Source: Kineococcus endophyticus (GTDB lineage Bacteria; Actinomycetota; Actinomycetes; Actinomycetales; Kineococcaceae). From it: 64,000 bases of DNA. Of the stretch, positions 1 to 64,000 are shown piece by piece. Each line of letters opens with the position of its first letter. Position 1 is the stretch's first letter. Position numbers and translations under genes: made by a program. The stretch is taken from the NCBI RefSeq assembly GCF_040796495.1, contig NZ_JBFNQN010000002.1, positions 186,001-250,000 of the forward strand. The letters run 5' to 3'. The notes under the pieces were generated by a model that worked only from the letters and a program-made list of their open reading frames with translations, did no database searches and was not told where the DNA came from.

Positions 1-19
1 AGGTGAGCCTATCCTCACC
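1..19. promoter_or_regulatory. Iron-box-like site (IdeR/DmdR type) at the window edge
   Basis: The sequence AGGTGAGCCTATCCTCACC matches 12 of 16 aligned positions of the actinobacterial iron-box consensus TTAGGTTAGGCTAACCTAA. It shares the core AGCCTnTCCTCAC with the site before the siderophore-interacting gene at 15.8 kb. It lies downstream of lrgB, so it would serve a gene to the left of the window read on the minus strand; that gene is not visible. Confidence 0.45.
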
Positions 20-23
20 ATGG

Positions 24-719
24 TCAGGAGAACGCGCGAGCCACCACGGGCAGGACGACGGTCATGGCCAGGGCGTTGAGGACCATCGCGGCGCTGGACC
101 AGCCGCCCGCCGTGTCCGACTCGGCCAGAGCCCTCGAGGTGCCGATGCCGTGCGACACCATGCCGACCGCGAACCCGCGGGCGCGTGGGTCGACGACCCG
201 CACCCGGTCGAGGAGCCACGGCCCGACGGTCGCACCCAGGACGCCCGAGACGAGCGTGAGCACGACCGCCAGCGTCGTGCTGGCCCCGATGGTCTGACCG
301 AGGGTCAGCGCGACGGGCGTGGTGACCGAGCGCGGCAACGTCGTGAGGACGAGCGCGTCGGAGGCCCCCCACAGCTCGAGGGCGGCGACGGTGACGGCGA
401 CGCTGACGGCGCCGGTGGCCAGGAGCGTGAGGAGGACGGCCCCGCGGTCGGCGAGCAGTGCGCGGCCGGAACGCAGCAACGGGAGGGCGAGGGCGACGGT
501 GGCGGGTCCGAGCAGGAGGGTGAGCACGGACACCGACGCGAGGTACTCGTCGTAGCCGATGCCGAGGAGCTCCAGGGCGACCGCGACGACGACCATCGCC
601 ACGAGCACGGGGGCCAGCAGCGCGGGCCTGCCCAACCGACGGTGCAGTTCCCCCGCCCCCAGGTACGCGGCGAGGGTGAGGAACAGCCCGAAACCGGGCG
701 CGTGCACGAGCGCGCTCAT
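24..719 (-). CDS. lrgB: LrgB/CidB-type integral membrane protein
   Basis: The 231-residue product is a multi-pass membrane protein of the LrgB family, partner of the holin-like LrgA/CidA proteins that modulate murein hydrolase activity, cell lysis or organic-acid export. Visible family features are a series of hydrophobic helices and the conserved stretch around PRSVTTPVAL followed by GVLGATVGPWLL and the late GMVSHGIGTSRAL motif. The ATG at 719 overlaps the lrgA stop by four bases (ATGA), so the two are translationally coupled. Longer upstream reading in the same frame is antisense-like, arginine-rich sequence that lies inside lrgA, so it was rejected. The length is typical for the family. 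Confidence 0.88.
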   Translation of the reverse strand: MSALVHAPGFGLFLTLAAYLGAGELHRRLGRPALLAPVLVAMVVVAVALELLGIGYDEYLASVSVLTLLLGPATVALALPLLRSGRALLADRGAVLLTLLATGAVSVAVTVAALELWGASDALVLTTLPRSVTTPVALTLGQTIGASTTLAVVLTLVSGVLGATVGPWLLDRVRVVDPRARGFAVGMVSHGIGTSRALAESDTAGGWSSAAMVLNALAMTVVLPVVARAFS

Positions 720-1126
720 GCACTGACCCTGCGGCGCAACAGCCTCTGGAGCAGGGTGCCGGCCACGACCAGGCCCGCCGCGAACGATCCCCCGACGGCC
801 AGGGCGAGTGGGCCGGCGTTCTGCACGAGCGTCGACAGCTGCGTCAGCGCCCCCACACCGGGCGGGACGAAGAGGAGCTGCAGGTGCTTGAGCAGGGGCG
901 TGCCCGCCGGTTCGGCCCGCGCGACCACGCCCCGCCACCGGGCCCCGAGGGCCAGGAGCGCGGCGAGGCCGACCACGGCGCCGGGAACCGGGATACCGGT
1001 GACCTCCACGAGCGCCGTGCCGGCCAGTTGCAACCCCAGCAGGAGCGCCAACCCGGCGAGGACGGCCGGGACGTGGTGGGCCCACCCGCGAGCGGGCTCG
1101 GGTGGCGGTGGCGGGGTTCCGGGCAC
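716..1126 (-). CDS. lrgA: LrgA/CidA-like holin-type membrane protein
   Basis: The 136-residue product has four hydrophobic segments and the LrgA/CidA signature: a small first helix pair ending IPVPGAVVGL, then HLQLLFVPPGVGAL, which is the conserved LLF(V/I)P region of the family. It begins at a GTG and ends four bases inside lrgB. LrgA proteins are holin-like and act with LrgB in the membrane. The N-terminus is proline-rich before the first helix, so the true start could lie a few codons later. Confidence 0.85.
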   Translation of the reverse strand: MPGTPPPPPEPARGWAHHVPAVLAGLALLLGLQLAGTALVEVTGIPVPGAVVGLAALLALGARWRGVVARAEPAGTPLLKHLQLLFVPPGVGALTQLSTLVQNAGPLALAVGGSFAAGLVVAGTLLQRLLRRRVSA

Positions 1127-1157
1127 CGCCCCAGGGTGCCAGTCGGTCAGGACGCCG

Positions 1158-1484
1158 TCAGCGACCGCGCTCGCGCTCGATCAGCTCCAGGAGCGCCCGC
1201 GGGGGCATGGCCCGGCGCACCTGGCGCAGGTCCTCGGCGACGAGGGTCAGCGGGCACTCGACGCCCAGGCGCTGGAGTTCCGCAGCCACCGAACGGGGCA
1301 GCACCTCGTCCGGGGAGAGGGAGAGGATCTGCTCACGACGACCCCGCGGGAGGCGGTCCCACCACGTCAGCAACGTCGCCGACGTGGTGTCCAGGGACGT
1401 GGTGTCCAGACCGGTACCGAGGACCGGATCCGCTTCCGGCGCAGGGGTCGTGGCGGGTCGGGGTTCGGGGGCCAGCAGCGTCAT
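1158..1484 (-). CDS. Hypothetical protein
   Basis: A soluble product of about 108 residues read from the ATG at 1484; an in-frame start at 1529 would add 15 residues. The N-terminal 40 residues are Pro/Thr/Asp-rich with a short duplication (DTTSLDTTSATL). The C-terminal half is helical and charged, ending LLELIERERGR. I recognise no domain. It lies just upstream of lrgAB on the same strand and may be co-transcribed with it. Confidence 0.5.
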   Translation of the reverse strand: MTLLAPEPRPATTPAPEADPVLGTGLDTTSLDTTSATLLTWWDRLPRGRREQILSLSPDEVLPRSVAAELQRLGVECPLTLVAEDLRQVRRAMPPRALLELIERERGR

Positions 1485-1550
1485 GCGCGCCACTGTCCTC
1501 CCCCACCCCGGTGATCGCCTCTCGACCACCGGCCGTCCGGGGGACGACGC

Positions 1551-1952
1551 TCAGGCGACGTCCCGGACGAGCTGGACGATCCACGGCCAGATGTCGCGGG
1601 CGCTGTCCACGGCCGCGTCGCCGGTGGCCAGCAACGGCCACAGCGAGGCGAGGAGCGTCAGCAGGACGGCGACGACCACGAGGGTCCAGCCGAGCCAGCC
1701 GACCGACGTCCGGTACGCCGCGAGGACGCACGCCGCGGCGACGAGCACCCCGAGGACCACGACGGCGGTGATGCTCGCGTACGGCACCTGCAGGAGCGGG
1801 CCGGCGGCGGCCGCGGCCCCCACGAGGCCGAGGACGGGACCCAGCACGAGCAGCAGGGTCAGGACGACCAGCAGCGCACCGGTGGACGCGCGGACGACAC
1901 GCGGCCTGCGGGACGTGGGGTAGCGGGACGCGGAGGCACGGGTGCGGTACAC
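1551..1952 (-). CDS. Small membrane protein of unknown function
   Basis: The 133-residue product has a basic N-terminus (residues 1-22), then three or four strongly hydrophobic segments (about 25-55, 60-80 and 87-108) and a short amphipathic end. No family motif is recognisable. It lies between a strong terminator (2002-2031) and the small gene before lrgAB, so it probably starts its own transcript. Confidence 0.55.
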   Translation of the reverse strand: MYRTRASASRYPTSRRPRVVRASTGALLVVLTLLLVLGPVLGLVGAAAAAGPLLQVPYASITAVVVLGVLVAAACVLAAYRTSVGWLGWTLVVVAVLLTLLASLWPLLATGDAAVDSARDIWPWIVQLVRDVA

Positions 1953-2001
1953 GGTCTGCTCCTTCGGTGTGCGCTGCGGGAGAGGTGCTTCCGGACGGCG
2001 G

Positions 2002-2031
2002 AGGGGGCGGGGTCGGTGGACCCCGCCCCCT
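2002..2031. terminator. Strong hairpin downstream of the aquaporin gene
   Basis: A perfect 13-bp inverted repeat (arms 2002-2014 and 2019-2031, AGGGGGCGGGGTC and its complement) surrounds a GGTG loop. It sits 16 bases past the aquaporin stop codon on the minus strand. It lacks a clear U-tract, as is common for high-GC terminators. Confidence 0.75.
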
Positions 2032-2046
2032 GGAGGTCTTCGCGGG

Positions 2047-2838
2047 TCAGTGGGCCTCCACCGGCGCGGGCGGGGCGGTCGGCTTCAGGAGCCGGTCGTA
2101 GAGGACCGCGGCGACGAGACCGCCGACGACCGGGGCGAGGAGGTACAGCCACAGGGACGTCGTGGTGCCGGAGACGACGGCCGGGCCGAAGGCGCGGGCG
2201 GGGTTCACGGCACCACCGGTGATCGGGCCGGCGATGAAGATGGCGGTCGCCAGGGCGGCGCCGACGGCCAGCGGGGCGAGCCCGCCGGGGACGCGCTCGT
2301 CGGTGGCCACGGAGATCACCACGAGCACCAGCACGAACGTGACGACGGCCTCGACGAAGAACGCCTGTCCCGTCCCGACCCCCTGGGCGGGGACGGTGGC
2401 GGACAGGGCGACGACCTCCCGGCCGCTGCCCGCGTAGACGCCCCAGGCGGCCAGCGACCCGAGGACACCCCCGAGCAGCTGCGCCACCACGTAGGCCGGC
2501 ACGGCCTTCCAGGGGAACTTCCGGGTGACCGCGAGGGACAGCGTCACGGCGGGGTTCAGGTGGCATCCGGAGACGTGGCCGAGCGTCGCGGCCATCGCGG
2601 CGAGGGCGATGCCGAAGGCCAGCACGACGGCCACGAGCTCGTAGACGGCGTCGGCACGTCCGGCACCGATGGCGGTGGCCGTGCCGGCGAGGACGAGGAC
2701 GGAGGTGCCGACGACCTCGGCGGTCGCCGACCGCACCAGCCGGGTCCCGGGGCTGCTGCCGAACAGGCCCTGCGGGTCCACCTCGGGGCGGTCGCTGCGA
2801 CGGACGTCGAGGCGGTCGGAGGAACTGCGAGTGGTCAC
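2047..2838 (-). CDS. Aquaporin / MIP-family channel
   Basis: The 263-residue product is a major intrinsic protein that conducts water or small neutral solutes across the membrane. It has an unusual charged N-terminal extension of about 35 residues, then six helices. Both half-helix signatures are present: HLNPAVT in the first half and GAVNPAR in the second. The AqpZ-like spacing and the loop residues favour a water channel over a glycerol facilitator, but selectivity is inferred. It stands beside Asp23/Gls24 and CsbD genes, which suggests a role in osmotic or envelope stress. The start at 2838 follows a GGAAGAGGAG Shine-Dalgarno. Confidence 0.9.
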   Translation of the reverse strand: MTTRSSSDRLDVRRSDRPEVDPQGLFGSSPGTRLVRSATAEVVGTSVLVLAGTATAIGAGRADAVYELVAVVLAFGIALAAMAATLGHVSGCHLNPAVTLSLAVTRKFPWKAVPAYVVAQLLGGVLGSLAAWGVYAGSGREVVALSATVPAQGVGTGQAFFVEAVVTFVLVLVVISVATDERVPGGLAPLAVGAALATAIFIAGPITGGAVNPARAFGPAVVSGTTTSLWLYLLAPVVGGLVAAVLYDRLLKPTAPPAPVEAH

Positions 2839-2898
2839 GGGAACTCCTCTTCCGGGGTTCGGGATCTCATGGTGGTGACGGTGGTTCCAGGACGGGGT

Positions 2899-3501
2899 TC
2901 AGTGCGCGGGTGGGGTTCCGGCGGGTCCGTCGGACGGTCCTGCTGCGGGGACGTGGACGTCGGCGACGCGGACGTCGACCTCGCGGACGCGCAGGTCCGT
3001 CATGCGCTGCACGGCCGCCGAGACCTCGCGGCGGACCGCCGCGGCCACCTCGTCGACGAAGACGCCGAACTCGACGGTCAGTTCGACGGTGACCGCCGCC
3101 TCGCGCTCGCCGACGAGCACGGTGACGCCGCGATGGGCGTCCCGTCCGTCCGACCCCGGGTCCAGCACGGGGTCCGGCGCGAGGTCGTCCAGGGCGTCGC
3201 CGAGGTCTCGCTGCAGTCCGCGCAGCACCCCGTCCCGCACGCCGTCGAGAGCGCGGTCCAGCGCACGGTCGACCGGGCCACCGAGACGGTGCACCCCGGG
3301 GACACCCGCCGCCGCGATCCCCGCGATCTTGGCGACGACGGTGTCGGTCATCGTCGTGCGGGGCGCGCGGGAGTTCTCCCCCGAGCTCGTGGTGCCGGGT
3401 CGCCAGGGGTCCGCACCCCCGGCAGAAGGGCGGTCCACGACCACCGGGACGGCGGTCCCGGGCTCGGGAGCGGTTGCGGGGCGGACGGTCTCGTCGGTCA
3501 C
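2899..3501 (-). CDS. Asp23/Gls24 family envelope-stress protein (paralogue 1)
   Basis: The 200-residue product carries the Asp23/Gls24 domain: TVVAKIAGIAAAGVPGVHRLGG, then after an insert VTVLVGEREAAVTVELTVEFG and a C-terminal RMTDLRVREVDVRVADVHVP. The insert of about 35 residues (roughly 75-120, rich in Asp, Leu and Arg) is absent from the paralogue at 3755. GTG at 3501 was chosen because GGGAGGAAA lies at the right distance and because the paralogue also has a disordered N-terminal lead. Members are alkaline-shock or envelope-associated proteins; the function here is inferred from the family. Confidence 0.82.
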   Translation of the reverse strand: MTDETVRPATAPEPGTAVPVVVDRPSAGGADPWRPGTTSSGENSRAPRTTMTDTVVAKIAGIAAAGVPGVHRLGGPVDRALDRALDGVRDGVLRGLQRDLGDALDDLAPDPVLDPGSDGRDAHRGVTVLVGEREAAVTVELTVEFGVFVDEVAAAVRREVSAAVQRMTDLRVREVDVRVADVHVPAAGPSDGPAGTPPAH

Positions 3502-3596
3502 GGGTTTCCTCCCTCTCGGTCGGCGGCGCTTCCGCCTGACGGGTGGACGACGCCGTGTCAGAGCACCGTCCGGGGGGAACGTCACGGACCCCTCCG

Positions 3597-3646
3597 TGTG
3601 ACGTGCGCCACACCGACCCGGCTTGAGAAGTGTGATGCACGTCACA
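3597..3646. promoter_or_regulatory. Two CRP/GlxR-like boxes between divergent Asp23 genes
   Basis: TGTGATGCACGTCACA (3631-3646) is a perfect TGTGA-N6-TCACA palindrome. TGTGACGTGCGCCACA (3597-3612) matches the same consensus with one changed base. Their centres are 34 bp apart, near three helical turns. They sit in the only sizeable gap between the two divergent Asp23/Gls24 genes, so a cAMP-receptor-type regulator could control both. Confidence 0.6.
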
Positions 3647-3754
3647 GGAACAGGACCGTGACGATTCCCGGCCCGACGGCTCCAACCCGTCGTGAGCGCA
3701 ACCGACCGGCCGCACCGAGACGACCGGCCCCTCACCCGGAGCACAGGAGGAACC

Positions 3755-4234
3755 ATGGCTGACACCGCCACCACGCCCCGTCCCACCACCGCTGCCACCG
3801 GCGCCGGCCGCGGGACGTCCGGCCAGGGCTCCGGTCTCGGCAGCGACCACGGCGCCACCACCATCGCCGACACCGTCGTCTCCAAGATCGCCGGCATCGC
3901 CGCCCGCGACATCTCCGGCGTCCACGCCCTCGGCGGCGGCGCCGCCCGCGCCGTCGGCGCCCTGCGCGAGCGCATCCCCGGCGGGCGCGTGAACCACTCC
4001 CAGGGTGTCTCCGTCGAGGTCGGCGAACGCCAGGCCGCCGTCGACATCGAACTCATCGCCGAGTACGGCGCCCCGATCGCCGACCTCGCCTCCGCCGTGC
4101 GCCGCAACGTCATCAGCTCGGTCGAGCGCATGACCGGCCTGCAGGTCACCGAGGTGAACATCGAGGTCTCCGACATCCACCTGCCCGAGGACGACGACCA
4201 GGACGAGGAGAAGCACGTCACCCGCGTGCAGTGA
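3755..4234 (+). CDS. Asp23/Gls24 family envelope-stress protein (paralogue 2)
   Basis: The 159-residue product has a Thr/Gly-rich N-terminal lead (residues 1-35) and then the complete Asp23 domain: DTVVSKIAGIAARDISGVHALGG, VSVEVGERQAAVDIELIAEYG and RMTGLQVTEVNIEVSDIHLP. It ends in an acidic tail. ATG at 3755 is preceded by AGGAGGAACC. It is divergent from a paralogue with which it clearly shares ancestry, and is followed by csbD on the same strand. Codon use here is unusually uniform (nearly all C-ending), which suggests high expression. Confidence 0.88.
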   Translation: MADTATTPRPTTAATGAGRGTSGQGSGLGSDHGATTIADTVVSKIAGIAARDISGVHALGGGAARAVGALRERIPGGRVNHSQGVSVEVGERQAAVDIELIAEYGAPIADLASAVRRNVISSVERMTGLQVTEVNIEVSDIHLPEDDDQDEEKHVTRVQ

Positions 4235-4352
4235 CCCGTGCCCTGACCGATACCTGGCAGTGACTCCGTGCCGGCGGACGCCGGTACGACACGAACCCCC
4301 CACCGGCACCGGCCGGTGGTCCCACTGGAGAACCCGAGAAGAGGAGATTTCC

Positions 4353-4526
4353 ATGAGCATCGCCGACAAGGCCAAGAACGCCGCCGAGAAGCTGGCCGGC
4401 CAGGCCAAGGAAGCCGTCGGGAAGGCCACGGACAACGAGAAGCTGGAGGCCGAGGGTCAGAAGGACCAGGCCTCGGCGTCGACCAAGCAGTTCGGTGAGG
4501 ACGTCAAGGACGCCTTCAAGCGCTGA
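4353..4526 (+). CDS. CsbD family stress-response protein
   Basis: The 57-residue product is a typical short CsbD-like protein: a highly charged helical bundle with NAAEKLAGQAKEAVGKAT at the N-terminus and the downstream KLEAEGQKDQASA repeat-like segment. ATG at 4353 follows AAGAGGAGA. CsbD proteins are abundant under general stress in many bacteria; their molecular role is unknown. It ends just before a strong terminator shared with the convergent gene. Confidence 0.88.
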   Translation: MSIADKAKNAAEKLAGQAKEAVGKATDNEKLEAEGQKDQASASTKQFGEDVKDAFKR

Positions 4527-4540
4527 CGACACTCGAGCGC

Positions 4541-4570
4541 AGGGGGCCGGACGGGGAGGTCCGGCCCCCT
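4541..4570. terminator. Bidirectional terminator between csbD and the convergent membrane gene
   Basis: A perfect 12-bp inverted repeat (4541-4552 and 4559-4570) with a GGGGAG loop lies in the 51-bp gap between convergent genes. It ends 8 bases before the stop of the minus-strand gene and 15 bases after the csbD stop. Confidence 0.75.
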
Positions 4571-4577
4571 GGCACGT

Positions 4578-5594
4578 CTAGCGGTCCGCGCGGCGCAGGC
4601 GAGCGAGGTCGGCGTTGACGAGCCCCAGCAGTGCGAGGTCCACCAGGAGCCCGGCCGTCGCCGCGAACTGCGAGACGGCGAAGAGGAACACCTGCGTCAG
4701 CAGCAGGGACGTGAGCACCGACCGCTGGAAGGACTCCACCGCTGCGCGACGCCCGCGCCGGCGCCCCTGCCACAACCCGGTCGCGGTGAACACGGTCGAG
4801 GCACCCGCTCCCACCAGGACACCGCCGACCGCGACCCCGTGCGGGGTCCGGCTCAGCACGAGCTCTGTGAGCACGGCGAGGGCCCACGCGATCTGCGCGA
4901 GCAGCAGGACTCCCATGACGGGGAGGGCGAACCGGGAGGACGCGAGCCGGGTGAAACCCTCGCCGACCCGCTGCCACAGCTCCTCGAACCGTTGCGGGAC
5001 GGCCGGTGTGCGCGTCTCCACCCGTTCCAGCAGCTCCCGCACCTCGGCGACGCCCACGGCGTCCCGGGGGTGGTCCAGGCCGTCGAGGGAGTGCAGCACC
5101 TCGGCCCGGCGCTGAGCGGACAACCGTCCCGCGAGCCCGTCCACCAGCACGTGGGCCGCGTTCGCGACGCGTTCGGCGTCCGACAGGGGAACGCGTCGTC
5201 GCCAGAAGTGCGCACCGACGACGAAACCCGTGAACACCACGTACATGATCGCGGCCGACGGGGCGAAGAAGTAGTCGTTGTCGGACGTGACGAACTTGCC
5301 GACCTCGTCGATGAACAACCCGAACCCCACGCCCCCGAGCAGCGCCGCGAGGGGACGCGGACCGGGCCCGACGTAGGAGAACTGCAACCACATCGCCGCC
5401 AGCATGAGCAGCCCGCCCGGCAGGACGTGCGCCACGTGCAGTCCCGTGTCGCCGCCGATCTGCGGGTACCCGGTCAGCGCGAGGTACAGCCGCGTCAGCA
5501 GGATCGTCGACACGCCTGCGACGACGAAGGTCGTGAGGTGCTGGACGGCCTTGGTGCTGCGGACGAGGCGCAGCCCGCGGGGAGCCCGGCTCAC
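4578..5594 (-). CDS. Multi-pass membrane protein of unknown function, coupled to purC
   Basis: The 338-residue product has about four N-terminal helices (residues 14-120, including the motif GFGLFIDEVGKFVTSDNDYFF), a cytosolic helical segment (about 125-205) and four further helices. The GFGLFIDEVGKF segment looks conserved, but I cannot name the family. GTG at 5594 overlaps the purC stop (GTGA), so it is the last gene of the purD-purC transcript. Its connection to purine synthesis is positional only. Confidence 0.7.
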   Translation of the reverse strand: MSRAPRGLRLVRSTKAVQHLTTFVVAGVSTILLTRLYLALTGYPQIGGDTGLHVAHVLPGGLLMLAAMWLQFSYVGPGPRPLAALLGGVGFGLFIDEVGKFVTSDNDYFFAPSAAIMYVVFTGFVVGAHFWRRRVPLSDAERVANAAHVLVDGLAGRLSAQRRAEVLHSLDGLDHPRDAVGVAEVRELLERVETRTPAVPQRFEELWQRVGEGFTRLASSRFALPVMGVLLLAQIAWALAVLTELVLSRTPHGVAVGGVLVGAGASTVFTATGLWQGRRRGRRAAVESFQRSVLTSLLLTQVFLFAVSQFAATAGLLVDLALLGLVNADLARLRRADR

Positions 5595-6481
5595 CCCGCG
5601 AACGTCTGCCCGGTGAGCCGTTCGTACGCCTCGACGTACCGCGAGCGGGTGCGCTCGACCACCTCGGCGGGCAGTTCCGGCGGCGCCTCGACGCCGCCCC
5701 GGTCCCACCCCGACGCCGGGGACGTCAGCCAGTCGCGCACGAACTGCTTGTCGAAGCTGGGCTGGGCCCGGCCGGGTTCCCACGTCTCCGCGGGCCAGAA
5801 CCGGGACGAGTCCGGGGTGAGCACCTCGTCGCCGAGGACGGTCACGCCGTCGGCACGGCCGAACTCCAGCTTCGTGTCGGCCAGGACGATGCCGCGGTCG
5901 CGGGCGATGCCCTCGGCCCGGCGGTACACCGCGAGGGTGAGGTCGCGCAGTTCCGCGGCCGCGTCGGCGCCGACGGTGGCGGCCACGTGCTCGAACGTGA
6001 CGTTCTCGTCGTGCTCGCCCAGTTCGGCCTTCGTCGCCGGCGTGAAGACCGGTTCGTCCAGCCGCGACCCGTCGACGAGGCCGGGGGGCAGCGGGACGCC
6101 GCAGACCGTGGAGTCCCGCCGGTACTCCACGAGGCCGGAGCCGGTGAGGTACCCGCGGGCGACGCACTCGACCGGGAACATGTCGAGCCGCCGGCACACC
6201 ATGGCGCGACCGGCCACCGCGGCCGGCACGTCCGTGGACACGACGTGGTGCGGCACGAGGTCGGTCAGCTGCTCGAACCACCACAGCGACAGGGCGGTGA
6301 GGACCTTGCCCTTGTCGGGGATCGGCGTGGGCAGGACGTGGTCGTAGGCGGAGATCCGGTCGCTCGCCACGACGAGGACCGTGCCGTCGCCGGCCCGGTC
6401 CGACCCCTCGGCGGGTTCGTACAGGTCGCGGACCTTGCCGGAGTAGCGGTGGGTCCAGCCCTCGAGCTCGACGACGCTCAC
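5591..6481 (-). CDS. purC: Phosphoribosylaminoimidazole-succinocarboxamide (SAICAR) synthase
   Basis: The 296-residue cytosolic enzyme joins aspartate to CAIR with ATP in de novo purine synthesis. Family hallmarks are [10 protein letters not shown] near the N-terminus, the [23 protein letters not shown] block, [13 protein letters not shown], and the late [10 protein letters not shown] and [13 protein letters not shown] motifs. GTG at 6481 overlaps the purD stop by four bases, and its own stop overlaps the start of the next membrane gene, so the three are translationally chained. The length is standard for the actinobacterial form. Confidence 0.96.
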
Positions 6482-7755
6482 GCCTGCGCCCCCGTCGTGC
6501 CGTTCGCGGCCGCCAGGGCGATGTCCCGGCGGAACCGGCCCCCTTCGAGGTCGAGGAGCTCGACGGCCTCGTAGGCGCTGGCGCGGGCGGCGTGCAGGTC
6601 GGCTCCGGTGCCCACGACGGACAGCACGCGTCCGCCGGAACTGACGATGCCCGTCCCGTCGGGTGCGGGCGAGGTCCCGGCGTGCAGCACGGCGGCCCCG
6701 CCGACGGCCTCGGCGGCGTCCAGACCGCGCAGGGTCCCGCCGGTGACGGGCGCCTCCGGGTACCCGGGGGCGGCGAGGACGACGGTGACGGCGGCCTCCT
6801 CGCGCCAGCGCAGGTCCGGCTGGGTGTCGAGGGTGCCCGTGGCGCAGGCGTTCAGGACCGTGCTGAGCGGAGTCGCCAGCCGGGCCAGGACGACCTGCGT
6901 CTCGGGGTCGCCGAAGCGGGCGTTGAACTCGATGACCCGCGTCCCCCGGGAGGTGAGGGCGAGGCCGCAGTACAGGACCCCGGAGAACGGCGTGCCGCGG
7001 CGGGCCATCTCGACGACGACCGGGCGGGCGACGCGTTCGACGACCTCCTCGGCGAGACCGGCGGGCGCCCACGGCAGCGGCGAGTAGGCGCCCATGCCAC
7101 CGGTGTTGGGGCCCTCGTCGCCGTCGAGCGCGCGCTTGAAGTCCTGGGCCGGGGCCAGTGCGACCACCGAGGTGCCGTCGGTGAGGCAGAACACGCTCAC
7201 CTCGGGACCGTCGAGGAACTCCTCCACGACGACCGGCCCGTGCGCCAGGCACGTGCGGGCGTGGGCGAGGGCCGCCTCGCGGTCGGAGGTCACGACGACG
7301 CCCTTGCCCGCGGCGAGACCGTCGTCCTTGACGACGTGCGGAGCGCCGAACGCGTCGAGCGCGTCCGCGACCTCCTCCTCTGTCGTGCACAGGTGCGCCA
7401 TGGCCGTCGGCACCCCGGCCGCGGCCATCACCTCCTTGGCGAAGGCCTTGGAGCCCTCGAGGCGGGCCGCCTCCGCGGACGGACCGAAGACCGGGATGCC
7501 GGCGGCGCGCACCGCGTCGGCGACCCCCGCCACCAGCGGGGCCTCCGGGCCGACGACGACGAGGTCCGCACCGAGCCGGCCGGCGAGCGCCGCGACGGCG
7601 TCGGGGTCGGTCGCGTCGACGGGCTCGACGGGGGCGACGAGCGCGATGCCGGCGTTGCCCGGGGCCGCGACGACGCGATCCACCCCCGGGTCGTCGAGCA
7701 GGGCGCGGACGAGGGCGTGCTCACGGGCACCGGAGCCGATGACGAGGACCTCCAC
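6478..7755 (-). CDS. purD: Phosphoribosylamine-glycine ligase (GAR synthetase)
   Basis: The 425-residue ATP-grasp enzyme makes glycinamide ribonucleotide in purine synthesis. It opens [14 protein letters not shown], as GARS proteins do, and shows [55 protein letters not shown] and [14 protein letters not shown] in order. The start is GTG at 7755, with another GTG at 7761 that would add two residues. Upstream sequence in the same frame belongs to the opposite strand. It is the first gene of purD-purC-membrane protein. Confidence 0.96.
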
Positions 7756-7840
7756 GGGCACCGAGGGTAGAGGTTCCGGGGCGGCCGCCCCGACCGTGCG
7801 TCCACCGCGCGGCCGGGACCGGGTGCGGCAGGATCGGGCC

Positions 7841-8932
7841 GTGCCCCGCACGATCCCCTTCGCGCTCAGCCTGCGCCGCCGGCTCCGGACCGGCTGGCAG
7901 CGCTGGCAGGGCTCGTGGTGGCAGATCGTGCAGTGCGGGCTCGGCGCGGGCATCGCGTGGCTCCTGGCCCAGGCGTTGTGGGACCAGCAGTACCCCGTCT
8001 TCGCCTGCGTCGCCGTCGTCGTGTGCCTCGGGGTGCAGAACAACCAGCGGCTGCGGCGGGTCGGCGAGCTCGGGGTCGGGGTGACCATCGGGGTCATCTT
8101 CGGCACGCTCATCGTGCACCTCGTCGGCCGTGGGCCCCTGCAGATCGCGGGCATCGTCGTGGCGGCGATGTTCATCGCCCGCTTCCTGGACTCGGGGATC
8201 CTCCTGGTGAACCAGGCGGCGCTGCAGGCGTGCTTCATCGTGGCCTACCCCCCGATGCCGGGGAGCACGGGCGGGGCGCGCTGGCTGGACGCCATGACGG
8301 GCGTCGTCGTCGCGCTCGGGGTGGCGGCCCTGCTGCCACCGGACCCGCGCCGTGACGTGCGGGGCCGGGCCCGGGCCTACGCAGGCCAGCTCGCCGACCT
8401 CCTCGAGGACGCGGCCGCCGCCGTCCGCGAGCACGACGCGGCCAAGGCCGAGGAGGTGCTGTCCCGGGCGCGGAGCACTCAGACCGAGCTCGACGGCTGG
8501 TCGCAGTCGGTCAACGCCGGCCAGGAGGTGCACCGGCTGTCCCCCCTGCGCCGGCGGGGGCGCAGCGAGATCGTGCAGCAGAAGAAGTTGCAGGCCGGGA
8601 TGGACCGCGCGACCCGCAACGTGCGGGTCGCCCTGCGCCGGGTGAGCACGGCGCTGGAGTACGACGAGCAGCTGCCGGACTCCCTCGCCGGGGCGATGGA
8701 GCAGCTCGCGGCCGCCGTGCGCTCGACCGGCGAACCCGCCTACGCCGGCGAGACCCTCACGCCGGCCGTAGCGGGGTTGCAGGAGCTCGCGGTCACGCTC
8801 GGCCCCCGCACCCTGGGGGCCGAGTCGCTGTCGGCGACGGTCGTCGTGGCGCAGCTGCGCTCGACGGTCGTGGACCTGCTGCAGGCGCAAGGCGTGGGCG
8901 CGGCCGAGGCGCACCGGCTGCTGCCGCACTGA
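7841..8932 (+). CDS. FUSC-type/aromatic acid exporter family membrane protein
   Basis: The 363-residue product has an N-terminal block of about five helices (residues 22-170) with the pattern [24 protein letters not shown] and the [17 protein letters not shown] helix of FUSC/ArAE transporters. A long cytosolic helical half follows (about 175-355). This layout matches actinobacterial FUSC proteins; the substrate is unknown. GTG at 7841 is taken as the start because earlier in-frame sequence is antisense to purD. It is divergent from purD with 85 bp between them. Confidence 0.75.
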
Positions 8933-8959
8933 GCGTCACCGTCGGGGATGATGGGGACC

Positions 8960-9436
8960 ATGAACGCTCCCGCGCACGAGCCCCTCGCGATCGAGTCCGC
9001 GAACCCCGCCGAGGCCGGCGGCCCGGTCTGCGGGTACGCCCGCGCGATCGCCGTCCTCGTCCTGGCCCTCGCCGTCCTCGGCGCGGTCCCCGGGATCACG
9101 TCGAACTACTCGCAGATGGGCTTCTACTCCTCCGAGGCGAACCTCTTCGGGCTGTTCCGCACGTCGGCCGTCGTCATCGGTGTGCAGGTGCTGTTCGGGC
9201 TGGCCATCCTCGCCTTCTCGGGATCGCCCCGGCAGGCCCACAAGGTCGTCGTCTGGGTCGCCCTGGCCTACCTGGCCGCGGGGCTCGGCGGGGCCGGTCT
9301 CATGGTCAACGCCTCCCGTACGGACCTGCCGGTGAACGTGGCGAGCAACTGGCTGCACCTGGCCCTGTTCGTCGTCATCCTGGGCGGCGCCTGGGCGACC
9401 CGGAAGAAGCACGTCGAGCAGCTGGGCGTCTTCTGA
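8960..9436 (+). CDS. DUF4383-type four-helix membrane protein
   Basis: The 158-residue product has four hydrophobic segments (about residues 24-44, 66-86, 95-117 and 132-148). It shows the DUF4383 pattern in which a GITSNY-type segment follows helix 1 and VNVASNWLHLALFV opens the last helix. ATGs at 8948 and 8951 in the same frame are alternatives; 8960 was chosen because the closer ones lack a ribosome site. The function is unknown. Confidence 0.7.
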   Translation: MNAPAHEPLAIESANPAEAGGPVCGYARAIAVLVLALAVLGAVPGITSNYSQMGFYSSEANLFGLFRTSAVVIGVQVLFGLAILAFSGSPRQAHKVVVWVALAYLAAGLGGAGLMVNASRTDLPVNVASNWLHLALFVVILGGAWATRKKHVEQLGVF

Positions 9437-10137
9437 GCCGTCCCGGGCCTCGCCTGCAGGCCGTCGTCCTCGACCTCGACGGCACCCTCTTCGACCACCG
9501 CGGCGCTTCCCGCGCCGCGGTGGACGACTGGGTCCGGGCGTGCGGCCGCGAGCCGACGCCGGCCCTGCACGCCGCCTGGCACGACGCCGAGGAGCGCCAC
9601 CACCGCGCGTGGCGCGACGGCCTCGTCCCCCACGACGAGCACCGCCGCCGTCGGCTGCGGGAGTTCCTGCCCCTGGTGGGCCGTCCGGTCGGCGACGACG
9701 CCGTCCTGGACGCGCAGTTCCACGACGAGTACCTCGTGCGCTACCGCGCGCACTGGAGGGGTTTCGACGACGTCGAGGACGCGCTCACGGCCGTCGCCGC
9801 GGCCGGCGTGAGCGTCGCCCTCCTCACCAACGGCGTGCCCGAGCAGCAGCACGCCAAGCTCGAGGCCCTCGGTCTGAGCGGCCGGGTCGGCCCCGTCCTG
9901 ACGGCGGGCGAGCTGGGCCTGGCCAAACCCCGTCCCGAGGTGTTCCACGCCGCCTGCGCGGCCGTCGGCGCCGACCCCGCGCGCACGCTGCACGTCGGCG
10001 ACGACCACCCCGTCGACGTCGTCGGCGCCCGGGCGGCGGGGTTGAGCGCCGTGCACCTGGACCGGCACGGGGAGGGGCCCGCCGACGAGGCGGAGCGCAT
10101 GACGTCGTTGCGGGAGCTGGGCGTCTTCCTGCGCTGA
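9433..10137 (+). CDS. HAD-superfamily hydrolase, subfamily IA, without a canonical start codon
   Basis: The 234-residue frame holds a complete HAD fold: motif I VVLDLDGTLFDH, motif II VALLTNG, the lysine of motif III in LGLAKPRPE, and motif IV VGDDHPVDVVGARAAG. Motif I lies upstream of the first ATG, GTG or TTG (GTG 9520), which would delete the catalytic aspartates, so translation must begin earlier. The only candidates are CTG codons, at 9433 (overlapping the preceding stop as CTGA) and at 9454. The gene is therefore probably coupled to the DUF4383 gene. The substrate is unknown. Confidence 0.75.
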   Translation: MSRPGPRLQAVVLDLDGTLFDHRGASRAAVDDWVRACGREPTPALHAAWHDAEERHHRAWRDGLVPHDEHRRRRLREFLPLVGRPVGDDAVLDAQFHDEYLVRYRAHWRGFDDVEDALTAVAAAGVSVALLTNGVPEQQHAKLEALGLSGRVGPVLTAGELGLAKPRPEVFHAACAAVGADPARTLHVGDDHPVDVVGARAAGLSAVHLDRHGEGPADEAERMTSLRELGVFLR

Positions 10138-10147
10138 CTCACGGGCC

Positions 10148-10594
10148 TCACGCGGTGCGCGGGCGGCCCCGTCCCCGCAGGCGGGCGAGCCCCATCGCCG
10201 CGAGCAGGGTCACCCCGGCGAGCGCGGCCTGCAGGGCGGGCGCGAACAGCAGGCCCAGGACCGCCGTGGACGACTCCGAGGTCAGGACGTCCGACAGGAA
10301 CCAGACCGTCTGGGCGACGAGCAGGACGTCCCCGACGACGACCGCAGCCGCTCCCCCGCGCCAGTGCCGGCGCACCGACAGCCCCACGGCGACCGCGGCG
10401 GCGAAGGGCAGCACCGACCACACGGTCGAGACCACGGAGAAGACGACCATCAGGGCACTCTCCGTGGAGACGTCCCAGCTCGTGAGGTGCGCCGACACCG
10501 CCAGCGTCGTCACCGCCCCAACAGCGGGCAGCCCCAGGAGCGCGAGCAGCAGCGGGTCCCGCGGTGCGCGGGGACGGGGTCCTGTCGAGGGCAC
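10148..10594 (-). CDS. Four-helix membrane protein of unknown function
   Basis: The 148-residue product starts at GTG 10594 and has four hydrophobic segments (about residues 14-34, 43-66, 74-95 and 104-136) with a basic C-terminus (RLRGRGRPRTA). No family motif is recognised. It converges with the HAD gene and is divergent from the gene at 10670. Confidence 0.5.
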   Translation of the reverse strand: MPSTGPRPRAPRDPLLLALLGLPAVGAVTTLAVSAHLTSWDVSTESALMVVFSVVSTVWSVLPFAAAVAVGLSVRRHWRGGAAAVVVGDVLLVAQTVWFLSDVLTSESSTAVLGLLFAPALQAALAGVTLLAAMGLARLRGRGRPRTA

Positions 10595-10669
10595 GTCCCC
10601 ACCGTGCCAGCCCTCTCGCCTCCGCGCGGCCGAACCGGCACGACGGGACCACCGCGCGAGGATGACGAC

Positions 10670-11548
10670 GTGCACCTTAGCGTCGACCGCGACAGCGTCG
10701 CCATGGGCGACGACGCCGTCCCCCACCACCGCACCCTGGAGGTCGCCGACGACGCGAGCGTCGCCGAGCTCCTGCGGACCGCCTGGCCGGACGTCTCGGC
10801 GCCCGACACGTGGACGTGGGTGTGCCACTGGAACGGCGTGCCGTTCGCCGTGTGGTCCTCCGGGCGCGGGGGCCGCGTGTGGGACGAGCGGTACCGCACG
10901 CTGGCGGACCTGCCCGTGCGGGAGGGGACGCCGGAGCTGTTCCACGCGTACTGGACGCAAATGGACTCCGACTGGCTGCTGGAACGGCTGCGCGCGGGCG
11001 AGCCCCTCGACCGCCGTGCCCTGGAGCGGCGGTGGGCACCCGTCGCGGCCGAACGCCGGGAACGGGAGTTGCGGGAGCGCGAGCGGACGGTCGCCGCACG
11101 GCTGCTGGACACGCAGACCGTCGACGCCCTGGCCGCGTTCGGGGCGGTGGTCGACCTGCACACCGACACCGTCTGCCGGTTCCGGGTCGGCGACGGGACG
11201 TGGGTCGCGCGACGGATCGACACCATGACCCTCGTCGACGACCCGCGAGGCCGGCGCGGGAGCCTGCGCCCCGTGGGCGTCGCGCACCTGTGGCTCGTCG
11301 CTGCCGTCGCCCGGGAGGTGGAGGGGTACGAGGCGTTCACCGAACCCCTGGTCCCCTCCGACGTCCGGACCTCGCCCGGCCTGTGGTCGATCACCCGGAC
11401 CGTCGACGGTCGCCAGGAACTCGCGCAGCAGCACCAGCCCGAGGACGTCGAGTGGTTCCGCCTCGTCCTGGGACGGACGGTCGACGAGGTGGTCGCAGCG
11501 TACCGGACGCGTCCGGAACCGGGACGGAAGCGGTGGTGGCGGAGGTGA
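10670..11548 (+). CDS. Hypothetical protein
   Basis: A soluble product of 292 residues from GTG 10670. It has a Trp-rich N-terminal half (WPDVSAPDTWTWVCHWNGVPFAVW), a charged helical stretch around residues 120-145 (RRERELRERERTVAARLL) and a C-terminal half with several beta-like segments. No catalytic motif is evident and I do not recognise the family. The codon bias and the lack of frame breaks make it a convincing gene. Confidence 0.55.
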   Translation: MHLSVDRDSVAMGDDAVPHHRTLEVADDASVAELLRTAWPDVSAPDTWTWVCHWNGVPFAVWSSGRGGRVWDERYRTLADLPVREGTPELFHAYWTQMDSDWLLERLRAGEPLDRRALERRWAPVAAERRERELRERERTVAARLLDTQTVDALAAFGAVVDLHTDTVCRFRVGDGTWVARRIDTMTLVDDPRGRRGSLRPVGVAHLWLVAAVAREVEGYEAFTEPLVPSDVRTSPGLWSITRTVDGRQELAQQHQPEDVEWFRLVLGRTVDEVVAAYRTRPEPGRKRWWRR

Positions 11549-11793
11549 CGCTGGTCGGCGACCGCGTGCCGGCCGAGAACTCCCTCGGCGCCCCCTGAGC
11601 CGAGCGGGGTGCAACCCTCCAGGACGGCTCGCAGGGACGAGTTCCTCTGCCAGGGTCGAGGGAGGCTGAAGCAGCCGGATGCCCCCGACCTCACCGGGCT
11701 GCAGCCGCGCTGCACGTGGACGACGGGCCGGGGGTTGCGCACCGTCCTGTTCGCCTCGACCAGCCTGCAGGCGGTGACAGCGGTCATCCGGCT

Positions 11794-12126
11794 GTCGTCG
11801 TCCCCCGACAGCTTCGCGTGGTGCTGTCGGTCGTCCAACTGCTCGCGTTCACCTGTTCCTCGGCGCCTACTTCCTCTGGACCCCCGGAACCCTCCTCACG
11901 CAGGACGCCGTGACGGTGCGCAAGGGTTTCCCCGGCGCCCGGGCCATCCCGTGGGCCGACGTGGAGGGTGTGCGGGTGCAGGGCCGTTGGCCTGAGGCCA
12001 GCGAACTGGTCCTGAGGAACGGCCGGACCGAACGGCTGACCGGGGCGCCCGTCGACGACTCTCGGCGGTTGTCCGAGTCGCTCGAGGCGCGGAACCGGGA
12101 CTGGTGCGAGGACGCCGGACCGGGAC
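11794..12126 (+). pseudogene. Degraded PH-domain membrane protein remnant
   Basis: Two reading frames together resemble the small actinobacterial PH-domain proteins: a membrane helix (PRQLRVVLSVVQLLAF in one frame, then LFLGAYFLW in the next) followed by DAVTVRKGFPGARAIPWADVEGVRV, the start of a PH-like beta domain. The frame changes near 11850, the usual second helix is missing, and the downstream frame runs without a stop into the convergent GNAT gene. No plausible start precedes the first half. It looks like a decayed gene, or one with a sequencing error plus a deletion. The rest of the 11549-12168 interval shows no other gene. Confidence 0.5.
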
Positions 12127-12168
12127 ACCGTGGGGCGTGGCGCTTCCCACCACCGGGGCGGGCCGCGG

Positions 12169-13020
12169 TCACAACGGCAGGTCGTAGTAGTCCTCGGTCT
12201 GCACCCTCCGGAAACCCACCGACGTGTAGAGCCCGAGCGCCCGGTCGTTGCCGACGGCGACCTCCAGGCGCACCGACGTGGCGCCCTCGTCGAAGAACGC
12301 ACGACTGACCCGGCGCAGCACGTCGCGCCCGATGCCGCGACCCTGGAACTCCGGCGCGACGGCGAAACCGTAGATGCCGCCGGAACTCCCGTCGCGCGGG
12401 CGGCGCAGGGTTCCGACGACGGCCCCGTCGTGCTCGACGGCGAGCGTGTCGCCCGCGGCGAAGCTCGCCGCGAGGTGGGTCGGGGCCTGGCCGAAGGCGG
12501 CGGTCAGGAGTTCTGCGAGCACGTCGAGGTCGGTGGTCGTGGCGGCGCGCAGCGTCGTGCGCGGGTCTTCCTCGGCGGGCGGAGGTGGCGTGTCCAGACG
12601 CAGCGCGTGCTCGGAGTGCTCCAGCGGCGCGCCGAGGCGCCGGGCGAGGTGGTGCCCCGCCTCCGACGGCCGCGGCACGATGAGGAGGGCCTGCGCGAAA
12701 CCCCGGTCGCGGCAGACCTGCACGGCCGCGCCGAGCAGGGCCGCGCCGATGCCCCGGCCGCGCGCGTCGGGGTCGACCATGCCGACGAGCTCGACGGTGC
12801 GGCCGTCCCAGGAGTCGAAGCCGACGTACCCGTCGGCGCGCCCGTCCGGGGTGGTCCAGAGGAGGTCGGTCGTCGGACCGTCGCCGGGGTCGGAGGCGCG
12901 AGCACGCAGGTCCTCCCACTCGATCTTCAAGCGCCCACCGTCGTGCGCGACGACGCGCCGTTCGAGGTCGGCGACGGCGCTGAGGTCGTCGGGGGTCAGG
13001 TGGGTCCGGGCGCGCAGCAC
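12169..13020 (-). CDS. Tandem GNAT N-acetyltransferase
   Basis: The 283-residue product contains two GNAT folds. The first (about residues 5-150) has VGMVDPDARGRGIGAALLGAA as its acetyl-CoA-binding loop; the second (about 155-283) has GFAVAPEFQGRGIGRDVLRRV and ends NDRALGLYTSVGFRRVQTEDYY, a typical GNAT C-terminus. Such double GNATs resemble mycothiol synthase (MshD) in outline, but that identity is uncertain. GTG at 13020 is the likely start. Confidence 0.78.
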   Translation of the reverse strand: MLRARTHLTPDDLSAVADLERRVVAHDGGRLKIEWEDLRARASDPGDGPTTDLLWTTPDGRADGYVGFDSWDGRTVELVGMVDPDARGRGIGAALLGAAVQVCRDRGFAQALLIVPRPSEAGHHLARRLGAPLEHSEHALRLDTPPPPAEEDPRTTLRAATTTDLDVLAELLTAAFGQAPTHLAASFAAGDTLAVEHDGAVVGTLRRPRDGSSGGIYGFAVAPEFQGRGIGRDVLRRVSRAFFDEGATSVRLEVAVGNDRALGLYTSVGFRRVQTEDYYDLPL

Positions 13021-13144
13021 GTCGCCAGTCGACCGTGGTGTGCGCGGCCGGTCAACGGCTTTCCACCCGCCGGCACGCGTGCGCCTCCACAGGAGGGCGA
13101 AGTGGTTGGCCTGGGCGGGGGTCGGTTCCCTACCATCGTCGGCG

Positions 13145-13819
13145 ATGGAGAGCGAACCCACCGTCCTGTCCCGCCGGGGCGAGACGATCACCCTGGACGC
13201 CGAGCACGTCGGCGACGTGCACCGGCACAGCGCCTTCAGCCTGTGGGACGACGCCGAGTCCCCCGACGACCCGGACCCCCGCACCCAGGTGCGCGCGGTC
13301 GGCGAGCCGGTGCCCGTGCGGCGCGCCGACTTCGACGACGTGACCCGGGCCGAGACCGAGGCGCTCACGACGCTGGCCGGTGCCGTCGACCACGCGTGCC
13401 TGGAACGGCTGCTCCCGCAGGTCGACGTCGAGGACGTGGCCCCGGAGGCGCTGGCCGCCTGGCTCGTCGAGGCCACGCAGTCCGTCAGCGAGGCGTCCGC
13501 GTCGGTCGACAGCCCGTCCGCCTACCTGGACGCCGAGCTGCGCCGCCACGCCGGGCTCCGCCTCATCGGCGGCCGCCGGCGGACGGTCGACGCGGGGTGG
13601 TGCGAGGCGGACGTGCAGTTCACCTCCCGCCGGCAGCGTCCCTGGTACGCGGTCGTCGCGGACGAGCAGCTCACGGGTCTGCGCGGGTACCTGCAGGTCA
13701 GCCTCACGTCGGTCGACTTCGGGGCCGAGGAGTTCCTGACCGCGAGCGCCGTCTTCGGCTACTCCCCGCGGATCAGCCTGCACCCCGGCCACGTGCGGAT
13801 CGCGCGCGTCGGCGCCTGA
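13145..13819 (+). CDS. Hypothetical protein
   Basis: A 224-residue acidic soluble protein from ATG 13145. The N-terminal third is Asp/Glu-rich (DDAESPDDPDPR). The C-terminal half, beginning near RRQRPWYAVVADEQLTGLRGYLQVSL, looks like a beta-rich domain. It is not recognised. It converges with the LigD polymerase gene with 7 bases between stops, and is divergent from the double GNAT. Confidence 0.55.
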   Translation: MESEPTVLSRRGETITLDAEHVGDVHRHSAFSLWDDAESPDDPDPRTQVRAVGEPVPVRRADFDDVTRAETEALTTLAGAVDHACLERLLPQVDVEDVAPEALAAWLVEATQSVSEASASVDSPSAYLDAELRRHAGLRLIGGRRRTVDAGWCEADVQFTSRRQRPWYAVVADEQLTGLRGYLQVSLTSVDFGAEEFLTASAVFGYSPRISLHPGHVRIARVGA

Positions 13820-13826
13820 GGGCTGC

Positions 13827-14774
13827 TCAGGACGTCGGGACGCGCGGGCCGGGCGGGGCGTCCGGTCCCAGGTCGGCGAGCAGGTCCCCGTCCCGCGCGT
13901 AGCGCTCCCCGACCTCCTCCAACGTCAACTGCCGCAACGCGTCCGCGTCGGCGAGTTCGTCCCACGTGCGGGGGGCCGCGGCGCACGGACGTTCCCGCCC
14001 GCGCGGGGAGTACGGGGCGACGGTCGTCTTGGCGGAGTTGTTCTGGCTCCAGTCCAGCAGCACCTTGCCCCCGCGCAGCACCTTCGTCATCCGGCTGACG
14101 ACGAGGTCGGGACGGTCCTTCTCCAGCCCCTGCGCCAGGCGGTGGGCGTAGGAGCGCAGGACGTCGGCGTCCTGCTCCCCGCTGACGGGTGCGTAGAGCT
14201 GCATCCCCTTCGACCCGGACGTGACGGGGAGGCACTCCAGCCCGTCGTCGGCGAGACGTTCGCGGACCGCGAGCGCCACCTCCGCGCACTCGGCGAGGCC
14301 GGCGCCCTCGCCCGGGTCGAGGTCGACGACGAGGCGGTCGGGGTGGTGGACGCCACCGCGCGGGCCGACGCGCCACTGCGGGACGTGCAGTTCGAGCGCG
14401 GCGAGGTTGACGAGCCAGACGAGGCCCGCGAGGTCCTCGACGAGCGGGTAGAGGATCTTCTCGCGGTTCTTCGTGCTGCCGGGGGCATCGAGCTCGACCG
14501 TGCGCACCCAGTCCGGCATCCCGCGCGGGACGTTCTTCTCGAAGAACGACGAGGAGGCGACGCCGTCGGGCCAGCGCTTGCGGGTCAGCGGGCGCTGGTG
14601 GAGCTGGGCGAGCAGGGCGGGCGCGACGGTCGTGACGTAGGTCAGGACCTCGGCCTTGGTGGTCCCCGTGGAGGGGTAGAGCACCTTCTCCAGGCGCCGC
14701 AGCCGCAGCCGCCGTCCCTCCACCTCGACGACGGTGTCCTCGCCCTCGTTCTTCCTCGCGTTCTGCGTGGCCAT
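13827..14774 (-). CDS. LigD-type DNA primase/polymerase domain protein (NHEJ)
   Basis: The 315-residue product is a stand-alone LigD polymerase domain, the primase-like enzyme that fills ends during non-homologous end joining. Visible hallmarks are VEGRRLRLRRLEKVLYPSTG at the start, the metal-binding VVDLDPGEG, TSGSKGMQLYAP, and the basic DWSQNNSAKTTVAPYSPRGR segment. It has no fused ligase or phosphoesterase domain. The start lies just downstream of the ligase stop on the same strand (3 bases between), so the two form an operon. Ku is encoded about 9 kb away. Confidence 0.93.
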   Translation of the reverse strand: MATQNARKNEGEDTVVEVEGRRLRLRRLEKVLYPSTGTTKAEVLTYVTTVAPALLAQLHQRPLTRKRWPDGVASSSFFEKNVPRGMPDWVRTVELDAPGSTKNREKILYPLVEDLAGLVWLVNLAALELHVPQWRVGPRGGVHHPDRLVVDLDPGEGAGLAECAEVALAVRERLADDGLECLPVTSGSKGMQLYAPVSGEQDADVLRSYAHRLAQGLEKDRPDLVVSRMTKVLRGGKVLLDWSQNNSAKTTVAPYSPRGRERPCAAAPRTWDELADADALRQLTLEEVGERYARDGDLLADLGPDAPPGPRVPTS

Positions 14775-14777
14775 GGG

Positions 14778-15722
14778 TCACTCCTCGCGGACGTCGGACG
14801 GGTCGAGGTCGCCGCGCAGTCCGCGCAGCGTGGGCTGGCGCAGGCGGCCACCGGTCGTGCGGCCGAGGTGGCGGACCTCGACGACGGCCACGGGTGCGGT
14901 GAACGTGGCGCCCTTGGCGTCCACGCGCGGCACGTCCACGACGGGCTCGGCCACCTCGTGACCGGCCAGCCGGGCCCGCAGGTCCTCCTCGAGCGCACTG
15001 CTGAGACCGCTGCCGGCGCGCCCGACGAAGCGGAGCCGGCCGTCGGCCGCGGGCACCGCGAGCAGCAGGGCCCCCATCCGGTGCGAGGAGCCTTCGGCGG
15101 GTCGCCAGCCGACGACGAGGCAGGCCTGGTGCCTCCGGTGGGCGTGCTTGACCCAGTCGGGGCTGCGCCGGCCCGGTTGGTAGACGGACGTCCGGCGTTT
15201 GGCCACGACCCCTTCGAGGCCCTGCTCCAGCGTCGCGGCCAGCAGCGACCGCGCGTCGGGGTAGACGGGCGAGACCTGCCAGGCGCTGCCCGACGGCGGG
15301 AGCCGGTCGAGGGACTCGCGGCGCTCCTGCCACGGCCGGTCGAGCAGGCCGACGCCGTAGAGGCGCAGGACGTCGAAGGCCATGAGCGTGACGGGCGTGC
15401 GACGGGCGGCGGCGGCGGCCGAGCGGGCGTCCTGGACGTGCATCCGCTCGGCGAGCGCCGCGAACGACGGCAGGCCGTCCTGCAGGGCGACGACCTCGCC
15501 GTCGAGCAGCACGTCGGCGTGGGCGTCGGCGAGGTCGGCGAGGTCGGGGAAGGTGACCGTGACGTCCCGGCCGGTGCGCGAGCGCAGCGACACCCGGCCC
15601 TCGTGGACGTCGGCGAGGACGCGCATGCCGTCCCACTTCACCTCGTAGGCCCAGCGGTCGCCGTCCGCGGGCACCCCGGCGGCCGGCGCGGCGGTCGCCA
15701 GCATCGGGAGCACGGGTCCCAC
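14778..15722 (-). CDS. ATP-dependent DNA ligase (LigD ligase domain type)
   Basis: The 314-residue ligase has the nucleotidyltransferase motif I YEVKWDGMR with the adenylation lysine at residue 29, motif III LLDGEVVAL, motif IV LEGVVAKRR, and motif V DWVKHAH. A C-terminal OB domain follows (about 210-305, VVGWRPAEGSS onward). It is the size of the isolated LigD or LigC catalytic core. Together with the polymerase gene it reproduces a split LigD without the 3'-phosphoesterase. Confidence 0.93.
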   Translation of the reverse strand: MGPVLPMLATAAPAAGVPADGDRWAYEVKWDGMRVLADVHEGRVSLRSRTGRDVTVTFPDLADLADAHADVLLDGEVVALQDGLPSFAALAERMHVQDARSAAAAARRTPVTLMAFDVLRLYGVGLLDRPWQERRESLDRLPPSGSAWQVSPVYPDARSLLAATLEQGLEGVVAKRRTSVYQPGRRSPDWVKHAHRRHQACLVVGWRPAEGSSHRMGALLLAVPAADGRLRFVGRAGSGLSSALEEDLRARLAGHEVAEPVVDVPRVDAKGATFTAPVAVVEVRHLGRTTGGRLRQPTLRGLRGDLDPSDVREE

Positions 15723-15781
15723 TCTGCTGGGACGGCGCCCGCCGGGCCAGTGGGGGCCCGGCGGTTCCCACCGCGCTCGAC

Positions 15782-15800
15782 GTTGGTTAGCCTGTCCTCA
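15782..15800. promoter_or_regulatory. Iron box before the siderophore-interacting genes
   Basis: GTTGGTTAGCCTGTCCTCA matches 13 of 19 positions of the IdeR/DmdR consensus TTAGGTTAGGCTAACCTAA, including the central TTAG-C-CT and CCT blocks. It ends 22 bases before the ATG of the first flavoprotein gene, a position suited to iron-dependent repression. Confidence 0.6.
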
Positions 15801-15822
15801 CATCGATCGAGGGGTAGTGGGG

Positions 15823-16869
15823 ATGAGCGCGCAGACGGACGACCGCACGGACCAGCGCACGGACCAGCGCACGGACCAGCGCACGGACGAGGTGCGGGTC
15901 GCCCGCGGGGAGGCGGCGCGGGCCTCGTACACCCTGTTCCGGGTCCGCGTGGCCGCCGTGGAACGGCTGGGCACGAGCTTCGTCCGGCTGACGATGACGT
16001 CCCCGGACCTCGCCCGCTTCGGCGCCGCGGGGTACGACCAACGCTTCAAGGTCCTGTTGTTCCCCCGCCCGTTCGAGGACTACGGGGTGCCGCAGGGCGA
16101 CTGGTACACGTGGTGGCGCGAACTGCCCGACGAGGTCCGGCCCGTCATGCGGACGTACACGGTGCGGGCGTTCCGGCCGGCGACGGCCGCCGCCGACGCG
16201 GAGATCGACGTCGACTTCGTCCTGCACGGGATCGGCGAGGGGACCGGTGACGGGGGCGCGCACGCCGGGCCGGCGTCGCGCTGGGCCGCCGGTGCCGCGG
16301 TCGGTGACGAGGTCGTCCTCGTCGGGCCGGACGCTCCGGGGACCGGTCGCATGTGGGGCGTGGAGTGGGCTCCGCCCGCCGAGGCCCGCACGCTGCTGCT
16401 GGCCGGCGACGAGACGGCGGTGCCGGCCGTGTCCGCGGTGCTGGAGCAGTTGCCCGCCGGCGTCGCCGTGACCGCGCTGCTCGAGGTGCCGGACGCGGGC
16501 GACATCCTCGACCTGCGCTCGGACGCCGACCTGACGGTGGAGTGGTTGCCGCGCAACGACGTCCACGCCCCCGGCGACCTCCTGCAGCGCCGGGTCCACG
16601 ACGTCGCCTCGGCCCTGGTGGACCAGGTGCGCGCGGAGGACCTGACCAGCCAGGGCACCGACCAGGACGGGGAGGACGAGGACGGGATCCTCTGGGACGT
16701 CCCGGAGAACGCCGAGGCCGCGGGCCCGGAATGCCTCTACGCGTGGTTGGCCGGGGAGTCGGGCGTCGTCAAGGCGCTGCGGCGCCACCTCGTGCGCGAG
16801 GTCGGCGTCCCGCGGTCCTCGGTGGCCTTCATGGGGTACTGGCGTGCCGGGCGGGCCGAGGGTGAGTGA
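15823..16869 (+). CDS. Siderophore-interacting FAD-binding protein (first of a pair)
   Basis: The 348-residue cytosolic flavoprotein belongs to the SIP/ViuB ferric-siderophore reductase family, which releases iron by reducing the ferric complex. It has the FAD-binding segment VMRTYTVRAFRP, a nucleotide-binding domain (LLLAGDETAVPAVSAVLE) and the C-terminal family ending MGYWRAGRAEGE. An extra acidic insert lies near residues 270-295. The N-terminus carries a TDQR repeat encoded by a 12-bp tandem repeat. ATG at 15823 follows GAGGGG. It overlaps the second SIP gene and lies behind an iron box. Confidence 0.88.
   Translation: MSAQTDDRTDQRTDQRTDQRTDEVRVARGEAARASYTLFRVRVAAVERLGTSFVRLTMTSPDLARFGAAGYDQRFKVLLFPRPFEDYGVPQGDWYTWWRELPDEVRPVMRTYTVRAFRPATAAADAEIDVDFVLHGIGEGTGDGGAHAGPASRWAAGAAVGDEVVLVGPDAPGTGRMWGVEWAPPAEARTLLLAGDETAVPAVSAVLEQLPAGVAVTALLEVPDAGDILDLRSDADLTVEWLPRNDVHAPGDLLQRRVHDVASALVDQVRAEDLTSQGTDQDGEDEDGILWDVPENAEAAGPECLYAWLAGESGVVKALRRHLVREVGVPRSSVAFMGYWRAGRAEGE
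15847..15888 (+). repeat. 12-bp tandem repeat at the 5' end of the siderophore-interacting gene
   Basis: The unit ACGGACCAGCGC occurs three times without change (15847-15882), followed by a half unit and flanked by degenerate copies. It encodes repeated TDQR at residues 9-22. The copy number is a multiple of the codon length, so expansion would not break the frame. Confidence 0.85.
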
Positions 16870-17731
16870 GGATCGGACCGTGCGGAACCCCTTCAAGCGC
16901 GGCACCGAGCGTCCTGCCGGTGGCCGTCGCCAGCGACGCGGCGTGGTGCAGCGCGTCGAACGGCTGACCCCCGAGATGGTGCGCGTCGTCCTCGGCGGCG
17001 AGGACCTCGCGGACTTCGGCGTCGAGCAGGCCGACTCGTACGTGAAGCTCGTGTTCCCCCTCCCCGGTGTGAGCTACCCCGAACCGTTCGACGTCGCCGC
17101 CGTGCGTGCTGAACGTCCCCGGGAGGAGTGGCCCGCGCAGCGCACCTACACCGTGCGCGCGGTGACCGACGGGGAGGTGACGATCGACTTCGTCGTCCAC
17201 GGTGACGAGGGGATCGCCGGCCCCTGGGCCGCCGCCGCCCGACCGGGGGACGAGGTCTGGATGCTCGGGCCGGGCGGCGCGTACACGCCGTCGGCCGACG
17301 CCCCGTGGCACCTGCTCGTCGGTGACGCGAGCGCGCTGCCCGCGATCTCGGCGTCCCTGGAGCACGTTCCCGCGGGTGCGATCGCGGTCGCCGTCGTCGA
17401 GGTGCACTCCCCCGCCGAGGAACTGCTCCTGACCTGCCCGGGGGACCTGCGGCTGCACTGGGTCCACCGCGCCGCGCCCGACCCCGAGGCGCTCGTCGAG
17501 TTCCTGCGGTCCCTCGACCTGCCCGCCGGAGCCCCGCACGCCTTCGTCCACGGCGAAGCGGACACCGTCCGCGCCGTGCGGCGGTGGGCGCGCACCGACC
17601 TGGGCGTCACCCGGGAACTGCTGTCGGCGTCGGGGTACTGGCGGCGCGGACGCACGGAGGACGGGTGGCGCGAGGAGAAGCGCGACTGGGTCGCCGCGAC
17701 CGAGACGGACGACGCGAGCGCCGGCGTCTAG
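16862..17731 (+). CDS. Siderophore-interacting FAD-binding protein (second of a pair)
   Basis: The 289-residue product is a second SIP-family flavoprotein of standard length: GVVQRVERLTPEMVRVVLGG in the FAD domain, WPAQRTYTVRAVTDGEVTIDFVVHG, WHLLVGDASALPAISASLE in the nucleotide-binding part, and ASGYWRRGRTEDGWREEKRDW at the end. GTG at 16862 lies inside the previous gene, whose stop is at 16867-16869, so translation is coupled; GTG 16880 is an alternative. It is probably controlled by the iron box upstream of the first gene. Confidence 0.87.
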   Translation: MSEDRTVRNPFKRGTERPAGGRRQRRGVVQRVERLTPEMVRVVLGGEDLADFGVEQADSYVKLVFPLPGVSYPEPFDVAAVRAERPREEWPAQRTYTVRAVTDGEVTIDFVVHGDEGIAGPWAAAARPGDEVWMLGPGGAYTPSADAPWHLLVGDASALPAISASLEHVPAGAIAVAVVEVHSPAEELLLTCPGDLRLHWVHRAAPDPEALVEFLRSLDLPAGAPHAFVHGEADTVRAVRRWARTDLGVTRELLSASGYWRRGRTEDGWREEKRDWVAATETDDASAGV

Positions 17732-17743
17732 GGCCCTCGACCG

Positions 17744-18289
17744 TCAGGTGAGGGCGTAGCCGAGCACCGCCACCGTGCCCTCTGCGGGCCGGACGACCGT
17801 CTCGACGCCGGGGTCTTCCGCGGCCACCGTGAGGTCGTGGACGTCCACCACCCCGTCGGGGGCGCAGCCGACGACCGACGACGCCTGGGGATCCACGGGT
17901 GCCGACGCCGGGCTCGGTGACGCGGTGGTGCCGGCCGCCGGCCGGGTGAGGACGGTCAGGGAACCGGTCCCGACGCACGCGACGTGGACCTGGTGCGCGC
18001 CGACCGGGACGAGGTCTGCTCCGGTGACGGACGTGAAGCCCTCCACCTGCCACCCGTCCGGCGTGTCCGATCCCGTGGGGACCTGCGTGCGGCTCACGCC
18101 GACCGCGTCGGCGGGGACCTGGAACACCTGCCCCAGCACCTCGCCGTCGTGGGCCAGTTCCGCCCGGTGGTCGCTGACGGGCGGGGTGCCGACCTGGGCG
18201 TCGTGCCTCCCGTCCGGGGCCGCACCGGCCGAGCAGCCGGCCACCAGGACGAGCACGACGGCGCCGACCGCGGCCCCACGTCTGATCAT
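17744..18289 (-). CDS. Secreted lipoprotein of unknown function
   Basis: The 181-residue product has a lipoprotein signal peptide: basic MIRRGAA, a hydrophobic core, then the lipobox LVAGC with the acylated Cys at residue 19. The mature part is Thr/Val/Pro-rich and beta-like with a Ser/Pro linker (ASPSPASAPVD). A 15-bp palindrome, CATGGT-N3-ACCATG, overlaps the ATG at 18289. No enzyme motif is seen. Confidence 0.7.
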   Translation of the reverse strand: MIRRGAAVGAVVLVLVAGCSAGAAPDGRHDAQVGTPPVSDHRAELAHDGEVLGQVFQVPADAVGVSRTQVPTGSDTPDGWQVEGFTSVTGADLVPVGAHQVHVACVGTGSLTVLTRPAAGTTASPSPASAPVDPQASSVVGCAPDGVVDVHDLTVAAEDPGVETVVRPAEGTVAVLGYALT

Positions 18290-18371
18290 GGTCGAACCAT
18301 GACAGGCGGGGGCGCCGGTGTCCGGCGTTCTCGAACTCCTCAGGAACGCCTTCGTCCCCCTGGGACGAGAG

Positions 18372-18635
18372 TCAGTCCTGGGCTCGTTCCCAGATCAGGG
18401 CGCAGACCACCCACCAACCCACCTGGACGACTCCCGTCCAGAGCAGGACGACGCCGGCCAGGACCATCAGCGCCACGTCGCCGGTCGTCACGCCGGACAC
18501 CAGCAGGAGCAGCCCCGCCACCAGGCTGACCACCGCAGCGGACCGCATCGTGCGCAGGTGGGGGTTGCCCTCGGCGTCGTCGCCGGCGAGCGCGCGCAGC
18601 CGGGTGGACAGGGCCCGCGGGGCGTGAGTGGTCAC
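18372..18635 (-). CDS. Small two-helix membrane protein
   Basis: The 87-residue product starts at GTG 18635, has a soluble N-terminal third (LSTRLRALAGDDAEGNPHLRTM) and two hydrophobic helices (about 33-48 and 52-80). It is unrecognised. It is divergent from the duplicated P-loop gene with a very short shared promoter region. Confidence 0.5.
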   Translation of the reverse strand: MTTHAPRALSTRLRALAGDDAEGNPHLRTMRSAAVVSLVAGLLLLVSGVTTGDVALMVLAGVVLLWTGVVQVGWWVVCALIWERAQD

Positions 18636-18694
18636 GCCTCATCATGGCCCCGTGGTCGTGGGGGCCGCAGCGCAGCGCCTCTACCCTGCTTCCC

Positions 18695-19852
18695 GTGCGG
18701 ACAGCGACGGCGCGGCTCTGGTGGTTGCACGGGTCCCCGTGCGCGGGGAAGTCGGTGACCGCCTGGGAACTCCACACGAACCTCCTCGCCGGTGAGCCCC
18801 GCGCGTACTTCGACGTCGACCAGGTCGGCATGTGCTACCCCGAGCGCGAGGACGACCCGGACCGGTACGCCCTCAAGGCCCGCAGCGCCCGTGCCCTCGC
18901 GCGCTGCCTGGTGGCGGCCGGCGCGAGGACGGTCGTCGTCTCGGGCGTGCTCGACGACGCGTCCATGCAGGCCCTGCGCGGCGAGGCGGTGCACGGCACC
19001 GACGTCGCGTTCTGCCGGGTGCGGGTCGACCGCGACGAACTGGTTCGCCGTCTGCGCGCCCGGTACGGCCCCGACCTCGCCCAGCGCGCCCTCGACGAGG
19101 CGGAGGACGCCGACCGGCTGGACGAGGGGCACCTGACGGTCGACAGCGGTTCGGCCCCTCCCCGGGAGGTCGCCGCGCGGGCCGCGGAACTCCTGGAGGG
19201 GGCGAGGCCCGGTTCCCCGCCGCCACGCGTCGACCCGCTCCCCGCACCACCACCGCTTCCCGCGCCCGACGGTGCCACCGCCGTCCTCCTCGTCGGCCCG
19301 CCCGGTGCGGGGAAGTCCACCGCAGGTTTCGCCCTGTTCAGCACGTTGCTCGACGACGGTCGTCCCAGCAGTTTCCTCGACCTGCAGCAGGTGGGCTTCC
19401 TCGCGGACGTTCCCCGGCCCGCCGACGATCCCGGTGGCCACCGGCTCAGGGCTGCGTGCGTCGCCGAGGTGTGGCGGGAACACCGTGCCGGCGGGGCGCG
19501 CGCCCTCGTGCTGAACGGACACGTGAGGACGCAGGGGGACGTCGCGCACTACCGGGCCGCGCTGGGTGACGTGACGCTCACCGTGGTCCGGTTGCGGGTC
19601 GGACGGGAATCCCTCGAGGACCGGCTGAGGGAACGAACCCTCGGCCTCGGGCCGGCTCTGGCCGGCGACGAACTCGTCGGTGCGGACGCCGACGAGGTGC
19701 AGCGCACCGTGGACCGAGCACTCAGCGAGCAGCGGCGTCTGGAGGACGAAGACCCTGCTGACGTCGTCGTGGACACCGACGGCGTCGACGCCCACGCCGT
19801 CGCGGAGGAGATCGCGGCCCTGCTCGGCGGGGAACCGGCCGAGGACGGCTGA
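18695..19852 (+). CDS. Tandem-duplicated P-loop kinase-like ATPase
   Basis: The product of about 385 residues contains two homologous nucleotide-binding domains. The first has Walker A GSPCAGKSV, then DVDQVGM and an RLRARYG segment; the second has Walker A GPPGAGKST, then DLQQVGF and a matching RLRERTLG segment. Each domain resembles the small AAA_33 or adenylylsulfate-kinase-like phosphotransferases. A Pro-rich linker (about residues 165-190) joins them. GTG at 18695 is preferred, but an in-frame ATG at 18644 would add 17 residues. The substrate is unknown. Confidence 0.7.
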   Translation: MRTATARLWWLHGSPCAGKSVTAWELHTNLLAGEPRAYFDVDQVGMCYPEREDDPDRYALKARSARALARCLVAAGARTVVVSGVLDDASMQALRGEAVHGTDVAFCRVRVDRDELVRRLRARYGPDLAQRALDEAEDADRLDEGHLTVDSGSAPPREVAARAAELLEGARPGSPPPRVDPLPAPPPLPAPDGATAVLLVGPPGAGKSTAGFALFSTLLDDGRPSSFLDLQQVGFLADVPRPADDPGGHRLRAACVAEVWREHRAGGARALVLNGHVRTQGDVAHYRAALGDVTLTVVRLRVGRESLEDRLRERTLGLGPALAGDELVGADADEVQRTVDRALSEQRRLEDEDPADVVVDTDGVDAHAVAEEIAALLGGEPAEDG

Positions 19853-19994
19853 CCCGACGAGTCGACTGGCAACCCTGCCGACGGGTTCGCCCACGGGGAA
19901 CCCTCGTCGGGACCACCGGCTCCGCGCGACGCGCGGCTCCGGCGGCAGTTCCAGGCGGGCTGACCCGTCGCTGCACTGGCCGGAGTGCCCCGGC

Positions 19995-20633
19995 TCACCC
20001 CTCGTGGAGGACGTCGGCTGCCAACCCGGTCAGGATCGCGTCCCGCTCGTGGTCGCCGGCCTCCCTCGTCGCCGACGGCGCCCAGCGCAGCTCCTCCACG
20101 AGCAACAACTCCCCCAGCCCCGCCACGGCGCCGACGTGGCCGTCCTGCTGGAGGGCGAGCAGTCGTGACGTCACCTGCTCGACGGTGATCTCACCCCGTG
20201 ACCACCGCGCCAGCTCGACCGGCAACCACTCCGCCCCGGCGGGTTCCTCTCCCGGCACCGCCTCGTCCACGGCAGCACCGGGCAACTCCTCGAGCATCCG
20301 CCGCCACAGGTCGTCCAGGCCCCACGCGTCGTGCCGGGCATGACCGGCGAGTTCCCTCATGAGGGGGCTGTCCAGCCCCGCCGCCAACCAGCGCGCCGCC
20401 AGACCGGGCAGATCGCTCGACAGCACGAACCCCAGTTCGCGTCCCACGACGGCCTGGCGAACCGTCGGGAGCACCCCCGCGTCGTCCGCCGCAACCCGAC
20501 GCTGCGTCGCGGGGAGGAGTTCGCGCAGGCGCACGCCCGGAGGGCTCACGTCGTCGGGCTGGGGGTCCAGCGGCCGCCGCTCCGTGCTCCGCCAGGCGCG
20601 CTCGCGTCGCCGACGCCTCCACCGTCCCAGCAC
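19995..20633 (-). CDS. Hypothetical protein downstream of the GNAT-AAA+ gene
   Basis: A soluble product of about 212 residues. It begins with a very basic stretch (WRRRRRERAWR), followed by a helical domain (VRLRELLPATQRRVAADDAGVLPTVRQAVVGRELGFVL) and a Glu-rich C-terminal half. The start is uncertain: GTG 20633 is chosen to avoid overlap with the preceding gene, while 20750 would overlap its end. It follows the GNAT-AAA+ gene on the same strand and may work with it. No domain is recognised. Confidence 0.5.
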   Translation of the reverse strand: MLGRWRRRRRERAWRSTERRPLDPQPDDVSPPGVRLRELLPATQRRVAADDAGVLPTVRQAVVGRELGFVLSSDLPGLAARWLAAGLDSPLMRELAGHARHDAWGLDDLWRRMLEELPGAAVDEAVPGEEPAGAEWLPVELARWSRGEITVEQVTSRLLALQQDGHVGAVAGLGELLLVEELRWAPSATREAGDHERDAILTGLAADVLHEG

Positions 20634-20709
20634 CCGACCATCGTGCCAGGCGCGAACCCCGACCTCCCGGTCGATCGCCTTCGCCGGTCCCACTGCTCGG
20701 CGACACGAC

Positions 20710-22008
20710 TCACTGCCGCGCGAGCCGCTCGATGTCCTCGACGAACTCACCGGCGACCTCGGCCGACACCGTCTTGCGCGTCACGGCGATGGCCGCGAGG
20801 TAGTGGCGCGTCGCGGGACCCTCGGGGGCGTCGGCACCCCCCTCGAGCGCCTCCTCCATCGCGGACTGCGAGGCACGGCGAGCGGCGAACTCGATGTCCG
20901 CCGGCGAGAAACCGTCGCTGCGCGCCACGACGTCGCCCAGCGCGATCCGGTCGCGCACCGCGCTCGGGACGTAGCGCTGCCAGATCGCCTCCCGCGCCCG
21001 GGCGTCGGGCAGGCCGATGGGCAGCAGGTAGTCGAAGCGGCCGTGACGCAGGAAGGCGCCGTCGAGGGAACGGATGAAGTTCGTCGCGCACACCAGCAGG
21101 CGCCCCGGGCGTTCCCGGAACGCGGGGATGAGCTTGAGCAGTTCGTTCGTGACCCCTTGCAGGGGCGAGGGAGGCAACCCGCCGCGCCGGCCGGCGATCT
21201 CCTCCACCTCGTCGATGAAGACGACGACGTGCTCGAGGTCCGCGACCCGGCTGAAGGTCTCGCGCAGCGCCCCCGCCAACCCCTGGGGGTCGGCGGCGAG
21301 CCGCGAGGGGAACACCTCGACGAACGGCCACTCCAACCGGGACGCGATGGCGCGGGCGAAGGTCGTCTTCCCGGTTCCCGGCGGCCCGAAGAGGACGACC
21401 GCGCGCGGCGGCGTCACCCCGAACTGCTCCGCGAGTTCCGGCTGCGCCAACGGCACGACGAGACGGCGTTCCAGCAGCGCCTTCTCCTGCTCCATCCCGC
21501 CGATCCCGTCCCACAAGCAGCGCGGCAGCATCCGCCCTCCGAGGTCGTTCAGCAACTGCACTTCCGACCGCTGCAAGGGGAGGTGGCGTTCGACGTAGTG
21601 CAGGTCCTTCTTCGCGACGAAACCCTGCCGGGCGAAGGCCTCGGAGGCGGCGAGGTCGTCGTTCAGCAGCGCCGAGAGCTGGGACAACCCTGCGCCGGAC
21701 ATGACCCGTTCGAGTTCGGCGAGCAGTCGGGCGCCGAGGTCCGGTCCACCGGACGCCGTCCCCAGGAAGACGACCCAACCCTGCGCGTGCGCCGCCCGGC
21801 CCACGACCGCGCCCACGATGCGTCCCCGGGAGTGGGCCACGACCGCGTGGTCCTTCTGGCAGGAGGCCAGGACCTCGGCCAGCCCGTAGACGGGCTCACC
21901 CGTCGTCATCTTGGCGGCCTCCCACAGGGAGAGCACGCCCTCGACGTCGTCGGGGTGGAAGGGACGCAGGCTGACCGGCCCGGAGGACGGGTGCGTTGGC
22001 TCGGACAC
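20710..22008 (-). CDS. GNAT acetyltransferase fused to an AAA+ ATPase
   Basis: The 432-residue product combines two domains. Residues about 12-145 form a GNAT-like fold (SLRPFHPDDVEGVLSLWEAAK; AHSRGRIVGAVVGRA; GARLLAELERVM). Residues about 165-425 form a FtsH/Cdc48-like AAA+ module with Walker A FGPPGTGKTT, Walker B VVVFIDEVEEI, the sensor ATNFIRSLDGAFLRHGRFD with arginine, and a C-terminal small helical domain. The GNAT acetyl-CoA loop (Q/RxxGxG/A) is not well preserved, so it may bind a ligand rather than acetylate. A small unknown gene follows on the same strand. Confidence 0.8.
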   Translation of the reverse strand: MSEPTHPSSGPVSLRPFHPDDVEGVLSLWEAAKMTTGEPVYGLAEVLASCQKDHAVVAHSRGRIVGAVVGRAAHAQGWVVFLGTASGGPDLGARLLAELERVMSGAGLSQLSALLNDDLAASEAFARQGFVAKKDLHYVERHLPLQRSEVQLLNDLGGRMLPRCLWDGIGGMEQEKALLERRLVVPLAQPELAEQFGVTPPRAVVLFGPPGTGKTTFARAIASRLEWPFVEVFPSRLAADPQGLAGALRETFSRVADLEHVVVFIDEVEEIAGRRGGLPPSPLQGVTNELLKLIPAFRERPGRLLVCATNFIRSLDGAFLRHGRFDYLLPIGLPDARAREAIWQRYVPSAVRDRIALGDVVARSDGFSPADIEFAARRASQSAMEEALEGGADAPEGPATRHYLAAIAVTRKTVSAEVAGEFVEDIERLARQ

Positions 22009-22195
22009 CCTGCCACTGTGGGCGCCGGCGGGCGGCCCAGGACTCCGGCTCGGGGCGCAAGAAGCGCAACTCTTGACGTTCCGCGAAGGACGACCGCTCT
22101 TCGGGGGTCGATCGCGTCCCCACCCGCGAAACCACCCGTTCGGGCGCTCAAGGCGGCGGCCTCAAGAACCGAGGAGCACGTGCCGATGAGCGGGC

Positions 22196-22705
22196 ATGCC
22201 GAGCGTGACGCGCACGACGATGGCGGTGGGGATCCTCACCCCGCTCCTGCTGCTGGCCGGCGGTCAGCTCCACGAGACCTCCGTGCGGGACGCCTCGGCG
22301 CCGCCCGTCCCCGCCGACTGCTCCGTCACGGCCCTGTACTCCCACGGCACCGACGCGGCCGGGCTGCGGGGACCGGACGCGGTGCGCGCCGACCTCGCGC
22401 GGCGGGCGGACGCTCTCCGCGCCGACGCCGGACGCGCCGACGCGGCCGGAGCCCGGGACCTTCGTGCGCAGGCCGACGCCGCTCGGGCACTGAGCCGGCC
22501 CGGCGCCGACAGCGACACCGCACCCGGCTCCCTCCGGCTCACCGCCCAGGACGACCAGGGCCGCGTCGTGGCCGAAGCCCGGTACGGCCTCGCCGGCCAG
22601 GTGTTCGTGGAACCGACCGCCGCCGACGGGTACGTCCTGCAGTCCTTCACGTACTCCCTCGAACCACCGGCCGGCCGCGGGAGCTGCACGAACGGCGGCA
22701 GCTGA
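22196..22705 (+). CDS. Secreted or anchored protein of unknown function
   Basis: The 169-residue product has an N-terminal hydrophobic segment (MAVGILTPLLLLAGG) consistent with a signal peptide or anchor. An Ala/Arg/Asp-rich, probably coiled-coil stretch follows (about 55-105, RADLARRADALRADAGRADAAG), then a beta-rich end with two cysteines far apart (ADCSVT and GSCTNGGS). It is divergent from the GNAT-AAA+ gene. The family is not recognised. Confidence 0.5.
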   Translation: MPSVTRTTMAVGILTPLLLLAGGQLHETSVRDASAPPVPADCSVTALYSHGTDAAGLRGPDAVRADLARRADALRADAGRADAAGARDLRAQADAARALSRPGADSDTAPGSLRLTAQDDQGRVVAEARYGLAGQVFVEPTAADGYVLQSFTYSLEPPAGRGSCTNGGS

Positions 22706-22859
22706 GGGATCAGGAACCTCGGGGAACCGCCCTCGCTCGGGGTGTCCAGCGCGGCCTGGAGCGCGTCCCACCGTCCCCGGCCGGAGACGTCGGCGCGGAC
22801 CACCAGGCCCCCCGCCGGGAGTACCCCTGAGGCCGGGAGAACCTTGCAGGAGCAGGCGC

Positions 22860-23753
22860 TCACGCCCGCAGCAGCGCCTCGCAGACGGCGACGAGGGCGA
22901 CGCGCAGCGGGTCCGCCCGGTGCGCGAACTCCCGCTGGGCGCGGGCGTACTCCGCCTTCCCCTCCGGCGTCTCGATCGCGACGGGGCTCAAACCCATCGA
23001 CGTCACGTCGTACGGCGAGGCGCGCATGTCGAGCACCCGGACGTCCTTGGCGAGTTCGAAGCAGTCGAGGAGCAGTTCCCCCGGCACGGCCGGTGACAGC
23101 TTCATGGCCCACCGGTAGAGGTCCATCGTCGCGTGCAGGCACCCCGGTTGCTCCTGCGCCGGCTGGTCCTGGCGCGTGGGCTGCAGCTCGTTGAGGGGGA
23201 CGGCGGTGGGGGTGAAGAACCGGAACGCGTCGTGGTGGCTGCAGCGGATGCGGTGCGACTCCACGACCGCGTCCGTGCCGTCGTGCCCCAGCCGCAGCGG
23301 CAGACCGGCGTGCCGGACCTGCTCAGGACGGGTCCGGTGCACCATCGCCCACTCGTGGAGCCCGAAGCAGGCCAGCTGGGGGGCGCGGCCGCGGGTGGCG
23401 ACGAGGACGTCGCGCGCGAGCCGGACCGTGGCGCGTCTGCGCCCGACGATCCCGGCCGCGTCGACCTGCACGCCCGCGGGGACGGCGACGTAGTTGGCCC
23501 AGTCCGCGCGCTCCTCGGCCCCGGCCAGGACGACCCCGACGCCGGGGTGCCAGCGCTGCAGCTTGCCGGGCGCCCACGCGTAGTACGTGTAGAGGAAGTC
23601 CTCGACGGGGTGCGTCTCCCCCCGGGACCGCCGCTGCGCGGCCTGCCCCGTCAGCGCGGCGGCACGCTCGGCGTGCCGGCGCTCCCGTTCCCGCCAGGCC
23701 GTGGGGGCCAGCACCGGAGCCGCCGATGATTCCTGTGCGCGGGCCGGGTCCAC
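22860..23753 (-). CDS. 3-methyladenine DNA glycosylase (actinobacterial family)
   Basis: The 297-residue product matches the actinobacterial family annotated as 3-methyladenine DNA glycosylase: WRERERRHAERAAALTGQAAQRRSRGE, then HPVEDFLYTYYAWAPGKLQRWHPG, the LHEWAMVHR segment, and the late GCLHATMDLYRWAMKLSPAVPGELLLDCFELA. It would excise alkylated bases. GTG at 23753 is the start; the frame is open far upstream only as an antisense shadow. It is divergent from ku (39 bp between starts), so the two repair genes share a promoter region. Confidence 0.82.
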   Translation of the reverse strand: MDPARAQESSAAPVLAPTAWRERERRHAERAAALTGQAAQRRSRGETHPVEDFLYTYYAWAPGKLQRWHPGVGVVLAGAEERADWANYVAVPAGVQVDAAGIVGRRRATVRLARDVLVATRGRAPQLACFGLHEWAMVHRTRPEQVRHAGLPLRLGHDGTDAVVESHRIRCSHHDAFRFFTPTAVPLNELQPTRQDQPAQEQPGCLHATMDLYRWAMKLSPAVPGELLLDCFELAKDVRVLDMRASPYDVTSMGLSPVAIETPEGKAEYARAQREFAHRADPLRVALVAVCEALLRA

Positions 23754-23792
23754 CCCGTACGGTGGAACTCCGGTCTCCGGAAGGGGTACGTC

Positions 23793-24809
23793 ATGCCACG
23801 CGCCATCTGGAAGGGCGCTGTGTCCTTCGGTCTGGTCAACGTGCCCGTGCGGCTCTACGCCGCGACCGGCGAGCACGACATCCGCTTCCACCAGGTCCAC
23901 CGTACCGACGGTGGCCGGATCAAGATGAAGCGCACCTGCTCCATCGACGGCGAAGAGGTCTCCTACGACGAGGTCGCCAAGGGCTACGAGAGCCCCGACG
24001 GCAAGCTCGTCGTCCTCAGCGACGAGGACTTCGACGACCTGCCGGTGGCCAGCGGCCACGAGATCGACGTGCTGCAGTTCGTCCCCGTCGACCAGGTCGA
24101 CCCGATGATGCTGTCCAAGCCGTACTACCTCGAACCGGAGTCGCGCGCGGCCAAGCCCTACGCGCTGCTGCGGGAGGCCCTCACCGCGACCGACCGCGTC
24201 GCCGTCGTCAAGGTCGCCCTGCGGCAGCGGGAGTCCATCGCGCTGCTGCGCGTGCGCGACAAGGCGATCGTCCTGCAGACGCTGCTGTGGCCGGACGAGA
24301 TCCGGGCGGCGGAGTTCGAGGTCCTCGAGACCGACGTCGAGCTGCGCCCGCAGGAGCTGACGATGGCGGCCTCCCTCGTGGAGTCGCTCGCGGGCGACTT
24401 CCACCCCGAGGAGTTCGAGGACGACTACGCCGTCGCGGTGAAGAAGCTCATCGACGCCCGGCTGGACGACGCGGCCGCCGCCCCCGCCGCGCTCGCCGAC
24501 GAGGACGCCTCCGGTGGCGGAGCGCGCGGCGGCGAGGTCGTCGACCTGCTCACCGCGCTCCAGCGGTCCGTCGAACGGGCCCGGGGCGGGTCCGGTGCGT
24601 CCGCGCCGGCCGAGGTCGCCGACGACGACGCCGAGGGGTCCAGCCGGCCGGCGGCCAGGAAGAGCGCGACGGCGAAGACGACCGCGAAGAAGGCCACAGC
24701 GAAGAAGACGGCGACGAAGCAGACCGCGGCCAAGAAGACGACGACCAAGAAGACGACCGCCAAGACGACGACCGCCAAGACGACGACGCGGGCCCGCAAG
24801 AGCGCCTGA
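23793..24809 (+). CDS. ku: Ku DNA-end-binding protein for non-homologous end joining
   Basis: The 338-residue product is a bacterial Ku homologue that dimerises round DNA ends and recruits LigD. It starts MPRAIWKGAVSFGLVNVPV, the universal Ku opening, and contains the core through EDDYAVAVKKLIDARL. A long Lys/Ala/Thr-rich tail (about residues 285-338, with KKATAKKTATK and KKTTTKKTTAK repeats) should bind DNA. It is divergent from a glycosylase gene; the LigD-type genes lie at 13.8-15.7 kb. Confidence 0.95.
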   Translation: MPRAIWKGAVSFGLVNVPVRLYAATGEHDIRFHQVHRTDGGRIKMKRTCSIDGEEVSYDEVAKGYESPDGKLVVLSDEDFDDLPVASGHEIDVLQFVPVDQVDPMMLSKPYYLEPESRAAKPYALLREALTATDRVAVVKVALRQRESIALLRVRDKAIVLQTLLWPDEIRAAEFEVLETDVELRPQELTMAASLVESLAGDFHPEEFEDDYAVAVKKLIDARLDDAAAAPAALADEDASGGGARGGEVVDLLTALQRSVERARGGSGASAPAEVADDDAEGSSRPAARKSATAKTTAKKATAKKTATKQTAAKKTTTKKTTAKTTTAKTTTRARKSA

Positions 24810-24815
24810 CCCCCA

Positions 24816-24840
24816 CCCCGCCGTCCGCCGGGCGGCGGGG
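24816..24840. terminator. Hairpin downstream of ku
   Basis: Eight-bp arms CCCCGCCG (24816-24823) and CGGCGGGG (24833-24840) enclose a 9-base loop, 7 bases after the ku stop. It is a likely terminator that separates ku from the MFS gene. Confidence 0.55.
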
Positions 24841-24917
24841 TGACCGATGCTTGCCCGAGGCCCCGGCCTCCGGCGTCCGCCCCGTGCGCCGGCCGACGCA
24901 CGGAAGGACCGCCCCTC

Positions 24918-26303
24918 CTGAGCACCGACCCGCCGGACCGGCCCGTCGTGCGGCGGGGTCCGATCCTCGCCGCGCTGCTGGCCGCGACGTTCATGGCCAC
25001 CATCGACGCGTCCATCGTCAACGTCGCGCTCCCGACCCTCGCGCGCGACCTCGACGCCTCCCCCTCGGACACCGTCTGGGTGACGACGGGGTTCCTGCTC
25101 GCGGCGGCCTGCTGCATCCCCGCGACGGCGGCCCTCGGGGACCGGGTGGGCCGGCGGCGGTTGTTCCTCCTCGGCGTCCCGCTGTTCACGCTCGCCTCGG
25201 TCGCGTGCGCGGCGGCCCCGACGCTCGACCTGCTCGTGGCCGCCCGCGTCGTGCAGGGCATGGCCTCCTCGCTCGTCCTCGCCGTCCCGATCCCCGTCTT
25301 CCGCCGCGTCGTGCCGCCCGAGCGCCTCGGCAGCGTGCTGGGACTGAATGCCATGACCGTGGCGCTGGGGACGTCCGCGGGCCCGGCGCTGGGCGGGGTG
25401 CTGCTCACGGTGGCGTCCTGGCCGTGGCTGTTCCTCGTCAACGTCCCCATCGGGGCGGCGGCCACCGCGCTCGGCTGGCGCTACCTGCCGAGCGTGCCGG
25501 GACGCCAGGCGCGGTTCGACCTGCGCGGCGCGCTGCTCGTCGCCGGGGCGATCGCCGCGTTCCTCCTCGGGGTCCGCGGTCTGGGGGCCGTCTCCACGCT
25601 GCCGGTCTCGGTGGCGCTGCTGCTCGTCGCGGTCGTCGTCACGGTCCTGTTCGTGCGGGCCGAACGCCGGGCCGCCGAACCGGTCATCCCGCCCGGGTTG
25701 TTCACGCGCCCCTTCTCCCTGGCGGTCGTCACGGCGACGTGCTCGTTCTTCGGACAGGGGACGGCGTTCGTGGCGTTGCCGTTCCTGTTCCAGGAGTCGT
25801 TCGGGGACAGCGCGTTGCGCTCGGCCCTGCTGTTCACGCCGTGGCCCGCGGTCATCGTCGTCGTGGCACCCCTCGCGGGCCGGCTCGCCGACCGCGTCTC
25901 CCCCACCCTGCTCGCGTGCGTGGGCCTGACCGTCCTGGCCGGCGGCCTGGTCTCCCTCGCGCTGCTGCCCGACGACGCCTCCACCGTCGACGTCCTCGTG
26001 CGGACGGCGGTGTGCGGGCTCGGGTTCGCGGTGTTCCAGTCCCCGAACAACCGGGACATGATGTCGGCCGCTCCCCTGCGGCACTCGTCGTCGGCCGCGG
26101 GCGTCCTGAACCTCAACCGCACGGTGTCGCAGTCGACCGGCTCGGGCGCGGTCAGCGTCGTGTTCGTCGCGACCGGGGTCGCCGCTGGTTCGGCCGCCGC
26201 GCACTCCGACGCCGTGACGAGCGTGCTGTTCCTCGGCGCCGGTGTCGTCGCGGTCGGGGCTGTCCTGGCGGCGGTCCGGTCCCGGGGGTCGGCCGAGGCC
26301 TGA
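24918..26303 (+). CDS. MFS transporter, DHA2-like drug efflux family
   Basis: The product of about 461 residues has roughly 14 hydrophobic helices and MFS signatures: MATIDASIVNVALPTLARDL in helix 1, GDRVGRRRLFLLGV (motif A), and GPALGGVLLTVASWPWLFLVNVPIGA (motif C region of the DHA2 family). It probably exports drugs or metabolites by proton antiport. The start is uncertain: CTG at 24918 has a GGAAGGA ribosome site, GTG 24840 overlaps the ku hairpin, and GTG 24948 is the latest possibility. Confidence 0.85.
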   Translation: MSTDPPDRPVVRRGPILAALLAATFMATIDASIVNVALPTLARDLDASPSDTVWVTTGFLLAAACCIPATAALGDRVGRRRLFLLGVPLFTLASVACAAAPTLDLLVAARVVQGMASSLVLAVPIPVFRRVVPPERLGSVLGLNAMTVALGTSAGPALGGVLLTVASWPWLFLVNVPIGAAATALGWRYLPSVPGRQARFDLRGALLVAGAIAAFLLGVRGLGAVSTLPVSVALLLVAVVVTVLFVRAERRAAEPVIPPGLFTRPFSLAVVTATCSFFGQGTAFVALPFLFQESFGDSALRSALLFTPWPAVIVVVAPLAGRLADRVSPTLLACVGLTVLAGGLVSLALLPDDASTVDVLVRTAVCGLGFAVFQSPNNRDMMSAAPLRHSSSAAGVLNLNRTVSQSTGSGAVSVVFVATGVAAGSAAAHSDAVTSVLFLGAGVVAVGAVLAAVRSRGSAEA

Positions 26304-26330
26304 GCCGTCCGTCCTCGTCGGAACCCCCGG

Positions 26331-28013
26331 TCAGCGGCGCCTCCGGTCGGCGGCACGGTCGAGGAGGACCAGGAGGGCCAGGGAACACACGAGGAGCAGG
26401 ATCCACCCGGCGGTCGTCGGGGCGAGGACGGCACCCCGGTCGTCCGCCGGCACGGGGGTGGTCAACTGCTGCAGGCCGAGCAGACCCGTCAGCGTCGCGA
26501 GCACCAGGGCGGAGCCGCGGCGAAGACCCCCGGCCAGGCGACGGCGGTCCTGGTCGGTCAGCGCGACGCGGACGGTGACCTCGGCGGACTCCAGGGAGCG
26601 GCCGATCCGGTCCAGGCGCCGCGGGAGCCGGCGCAGCCCGGGCAGGGCCGACAGCACCTCGACCGCCACCCGGTCACGCACCCCGGCCCCCGTCAGCAGG
26701 ACGTCCGGCCGCTCCGCCGCGACGGCGCGGAACTCGGCGAGCAGGTCCACCTCGGGGCTGAGCGCCTGCACGGTCCCCTGCAGGGTCGCCAGAGCGCGCG
26801 CGGCCGCGACCAGGTCAGGTGGGACCGCGATGCCGTGCGTGCGCAGCAGGAGCACGACGCCGTAGACCATCGACGAGTCCACCACCGCGCCGGCGCCCAT
26901 CTCCTGCACGTTGAACCGGGACAGGCCGGCCCGGAACCGTCGTTCGACGACCGGGTCCTCCACCGGTGCCGCGGTCAGGAGCACGTCCGCCATGCGCTGG
27001 GGGTCGGACTGCAGGTACGCCACCAGCAGTTCGAGCAGCGACTCCCGCGCCTCCCGGTCCAGCACGCCGACGGCGCCGAAGTCGACGACGGCGGGAGACC
27101 CGTCCGGCTGGACCAGGACGTTCCCGGGGTGGAGGTCGGCGTGGTACTTCCCGTCGAGGACGAGCCGGGTCACGAAGGACCGCGCGAGGAGCCGCAGGGC
27201 GTCCGAGACCGCCGACCGCTCGGTGCCACCGGCACCCCGTGCGGAGTCGGGGGACGTCGCCGCGCGCCGGGCGGCGACGTCCGCCAGGCTCTCGCCCTCG
27301 ATGAACTCCATCGTGATGACGCGGACCGTGCACCACCGCGGGAAGACCTCCGGGTACCGGACCCTCCCCGGCCGACCGGGATCGCGTTGACCAGCGGCCA
27401 GCGACCGCAGGTTCCGGACCTCGATCGAGAGGTCGACCTGGCGCACCAGTTCGTCGGCGTACTGCGAGACCACCTCGTCCATCCGGAGCCGACGCGCCTC
27501 CGCCGACCAGCGCACCACCTGCTCCCCCAGCCGGCGCAGGAGGTCCACGTCCCGCTGGACCAGTGCGCGCACCTCGGGTCGCTGCACCTTGACCGCGACG
27601 ACCGACCCGTCGTGCAGCACGGCCCGGTGCACCTGGGCGATCGAGGCCGCGGCCACGGGCTCAGGGTCGAAGGTGCGGAAGACGTCGCCCAGCGTCGTCC
27701 CGAGCTCCCCCTCGACGACCGCACGCACGTCGGCCCAGGCCACCGGGGTGACCGCGTGCTGGAGCCGGGACAGTTCACCCGTCCACTCCGGTGGCAGGAG
27801 GTCGTCGCGGGTCGACAGCAGCTGACCGGACTTCACGAAGACCGCGCCCGCCTCCTCCAGCGCTCCCACCGCGGCGGCGGCCTGCCGTCGGCGGGCAGCG
27901 CTGGTCGCCGGATCACGACCGAGGTCCAGGCGGTTCGGGGGCAGCAGGCCGTGCCGCCGCGCGGTGCGCAGGAGCTGCACCGCACGCTGTCCGGGTCGTG
28001 CACCGTCGTCCAT
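26331..28013 (-). CDS. UbiB/AarF/ABC1-family protein kinase-like membrane protein
   Basis: The 560-residue product is an ABC1/UbiB atypical kinase. It shows the family KxGQ motif (FVKSGQLLSTRDDLLP), AAASIAQVHRA, the VAVKVQRP lysine strand, KYHADLHPGNVLV for the catalytic loop, and VVDFGAVG for metal binding. Two C-terminal hydrophobic helices (about 500-555) anchor it. UbiB proteins support isoprenoid quinone synthesis or lipid handling; the target here is unknown. It converges with the MFS gene. Confidence 0.92.
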   Translation of the reverse strand: MDDGARPGQRAVQLLRTARRHGLLPPNRLDLGRDPATSAARRRQAAAAVGALEEAGAVFVKSGQLLSTRDDLLPPEWTGELSRLQHAVTPVAWADVRAVVEGELGTTLGDVFRTFDPEPVAAASIAQVHRAVLHDGSVVAVKVQRPEVRALVQRDVDLLRRLGEQVVRWSAEARRLRMDEVVSQYADELVRQVDLSIEVRNLRSLAAGQRDPGRPGRVRYPEVFPRWCTVRVITMEFIEGESLADVAARRAATSPDSARGAGGTERSAVSDALRLLARSFVTRLVLDGKYHADLHPGNVLVQPDGSPAVVDFGAVGVLDREARESLLELLVAYLQSDPQRMADVLLTAAPVEDPVVERRFRAGLSRFNVQEMGAGAVVDSSMVYGVVLLLRTHGIAVPPDLVAAARALATLQGTVQALSPEVDLLAEFRAVAAERPDVLLTGAGVRDRVAVEVLSALPGLRRLPRRLDRIGRSLESAEVTVRVALTDQDRRRLAGGLRRGSALVLATLTGLLGLQQLTTPVPADDRGAVLAPTTAGWILLLVCSLALLVLLDRAADRRRR

Positions 28014-28279
28014 GCCGAACGGTCTCCTCACGTCGAGGGCCGGGGAACACCGAGCGGGCCCGGCAGCCACCGTGGACTGCCGGTCGTCGTGGAGTCCCGG
28101 AGGGGGTGGAGGTGGAACCTGGGGGTGTTTCGGCCGGGGCCCGGGAGGGCGTCCGGCGACACCGCGCGCCACCTCGCCCCGCGCTCGGGGGTGGACCGGC
28201 CTCGGCCTCCGGCGAGAGTACCGTCCCACCGACGCGGGTCGACGCGGAACTCGGTGGGACCCGTCGGGGGGGAGAAACC

Positions 28280-29152
28280 TCAGCCCCGCGGCGTCGTGGC
28301 GTCCTGCCGGAACGTTCCCGGCGTCGTCCCCGTGCGGCGGACGAAGAACTTCACGAAGTTCGTCGTCTCCTCGAAACCCAGCCGCCGCCCCACGGCGGCC
28401 ACGGTCAGGTCGGTGTGGGCCAGCAACCGCCGAGCCTCCAGGGCGACGCGGTCGTCCACGACGTCCTTGGCCGAGGACCCGACCGCGGCGTGGCACGCGC
28501 GCGTGAGCGTCCGCGGGCTGCACCCCACGAGCGCGGCGTACGACTCCACGGACCGGTCCGAGGCGAAGCGCTGCTCCAGCAGGCGACGGAAGCGCGCGTG
28601 GACCTGGTCGGCCCCGCCGGTCCTCGCGGAGACGGGCGATCCGTGCTCGGCCGCCAGCAGCAGCGCGGCCAGCAGCAGCTGCAGGACCCCCGCGTCGGGA
28701 TGACCGTTCCCGCCCTCCAGGGCCAGTTGCTCGCACAACCGGACGAGCCGGGCGTTCTGCTCGCTGCCGATCGACGTCTGCCGCACCGACGTGGGCACCC
28801 ACGTGTCGAGAAGCCCGGACACCTGGACCACCGGGGACACGAAGTCGGCGGTGAACAGCACGTGCCACCCCTGCGTGGTGTCGTCCCGGTCGAAGCGCTG
28901 CACCTGACCCGGCCTCACCCACAGGAACGTCCCCGGAACCGCTGCGCAGGAGTCGAAGTCGACCTCGCGTCGGCCCCGTCCCGCGGTGACGAGGCTCAGC
29001 GTGTGGAACTCGAGCCGGTGCAGGCGGTCCGGGTGCCGTGCCCGCCGGTCCCGGAGCTCGGCGAGATTGACGACCTCGAACCCGGGAGTCCGCACGGCCG
29101 CGGAGAAGGGCAACCGCGGAATCCTCTGACGTCCCGGCACCGCGTCCCCCAC
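28280..29152 (-). CDS. AraC-family transcriptional regulator
   Basis: The 290-residue product has an N-terminal cupin-type sensing region (LEFHTLSLVTAGRGRREVDF to FLWVRPGQVQRF) and a C-terminal double HTH. The latter is visible as SVESYAALVGCSPRTLTRACHAAVG and LTVAAVGRRLGFEETTNFVKFFVRRTGTTPGTFR. It is divergent from the MBL-fold gene at 29303, its probable target. GTG at 29152 is taken as the start. The 266 bp between it and the UbiB gene hold no visible gene. Confidence 0.88.
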   Translation of the reverse strand: MGDAVPGRQRIPRLPFSAAVRTPGFEVVNLAELRDRRARHPDRLHRLEFHTLSLVTAGRGRREVDFDSCAAVPGTFLWVRPGQVQRFDRDDTTQGWHVLFTADFVSPVVQVSGLLDTWVPTSVRQTSIGSEQNARLVRLCEQLALEGGNGHPDAGVLQLLLAALLLAAEHGSPVSARTGGADQVHARFRRLLEQRFASDRSVESYAALVGCSPRTLTRACHAAVGSSAKDVVDDRVALEARRLLAHTDLTVAAVGRRLGFEETTNFVKFFVRRTGTTPGTFRQDATTPRG

Positions 29153-29302
29153 CCCGCGCGCACGCCTCGGACGGTTCTCCCGGCCGCGCTCCGTGTCCGA
29201 TCCTGACCCTGACCCGGCGGGATCGCACCGTGCCCACGCAGCACCGGAAGGGGCACCGTGGAACCACTCCAGTCCGGAGCCCGTCCCCCAGGAGGAACCA
29301 CC

Positions 29303-30082
29303 GTGATCGGCACCGTCCACGTCACCGACCGGGGCGCCGTGCGCGTCCACACCTACGTCGCCCCCGACGCGAGCGTGAACGTCACCTCGCACGTCGTCGA
29401 GACCCCGCACTCCCTCGTCGTCGTCGACGCCCAGTTCCTCGGCCGCTTCGCCGACGAGGTCGTCGAACTCACCCGCGACCTCGGCAAACCCGTCGACCGG
29501 GTCGTCATCACGCACGCCCACCCCGACCACTACGCCGGTGCGGGGCACTTCGACGCTCCCAAGCACGCCCTGCCCGTGGTCATCGACCAGATCCGCGCCC
29601 GCGGCGACGTCCAGGACCCGACGGGCACCACGGTGGCCCTCCGCGACGTCCTGCCGACCCAGGCCCTGGAACCCGGGACGACCGTCATCGACGGCGTCCC
29701 CTTCGTCTTCGAGGCCGTCAGCGGGGGCGAGGCCCCCGACCAGCTCGTGGTGAAACTACCGGAGCAGCGCGTCGCCATCGTCCAGGACCTCGTCTACAAC
29801 CACATCCACCTGTTCCTCGGGGACGACGACATCCCCGGGTGGCGTCGCGCGGTCGCCGTCCTGGCCGCCGACCCCGGGTACGACGTCGTCCTGCCCGGGC
29901 ACGGGCAGCCGACGACCCCGGCCGTGTACGCCGAGGTGGAGCGGTACCTGGCCACCGCCGCGGAGGTCCTCGGCGACGACGGCGACGCCTACGAGGCCGC
30001 CATCACCGAGCGGTACCCCGACTACGACGGGACGTTCGTCATCGACATCGCCAACCGGTACCTGTTCGGCGCCGGGCACTGA
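29303..30082 (+). CDS. MBL-fold metallo-hydrolase
   Basis: The 259-residue product is a metallo-beta-lactamase-fold hydrolase with the metal motif THAHPDHYAG (HxHxDH), a downstream histidine in YNHIHLF and the late VVLPGHGQPTTP. GTG at 29303 was chosen over GTG 29258 because AGGAGGAA lies ideally before it. It is divergent from the AraC regulator. The substrate is unknown. Confidence 0.88.
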   Translation: MIGTVHVTDRGAVRVHTYVAPDASVNVTSHVVETPHSLVVVDAQFLGRFADEVVELTRDLGKPVDRVVITHAHPDHYAGAGHFDAPKHALPVVIDQIRARGDVQDPTGTTVALRDVLPTQALEPGTTVIDGVPFVFEAVSGGEAPDQLVVKLPEQRVAIVQDLVYNHIHLFLGDDDIPGWRRAVAVLAADPGYDVVLPGHGQPTTPAVYAEVERYLATAAEVLGDDGDAYEAAITERYPDYDGTFVIDIANRYLFGAGH

Positions 30083-30088
30083 CGCCGG

Positions 30089-30107
30089 CCCCGGGCGTCG
30101 CCCGGGG
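30089..30107. terminator. Hairpin downstream of the MBL-fold gene
   Basis: CCCCGGGCG and CGCCCGGGG (30089-30097, 30099-30107) pair almost continuously, 7 bases after the MBL-fold stop. The single-base loop means the top pairs would open in RNA. Confidence 0.5.
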
Positions 30108-30125
30108 ACGGGGTGGTCCGAACGG

Positions 30126-30422
30126 GTGACGGTCTGGCGGCCGGAGGGCCACTCCTCCAGGATGCGGAGGGTGGACACCGGGACCGACACCTCGCTGCGG
30201 TCCGGCCTCGCGCGCTGGCGTCGCGGCACGCGGCCCCGCCACGGCGCGCTCGTCGCCTCCGACGTCTGCCTGGCCGCCCTGGTGGTGGGAGTGGCCGTGC
30301 TGCTGGGGATCCAGGACATCAGCCCCTGGCTGACCGTCCTGGGCGGGCTGGCGGCCGTCGGGGCCACCGCCGACGCCGTCCGCGAGGTGCACCTCCTGCG
30401 GCGAGCCGCCCGAGACGGCTGA
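30126..30422 (+). CDS. Small two-helix membrane protein
   Basis: The 98-residue product has a basic N-terminal region (RSGLARWRRGTRPRHG) and two hydrophobic helices (about residues 43-61 and 67-82) with a charged end. It is not recognised. ATG at 30162 (RMRRVDTG) is a later alternative start. Confidence 0.45.
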   Translation: MTVWRPEGHSSRMRRVDTGTDTSLRSGLARWRRGTRPRHGALVASDVCLAALVVGVAVLLGIQDISPWLTVLGGLAAVGATADAVREVHLLRRAARDG

Positions 30423-30450
30423 CCCCGGGGTCAGCCGTCCATCCGCGGGC

Positions 30451-31041
30451 TCAGCTCCCGCCGTGGACCAGCGCCGCGCCGGCTGCGCGCAGTTCCTCGT
30501 ACGCGACGGCGGCGTGGTCCCAGAAACTGCCCGCACGCTCGGCCTCCGCCTCGCTCCAGGCGGAGAAACCCCGCTTGAACGCCAGGACGCCGAGTTCGGC
30601 CGCGACGTGCGCCTGCACCTCCGGAACCCCTCTGCCCTGCAACGCCTCGGCCATCGCCGCGGCCATCCCGACGCTCTTGAGGGCGTCGCGCTCCTGGAGT
30701 TCCGCACTGGCCGCGACGGCGGCCTTGAGGCGGGGGCCGAGTTCCCGGTTCGCCGGGCCCATGGCGTCGCAGGCGAGTTCGAGGCCGGCGGCGACCGCGT
30801 CCAGCGGCGGGGCCCCCTCGGGCGCCGCGGCGATGCCCTCGGCGAGCAGGGCGCTGAGGGTCTCCTGCCCGGCGACCAGCAGTTCCCGCTTGTCGGGGAA
30901 GTGCCGGAAGAACGTGCTCTTGGTGACGCCGGCCCGCTCGGCGATCTGGGTCACGGTCGTCGCGTCGTACCCCTGCTCGGTGAACAGGTCGACCGCGGCG
31001 ACGACCAGCCGTTCGCGGGCTCCCGGTTCCCATCGCGCCAT
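30451..31041 (-). CDS. TetR-family transcriptional repressor
   Basis: The 196-residue product has the canonical TetR DNA-binding domain (residues 8-55: RERLVVAAVDLFTEQGYDATTVTQIAERAGVTKSTFFRHFPDKREL) and an all-helical ligand-binding half. It is divergent from an SDR gene, and three near-identical palindromes fill the space between, which fits autoregulation and control of the SDR. Confidence 0.93.
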   Translation of the reverse strand: MARWEPGARERLVVAAVDLFTEQGYDATTVTQIAERAGVTKSTFFRHFPDKRELLVAGQETLSALLAEGIAAAPEGAPPLDAVAAGLELACDAMGPANRELGPRLKAAVAASAELQERDALKSVGMAAAMAEALQGRGVPEVQAHVAAELGVLAFKRGFSAWSEAEAERAGSFWDHAAVAYEELRAAGAALVHGGS

Positions 31042-31058
31042 GGCCCCACCCTAGGTCA

Positions 31059-31135
31059 CGGGACAACAGTCCCGTCCTGACGGGACAAGGGTCCCATCAG
31101 GGGCGTACGGTGAGTTCCACGGGACAACGGTCCCG
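31059..31135. promoter_or_regulatory. Three palindromic operators between tetR and the SDR gene
   Basis: CGGGACAACAGTCCCG (31059-31074), CGGGACAAGGGTCCCA (31081-31096) and CGGGACAACGGTCCCG (31120-31135) are copies of one palindrome, CGGGAC-N4-GTCCCG. The first two start 22 bp apart and the third is 39 bp further. They lie between divergent starts and are the expected sites of the TetR protein. Confidence 0.8.
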
Positions 31136-31159
31136 TCACCCTGACCTGGAGGTTCACCC

Positions 31160-32041
31160 ATGCACGTCCTCCTCACCGGCGCCACGGGCACGATCGGTTC
31201 CGCCGTGGCGGCCGAACTGCTCGCGCACGGCCACACCGTCCTCGCCCTCGCCCGCTCCGACGCCTCCGCCGACGCCGTCCGCGCCCTCGGAGCCGAACCC
31301 CTGCGCGGCTCCCTCGCCGACCTCGACGTCCTGCGCGCCGGGGCCACAGCCACCGACGGCGTCGTCAGCCTCGCCTTCGACCACGCGACGCCCGACGCGG
31401 ACGCCCTCGCGGCCTCCGTCGCCCAGGAGGCCGCCGCCGTCGCGGCCTTCGGCGACACCCTCGTGGGCACCGGGAAACCGCTCGTCGTCGTCTCGGGGAC
31501 GCCCGCCGTCCCCGGACGCGCTGCGACGGAGGCGGATCCGCTCCCGACCGACGGTCCCGTCGCCGGGCGCGGACGCACGGTCACGGCTGCGTTGGCCCTC
31601 GCCGACCGCGGCGTCCGGGTCTCCTCGGTGCGCATGCCCCGCACGGTGCACCAGCGCGGCACCGGAGGTTTCGCGGGGCTGCTCACCGACGCGGCCCGCC
31701 GCAGCGGCGTCGCGGGCCACCCCGGCGACGGCACCCAGCGCTGGCCCGCTGTGCACGCCGCCGACGCGGCCTCGCTCGTCCGGCTCGCCCTGGAGTCGGC
31801 GCCCGCCGGCACGTCCTGGCACGCCGTCGCCGACGAGGGGGACGCGGTCCGCGACATCGCCGCCGTCATCGGACGGCGGCTCGGACTGCCCGTCCGCGCC
31901 GTCCCGGCCGAGTCGTTCGGCCCCTTCGGACCCGTGTTCGCCGCCGACCAGCCGGCCTCCAGCGCGCACACCCGGGCGGTGCTCGGCTGGGAACCGCGCC
32001 ACCCCGGCCTGCTCGCGGACCTGGAACTCCTCGAACCCTGA
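31160..32041 (+). CDS. NAD(P)-dependent atypical short-chain dehydrogenase/epimerase-like protein
   Basis: The 293-residue product opens with the Rossmann motif LLTGATGTIGSAVAAELL and lacks an obvious YxxxK pair, as in NAD-binding atypical SDR or NmrA-like proteins. It ends VLGWEPRHPGLLADLE, which is common in extended SDRs. It lies after three TetR-type operators. The substrate is unknown. Confidence 0.82.
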   Translation: MHVLLTGATGTIGSAVAAELLAHGHTVLALARSDASADAVRALGAEPLRGSLADLDVLRAGATATDGVVSLAFDHATPDADALAASVAQEAAAVAAFGDTLVGTGKPLVVVSGTPAVPGRAATEADPLPTDGPVAGRGRTVTAALALADRGVRVSSVRMPRTVHQRGTGGFAGLLTDAARRSGVAGHPGDGTQRWPAVHAADAASLVRLALESAPAGTSWHAVADEGDAVRDIAAVIGRRLGLPVRAVPAESFGPFGPVFAADQPASSAHTRAVLGWEPRHPGLLADLELLEP

Positions 32042-32051
32042 GGGGTGCGCC

Positions 32052-32849
32052 TCACCCGGCCTGCGAGAGCAGGTGCACGACGAGCGCGAGGTCGGGCTGC
32101 CCCGCCACCGCGAAGGACGCGTGCGGGACGTCGAGGACGCCGCGTCCGGCCAGGCGCAACCGCTTCGTCCCGCTGCGGCTCGCCCGCACGTCGTGCCGCG
32201 ACCACCACTCCCTCGCCTGCGGACTCACCGCCCGCAGGTCGGCGACGAGCGCGTCGCGGCGTGGGTCGTCGGGCCGCTGGGCGACCGTCGCGCGCAGACG
32301 CGCCAGGAGGTCCTGCGCGACGGCGTCCCACTGCACCAGCACCTCACGCGCGGCCGGGTCGGTGAACACCCACCGCGCCAGGTTCGGGGCGGGACCACCC
32401 ACCAGGAGCGGGAACACCGCCGCCGCGGCCGGGTTCCACACGAGCACGTCGAACGTGCCGGTCACGACGTAGGCCGGGTCGGGGTCCAGCGCCCGGACCA
32501 CCCCGGCGACGGCGACCGGGACCTCGGGCGCGGAGGGTTCCAGGGGTGGAGCCGTGAGGTCCACGACGTGACGACGCTCGGCGGCGGTGAGCTGCAGCGC
32601 CGTGGCGAGGGCGTCGAGCACCTGGCGGGAGGGGCGGACGTCGCGGCCCTGTTCGAGGTACGTGAGCCAGGTGGCGCTGATCCCCGTCAGCACGGCCAGC
32701 TCCTCCCGGCGCAACCCCGGGGTCCGGCGACGGCCGGTGAGCGGCAGGCCCACGTCCGCGCAGGTGAGCCGTTCGCGGCGGCTGCGGAGGAACGACCCCA
32801 GTTCCCGGCGGCGCGCGGCGGCGACGGAACGGTCCTCGACGACGGTCAC
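32052..32849 (-). CDS. XRE-family regulator with MmyB-like ligand domain
   Basis: The 265-residue product has an N-terminal XRE HTH (about residues 15-80: RTPGLRREELAVLTGISATWLTYLEQGRDVRPSRQVLDALATAL). It is followed by an MmyB-like domain (AYVVTGTFDVLVWNPAAAAVFP, NLARWVFTDPAAREVLVQWD, VSPQAREWWSRHDV). Such regulators commonly control a neighbouring oxidoreductase; here an MDR gene is divergent from it, with palindromic sites between. Confidence 0.9.
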   Translation of the reverse strand: MTVVEDRSVAAARRRELGSFLRSRRERLTCADVGLPLTGRRRTPGLRREELAVLTGISATWLTYLEQGRDVRPSRQVLDALATALQLTAAERRHVVDLTAPPLEPSAPEVPVAVAGVVRALDPDPAYVVTGTFDVLVWNPAAAAVFPLLVGGPAPNLARWVFTDPAAREVLVQWDAVAQDLLARLRATVAQRPDDPRRDALVADLRAVSPQAREWWSRHDVRASRSGTKRLRLAGRGVLDVPHASFAVAGQPDLALVVHLLSQAG

Positions 32850-32872
32850 CGAACCTCCCGCGGCGGTGCTCG

Positions 32873-32916
32873 CCTGGTACCCCGGGTACCAGGACGAAGG
32901 GATTCTGGATACCAGG
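32873..32916. promoter_or_regulatory. TGGTACC-type operator between the XRE regulator and the MDR gene
   Basis: A perfect 10+1+10 inverted repeat, arms CCTGGTACCC and GGGTACCAGG round a single C, spans 32873-32893. A second, imperfect copy, CTGGATACCAGG, lies at 32905-32916. They occupy the 91-bp gap between divergent starts and are the likely binding sites of the XRE protein. Confidence 0.7.
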
Positions 32917-32940
32917 CTAGACCCGTTCGACGCTGGTCCG

Positions 32941-34011
32941 GTGAAGACCTGGTTCCTCGACGAGACGTCCTCCGACCTGCGGCGGGAGGAGGTGCCCGAG
33001 CCCGTGCTGCGGCCGGGCGCCGCGTTGGTGGACGTGCTGGCCGTGCACGTCCCCGCCTACACCTCCGCACTGACGACCGGCGCCCGCGGCGACCTGCCGA
33101 CGCCGATGGTCCTGGGCACCGGCGGGGTCTGCCGCGTCACGGCCGTCGCCGACGACGTCTTCGGCGTCCACGTCGGCGACGTGGTGGTCAACGGCGGCCT
33201 GCTCCGCTCGACCGACGTCACCCGCCCCGAGGAGTTCATCCTGTCCTGGACGGGCATCGGCGGCACCGGGGACCGCACGCCCGACGTCGCCCGCCTGCGA
33301 GGGGTGTGGCGGGACGGCACCTTCGCCGAGCGCGCGGTCCTGCCGGCCTCCGTGCTCGTGCGGCTGCCCGGCGCCGAGGAGGACCCCAGGCCCGAACGCC
33401 TCGCCGTGCTCCCCTGGCTGGCCATCGCCGCGCAGGGGTGGGACCGCGGCGGCCAACGCCCCGGCGACGGCGTGGCCGTCCTGGGGGCCACCGGCCAGCT
33501 CGGCGGCGCGGCGGTCCTGCTCGCCCTCGCCCGGGGGGCGTCGCGCGTCGTGGCCGTCGGCCGCAACGCCGAGGCGCTGGACCGGCTGGCCGCCCTCGAC
33601 ACCCGCGTCGTCCCGGTCGTCCTCACCGGGGACCGCCGGCGGGACGCGGCGGCCGTCGCGGCCGGAGGAGCTCCCGGCGTCGTCCTCGACGCGCTCGGTG
33701 CCGCCACGAGCGCCGAACCCACCCTGACGGGTTTCGACAGCCTCGCCCCCGGGGGGACGCTCGTCCTCGTCGGTGGCGTCCGGCACGACCTGACGATTCC
33801 CTACGGCTACCTCATGCGCCGGCGCCAGACCGTCACGGGGTCCTGGATGGCCCGTCCGGAGACGCTGGCGACGGTGTGGCGGCTCGTGCACGGCGCGGTC
33901 CTGGACCTCGACGCGGTGGCGGTGGCCACCGTCGGGCTCGACGACCCCGCCGGCGCGCTGGACCAGGCCGCACGGTCGCGCGGGCTGGAGTTCGTCGTCC
34001 TGGTCCCCTGA
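32941..34011 (+). CDS. MDR-superfamily (quinone reductase/alcohol dehydrogenase-like) oxidoreductase
   Basis: The 356-residue product is a medium-chain dehydrogenase/reductase: a GroES-like N-terminal domain, then the nucleotide-binding VAVLGATGQLGGAAVLLALARGASRVVAVGR. The catalytic-zinc cysteine and GHE motifs of true zinc alcohol dehydrogenases are not evident, so a quinone-reductase-like activity is more likely. GTG at 32941 follows the operator. It is divergent from the XRE regulator. Confidence 0.83.
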   Translation: MKTWFLDETSSDLRREEVPEPVLRPGAALVDVLAVHVPAYTSALTTGARGDLPTPMVLGTGGVCRVTAVADDVFGVHVGDVVVNGGLLRSTDVTRPEEFILSWTGIGGTGDRTPDVARLRGVWRDGTFAERAVLPASVLVRLPGAEEDPRPERLAVLPWLAIAAQGWDRGGQRPGDGVAVLGATGQLGGAAVLLALARGASRVVAVGRNAEALDRLAALDTRVVPVVLTGDRRRDAAAVAAGGAPGVVLDALGAATSAEPTLTGFDSLAPGGTLVLVGGVRHDLTIPYGYLMRRRQTVTGSWMARPETLATVWRLVHGAVLDLDAVAVATVGLDDPAGALDQAARSRGLEFVVLVP

Positions 34012-34021
34012 GGCCGGACAC

Positions 34022-34411
34022 TCACGTGCCCGCGACCCCGGGCCGGTGGGCCGGAGGTGCCGGGAGCTCCTCGCCCCACACCTCGACGAGCTCGGTCACG
34101 AGACCGTCCGCCACGCGCAGGAACGAAGCGACGTGGAACACCCCGTCGCCCCCGGACGCGGGGGTGACCCGTGCCCGCAGCACCGCGCGGTCACCGGAGG
34201 CGACGAGGTCGGTGACGGTGAACCGCCAGCCGCCGGGGTAGTCGCGGTTGAAGGCGACGAACTGCTCGCCCGTGAACGTCTCCCCGGTGTGGACCAGGGT
34301 CGCGGTGGACCCCGGCGCCAGGAGGGAGGCGAGGGAGGCCCAGTCGCGGTCGTCGACGGCGTCGGCGAAGGACCGGGCGACCCGTCCGGCTGCGCCCTCC
34401 TCGCCGCTCAC
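34022..34411 (-). CDS. SnoaL-like (NTF2-fold) protein coupled to gbcB
   Basis: The 129-residue product has the SnoaL/NTF2 pattern: an N-terminal helix pair (VARSFADAVDDRDWASLASLLAPG), FTGEQFVAFNRDYPGGWRFTVTDLVASGDRAVLRARV and ending FLRVADGLVTELVEVWGE. GTG at 34411 overlaps the gbcB stop (GTGA), so it is the last gene of the betaine operon. It could be an accessory or enzyme subunit; the role is unknown. Confidence 0.75.
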   Translation of the reverse strand: MSGEEGAAGRVARSFADAVDDRDWASLASLLAPGSTATLVHTGETFTGEQFVAFNRDYPGGWRFTVTDLVASGDRAVLRARVTPASGGDGVFHVASFLRVADGLVTELVEVWGEELPAPPAHRPGVAGT

Positions 34412-35538
34412 GCGTCGATGGCCACGTCGCCCAGGGGCCGGCTGCAGCAGATGAGGACCTTGCCCGCCGCGATCTCCCGCGGGCGGATGCCGCCGTTGTG
34501 CTGCATGTCGACCTCGCCGGTCAGGAGCACCGTCTTGCACGTGCCGCACATGCCCTGGCTGCAGGAGCTCGGCGGGGACATCCCGGCACGGAACGCCGCG
34601 TCGAGGATGAACTCGTCCGGGGCGCAGGGGAAGGTGCGGCCGGACTTCGCCATCGAGATCGTGAACGTCCCCGCGTCCGCCCCCGCCGGGACGTCCGCCC
34701 CGATCGACCCCACGTCGACGGGGTCGGTGTCGGCGAAGGCCGCCTGCGGCAGTGCCTCGAAGGTGAACGTCTCCTCGTGGTGGTGGGCGAGGTCGAACTC
34801 CAGCTCGCCGAGGATCTCCCGGACCGTGGCCATGTAGCCGTCGGGGCCGCAGACGAACACCTCGCGGTCGTGCAGGTCCGGGGCGATCTCCCGCAAGGCC
34901 TCGCGCGTCAGCCGACCCTTCCAGCCCCACCACTCCTGGCCGGGGCTGTCCTGGCTGCAGACCTGCACCACGTTGACCGTCGGGAACTGGGTGGGCAGCC
35001 CGAGCAGTTCGGGCCGGAAGATGATGTCCGCCGGGCTGTGCGCGGAGTGGACGAAGACCACGTCGACGTCGGACCCCAGGTCGACGAGGGTGCGCGTCAT
35101 CGAGATGAGCGGCGTGATGCCCGACCCCGCGGAGAGGAACAGGTACTTGCGCGCGGGGTGGTGGACCATGCTGAACGCCCCGAGCGGCGGGGCCGCCGAC
35201 ACCCGGTCCCCCACCGACAGGTGGTCGTGCAGCCAGTTCGAGACGAGTCCGCCGGGTTTGCGCTTCACCGTGATGGCCAGACGGTGCGGCCGGGTCGGCG
35301 GGGAGGAGATCGTGTAGGAACGCTGGAGGCGCTGCCCGTCGACGTCCAGGTGCAGGGTGATGAACTGCCCCGGGTCGAAGTGGAAGACCTGCGGGCCGAC
35401 CGGCTCGAACCAGAACGTCTTGACGTCGTGGGTGATCTCCCGGACCCCGCCGCAGACGAGTTCGGCGACGTCGACGTCGTCGCCCCAGGCCGTGATCTCG
35501 CCGGGGTGCGGGACGCCCTGCGTCTCGGTGACCGTCAC
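34408..35538 (-). CDS. gbcB: Glycine betaine monooxygenase reductase subunit (ferredoxin reductase type)
   Basis: The 376-residue product carries electrons from NAD(P)H to the Rieske oxygenase. It has an FAD domain (RLQRSYTISSPPT), an NAD-binding domain (YLFLSAGSGITPLISM, VFVCGPDGYM) and a C-terminal plant-type [2Fe-2S] domain (SSCSQGMCGTCKTVLLTG plus a later Cys in LICCSRP), the GbcB order. GTG at 35538 overlaps the gbcA stop. The assignment to betaine rather than another quaternary amine rests on neighbouring gbcA and BCCT genes. Confidence 0.85.
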   Translation of the reverse strand: MTVTETQGVPHPGEITAWGDDVDVAELVCGGVREITHDVKTFWFEPVGPQVFHFDPGQFITLHLDVDGQRLQRSYTISSPPTRPHRLAITVKRKPGGLVSNWLHDHLSVGDRVSAAPPLGAFSMVHHPARKYLFLSAGSGITPLISMTRTLVDLGSDVDVVFVHSAHSPADIIFRPELLGLPTQFPTVNVVQVCSQDSPGQEWWGWKGRLTREALREIAPDLHDREVFVCGPDGYMATVREILGELEFDLAHHHEETFTFEALPQAAFADTDPVDVGSIGADVPAGADAGTFTISMAKSGRTFPCAPDEFILDAAFRAGMSPPSSCSQGMCGTCKTVLLTGEVDMQHNGGIRPREIAAGKVLICCSRPLGDVAIDA

Positions 35539-36818
35539 GCGATCGCCTCGAGCAGCCGCGTCACGTACCAGTTCACGAACGCCTCGACGTCGTCCTCGAC
35601 CATCGAGTACGGCCCCGGCACGTACCCGGGGTTCGCGCAGCCGACCTGCGTCCCGGCGACCAGCGCCCGGTCCTGGTCGTTGGTGGCGCGCCACACCATC
35701 GTCAGCGCGTCGAGGTCGTAGTCGACGCCCTCGACCGCGTCCGGGTGGACGAGCCACGTCGTGCGCAGCGTGCTCGTGCCCGTCGAGGTCGGCAGCACGG
35801 AGAACACCACGGCGTGGTCGGACAGCAGGTGGAACCAGGAGTTCGGCTGCATGTGCAGCGAGAGGTCCCCGAAGGCGGCGTCCTGCACGGACCCCAGCAG
35901 CTTCGTGCAGACCGCGGCGCCGTTCGGGGCGAAGGACTTTCCCTCCCCGTCCAGGGGCAGGTGCGAGAGCTGGAAACCCACCTGGCGCGTGTCCAGTTCG
36001 CGGTGGTCGCGCAGCGGCAGGCCGTGGTCGGCCCGCACCTTCGCCAGCGCGTCGGCCGCCTTGACGTAGCGGTCGTACAGCGGCTTCAGGCGGGGGGTGA
36101 TGTCCTCGGCCTCGTAGGCGAAGAGGGGGAAGTACGCCGTGATGAGTTCGGGGTGCCCGTCGCAGTGGTAGCACTCGCGGTTGTTCTCCATGACGAGCTT
36201 CCAGTTGCCCGCCTCCTGCAGGTCGTACGTCACGGCGACCTTGGCGCGGTCCAGCTCGTACGGCCGCAGGTGGGGTTCGAGGACCTCCGCCACGGCGTCG
36301 AAGTCCTCGGGCGCGTCCTGGGCCAGGCAGATGAACACCAGGCCGGCGAGGTTGCGGACGTGCACCGACCGCAGCGAGAAGCAGGACTTGTCGAACGTCG
36401 CCGGCTGCGACTCGGCGAACAGCAGCTTGCCGTCCACCCCGTACGTCCACCGGTGGTACGGGCAGACGATGTTCCCGACCGACCCCTGCCGCTCCGGCAG
36501 CAACCGCGACCCCCGGTGGCGGCACACGTTGTGGAACGCCTGCACCTGCTCGTCGTCGTCGCGGACCACGATCACCGACCAGTCGCCCACCTCGACGGTG
36601 ACGAAGTCCCCGGGTTCGGGCAGTTCGGCCGCCGCGGCGACGAAGATCCAGTTCCGCCCGAACACGACGTCGAGGTCGCGTTCGTACACCTCCTGCGAGG
36701 TGTAGAAGGGCGCCTCCAGGCTCATGCCCGGGACGCGACGGCGCACCAGCTCGTCGACGTCCTCCGGGGTCTGCTGGACCCCCGGAGCGCTGCGGGGGGC
36801 GACGGTGTGAGCGGTCAT
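35535..36818 (-). CDS. gbcA: Glycine betaine monooxygenase, Rieske oxygenase subunit
   Basis: The 427-residue oxygenase removes a methyl group from glycine betaine to give dimethylglycine and formaldehyde. The Rieske centre is C99-x-H101 and C119-x2-H122 (NVCRHRGS, CPYHRWTY). The catalytic iron site follows near NNRECYHCDGHPEL. ATG at 36818 has GAGGGAG upstream. Two 17-bp palindrome-like operators lie 40-75 bases before it. Related Rieske proteins demethylate stachydrine or carnitine, so the substrate is likely but not proven. Confidence 0.84.
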   Translation of the reverse strand: MTAHTVAPRSAPGVQQTPEDVDELVRRRVPGMSLEAPFYTSQEVYERDLDVVFGRNWIFVAAAAELPEPGDFVTVEVGDWSVIVVRDDDEQVQAFHNVCRHRGSRLLPERQGSVGNIVCPYHRWTYGVDGKLLFAESQPATFDKSCFSLRSVHVRNLAGLVFICLAQDAPEDFDAVAEVLEPHLRPYELDRAKVAVTYDLQEAGNWKLVMENNRECYHCDGHPELITAYFPLFAYEAEDITPRLKPLYDRYVKAADALAKVRADHGLPLRDHRELDTRQVGFQLSHLPLDGEGKSFAPNGAAVCTKLLGSVQDAAFGDLSLHMQPNSWFHLLSDHAVVFSVLPTSTGTSTLRTTWLVHPDAVEGVDYDLDALTMVWRATNDQDRALVAGTQVGCANPGYVPGPYSMVEDDVEAFVNWYVTRLLEAIA

Positions 36819-36857
36819 GCTGCGCTCCCTCTCGAGGAGTTCGGTCCTGGCCGGTCC

Positions 36858-36893
36858 GTTCCGCATCACGGAACAGGTGCCTCATCGCGGAAC
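36858..36893. promoter_or_regulatory. Paired 17-bp operators upstream of gbcA
   Basis: GTTCCGCATCACGGAAC (36858-36874, a perfect 6+5+6 inverted repeat) and GTGCCTCATCGCGGAAC (36877-36893) start 19 bp apart. A related pair with the same 19-bp period lies between the BCCT and ferredoxin genes (38659-38694). They probably bind one regulator of the betaine block. Confidence 0.7.
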
Positions 36894-36996
36894 GAGTCTG
36901 GGACCGCGGAGAAGGCCGTGTCAAGCAACGCGCGGGGCGCCGCGGCCGGCCGCCGGGAGACGGCCGATCACAGCGCCCCGCAACGCCTTGCGAGCG

Positions 36997-38586
36997 TCAG
37001 TCGTCGACCGTGACCGGCGCCTTGGACACGTCCACCTGCACCGGTCGCGGGCTCACCGGACGCATGAGGCGGTCGGACCGGATGTCCTTGGTGATGGCGA
37101 TGCACAAGGCCACCATGACGACGAGGAACGGGGTCGCGGCGATGATCGTGACGTTCTGCAGCGCCTGCAGGCCGCCGGCGTAGAGCAGGACCACGGCCAC
37201 CGCACCGGTGAGCACACCCCACAGGGCGGTCAGCCAGCGCCGGGGTTCGTCGTCGCCGTGGCTCGACAGGGACGCCATGACGATGCTCGCCGCGTCGGCG
37301 CCCGAGACGAAGAAGATGGCGACGAGGACGACCACGAGCACGGAGGTGACGCCGGCCAGGGGGAACTGCTGGAGCAGCGTGAACATCTGGGTGTTCTGGT
37401 CCGGGCTGGCCAGGACGTCCAGCGCCCCGGTGAGCTGCTCGTGGATCGCGGTGCCGCCGAAGACGGAGAACCACACGAGGGAGACGAGGGTCGGGATGAG
37501 CATGACGCCCACCACGAACTCGCGGATGGTCCGGCCGCGGGAGATCTTCGCCAGGAACGCGCCGACGAAGGGCGTCCAGGAGATCCACCACGCCCAGTAG
37601 AAGATGGTCCAGCCCGACAGCCACTCCGAGCCGCCGTAGGCGCCGGTGCGCACCGACATCTCCGGCAGGTGGGCCAGGTAGTTCCCCGCGGCGTTCGGCA
37701 TCAGGTCGAGGATGAACACCGTCGGGCCGACGACGAACAGGAACAGCAGCAGGACCCCGGCGAGCACCATGTTCGTGTTCGAGAGGATCTTCACGCCGCG
37801 CTCGATGCCGCTGATGGCCGAGACCACGAAGCACAGCGTGAGGACGGCGATGATGCCGACCTGCCAGCCCGTGCCGCTGCCGGCACCGAACACCTGCGAC
37901 AGGCCGCCGTTGATCTGCGCGGCCCCCAGGCCCAGGCTCACGGCCGAGCCGAAGATCGTCGCGAAGATGGCCAGGACGTCGATGGCGCGGGCGGCCCCGG
38001 CCCCACGGGGTCCGCGCAGCAGGGGCGCGAAGGCGGCCGAGAAACCTCCGGACCTCCCCTTGCGGTAGCTGGAGTAGGCCAGGGCCAGACCCACCACCGC
38101 GTAGATGGCCCACGGGTGCAGGCCCCAGTGGAACAGCGCGTAGTTCATCGCCTCACCGGCGGCGGCGTCCGTGCCGGGCTCGGTGCCCGCCTCCGGCGGC
38201 GTCATGAGGTGCGTCACCGGCTCGGTGACGCCGTAGAACATCAGGCCGATGCCCATGCCCGCCGAGAACATCATGGCGATCCAGGACGCCCGGGAGTGCT
38301 CGGGCCGCTCGTCGTCGGCCCCGAGGCGGATGCGACCCACGCGGCTGAACGCCAGGACGAGCGCGAACACCACGAAACCCGTCGCCCCGAGGACGAACGC
38401 CCAGCCGAGGTTGCCGGTGATCCAGGACAGCGCCGTCCCCGTGCCCGAGGCCAGCCGGCCGGGGACGACCACCCCGACCGCGAGGAGGACGGCCACGACC
38501 ACCAGGGAGGCGGCCAGCACCGGGACGTCCAGCGGTCTTCTCCGCCTGTTCTCCGCACGCTCTTCGTCGATCTCCTGCTCGATCAC
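36997..38586 (-). CDS. BCCT-family betaine/carnitine/choline transporter
   Basis: The 529-residue product has about 12 helices and BCCT hallmarks: MMFSAGMGIGLMFYGVTEPVTH, the aromatic signature segment GWTIFYWAWWISWTPFVGAFLAKISRGRTIREF (helix 8 region, with the Trp cage) and a late SGADAASIVMASLSS. It imports betaine or a related trimethylammonium solute with sodium or protons. GTG at 38586 follows GGAGAGGACC. It lies upstream of gbcA on the same strand, 178 bp away, with its own promoter region divergent from the ferredoxin gene. Confidence 0.94.
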   Translation of the reverse strand: MIEQEIDEERAENRRRRPLDVPVLAASLVVVAVLLAVGVVVPGRLASGTGTALSWITGNLGWAFVLGATGFVVFALVLAFSRVGRIRLGADDERPEHSRASWIAMMFSAGMGIGLMFYGVTEPVTHLMTPPEAGTEPGTDAAAGEAMNYALFHWGLHPWAIYAVVGLALAYSSYRKGRSGGFSAAFAPLLRGPRGAGAARAIDVLAIFATIFGSAVSLGLGAAQINGGLSQVFGAGSGTGWQVGIIAVLTLCFVVSAISGIERGVKILSNTNMVLAGVLLLFLFVVGPTVFILDLMPNAAGNYLAHLPEMSVRTGAYGGSEWLSGWTIFYWAWWISWTPFVGAFLAKISRGRTIREFVVGVMLIPTLVSLVWFSVFGGTAIHEQLTGALDVLASPDQNTQMFTLLQQFPLAGVTSVLVVVLVAIFFVSGADAASIVMASLSSHGDDEPRRWLTALWGVLTGAVAVVLLYAGGLQALQNVTIIAATPFLVVMVALCIAITKDIRSDRLMRPVSPRPVQVDVSKAPVTVDD

Positions 38587-38658
38587 GAGAGGTCCTCTCC
38601 GGAGGGGGTGCCGAGCACCCGGTGGGTGGGAGTGACGCTGTGGCACGGTAGTGCGGTT

Positions 38659-38694
38659 GTTGCGCGATGAGCAACGAGTTCACCAGAACGCAAC
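38659..38694. promoter_or_regulatory. Operator pair between the BCCT and ferredoxin genes
   Basis: GTTGCGCGATGAGCAAC (38659-38675), read on the minus strand, matches the second gbcA site at 14 of 17 positions. A weaker copy, GTTCACCAGAACGCAAC, starts 19 bp further at 38678. The 19-bp spacing equals that at gbcA. The pair sits between divergent BCCT and Rieske ferredoxin genes. Confidence 0.6.
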
Positions 38695-38815
38695 AGAGCG
38701 GGAACACTCGCGGAACACCGGCCCGCCGGGGCGGCGACCCCAGGACGGTGGGAGCATCCCGGGGACGGTCCACGGGACCCGGACGACGGAGCGGCGCACA
38801 GGAGGACGAAGGACC

Positions 38816-39154
38816 ATGGCGACGGGAACACGGATCGTGGCGTGCCCGGTGGCGGACCTGCCGCCGGGTGAAGTGGTGCGGGTGGACCGCCCCGAGCTCA
38901 GGGCGCCGGTCTCGGTGTTCAACGTCGAGGGCGAGTTCTTCGCGATCGACGACACCTGCACCCACGCCGACGAGTCCCTGGCGCAGGGCTGGGTGGAGGA
39001 CTGCGCCGTGGAGTGCCCCCGGCACGCCTCGGCGTTCGACCTGCGCACCGGAGTCCCGTCCAGCCCGCCGGCCCTCACGCCGGTGCGGACGCACCTGGTC
39101 GAGGTCGTCGACGGGGACGTGGTCGTCGAGGTGGGCACACCCCGACCCGCCTGA
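38816..39154 (+). CDS. Rieske-type [2Fe-2S] ferredoxin
   Basis: The 112-residue product is a small Rieske ferredoxin like those that feed multi-component oxygenases. The cluster ligands are C48-x-H50 and C67-x2-H70 ([23 protein letters not shown]). ATG at 38816 follows GGAGGACGAAGG. It is divergent from the BCCT gene and may donate electrons to GbcA or a later demethylation step; GbcB already carries its own ferredoxin domain, so its role is open. Confidence 0.9.
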
Positions 39155-39203
39155 GCAGCCACGGCACCTCCGACGGTCCGGACGAGGTCGTCGCCTCGTC
39201 GCG

Positions 39204-39217
39204 ACTGATATACCAGT
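39204..39217. promoter_or_regulatory. Near-palindrome of GntR/FCD type upstream of nhaA
   Basis: ACTGATATACCAGT is symmetric except for one pair and matches the TGGTNTACCA pattern of FadR/VanR-type GntR regulators. It lies about 130 bases before nhaA. A similar site, TGGTGTACCA, lies before the GntR gene at 41.5 kb. Confidence 0.4.
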
Positions 39218-39344
39218 GCGCAGACTACGGAGGCGTGGGGAGCGGCGTCAAGGGTCGGCGGGTACGGTGGACCGCGGTGTGCCGGGAAGTCTGGTCGGCG
39301 GTCGCTGCGGCGATCTGCTCGTCCGTCGACCCCGGAAGGACCCC

Positions 39345-40667
39345 GTGACTCCGCCCCCCACCACCCCCACGCCCCGCCGCACCCTCTTCTCCCGGGGCTC
39401 CTGGACCGAGACGCAGCGCGTCGCCGAGGTGCTGCGCAAGGAGACCGTCGGTGGGCTGCTGCTGCTCGTCGGGACCGTGGTGGCGCTGGTCTGGGCCAAC
39501 TCCCCCGCCTCCGGTTCCTACGCGGGACTGCGCGACCTCGTCGTCGGCCCCCACGCCCTGCACCTGGACCTCTCGCTCGGCCAGTGGGCCGCCGACGGCC
39601 TGCTGGCGGTCTTCTTCTTCATCGCCGGCCTCGAGCTCAAGCGGGAGTTCGTCGCGGGTGACCTGCGCGACCCCCGGCGAGCGGTCGTGCCCGTCGTCGC
39701 CGCGGTCGGCGGCATGGCTGTCCCCGCGCTGCTCTTCGCGCTCGTGACCGCGGGTGACGGGGACGCGACGAGGGGCTGGGCGATCCCGACCGCGACGGAC
39801 ATCGCGTTCGCCGTGGCGGTCCTCGCCGTCATCAGCACCCACCTGCCGTCGGCGCTGCGCACGTTCCTGCTCACCCTGGCCGTCGTCGACGACCTGCTCG
39901 CCATCACGATCATCGCCGTCTTCTACACCGACCAGCTCTCCGTCGGGCCGCTGCTGGGGGCGCTGGCCGCCGTCGCCGTCTTCGGGGTGCTCGTGCAACG
40001 ACGAGTGCGCACGTGGTGGCTGCTCGTCCCGCTGGCCGTCGTGGCCTGGGCCCTCATGCACGCCTCGGGGGTGCACGCCACGGTCGCCGGGGTGCTGCTC
40101 GGCTTCACCGTGCCCGTGGTCCGCTCCCAGGCGGCGGGCGGGCCGGAGGCCGGTCCCGGGCTGGCCGAGCACTTCGAGCACCGCTGGCGTCCGCTGTCGG
40201 CCGGCTTCGCGGTGCCGGTCTTCGCCTTCTTCTCGGCGGGGGTCACGGTCGGCGGGTTCTCCGGCCTCGTCGAGTCCCTGCAGGACCGCGTCGCGCTGGG
40301 CATCGTCGCCGGGCTCGTCGTCGGCAAGACCGTGGGCATCCTCGGCGCGACGGCGCTGGTCTGCCGCTTCACCCGCGCGCGGCTCGACAGCTCCCTGTCG
40401 TGGTGGGACGTCCTGGGCGCTGCCATGCTCGGCGGCATCGGGTTCACCGTCTCGCTGCTGATCGGCGAGCTGGCGTTCGGCGCGGGGAGCCTGCGGGACG
40501 AGCACGTCAAGGTCGGGGTGCTCACCGGGTCGCTGGTGGCCGCGGCCCTGGCGACCGTCGTCCTGCGGCTGCGCAACCGCACCTACAAGCGGCTGCACGA
40601 GCTGGAGCAGGTCGACGAGGACGGCGACGGGATCCCGGACGTCTACCAGCAGCGCCCCGCGGGCTGA
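39345..40667 (+). CDS. nhaA: NhaA Na+/H+ antiporter
   Basis: The 440-residue product is a 12-helix electrogenic Na+/H+ antiporter. It shows [56 protein letters not shown] (the ion-binding aspartates) and [13 protein letters not shown]. The C-terminal tail ends [14 protein letters not shown], a DxDxDGxxD motif that can bind calcium. GTG at 39345 follows GGAAGGACC. It lies beside the betaine genes, which fits osmotic adaptation. Confidence 0.94.
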
Positions 40668-40669
40668 GG

Positions 40670-41443
40670 TCAGGCGCGCCAGCCGAGGGCGGCCGAGGCG
40701 CGGTCGGCGGCCGCCACCACGGCCGGCGTGATCTCGCACAGCCGGTCGGCGGTGAGGCGGTAGGACGGCCCCGACACGCTGAGCGCCGCCAGGACCTCGC
40801 CGTCGGCCCCCCGCACGGGGGCCGCGACGGCGTTGAGCCCGACCTCGAGCTCCTCCGTCGTGGTGGCGAACCCGTCGACGGCGATCTTGTCGAGCTGCTC
40901 CTCGAGGTCGCGACGTCGGGTCGTCGTCGCGTCCGTGTACCGGCGCAGCCGGCCGGCCGTGCCGGCCGCTCGCACCGGGGCGCAGAACGCCATGAGGACC
41001 TTGCCGCTGGACGTGGCGTGCAGGGGCGTGCGCTCCCCGATCCAGTTGTGCGTGACGACGGACGACGCGCCGCGGACCTGGTCGACGTTGAGCGCCGCGT
41101 CGCCGTCGGCGAGGGCGATGTTCACCGTCTCCCCGGTCGTCGCCGCGAGCTCCTCGCAGGCCGCCCGCGAGCGCCGCGTGACGTCGAGCTGGTCGGTCAC
41201 GGCGCCGGCGAGCCGGACGACGGCCATGCCGAGGCGGTACTTGCCGCGGTCGCCGACCTGCTCGACCAGTCCGCGCGCCTCCAGGGCCGTGACGAGGCGG
41301 AAGGCGGTCGACTTGTGGACCTCGAGCCGCTGGGCGATCTCGGTGACGCCGCCCTCCCCGAGCTCGGCGAGGACCTCCAGGACCGTCACGGCCCGGTCGA
41401 CGGACTGCACCGGGGAGGTGCGCGCGTCGGGGGTGCCGGTCAT
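40670..41443 (-). CDS. IclR-family transcriptional regulator
   Basis: The 257-residue product has the IclR HTH (SVDRAVTVLEVLAELGEGGVTEIAQRLEVHKSTAFRLVTALEARGLVEQ) and the C-terminal ligand domain (NWIGERTPLHATSSGKVLMAF, GVNAVAAPVRG-like GLNAVAAPVRGADGEVLAALSVSGP). IclR proteins often control catabolic operons, and this is a candidate for the 17-bp sites near gbcA. It converges with nhaA and is divergent from gntR. Confidence 0.92.
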   Translation of the reverse strand: MTGTPDARTSPVQSVDRAVTVLEVLAELGEGGVTEIAQRLEVHKSTAFRLVTALEARGLVEQVGDRGKYRLGMAVVRLAGAVTDQLDVTRRSRAACEELAATTGETVNIALADGDAALNVDQVRGASSVVTHNWIGERTPLHATSSGKVLMAFCAPVRAAGTAGRLRRYTDATTTRRRDLEEQLDKIAVDGFATTTEELEVGLNAVAAPVRGADGEVLAALSVSGPSYRLTADRLCEITPAVVAAADRASAALGWRA

Positions 41444-41520
41444 GGCGTCATGGTGTCAGGGTGTCCGCGCCCGTCGGGCCGGGGCGTGCCCGGTACCCGC
41501 CCCGGACCCTGCACCGGGAC

Positions 41521-41530
41521 TGGTGTACCA
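41521..41530. promoter_or_regulatory. GntR/FCD-type operator upstream of gntR
   Basis: TGGTGTACCA lies 21 bases before the GntR start, an ideal autoregulatory position. It agrees with the TGGTNNACCA pattern known for FCD-type GntR proteins. Confidence 0.5.
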
Positions 41531-41551
41531 GACGACGCGTAGGGTGAGGCC

Positions 41552-42244
41552 GTGAGCGCACCGACGACCACGCACGCGGGTCAGGAGACCTCCCCCGCGG
41601 CCCGGTCACTGGCGGACGTGGCCTACGAACGCCTGCGGGACCGGCTCGTGGTGCTCGACATCCGGCCGGGCGAGCCGCTCAACGACGACCTGCTGGCCAA
41701 GGAGTTCGGCGTCGGGCGCACCCCCGTCCGCGAGGCCCTCAAGCGCCTCGAGGTGGACCGGCTCGTCGTGGCCTACCCGCGCCGCGGGACCTTCGCCACG
41801 ACCGTCGACATGACCGACCTGGGCCACATCTCCGAGGTCCGGCGTGCGCTCGAACCGGCGGCCGCGGCGGCCGCCGCCCGCCGCGCCGGACCCGCGGCGC
41901 GCGAGGAGATGCGCGCGCTGGCCCGCACGGTGGCGACGCTGCACGCGGCCGTCGACGGCGGCGACCTCACCCAGCGCGAGCTCATGGAGCACGACGTCGA
42001 CGTGCACCGCAGCATCTACCGGCACAGCCAGAACCCCTACCTGCAGGACGTGCTCGTCCGGCTCGACAACCTCGCCACGCGCATCTGGTGCCTCGTCCTG
42101 GACCGGCTGCCGGACTTCGCCGGGCACGTCGGTGAGCACGTGGAGCTGCTCGAGGCGATCGTCGCGGGCGACGCCGACCGCGCGGCCGAGCTCGCCCTCG
42201 CCCACGTCACGGGCTTCGAGGAGTCGGTCCGTCAGGTCCTCTGA
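41552..42244 (+). CDS. GntR-family (FCD) transcriptional regulator
   Basis: The 230-residue product has a winged HTH (VAYERLRDRLVVLDIRPGEPLNDDLLAKEFGVGRTPVREALKRLEVDRLV) and an all-helical FCD ligand domain with EVRRALEPAAAAAAARRA, HDVDVHRSIYRHSQNPYL and FAGHVGEHVELLEAIVAGD histidines. It starts at GTG 41552 and is divergent from iclR. Confidence 0.93.
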   Translation: MSAPTTTHAGQETSPAARSLADVAYERLRDRLVVLDIRPGEPLNDDLLAKEFGVGRTPVREALKRLEVDRLVVAYPRRGTFATTVDMTDLGHISEVRRALEPAAAAAAARRAGPAAREEMRALARTVATLHAAVDGGDLTQRELMEHDVDVHRSIYRHSQNPYLQDVLVRLDNLATRIWCLVLDRLPDFAGHVGEHVELLEAIVAGDADRAAELALAHVTGFEESVRQVL

Positions 42245-42308
42245 CGCCCCTCCGGACGGGTCCGCAGGGGCCCGGTGCACAGGTGACGCACACCTCGGTG
42301 CGCACATT

Positions 42309-42328
42309 GTCCGCCGGAGCGGGCGGAC
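42309..42328. promoter_or_regulatory. Inverted repeat upstream of the Lrp/AsnC gene
   Basis: GTCCGCC and GGCGGAC arms separated by 6 bases end 11 bases before the ATG. The position suits autoregulation by the Lrp-family protein. Confidence 0.4.
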
Positions 42329-42339
42329 GATGCGCCAAG

Positions 42340-42796
42340 ATGTCGTCCGTGCGCCGCCTCGACTCCATCGATGCCCGGATCCTCCTCGCGCTGGACGAGG
42401 ACCCGCGCGCGACCGTGCTCGGCCTGTCGCGCCAGCTCGGCCTGGCCCGCGGCACCGTCCAGGCCCACCTGGAACGGCTGGAGTCCGACGGTGTGCTGCA
42501 CCGGTTCTCCCGGCGGCTCGCGCCCGCGGCCCTGGGCTTCTCGGTCTCGGCGTTCGTCATGATCGAGATCCACCAGGGCCAGCAGGAGGACACCCTGCGC
42601 CGGCTGCGCGAGACCCCCGAGGTCCTCGAGGTGCACGGCATCACCGGCGACGGCGACCTCATGTGCCGCATCGTCGCCCGGGACGCCGACGACCTCTACC
42701 GCGTCGGCCAGGAGGTCCTGTCCATCCCCGGGGTCGTCCGGACGAGGACCTCCCTGGCCATGCGCGAACTGGTCCCCTACCGGGTGGACCCGCTGC

Positions 42797-42816
<20 letters not shown>
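42340..42816 (+). CDS. Lrp/AsnC-family transcriptional regulator
   Basis: The 158-residue product has the AsnC HTH (LDSIDARILLALDEDPRATVLGLSRQLGLARGTVQAHLERLESDGVLHR) and the RAM domain (VHGITGDGDLMCRIVARDADDLYRV...IPGVVRTRTSLAMRELVPYR). ATG at 42340 was chosen; GTG 42349 also fits the family start. Its last 20 bases overlap the end of the convergent giant gene. Confidence 0.93.
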
Positions 42817-49210
<6,394 letters not shown>

Positions 49211-49255
49211 CCGGACCACCTCACTTCCGATCCACCACGCCGCGAGGACGTGACA

Positions 49256-49329
49256 TCTAGAACTTCTAGACGTGGTTCGGACGACGACCCACCGGACTGG
49301 AGCGACCGGACCCCACGAACCTTCTAGAA
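49256..49329. promoter_or_regulatory. TCTAGAA palindromes between the adhesin and aroC
   Basis: TCTAGAACTTCTAGA (49256-49270) is a perfect 7+1+7 inverted repeat, and TTCTAGAA recurs at 49322-49329. AT-rich palindromes of this kind are rare in such GC-rich DNA. The first lies 46 bases before the adhesin start, consistent with a dedicated operator. Confidence 0.55.
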
Positions 49330-49421
49330 CGGCCATGTCCACCCGTTCGGCTCATCAAGCGCCCGGCGCAGGCCCCCCGGCGCGGACGGTCCGCCCCGGC
49401 GGGTACGGCAGAATCGGGCGC

Positions 49422-50660
49422 GTGTTGCGCTGGCTGACCTCAGGTGAATCGCACGGCCCCGCGCTGGCGGGCATCCTCGAAGGCCTCCCCGCCGGGGTCG
49501 AGGTCGACAGCGCGCAGATCCGCCAGGCGCTCGCGCGCCGCCGCCTCGGCCACGGCCGCGGCGCCCGGATGAACTTCGAGCAGGACGAGCTCGAGGTCAT
49601 CGGCGGCATCCGGCACGGCCGCACCCAGGGCGGGCCGATCGCCCTGCGCATCGGCAACAGCGAGTGGCCCCGCTGGCAGGAGGTCATGGCCGCCGACCCG
49701 GCCGACGCCGACGGCCGCCGCTACGACGAGCCCGGCCGCATCCCGGCCCGCGGCCGCGCCGCCGCGCTGACCCGTCCCCGCCCCGGGCACGCGGACCTGA
49801 CCGGGATGCAGAAGTACGGCTTCCCCGACGCCCGTCCCGTGCTCGAACGCGCCTCGGCCCGCGAGACCGCGACACGCGTGGCGCTGGGCGAGGTGGCCCG
49901 TGCCTTCCTGGCCCAGACGGTCGGCGCGGAGGTCCTGTCCCACGTCGTGTCCATCGGCACCCAGGCGGTCGCCGAGGGCACCGTCCCCGCGCGCGGGCAG
50001 CGCGACGCCGTCGACGCCGACCCGGTCCGCTGCGCCGACCCCGAGGCGAGCGCCCGGATGGTGGCCGAGATCGACACCGCCCACGGCGAGGGCGACACCC
50101 TCGGCGGCGTCGTCGAGGTCGTCGTCCACGACCTGCCGCCGGGCCTGGGGTCCTACGTCCACTGGGACCGCAAGCTCGACGCACGCCTGGCCGCGGCCCT
50201 CATGGGCATCCAGGCCATCAAGGGCGTCGAGGTCGGTGACGGTTTCGAGACGGCCCGCCGTCGGGGTTCGCAGGCGCACGACGAGATCGAGCGCGTCGAC
50301 GGCGGCGAGGGGACCGAGGGTTTCACCGTCCGGCGCCGCACCGACCGCGCGGGCGGCCTCGAGGGCGGCATGACGAACGGCGAGGTGCTCCGCGTCCGCG
50401 CCGCCATGAAACCCATCTCGACGGTCCCCCGCGCGCTCGACACCGTGGACACCGCGTCCGGCGGTGCGGCGCAGGCGATCGCGCAGCGTTCGGACGTGTG
50501 CGCGGTCCCGGCCGCGGGGGTGGTGGCCGAGGCCATGGTCGCCCTCGTGCTCGCCGACGCCGTCGTGGAGAAGTTCGGCGGGGACAACGTCGAGCAGGTC
50601 CGAGCGAACGTCCGCAGCTACCTCGACTCCCTCGAGGTCAAGGTCGCCCCGACGCCCTGA
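49422..50660 (+). CDS. aroC: Chorismate synthase
   Basis: The 412-residue FMN-dependent enzyme turns EPSP into chorismate, the last shared step of aromatic amino-acid synthesis. Signatures are [58 protein letters not shown] and [29 protein letters not shown] at 49422 is the start, matching the usual N-terminus ([11 protein letters not shown]). Upstream in-frame sequence is antisense to the adhesin promoter region. Confidence 0.96.
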
Positions 50661-50661
50661 T

Positions 50662-50676
50662 CCCCTCCGCGAGGGG
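50662..50676. terminator. Short hairpin downstream of aroC
   Basis: CCCCTC and GAGGGG with a CGC loop, immediately after the aroC stop and before the convergent cardiolipin synthase end. Confidence 0.45.
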
Positions 50677-50684
50677 TGCGGGAG

Positions 50685-52139
50685 TCACTGCAGCGCAGCG
50701 GTCAGGCGCATGACGTTGTCGACGTAGCGCTGCCGGAACGGCCGGCGCGCCCACTCCTGGGCGGTCAGTTCCACCGACCGTGCGCGGTAGTCGTCGACGA
50801 CGGCGGCCAGGTCGGCGACGAACCTCGGTTCGAGGCCGAGCAACGAGACCTCGTAGTCGAGGTTGAAGGAGCGGATGTCCATGTTGCTGGACCCGATGAC
50901 CGCCCGTTCGCCGTCCACCACGAGCACCTTGGCGTGCAGCACGGCGGGGGCGGGCAGCTGGTGGATCCGCACCCCGGCGCGCAGCAGCGAGGAGTAGTAG
51001 GACCGCTGGGCGTGGTGGACCATGAACTGGTCGGCCTTCTCCGAGACGAACAGTTCCACCTCGACCCCGCGGTAGGACGCCGTCGTGATCGCCTGTTCCA
51101 GGCCCTCGTCGGGGACGAAGTACGGGCTGACGATGGAGACCTTCCGCGTCGCGGCGTGGATGAGCGAGCAGAACATCCGCAGGTTCGGTTCCGTCGGGTA
51201 GCCCGGCCCCGACGGCACCACCTGGAACGCGCCGCTGGAACCCCCGGGGGAACTCTGCTCGGCCGCGGAGGCCACCTCCGTGAGGACCTCGCTGGTCTCG
51301 GCGAACCAGTCGGTCGCGAACACCTCCTCCAGGGACTGCACGACCGCGCCGGTGAGTTCCACGTTGAGGTCGACCCAGCGTCGGCCCGCGCGGACGTGCC
51401 GGGGTTTCAGGTACCCGGGGTCGATGAGGTTCTGCGATCCGACGAAACCCGTGCGGCGGTCCACCACCACGAGCTTGCGGTGGTTGCGCAGGTCCGGCCG
51501 GCGCCACCGACGGCGCAACGGGTCGATGGGCATCATGCGGTGCCACTCCACCCCGTCCGCGGTGAGGCGCTCGTTCATCCGCGGGTGCCCCGGGTACCCC
51601 CGGGCGCCGAGGTGGTCGTAGAGGAACCGCACGCGCACCCCCCGGGCCACCGCGCGCCGCAGGGCGTCGAAGAACGGTTCCGTCGTCGCGTCCAGCGCGG
51701 CGATGTAGAACTCCACGTGCACGGTGTGCTCGGCGCGGTCGACGGCGCGCACCAGCGCGGGCACGAACTCGTCCTCGGCCAGCAGGTTCCGGTGGTCCCC
51801 CACGACGCACGGCAGGTAGGTCAGCCGGCGGTTGAGCCCGAGCAGGCTGCGCAGGTGCTCGTCCACGACGACGCCCTCGGGGATCAGGGGCATGTCCACG
51901 ACGCTGTCGGCGATGACCTGGTTCGTGAGCTGCTGCACGTGGTGGCGGCGACCCGCGACGTACGGGCTGCCCAGCAGCAGGAACAGCGGGAGCCCCACGA
52001 CGGGCAGGAAGAGGATGAGCAGCAGCCAGGCCGAGGAGGACCCGGGCCGTCGGTCCTCCGGGACCGTCCCGATCGCCCACACCTTCACGGCGTAGTCGAC
52101 GACGACGAGCAGTTCGCTCAGGACGGCGATCGTGGTCAC
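50685..52139 (-). CDS. cls: Cardiolipin synthase (phospholipase D family)
   Basis: The 484-residue product has two N-terminal helices (residues 5-60) and two HKD catalytic motifs: NHRKLVVVDRRTGFVGSQN and LHAKVLVVDGERAVIGSSN. The SSN(M)DIRSFNLDYE segment after the second HKD is typical of bacterial cardiolipin synthases. It is membrane-bound and condenses phosphatidylglycerol. GTG 52139 is the start. TetR lies just upstream, 7 bases away. Confidence 0.92.
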   Translation of the reverse strand: MTTIAVLSELLVVVDYAVKVWAIGTVPEDRRPGSSSAWLLLILFLPVVGLPLFLLLGSPYVAGRRHHVQQLTNQVIADSVVDMPLIPEGVVVDEHLRSLLGLNRRLTYLPCVVGDHRNLLAEDEFVPALVRAVDRAEHTVHVEFYIAALDATTEPFFDALRRAVARGVRVRFLYDHLGARGYPGHPRMNERLTADGVEWHRMMPIDPLRRRWRRPDLRNHRKLVVVDRRTGFVGSQNLIDPGYLKPRHVRAGRRWVDLNVELTGAVVQSLEEVFATDWFAETSEVLTEVASAAEQSSPGGSSGAFQVVPSGPGYPTEPNLRMFCSLIHAATRKVSIVSPYFVPDEGLEQAITTASYRGVEVELFVSEKADQFMVHHAQRSYYSSLLRAGVRIHQLPAPAVLHAKVLVVDGERAVIGSSNMDIRSFNLDYEVSLLGLEPRFVADLAAVVDDYRARSVELTAQEWARRPFRQRYVDNVMRLTAALQ

Positions 52140-52146
52140 GGCCGGC

Positions 52147-52731
52147 TCACGCGCGCGAGGCCCGACGCGGCAGCAGCGAACGGCGTCCGGTCCCCAGCAG
52201 CATCCGGCGCAGGTCCTCGTCGGGGATGTCGCGGCACGACGCGTCGCCCAGCGGACCCACGAGACCGGACAGGAAGAACACCACCGCGACCCGGCGCTCG
52301 GCGTCGGCGTCGGGACCGGCCAGCAGTTCCCGCAACTCGTCCCCGATCTCGCGCATGCGGGGGTAGTGCTCCTGCAGGTGCGCGATGACGGGGTCCACCG
52401 CGGCGACGACGTACAGGCGGCGGACGTCGACGATGAGGTCGACGAGGCCCTCGAGCAGCACCTCGACCTGGGCCCGGCGACCGCGCCGCGCCCGGGCGGC
52501 CTCGACGACGTCGGACACGCGGTCGAGGAACGGGGCGACGACGCCCACGACGAGTTCGTCCTTGGTCCGGTAGTGGTAGTAGACGGCCGCCTTGGTGACC
52601 CCGACCTCGTCGGCGATCATCTGCAGCGACGTCCCGCTGACCCCGTGCTCGGAGAACAACCGGAGCGCCGCCTCGTGCAACCGCTGCCGCCCCGGCCCGG
52701 CGGGCCGAGCCTCGCCGGCCGTCGTCGTCAT
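52147..52731 (-). CDS. TetR-family regulator divergent from the MMPL gene
   Basis: The 194-residue product has a TetR HTH domain (QRLHEAALRLFSEHGVSGTSLQMIADEVGVTKAAVYYHYRTKDEL) and a helical effector domain. ATG 52731 is used; the longer frame upstream is not supported. It is divergent from the MMPL transporter, with a CTAG-ended palindrome between. It is followed by cls on the same strand. Confidence 0.92.
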   Translation of the reverse strand: MTTTAGEARPAGPGRQRLHEAALRLFSEHGVSGTSLQMIADEVGVTKAAVYYHYRTKDELVVGVVAPFLDRVSDVVEAARARRGRRAQVEVLLEGLVDLIVDVRRLYVVAAVDPVIAHLQEHYPRMREIGDELRELLAGPDADAERRVAVVFFLSGLVGPLGDASCRDIPDEDLRRMLLGTGRRSLLPRRASRA

Positions 52732-52834
52732 GGGTCTCCTCGCTCGTGGCTGCGCGCCCGGTGGGAGAACTGTATCCGTGGCCGTCGGCACCGCCCGCGG
52801 TACGACTTCCGGAGGACGTCGGGGGCCCTCGGTA

Positions 52835-52850
52835 CTAGCCGATCGACTAG
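52835..52850. promoter_or_regulatory. CTAG-type palindrome between tetR and the MMPL gene
   Basis: CTAGCCGATCGACTAG is symmetric except for one pair. It lies about 115 bases from each of the divergent starts, and CTAG is otherwise rare here. It is the likely operator of the TetR protein. Confidence 0.65.
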
Positions 52851-52966
52851 CGCGAACCGTTGGCGACACCCCGGTCGCCGGGGTACCGTCGACGAGCCGA
52901 ACAGCACGTTCCTCGTCGCCACCGGAGCCGACGGACCCCTCCACGCCTCCCCAAGGAGCCCGCCCG

Positions 52967-55900
52967 ATGGCCACGCTGCTCTACCGACTCGGGCGGTTCA
53001 GCGCCCGTCGCCACTGGCTGGTGCTCGCCGTGTGGGCGGCGCTCGTGGCCGCGCTGGCGGCGCTGGCGTTCGGCCTGAACCAGACGGCCGCCAAGGACAC
53101 CAGCTTCTCGATCCCCGGGACCCAGGCCAGCGACGGCCTGGACCTGCTGGAGCAGAAGTTCGCCAGCGGCGCGAACAACGCCACCGCGACCGTGGTCTTC
53201 CAGGCGCCGCAGGGTCAGACGCTGACGGCCGCGAACGCGACGGTCGTGCAGGACGTCGTGGCCGAGGTCGGCCGTCTCGACGGGATCGCGTCGGTCACCG
53301 ACCCGTTCGCCCAGCAGAGCCCGATGGTCTCGCGCGACGGCCGCATCGCCGCGGCCCGCGTCACCTTCGACGGGACGGTCGGCGACGTCACCGCGGCGCA
53401 GGCCGACGCGCTCGAACGGGTGGCCGACCGCACGGTCGACGGCGTCCGCGTCGAGGTGACCTCACAGGTCCAGCAGACCGAGGCCGGGCACACCAGCGAG
53501 GCCATTGGCGTCGCCGTCGCGGCCCTCGTGCTGGTCCTGACCTACGGCTCGCTCGCGGCCGCCGGCGCGAACCTGCTGACGGCGGGCCTGGGCGTCGGCG
53601 CGGGCTTCCTCGGCATCACGGCCCTCGGCAAGGTCGTCTCCCTGTCGACGACGACCCCCGCCCTGGCCGGGATGCTCGGCCTCGCGGTCGGCATCGACTA
53701 CGCCCTCTTCGTCTTCGCCCGCACCCGGACCGAGCTGCGGCGCGGAGAGGAGCTCGACCTCGCGATCGCCAAGGCCACCGGCACGGCCGGGACGGCGGTG
53801 GTCTTCGCCGGCACCACCGTGATCATCGCGCTCGTCGGCCTGTCGGTCGTGAACATCCCCTTCCTGACCCAGATGGGGCTGGCCGCCGCGGCGACGGTCG
53901 CGATCGCCGTGCTCGTCGCCCTCACGGCGGTGCCCGCGTTCCTCAAGGTCCTCGGGATGCGCGTCCTGCCGAAGAAGGAGCGCGGCCGCGACCGTGCCGG
54001 TCTGCGGGCTGTCGCCGACAGCGACGACTCGTTGGTCGACAGGGCCACGGTCGACCTCGCCGGCCGCGGGTTCCTCGGCCGCTGGGTGCGCGGGGTCACG
54101 GCCCACCCGGTGATCGCCCTGCTGCTGGCGGTCGTGGCCGTCGGCGCCGTCGCGATCCCCGTCGCCTCGATGCGCACGGCGCTGCCGTCGGCCGAGAACG
54201 CCGACCCCGCGACGTCCCAGCGGCAGGCGTACGACCTGCTCGTCGAGGGCTTCGGCCCCGGCTCCCAGTCCACCCTGCTGGTCCTCGTCGACGGCACGGA
54301 CGCCTCCGCCGTCGCGACCGCGGCCGGGCAGGTGGCCACGACCGTCCAGGGCCTGCCGGACGTCGCCGCCGTCGTGCCGGCCGTCCCGTCCCAGGACGGC
54401 ACCGCGCAGCTCATCACGGTCGTCCCCGCCTCGGGCCCGACCGACGAGAAGACGAGCGACCTGGTGCGCGCCATCCGGTCCGCGACCGGCGACACGTCGG
54501 GCGCGAGCGTCCTCGTCACCGGTCAGACGGCCCTCGACATCGACGTCACGGACGCGCTCAACGACGCCCTGCCCGTCTACATCGCGATCATCGTCGTGCT
54601 CGCGCTGTTCCTGCTCATCATGCTGTTCCGCTCGCTCGCGGTGCCGCTGCTGGCGACGGTCGGGTTCCTGCTCTCCCTGGGCGCCTCGCTGGGGTCCGTC
54701 GTCGCGATCTACCAGTGGGGCTGGCTGTCCGACGTCTTCCAGGTCGCCCAGCCCGGACCCCTGCTGAGCTTCATGCCGGTGCTGGTCGTCGGGATCCTGT
54801 TCGGGCTCGCGATGGACTACCAGATGTTCCTCGTGTCGGCGATCCACGAGCAGCACGCCCACGGCCGCAGCCCGAAGGACGCGGTGCTGGCGGGGTTCCG
54901 CCGCTCGGCTCCCGTCGTCGTGGCCGCCGCGCTCATCATGTCGGGCGTCTTCGTCGGGTTCGCCACGAGCGGGGACCAGATCATCGGGTCCATCGGCATG
55001 GCCCTGACGGTCGGCGTCCTCGCCGACGCCCTCGTCGTCCGCATGGTGATCATGCCCGCGGCGTTGACTCTGCTGGGCCGGGCCGCGTGGTGGATGCCGC
55101 GCTGGATGAGCCGGCTCGTGCCGAACGTCGACGCCGAGGGCCGAGGCCTGGAGGCCATGCTCGCCCGCGAGGCCGGCGGGACCACCGCGATCGCCTCGGG
55201 CACGGGCGAGGCCGCCGCGCCCGCCACCCCCGAGGTCCCGACCCCGCGCGAGGAACGCCGGCACCCCGAGGACGCCCCGGACGGTCCTCCGCACGGCCTG
55301 CCGGCCGAGCAGCGGGTGGAGCGGGTCCTCCTCGACCTGCCGCTCGGCGTCGTGGGCCTCGTGCGGGACCCGGCGGGACGACCGCTGGCGGGCGCCGTGC
55401 TCACCGTCACCGACCACTCCGGACGGCAGCTCGCGCGCACGGCCGCCGACGAGGTGGGGTTCTTCTCGCTGCCGCTGGAGGCCGGCGGGACGTTCGTCCT
55501 CATCGTCGCCGCGGCCGACGCCCGCCCCGTCGCGCACCTCGTGCCCGTCGCCGGGCGGACCGTCCGGCACGACGTGCGCCTCGTCGGCAGCGCTGCGCTG
55601 CACGGGGTCCTGCGCAGCGCGGACGGCCCGGTCGCCGGAGCGGTCATCACGCTGCTGGACGTGCAGGGCGCCGTCGTCGCCACCACCCGGACCGACGAGG
55701 GCGGCCGGTACCGCATCGCCGACCTCGTCGCCGGCAGCTACGTCCTGTCCGTGCTGTCGTCGAGCTTCCGCCCCGTCGCCCAGACCCTCGAGGTCGACCA
55801 CGGTGGGGACGTCGAGCTGGACGTGACGCTGAGCGCGGGCGGGCGACTCGTGGGGACGGTCGGCACGGGCGACGGCTCCCCCGTCGCCGAGGCGTCCGTG

Positions 55901-56122
55901 ACGCTCGTCGACGAGGGCGGGTCGGTGGTCGACACCGCGACGACGGACGTGGACGGCACGTTTGCCTTCGACGACCTCACCCGCGGCCGGTACACGCTCA
56001 CCGCGGCCGGCTTCCCGCCGGTGGCCACTCCGGTCGAGGTCGCCGACGGCGGGCACCGTGAGGTCGAGGTGCGCCTCGGCCAGGCCGTCCAGCACGACCC
56101 GGACGAGGCCGCCCGCTCCTGA
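52967..56122 (+). CDS. MMPL/RND-family transporter fused to three carboxypeptidase-regulatory-like domains
   Basis: The 1051-residue product has an MMPL core (residues 1-720): an N-terminal helix, a soluble domain (about 40-190), helices with LGLAVGIDYALFVFARTR, a second soluble domain and ILFGLAMDYQMFLVSAIHE with the conserved Asp-Tyr pairs. After helix 12 come an acidic linker and three CarboxypepD_reg-like beta domains (about 790-870, 872-955 and 960-1035), each with the pattern (V)RDPAGxPLAGA...F.L..L..G.Y.L. In the usual topology this tail is cytosolic, where such domains are unexpected. It is probably regulated by the divergent TetR. Confidence 0.9.
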   Translation: MATLLYRLGRFSARRHWLVLAVWAALVAALAALAFGLNQTAAKDTSFSIPGTQASDGLDLLEQKFASGANNATATVVFQAPQGQTLTAANATVVQDVVAEVGRLDGIASVTDPFAQQSPMVSRDGRIAAARVTFDGTVGDVTAAQADALERVADRTVDGVRVEVTSQVQQTEAGHTSEAIGVAVAALVLVLTYGSLAAAGANLLTAGLGVGAGFLGITALGKVVSLSTTTPALAGMLGLAVGIDYALFVFARTRTELRRGEELDLAIAKATGTAGTAVVFAGTTVIIALVGLSVVNIPFLTQMGLAAAATVAIAVLVALTAVPAFLKVLGMRVLPKKERGRDRAGLRAVADSDDSLVDRATVDLAGRGFLGRWVRGVTAHPVIALLLAVVAVGAVAIPVASMRTALPSAENADPATSQRQAYDLLVEGFGPGSQSTLLVLVDGTDASAVATAAGQVATTVQGLPDVAAVVPAVPSQDGTAQLITVVPASGPTDEKTSDLVRAIRSATGDTSGASVLVTGQTALDIDVTDALNDALPVYIAIIVVLALFLLIMLFRSLAVPLLATVGFLLSLGASLGSVVAIYQWGWLSDVFQVAQPGPLLSFMPVLVVGILFGLAMDYQMFLVSAIHEQHAHGRSPKDAVLAGFRRSAPVVVAAALIMSGVFVGFATSGDQIIGSIGMALTVGVLADALVVRMVIMPAALTLLGRAAWWMPRWMSRLVPNVDAEGRGLEAMLAREAGGTTAIASGTGEAAAPATPEVPTPREERRHPEDAPDGPPHGLPAEQRVERVLLDLPLGVVGLVRDPAGRPLAGAVLTVTDHSGRQLARTAADEVGFFSLPLEAGGTFVLIVAAADARPVAHLVPVAGRTVRHDVRLVGSAALHGVLRSADGPVAGAVITLLDVQGAVVATTRTDEGGRYRIADLVAGSYVLSVLSSSFRPVAQTLEVDHGGDVELDVTLSAGGRLVGTVGTGDGSPVAEASVTLVDEGGSVVDTATTDVDGTFAFDDLTRGRYTLTAAGFPPVATPVEVADGGHREVEVRLGQAVQHDPDEAARS

Positions 56123-56139
56123 CCCACCCACGCCCCCGT

Positions 56140-56196
56140 GGAAAACACTCCTTCCGCCCTTGAGAGGCCGTCCTGAGGGCGGAAAGAGTGTTTTCC
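56140..56196. terminator. Long hairpin downstream of the MMPL gene
   Basis: Arms of 21 bases (56140-56160 and 56176-56196) pair with one mismatch round a 15-base loop. The outer end is GGAAAACACTC/GAGTGTTTTCC. It could terminate MMPL transcription or be a mobile inverted repeat. It is much longer than other terminators in the window. Confidence 0.55.
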
Positions 56197-56204
56197 GCCC
56201 CTCC

Positions 56205-56242
56205 TGAACCCAGGGTTGACAGTCTCGTCAACCCTGGGTTCA
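56205..56242. promoter_or_regulatory. Double AACCCWGGGTT operator before the HTH gene
   Basis: A perfect 16+6+16 inverted repeat spans 56205-56242. Each arm holds its own palindrome: AACCCAGGGTT at 56207-56217 and AACCCTGGGTT at 56230-56240. The centres are 23 bp apart, about two helical turns. It lies 8 bases upstream of the HTH gene, so that protein could bind as a pair and repress itself. Confidence 0.65.
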
Positions 56243-56250
56243 CTGCTGCC

Positions 56251-56658
56251 GTGGACGAGGTGCGCGAGGCGGTGCAGGGCGACGAGTGGTTCGCCGTGCT
56301 GACCCACCGACCGCCCTACGACCCGGCAGCCCCCGCCGTCGCCGACCGCCTGCAGCGGTGGACCTCCCCCGCCGTCGTGGCCGCCGCGCTGGCCGACCAC
56401 GGCGACGGCCTGCTGCGCCAGCTCGCGGGGCAGCCGACCGACCGCGACTGGGTCACCGACTGCGGTGGGCCGCTCGGGGCCGTCCTCGTGCTCGCAGAGG
56501 TCGATGCGGCGGCGTCCGTGCTGCGCTCCCACGTCGCGGCGGCGCGGGCCGGGCTGCTCGCCGACCTCGTGCAGGACCACAGCCTCGTGGAGCTCGCCGA
56601 CCTGCTGGGGGTCACCCGGCAGGCGCTGCACAAGACGTTGAAGAACCGCGGACTGTGA
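56251..56658 (+). CDS. Small HTH protein, probably autoregulated
   Basis: The 135-residue product has no recognised sensor domain. It ends with a helix-turn-helix (residues about 112-135: LVELADLLGVTRQALHKTLKNRGL). The N-terminal part (DEWFAVLTHRPPYDP...AADRLQRW) is acidic and helical. GTG at 56251 follows the double-palindrome site; GTG 56188 lies inside the hairpin and was rejected. The next gene begins 10 bases after its stop, so they may be co-transcribed. Confidence 0.75.
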   Translation: MDEVREAVQGDEWFAVLTHRPPYDPAAPAVADRLQRWTSPAVVAAALADHGDGLLRQLAGQPTDRDWVTDCGGPLGAVLVLAEVDAAASVLRSHVAAARAGLLADLVQDHSLVELADLLGVTRQALHKTLKNRGL

Positions 56659-56668
56659 GGGGACGTCG

Positions 56669-57269
56669 ATGACCCAGGAACTCACCCGGGCCGCCGGGAA
56701 CCACCCGCTGCGGACGCGGGGCGGGGCGGGCGCTGTACGCCGGCGCGCTCGCCTGCGACCTGGTGTGGCTGGTCCTGCTGTCCGTGGCCGCCACACCCCT
56801 GCTGTCCGACAGCTGGGGAGCCCAGCCGTGGCTCTTCTTCCCCGCCATCGCCCTGCAGCTCGCGAGCCGCGCACTGCGGCGGCGCGCCTGGTGGTACGTC
56901 CCGCTGCGCGACGCGGGTCGGGTGCCGGACCGCGTCGACACCGCGTTCTGGACGGTCTTCGCCGTCGTGGTCGTGGTCCTCACCCTGGTGGTCGTGCAGC
57001 AGCCCTCCTCGGAGGCGCAGGCGGGCGGGCTCTGGCCGCTGCTGCTGTTCACGACGGTCCCGATGTGGTTCTCCTGGAACGACAGGGACACCCCCGAACC
57101 CCCCGGACGCTGGGGGTCGCGGATCGCCCCGTGCAGCGTCGCCGCACTGGCCGTCCTGGTCCTCGGCGCCACTCACGGGCGGTTCGGCGTCACCACCGCG
57201 GTCGTCGCGGGCACGGTCATCGCCGCGGGAACCGTGGTGTCACTGGTGATCCGGCGCCAGCGGACCTGA
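56669..57269 (+). pseudogene. Membrane protein with an apparent frameshift
   Basis: The good ribosome site and ATG at 56669 start MTQELTRAAGNHPLRTRGG, then the coding frame changes within the G-rich run near 56715-56732. It continues as RALYAGALACDLVWLVLLSVAATPLLSD with four or five hydrophobic helices to 57269. A start at GTG 56763 gives a shorter open frame of 168 residues. The pattern suggests one extra base or two missing bases. It follows the HTH gene closely. The function is unknown. Confidence 0.55.
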
Positions 57270-57311
57270 AACCCCGGTGACAGCGGCGCCGCCCGTCCCT
57301 AGCGTGCCCGG

Positions 57312-58531
57312 GTGCCCGTCACCGTCCGCGCCACCACCCCCGCCGACCTCGACGTCTTCGTCGAGACCGTCCACGCCGCTTCGCGCGGTTCCCGGACACC
57401 CCCGAGGAGGACGGCAGCGGGGTGTTCTGGTCCGTCCTGGAGATGGACCGGAACCTCCTCGCCGTCACCGACGACGGCCGGCCCGTGGGCACGGCCGCGG
57501 GGTACTCGTTCGAGCTGACCCTCCCCGGCGGGGCCCGCGTCCCGACCACCGGGGTGACGAACGTCGGGGTCGTGCCCTCGCACCGGCGCCGCGGCACGGC
57601 GACCGCCCTGATGCGCCGGCAACTCGAGGACCTCCGCGCCCGCGGCGAGTGCGTCACCGTGCTGCTGGCGATGGAACCGACGATCTACCGGCGTTTCGGC
57701 TACGGGCCGGTCACCTTCAGCCGCCGGGTGGCGGTCACCCGGGCTCGGGCCGCGTTCGACGACCACCGGCTCGGACCGGCGGCCCGCGACGAGGGGACGG
57801 TCGAGGTCGTCCGCCGGCGGGACTGCGTCGCGGCTCTGGAGGAGGTCTACGAGCAGCACCGGCTCCACCACGTCGGGGCCCTGGACCGTCCTCACCGGTG
57901 GTGGGCCCGCGGCGCGGGGCACCCTCCGGTGTCGCGGGACCAGCGGTGGATCGGCCTGCACCGCACCGCCGACGGCCGGCCCGACGGCTACGTGAGCTAC
58001 GCCCTCGACGACGGCGTCCTCACCGTCGACGAGACGGTCACCACCGACGACGCGGTGCGCGAGGTCCTCGACCGGTTCGTCCTGGGTCACGACCTCGTGC
58101 GCGAGGTGGTGTTCCCGCAGGCCCCGACCGACCACCCGCTGCGCTGGCAGCTCCTCGACCACGACGCCGTCACCTCCAGCGGTGACGAACCCTGGCTGTG
58201 GGTCAGGGTCCTCGACGTCCCGGCCGCACTGCGGGCCCGCGGGTGGGCCGGGGACGGGACGCTCGTCCTGCAGGTCGAGGACCCGTTCCTCGGCGGGAGT
58301 TCGCGGTACGAGCTCACCGTGGTGGACGGGGCGGCGGAGTGCGCGACGACCGCGCGGGAACCCGACCTCGTCCTGGACGTCAGCGACCTCGGGAGCCTGT
58401 ACCTCGGCGGTGTGCCGCCCCGCGACCTCGTCCGCGCCGGGCGCATCCGGGCGCGCGACGAGGACGCGGTGGTGAGGGCCGAGCAGTTGTTCCGCACCGA
58501 CCGCGCCCCCTGGTCCCACCACGTCTTCTGA
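57312..58531 (+). pseudogene. Eis-like GNAT acetyltransferase with a one-base deletion
   Basis: The start GTG 57312 gives PVTVRATTPADLDVFVETVHAA, then the frame changes at about 57378-57380 and continues as FARFPDTPEEDGSGVFWSVLEMDRNL to the usual Eis ending RAEQLFRTDRAPWSHHVF at 58531. Corrected, the protein is about 406 residues, the family length, with VTNVGVVPSHRRRGTATALMRRQL as the GNAT acetyl-CoA loop and an Eis C-terminal sterol-carrier-like domain. As read, the N-terminus is out of frame; GTG-less starts at 57422 would lose the first strand. Confidence 0.7.
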
Positions 58532-58552
58532 CCGTGGCGCACCGCCGGGGTC

Positions 58553-58993
58553 TCAGGCGGTGCGCACCATCGTCACGTGCGGGATCCCGTCCTCCTGGAA
58601 CTCCGACCCCTGCGCGACGAACCCGAACCGGGCGTACCAGTGCTGCAGGTGCGCCTGCGCGTCGAGCACGACGTCGGAACCCGCGAGCAGTTCCAACGCC
58701 CGTTCCATCAACCGCGCGGCGACCCCGGCCCCGCGGAAGTCCCGTGCCGTCGCGACCCGGCCGATCCGTCCGCGGCCGTCGGCGTCGCGCAGCACGCGCA
58801 ACGTCGCGGCGACGGCCCCGTCGACGTCGGCCCACACGTGCACGCAGGTGGGTTCGAGGTCCCGGCCGTCGAGTTCGGGGTAGGCGCACTCCTGCTCGAC
58901 GACGAACACGTCGACGCGCAACCGCAGCAGCGCGTACAGCACCGCGGGCGGGAGGTCGGCGAGCGCCGCCTCCCGCACCTGCACGGAACTCAT
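58553..58993 (-). CDS. ElaA-like GNAT N-acetyltransferase
   Basis: The 146-residue product has the short ElaA-type GNAT fold: YALLRLRVDVFVVEQECAYPELDGRD near the N-terminus, IGRVATARDFRGAGVAARLMERAL as the acetyl-CoA loop, and AQAHLQHWYARFGFVAQGSEFQEDGIPHVTM at the end. It lies 7 bases from the purA stop on the same strand. The substrate is unknown. Confidence 0.88.
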   Translation of the reverse strand: MSSVQVREAALADLPPAVLYALLRLRVDVFVVEQECAYPELDGRDLEPTCVHVWADVDGAVAATLRVLRDADGRGRIGRVATARDFRGAGVAARLMERALELLAGSDVVLDAQAHLQHWYARFGFVAQGSEFQEDGIPHVTMVRTA

Positions 58994-59000
58994 CGGCGAC

Positions 59001-60287
59001 TCAGCCCAGGAGGTCGTGCCGGACGACGGTCTGCTCGCGGTCCGGACCGACGCCGACGGCGCTGATGCGCGCCCCGGAGATCTGCTCGAGCGCCTCGACG
59101 TACGCCTGCGCGTTCTTCGGCAGGTCCGCCATCGACCGCGCCGAGGAGATGTCCTCGGTCCACCCGTCGAAGTACTCGTACACCGGCGTCGCGTGGTGGA
59201 AGTCGCTCTGCGACATGGGGATCTCGTCGTAGCGGACCCCGTCGACGTCGTACGCCACGCACACGGGGATGCGTTCCCAGCCCGTGAGGGTGTCGAGCTT
59301 GGTGAGCACGAAGTCGGTCACGCCGTTGATGCGCGCGGCGTACCGGGAGATGACCGCGTCGTACCAGCCGGTCCGGCGCGGCCGGCCCGTCGTGGTGCCG
59401 TACTCCCCGCCGTCCTGGCGCAGCTTCTCGCCGTCGGCGTCGAGGAGTTCGGTCGGGAACGGCCCCTCGCCGACGCGCGTGGTGTACGCCTTGACGACGG
59501 CGATGATCCGGTCGATGCGGTTCGGCGGGATCCCCGCACCCGTGCAGGCCCCGGCCGCGATGGCGCTGGAGGACGTCACGTACGGGTAGGTGCCGTGGTC
59601 GATGTCGAGCATCATCGCCTGCCCGGCCTCGAACAGGACGATCTCGTCGCGGTCGAGCGCGCGGGACAGTTCCAGGCTGACGTCGCGGACCATGGGCCGG
59701 ACGCGCTCGGCGTAGGACAACAGGGTTTCGACGGTCTGGTCGACCGAGACCGCACGGCGGTTGTAGACCTTGAGCAGCAGGTGGTTCTTCTGGTCGAGGG
59801 CACCCTCGACCTTCTGCCGCAGGATCGACTCGTCGAACAGGTCCTGGACCCGGATCCCGATGCGGTTGATCTTGTCGGCGTACGTCGGGCCGATGCCGCG
59901 GCCGGTGGTGCCGATCTTGCGCTTGCCGAGGAAGCGCTCGGTGACCTGGTCCATCACGCGGTGGTACGGCGCGATGACGTGGGCCGAGGCGGACAGCAGG
60001 AGTTTGGAGCAGTCGACGCCGCGCGCGGTGAGGGCGTCGATCTCGTGGAACAGCACCTCGAGGTCGACGACGACGCCGTTGCCGATGACGGGCGTGACGC
60101 CCGGGGTGAGGATGCCGCTGGGCAGCAGGTGCAGCGCGTACTTCTCGTCGCCGACGACGACCGTGTGCCCGGCGTTGTTGCCGCCGTTGAACTTCACCAC
60201 GTAGTCCACGCGTGCGCCGAGGGCGTCGGTGGCCTTGCCCTTGCCCTCGTCCCCCCACTGGGCGCCGACGAGCACGATCGCGGGCAT
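59001..60287 (-). CDS. purA: Adenylosuccinate synthetase
   Basis: The 428-residue GTP-dependent enzyme begins the conversion of IMP to AMP. Signatures are [44 protein letters not shown] and the late [16 protein letters not shown]. Its length is normal. It starts at ATG 60287; a Glu of the P-loop region is intact. It is followed by the ElaA-like gene. Confidence 0.97.
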
Positions 60288-60433
60288 TCAGATCCCCTGC
60301 TTCCTGGTGACGACTGTCCGGGTCCTGCACGGCCCCACGGACCACCGGCCCAGCTCAGGGGGTGGTCACCGCAGACCACGACGAGCTTACCGGGTGGTGG
60401 ACCTGCGGCGACCGTCCGACGGCGGCTCCGCGC

Positions 60434-61468
60434 TCAGCCCGTGAACCGCCCGGCGAGGTGCCGCCCGAGCGCCGTCCCGGACTCCCAGGCGGTCTGCACC
60501 TTGGACCGCTCGCCCCAGGCGTCGCCGCAGACCCCGATGCCGCTCTCCTCGTCGAAGCCGAACACGGCGTCCTCGTGCTGGCGCAGCGGGCTCGCGAGCG
60601 ACCAGCGGTGCGCACGGGCCCACGTCGGGGCCGGTGCCCCGGTCACGCCGAGCAGGGGCCCGAGGGACTCCAGCACCGACGGGACGATGCTCGCGGGGGC
60701 GTCGAGGTGCTCGCTGGAGACGTCGGGCGCCGTGTGCGCGACGAGCACGGGGGCCCCGTCACCGCGGCGCGAGCCGTCGTCGGCGAGGAAGACGAGAAGG
60801 TCCGAGTCGTTGACGAAGGCCCCGTGGAAGTCGGGCCACCAGCGCTGCTCCCAGCCGGCGTACACGGCGATGCAGGGCCGCCAGTTCCACCGGGCCGACA
60901 CGTCGAGCCGGGTGGCGACCATGCGCGGCAGCAGGTCCGCGGCCTGCGGGTCGGGCATGGCGAGCACGACCGCGGGGGCGGTGCGGCCGTCGACGCCGGG
61001 ACCGTCGTCACCGCTGGAGACGCCTTCGACGTCGATGCCCTGGACGACGTCGAGCGGGGTCGCGCCGGGCGGTGCGACGAGGTCCTCCACGAGGCTGCGC
61101 AGCCCTGTGGGCGAGGCCCAGCGGACGGGCCCGGAGGACGACCCCGGCTCACCGCCCGACCCGTCGAGCACGGCGAAGGTGTCGGTCCACGGCCGCGCCA
61201 GGCCGCGCTCCTCCCAGCCGGCGACGAGGCGGGAGAAGTCCCCGTCCCCGGAGACGGTGAAGTACGAGGCGCCGAGGTCCACGACGCGCACGCCGCCAGT
61301 GCTCTCGACGCGGCGGCCGCTCATGCGCCCGCCGCTGCGCCGACCGCGGTCGACGACGCGCACGGGCACCCCGGCGTCGGTGAGGGCACGGGCGCAGGCG
61401 AGCCCGGAGATCCCGGCCCCGACCACGAGGACCGGACGGGCGGGGTCGACCGTGGTGACGTCGGTCAC
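60434..61468 (-). CDS. FAD-dependent amine-oxidase/renalase-like protein
   Basis: The 344-residue product starts with an FAD dinucleotide-binding motif (VLVVGAGISGLACARALTDAGVPVRVVDRGRRSGGRM) and a conserved RVVDLGASYFTV segment. The C-terminal VCGDAWGERSKVQTAWESGTALG closes the FAD site. This matches NAD(P)/FAD-dependent proteins of the renalase group. GTG 61468 overlaps the end of DUF3151. Confidence 0.85.
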   Translation of the reverse strand: MTDVTTVDPARPVLVVGAGISGLACARALTDAGVPVRVVDRGRRSGGRMSGRRVESTGGVRVVDLGASYFTVSGDGDFSRLVAGWEERGLARPWTDTFAVLDGSGGEPGSSSGPVRWASPTGLRSLVEDLVAPPGATPLDVVQGIDVEGVSSGDDGPGVDGRTAPAVVLAMPDPQAADLLPRMVATRLDVSARWNWRPCIAVYAGWEQRWWPDFHGAFVNDSDLLVFLADDGSRRGDGAPVLVAHTAPDVSSEHLDAPASIVPSVLESLGPLLGVTGAPAPTWARAHRWSLASPLRQHEDAVFGFDEESGIGVCGDAWGERSKVQTAWESGTALGRHLAGRFTG

Positions 61469-61884
61469 GAGGGCAGCAGTTCGCGGGCGGCGGCCGGGTC
61501 GCAGTCGTTCAGGAAGGTGGTGCAGCGCACCGCTTCCTCGGTCTCACCGATCGTCTGCGCGGCACGCTGCAGGGCGGCCAGCGCCCGCAGGAACCCGCGG
61601 TTCGGCTCGTGCGCCCACGGCACCGGCCCGTGACCGCGCCACCCCGCGCGGCGCAGGGCGTCCAGCCCGCGGTGGTACCCGGTGCGGGCGAAGGCGTACG
61701 CCGTCACCGAGTCCCCCGCGACGAGCGCGCGCTCGGCCAGCAGCGCCCACGGCAGCGACGCCGCGGGGTGGGTCGCGGCGACCGCGGCGGGGTCGGTGCC
61801 GGCCGCCAGGGCGTCGTCGACCTCGGAGTTCGCGGGCAGGTGGGTGGGCGGGGGTCCTCCGAGGAGGTTGGTGCCGGTGCTCAC
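61465..61884 (-). CDS. DUF3151 family protein
   Basis: The 139-residue product fits DUF3151, an actinobacterial family of helical proteins: NLLGGPPPTHLP, AATHPAASLPWALLAERAL, VTAYAFARTGYHRGLDALRRAGWRGHGPVPWAHEPNRGFLRALAAL. It starts GTG 61884, overlapping the SpoIIE-type stop, and its stop overlaps the next gene's start. The function is unknown. Confidence 0.85.
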   Translation of the reverse strand: MSTGTNLLGGPPPTHLPANSEVDDALAAGTDPAAVAATHPAASLPWALLAERALVAGDSVTAYAFARTGYHRGLDALRRAGWRGHGPVPWAHEPNRGFLRALAALQRAAQTIGETEEAVRCTTFLNDCDPAAARELLPS

Positions 61885-64000
61885 GCTCGGTCCTCTCCAG
61901 TGCTGATCTCGACCCAGACGATCTTGCCGCGCCGGGTGGGTGTGCTCCCCCACCGTCCCAGCGATGCGACGAGGCGCATCCCGTGGCCCCCGCCGCCGTC
62001 GGGGCGCGCGTCGACGAGCTGCGGCTGCTCGGGGCTGTCGTCCTCGACCTCGATGCGCAGGTGGCCCTCGAGGTCGAACAGGCGCAGCCCGATCGTGCCC
62101 CAGCCGTGCAGGACCGCGTTGGCGACGAGCTCGGAGACGACGATCTCGGCCCGCGGCCCGCAGTCCAGGCCCCACACGGCGCAGGCGCGCAACGTCGCGT
62201 GCCGCGCCTTGCCGATCGAGGACGGTTCGGACGGCAGCTGCCAGCGGCGGCGGCGCGGGGTGTCGGCCGTCGGCAGCGGCTCGCCGTCGCGCTCGGACTC
62301 CTCCGGCACCCGCACGACGACGATCGCGGTGTCGTCCTCGGGCGTCTCACCGAGACCGGCGAGCAGCTCCTCGCCGATGCCGGCGGCGTCGCGGGCGCTG
62401 GAGCGGGCCAGCACCTCGACCAGCACCTCGAGGCCGTCGCGCATGGGGCGCGAACGCGTCTCGATGAGGCCGTCGGTGTAGAGCACCAGGACGTCGCCGG
62501 GCGACAGCGCGCGTTCGCGGGTGGGACGCGGGCGCTCGCCGAGACCCACGAGCGTGCCCGTCGCCTCGCTGAGGACCTCGACGCGGTGACCGGCGGGCGA
62601 TCCGCCCCCGGCGCCGCGCCGCAGCAGCGGGGGCAGGTGCCCGGCGCTGGACCAGGCCATCTCCCAGCCGCCGTCGTCCAGGCGCTGCAGCGTCGCGTAG
62701 ACGAGGGAGGCCATCCGGCCGATGCCGAGCCCGCCGGCGAGCTGGTCGACGCGCATGAGGACGCTGCCGGGGTCGTCGACGTCGTGCGCCGCCGAGCGGA
62801 CGACGGAGCGGATCTGCCCCATGGCCGCGGCCGCCTCGACGTCGTGCCCGACGACGTCGCCGACGACGATGCCGGCCACCGCGCTGCCGCCGCCGTCGGC
62901 CGGGGCGGGCAGCACGTCGTACCAGTCGCCGCCCACCTGCGAGTGGTCGGCGTTGGGCGCGTAGAAGGTCCAGACGTCGAGCCCGTCGATGCCGACGAGC
63001 CCCGCCGCGTCCGGCAACAGGCTGCGCTGCAGTGTTTCCGCCAAGTCGTGCTCCCGTGCGTGCAGTCGAGCGTTCTCCAGCAGCAGGGCCGTCCGCGCCG
63101 CCGCACCCACCACGACGGCGCGGTCCTGCGGCGCCAGCCCGGTCGGGTGCGGGCACACGACGAGCAGCCCGAGGACCTCCTGCTGCCCTCTCAACGGGAC
63201 GGCGAGCGCGGACGTGCCCGTCGCGGCGGCCCCGGGGTGGTCGGAGTCCGTGCACATCCCGTGCAGCCACGCGGCCACCGAACCCGGCTCGTCCGGGACG
63301 TCGGCGAGGTCGGTCAGCTCGCGCGTGCAGGCGTCGAGCAACGGGTCGGGCGCGGCGGCCCGGCCGCGGGACAGGCGCCGGCCGAGCAGCGCGTGCAGCC
63401 GCTTGCCGTGCGCGGCGACCACCTCGAGGTCGGTGCGCCCGGACCGCTCCCGCGCCCGGACGACGAGCGCACCGGCCACGAGCTGGTCGCCGAGGACGCG
63501 GGCGACGTCCTGCAGGACCCGGTCGGCGTCGGGCGGGGCGGGCGGCGTCCCCGGGTCGCGCGGCCCGTCGACCGCGTCGCCGACGCCGGCGTCGAGGCGG
63601 GTGAGGACGTCCAGGCGGGCCCCGGCGGTCCGGTCCGCGGCGGTCCGGCGGGTGACGTCGCTGTGCCAGGTCAGGACGTGGCAGACCGCACCGGCGCGGT
63701 CCAGGAGCGGCACGGTGCGGACGTGGTGCAGGAAGTCGGAGCCGTCCGCGCGCTGGTCCAGGACCGTCAGGGACACCGGCTCCGCGCTGGCGAGCGCCCG
63801 GTCGAGCTCACCGAGCGCCCGCTGGTCGCGGGTGCGCAGGAGGTGGTGGGCGGGTCGGTGCTCGACGTCCCCGGCTGCGACACCCGTGGTGCGGGTCCAG
63901 GCCCCGTCGACCGCGTCGACGACGAAGCGGCCCTCCCGCACGGCGGACAGGGCGGCCCCGGGCGCGGCCGCGACGACGGAGACGCCGCCCGCGGAGGCGT
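61881..64000 (-). CDS. PAS-GAF-SpoIIE phosphatase with HATPase domain (5' partial)
   Basis: The frame is open to the window edge, so the N-terminus is missing; at least 706 residues are seen. In order there are a PAS-like domain, a GAF domain, a PP2C/SpoIIE phosphatase domain (YAPNADHSQVGGDWYDVLP, IVVGDVVGHDVEAAAAMGQIR, VLVLYTDGLIETRSRPM, PEDDTAIVVVRVP) and a C-terminal HATPase_c kinase domain (GPRAEIVVSELVANAVLHGWG, GGHGMRLV). Such proteins regulate anti-sigma/anti-anti-sigma switches. The GTG overlap shows coupling to DUF3151. Confidence 0.9.
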   Translation of the reverse strand, partial: ASAGGVSVVAAAPGAALSAVREGRFVVDAVDGAWTRTTGVAAGDVEHRPAHHLLRTRDQRALGELDRALASAEPVSLTVLDQRADGSDFLHHVRTVPLLDRAGAVCHVLTWHSDVTRRTAADRTAGARLDVLTRLDAGVGDAVDGPRDPGTPPAPPDADRVLQDVARVLGDQLVAGALVVRARERSGRTDLEVVAAHGKRLHALLGRRLSRGRAAAPDPLLDACTRELTDLADVPDEPGSVAAWLHGMCTDSDHPGAAATGTSALAVPLRGQQEVLGLLVVCPHPTGLAPQDRAVVVGAAARTALLLENARLHAREHDLAETLQRSLLPDAAGLVGIDGLDVWTFYAPNADHSQVGGDWYDVLPAPADGGGSAVAGIVVGDVVGHDVEAAAAMGQIRSVVRSAAHDVDDPGSVLMRVDQLAGGLGIGRMASLVYATLQRLDDGGWEMAWSSAGHLPPLLRRGAGGGSPAGHRVEVLSEATGTLVGLGERPRPTRERALSPGDVLVLYTDGLIETRSRPMRDGLEVLVEVLARSSARDAAGIGEELLAGLGETPEDDTAIVVVRVPEESERDGEPLPTADTPRRRRWQLPSEPSSIGKARHATLRACAVWGLDCGPRAEIVVSELVANAVLHGWGTIGLRLFDLEGHLRIEVEDDSPEQPQLVDARPDGGGGHGMRLVASLGRWGSTPTRRGKIVWVEISTGEDRA

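Follow-up and report, generated by a model that had tools for sequence, protein, structure and literature searches.

Two promoters of the betaine block each carry a tandem pair of 17-bp palindromes, one pair before gbcA and the other before the BCCT transporter gene; three of the four palindromes are similar and the fourth is weaker. Comparison with related genomes suggests that these are IclR-family operators, most likely bound by the nearby regulator IclR-1, which would co-ordinate betaine import through BCCT with the first demethylation (gbcA, with gbcB behind it). The probability of this reading is put at roughly 0.7. Glycine betaine is widespread as an osmolyte and also serves as a source of carbon and nitrogen.

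The window, i.e. the whole 64,000-nucleotide stretch that was analysed, has a GC content of 74% and comes from contig C2; the genome (G000) measures 5.04 Mb. Features are collected in Table 1. The gbcA, gbcB and betaine BCCT models are the best named matches of the three genes, all with scores below the equivalog cut-offs, and the betaine substrate of the gbcA-like gene is therefore putative. The closest named gbcA loci are those of Quadrisphaera and Pseudokineococcus (72-77%). The ferredoxin passes the phenylpropionate-dioxygenase ferredoxin model (154 bits, cut-off 113), and NhaA, SoxB, PurU and SHMT reach their model cut-offs. A protein with DAO, FAO_M, GCV_T and GCV_T_C domains has no named model above cut-off; it is termed dimethylglycine dehydrogenase-like here, a putative label assigned in this analysis from the domains. 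Its gene is found on contig C16, as are soxB, purU and the SHMT gene glyA. The best operator match in this dmg/sox cluster, GTTCCACATCATCGAAC (L264), falls inside soxB.

Table 1. Genes, operators and putative promoter elements of the betaine block
Feature	Position	Strand	Remarks
gbcB-like reductase	34408..35484	-	start approximate; NF058606 GbcB 342.3 bits, cut-off 500
gbcA-like Rieske oxygenase	35535..36818	-	NF058607 GbcA 402.5 bits over residues 31-443 of 444-aa ORF, equivalog cut-off 670; Rieske and Ring_hydroxyl_A domains
Operator gbcA-1, GTTCCGCATCACGGAAC	36858..36874	+	C-class; pair member closer to gbcA start; same in G006
Operator gbcA-2, GTGCCTCATCGCGGAAC	36877..36893	+	in tandem with gbcA-1, 19 bp apart; 1 nt past -10; same in G006
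Putative gbcA -10, CAGACT	36895..36900	-	aligned in G000, G006, G001 and G008
Putative gbcA -35, TTGACA	36919..36924	-	18-nt spacer; aligned in G000, G006, G001 and G008
BCCT transporter	36997..38586	-	PF02028; start set by comparison with relatives; above cut-off of general model TIGR00842; betaine_BCCT model 575, cut-off 650
Putative BCCT -10, TACCGT	38645..38650	-	exactly 8 nt past operator BCCT-1
Operator BCCT-1, GTTGCTCATCGCGCAAC	38659..38675	-	G-class; overlaps inferred BCCT -35
Operator BCCT-2, GTTGCGTTCTGGTGAAC	38678..38694	-	weaker tandem partner, 19 bp
Upstream GTTYC box, GTTCCG	38711..38716	-	possible third half-site
Second palindrome, CTGATATACCAG	39205-39216		between ferredoxin and nhaA
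IclR-1	40670..41443	-	HTH_IclR 2.1e-16, IclR_C 1.1e-37, both above gathering scores; proposed reader
Second palindrome, CTGGTGTACCAG	41520-41531		GntR promoter; present in G000, G006 and G005

Operator pairs

An earlier note on this DNA had described one operator pair repeated at two promoters, with a common 19-bp spacing and a weaker copy between the BCCT and ferredoxin genes. All of its sequences were found, and in both window pairs the two palindromes start 19 bp apart. The common spacing does not extend to the relatives G001 and G008, where the gbcA pair is spaced by 18. The weak BCCT partner is genuine: in all five same-genus genomes that have gbcA, its arms, GTTnC...GTGAAC, are kept upstream of the strong BCCT site at a distance of exactly 19 bp.

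Could such repeats have arisen by chance? The motif search suggested in that note shows that the consensus has three exact matches in the genome, all of them in the window; no other site has a single mismatch and many have two or three. With up to three mismatches there are 460 matches genome-wide vs 309 for the reversed control, so that only the strict consensus is informative. In the window, three matches with at most one mismatch compare with 0.02 expected, and none of 100 shuffles reaches three, a test that is partly circular because the consensus was derived from these same sites. The looser pattern GTTNCN7GNAAC has two matches vs 0.24 expected, and one shuffle of 100 reaches two. Chance repeats as a source of the 17-mers are rejected on the genome-wide, window and shuffle counts.

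The sites are also of a known kind. Group 1 operators of the IclR family include a GTT-11-AAC subgroup with tandem sites at 18-22 nt, as given in the available text of Suvorova and Gelfand (2021; PMC8222616). The window sites resemble them as 17-bp palindromes of the form GTT...AAC, and their tandem spacing falls within 18-22 nt between centres (19 in the window pairs, 18 at gbcA of G001 and G008). When set against the group 1 pattern GTTYCRYW3RYGRAAC, the GTT...AAC arms fit two of the three strong sites, and the third begins with GTG. Some sites differ from the published pattern by having G/C, not Y/R, at positions 4/14; the BCCT site has G4 and C14. The main text of the paper, as available, makes no mention of betaine, choline or sarcosine.

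Orthologous promoters and extent of the regulon

Is the motif absent from orthologous promoters, an outcome that the earlier note would have counted against its proposal? The scan took in the window and 26 of 89 gbcA loci. A site with at least 14 of 17 matching positions lies within 500 bp upstream of gbcA in 11 of the 26 non-window loci: in seven of the eight from the family and its allies, and in four of the 18 elsewhere. The motif is thus present in nearby orthologous promoters, and is missing from gbcA of G005, the one exception among the eight, and from 14 of the 18 distant loci.

Uptake, demethylation and the divergent ferredoxin had been proposed to form one regulon. The motif joins BCCT and gbcA, and the comparisons support well the view that uptake and demethylation belong to one regulon. 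The inclusion of the ferredoxin is not supported, because the same BCCT operator pair persists in G001 and G008, where tblastn finds no ferredoxin homologue in the locus, and because the ferredoxin side of the BCCT-ferredoxin gap is poorly conserved. Both genomes, which have no ferredoxin there, carry the upstream GTTYC box as well.

A putative regulator

Which protein would read these sites? The nearby IclR protein, IclR-1, had been named as a candidate and is the best one: it is found in the same genus genomes as the motif, its class-wide relatives have operators at their genes, and the recognition helices agree at key residues. The assignment, comparative in nature, is a strong one.

Of 11 genus genomes, seven carry IclR-1; the strict motif is present in these same seven and absent from the remaining four. 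These co-occur also in G009 and G002, both of which are without a second regulator, IclR-2 (see below). The genus has 11 motif sites, ten of which belong to promoters of gbcA, BCCT or Rieske-type genes; one of these, in G002, lies close to the end of its contig, and its target is therefore taken from the similar region of G009. For the remaining site (G009:C46:44065), a reading of the ORFs in the surrounding 3 kb revealed no betaine gene, and the site may be a chance match. G018, which has IclR-2 and no close match to IclR-1, carries a site at gbcA/IclR-2, whereas the stretch upstream of its BCCT gene yielded none. The dimethylglycine dehydrogenase-like gene is present in the same seven of the 11 genomes, as is soxB. 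A soxB fragment with one stop occurs in G004 (L263, G004:C84:278-727), a genome without IclR-1, the dehydrogenase-like gene or the motif; it perhaps represents a decayed pathway.

In the class, GTTSCKCATNRCGSAAC occurs in 34 of 394 genomes (36 sites vs 5 for the reversed control). IclR-1-like genes (E <= 1e-45) are found in at least 74 of the 394, six candidates having been scored per genome so that counts are lower bounds. With this genome excluded, the motif is present in 20 of the 73 genomes where an IclR-1-like gene was found, vs 13 of the 320 others (Fisher p = 1.9e-8, a value that ignores relatedness, genome size and gene distance); the 13, and the other 53 of the 73, which have no exact motif in this 394-genome search, count against IclR-1 as the reader. 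Fifteen of the 34 exact motifs outside this genome are no more than 204 bp away from an IclR-1-like gene, three of them beyond its 3' end. Fully C-class motifs are present in four genomes of family f43 (G061, G079, G096 and G111; L178-L181) in which no IclR-1-like gene reaches E <= 1e-45, and another regulator may use the same operator there.

Gene neighbourhoods were inspected in 20 stretches, 13 chosen by hand for a motif close by and seven for the IclR match alone. Betaine/dimethylglycine/sarcosine-type genes, as judged by a tblastn homologue of at least one query pathway protein, are present in 17 of the 20, and as the stretches were hand-chosen, neither this count nor the start-codon counts given below represent an unbiased sample. 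L231, L235 and L245 have no tblastn homologue of the query proteins. Homologues of the dimethylglycine dehydrogenase-like protein are in 12 of the 20, a second Rieske oxygenase is in 10, and homologues of BCCT, PurU, SoxB and ferredoxin reductase are in fewer.

Many relatives of IclR-1 carry the operator at their own start. The subfamily was represented by 67 distinct proteins with an identity to IclR-1 of at least 42%; for 35 of them, a site with at least 10 of 11 key bases is no more than 260 bp upstream. In 30 of the 67, an in-frame ATG or GTG is at the same place inside the operator, and the first residues, often Met-Ser-Asn, are therefore set by the operator. In five the site is elsewhere, and 32 are without one; among the 32 are the seven IclR-1 genes of the genus, with no such site in their own promoters, a point against IclR-1 as the reader. 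Start-codon operators were seen in L233, L234, L235, L237, L239, L244 and further subfamily loci. The IclR family is known for a tendency of its sites to peak close to the start codon (PMC8222616).

Two further observations concern related proteins. In L239 (3192), L240 (12659) and L248 (13802), another IclR gene, 36-40% identical to IclR-1, has GTTCCACATCATGGAAC at its start; this gene adjoins one that resembles trimethylamine methyltransferase by its N-terminus. In the effector domain of IclR-1, residues N108 and W134 are shared by 99% and 91% of the 67 subfamily proteins vs 8% and 36% of 25 other IclR rows. These residues are candidates for effector specificity, as leads only.

Promoter geometry and mode of regulation

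A generic sigma-70 consensus scan of positions 36700-38900 found no promoter, and the promoter elements therefore rest on cross-species alignment. At gbcA, the TTGACA/CAGACT spacer is 17-18 nt across G000, G006, G001 and G008, and the operators begin 1 nt past CAGACT in all four genomes. Binding at this position should therefore block transcription. In seven of seven BCCT-type promoters compared, which include two Rieske-type promoters of G009 and G002, TANNNT is exactly 8 nt after the strong 17-mer; the strong operator would thus cover the -35 of BCCT. In all seven promoters a GTTYC box, which is GTTYCG in six, precedes the weak copy by 21-22 nt.

Two IclR-1 dimers would probably bind side by side, one on each palindrome. 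It is likely, from the placement of the sites, that IclR-1 is a repressor released by betaine or a breakdown product. Might it bind both pairs and activate instead, as BhcR does for its cluster? BhcR is the best NCBIfam match of both IclR-1 and IclR-2, i.e. the nearest named family. In Paracoccus denitrificans it serves the beta-hydroxyaspartate cycle, where the available text describes it as an activator beside a GntR-type repressor in C2 metabolism (PMC11323563), and the window has a similar IclR-GntR pair. BhcR differs, however, in activating other genes, and the IclR-1 score of 175.2 bits is below the NF045644 equivalog cut-off of 350. The location of the BCCT site at -35 also favours an activator, and activation at BCCT is possible. 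The gbcA operators, on the other hand, occupy a blocking position in 4/4 genomes, and the start-codon operators of relatives suggest repression at those genes. Activation at both pairs is thus rather unlikely.

Two operator classes and a possible change of regulator

IclR-2 is 44-49% identical to IclR-1, and its gene is oriented divergently to gbcA in G001, G008, G018, two Quadrisphaera and Pseudokineococcus. It is absent from G000, G005 and G006, where the only match at E <= 1e-40 is IclR-1 itself; the remaining IclR proteins of these three genomes do not exceed 38% identity, and those of G000 do not exceed 37% to IclR-1. IclR-2 represents one clade in a tree of 92 IclR proteins (100/100), with C-class sites (GTTCC...GGAAC) in five of six cases; the other subfamily clades of this tree, which carries a long-branch warning, have mostly G-class sites or none. 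The recognition helix is HKSTAFRL in 7/7 IclR-1 proteins and HKSTVFRL in two IclR-2 proteins of the genus, with HKAT, HKGT or HRAT in the other four.

The locus is found in three states. IclR-2 is between gbcA and BCCT in G001, G008, G018 and L038; it is absent and the C-class pair is retained at gbcA in G000 and G006; it is absent in G005, where gbcA has no site and is 27 bp behind BCCT. Between G000 and its sister species G006, the gbcA operators are identical in 34/34 bases and the rest of the gap in 94/144 (p = 3e-6), a comparison in which part of the flank aligns uncertainly. At BCCT, 30/34 operator bases are identical vs 141/191 outside (p = 0.049).

How might these states have originated? 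In the ancestor, IclR-2 at its place between gbcA and BCCT would have read C-class operators, and IclR-1 the G-class. The lineage of this genome would then have deleted IclR-2, and its operator pair would have been captured by IclR-1, which we infer took over the gbcA pair after the loss and now reads it. The sister species G005 would be further along, with gbcA under the IclR-1 operator of BCCT. The wider IclR-1 family would be a main regulator of the breakdown of betaine to glycine throughout the Actinomycetes, in many cases self-controlled via a start-codon operator. The whole of this reading, from the ancestral split through deletion, capture and the G005 step to the class-wide betaine role, stands at about even odds.

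Alternatively, IclR-1 may read the G-class BCCT pair only, and the C-class gbcA pair may be a relic of IclR-2 or be read by another paralogue. The absence of IclR-2 from G000, G005 and G006 is consistent with this, as is the tree, where C-class sites track the IclR-2 clade and not IclR-1. The class-wide motifs near IclR-1-like genes point the same way: 11 of the 15 are G-class in both halves, four are mixed and none is fully C-class. Identity of the gbcA pair in G000 and G006, where 50 of 144 other gap bases differ, is unexpected of a relic if the loss preceded the split, and the limited identity of the other IclR proteins of G000 to IclR-1 argues against another paralogue. A reading of the BCCT pair only is unlikely, and binding of both pairs by IclR-1 is preferred.

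A second palindrome

It is highly improbable that the GntR or Lrp protein, whose genes both adjoin IclR-1 in G000, G006 and G005, reads the 17-mers, as the 17-mer has the form of an IclR-type operator and the GntR promoter bears a different palindrome, CTGGTGTACCAG, in these three genomes. GntR was rejected as a reader, since it seems to have this palindrome as its own. On contig C16, CTGATATACCAG also precedes glyA-soxB by 29 bp (L264 15293-15304). CTGRTATAYCAG is at two places in this genome, between ferredoxin and nhaA and 29 bp upstream of glyA; it occurs twice in G006, once in G001 and not in the other genus genomes carrying IclR-1. The second palindrome is perhaps an operator of the neighbouring GntR, which would link nhaA to the sarcosine genes.

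Significance

GbdR of Pseudomonas belongs to the AraC family, and the protein and its site are of another kind than those of IclR-1. The two are alike in that GbdR controls betaine-related genes, being listed as a regulator in choline/betaine metabolism (PMC3572970). Searches of open-access papers listed no recognisable description of an IclR regulator of betaine breakdown in Actinobacteria. If the present reading is true, it would provide a regulator, an operator and a regulon for many unassigned IclR genes. A small set of living species would then represent successive stages of one regulator acquiring the operators of another.
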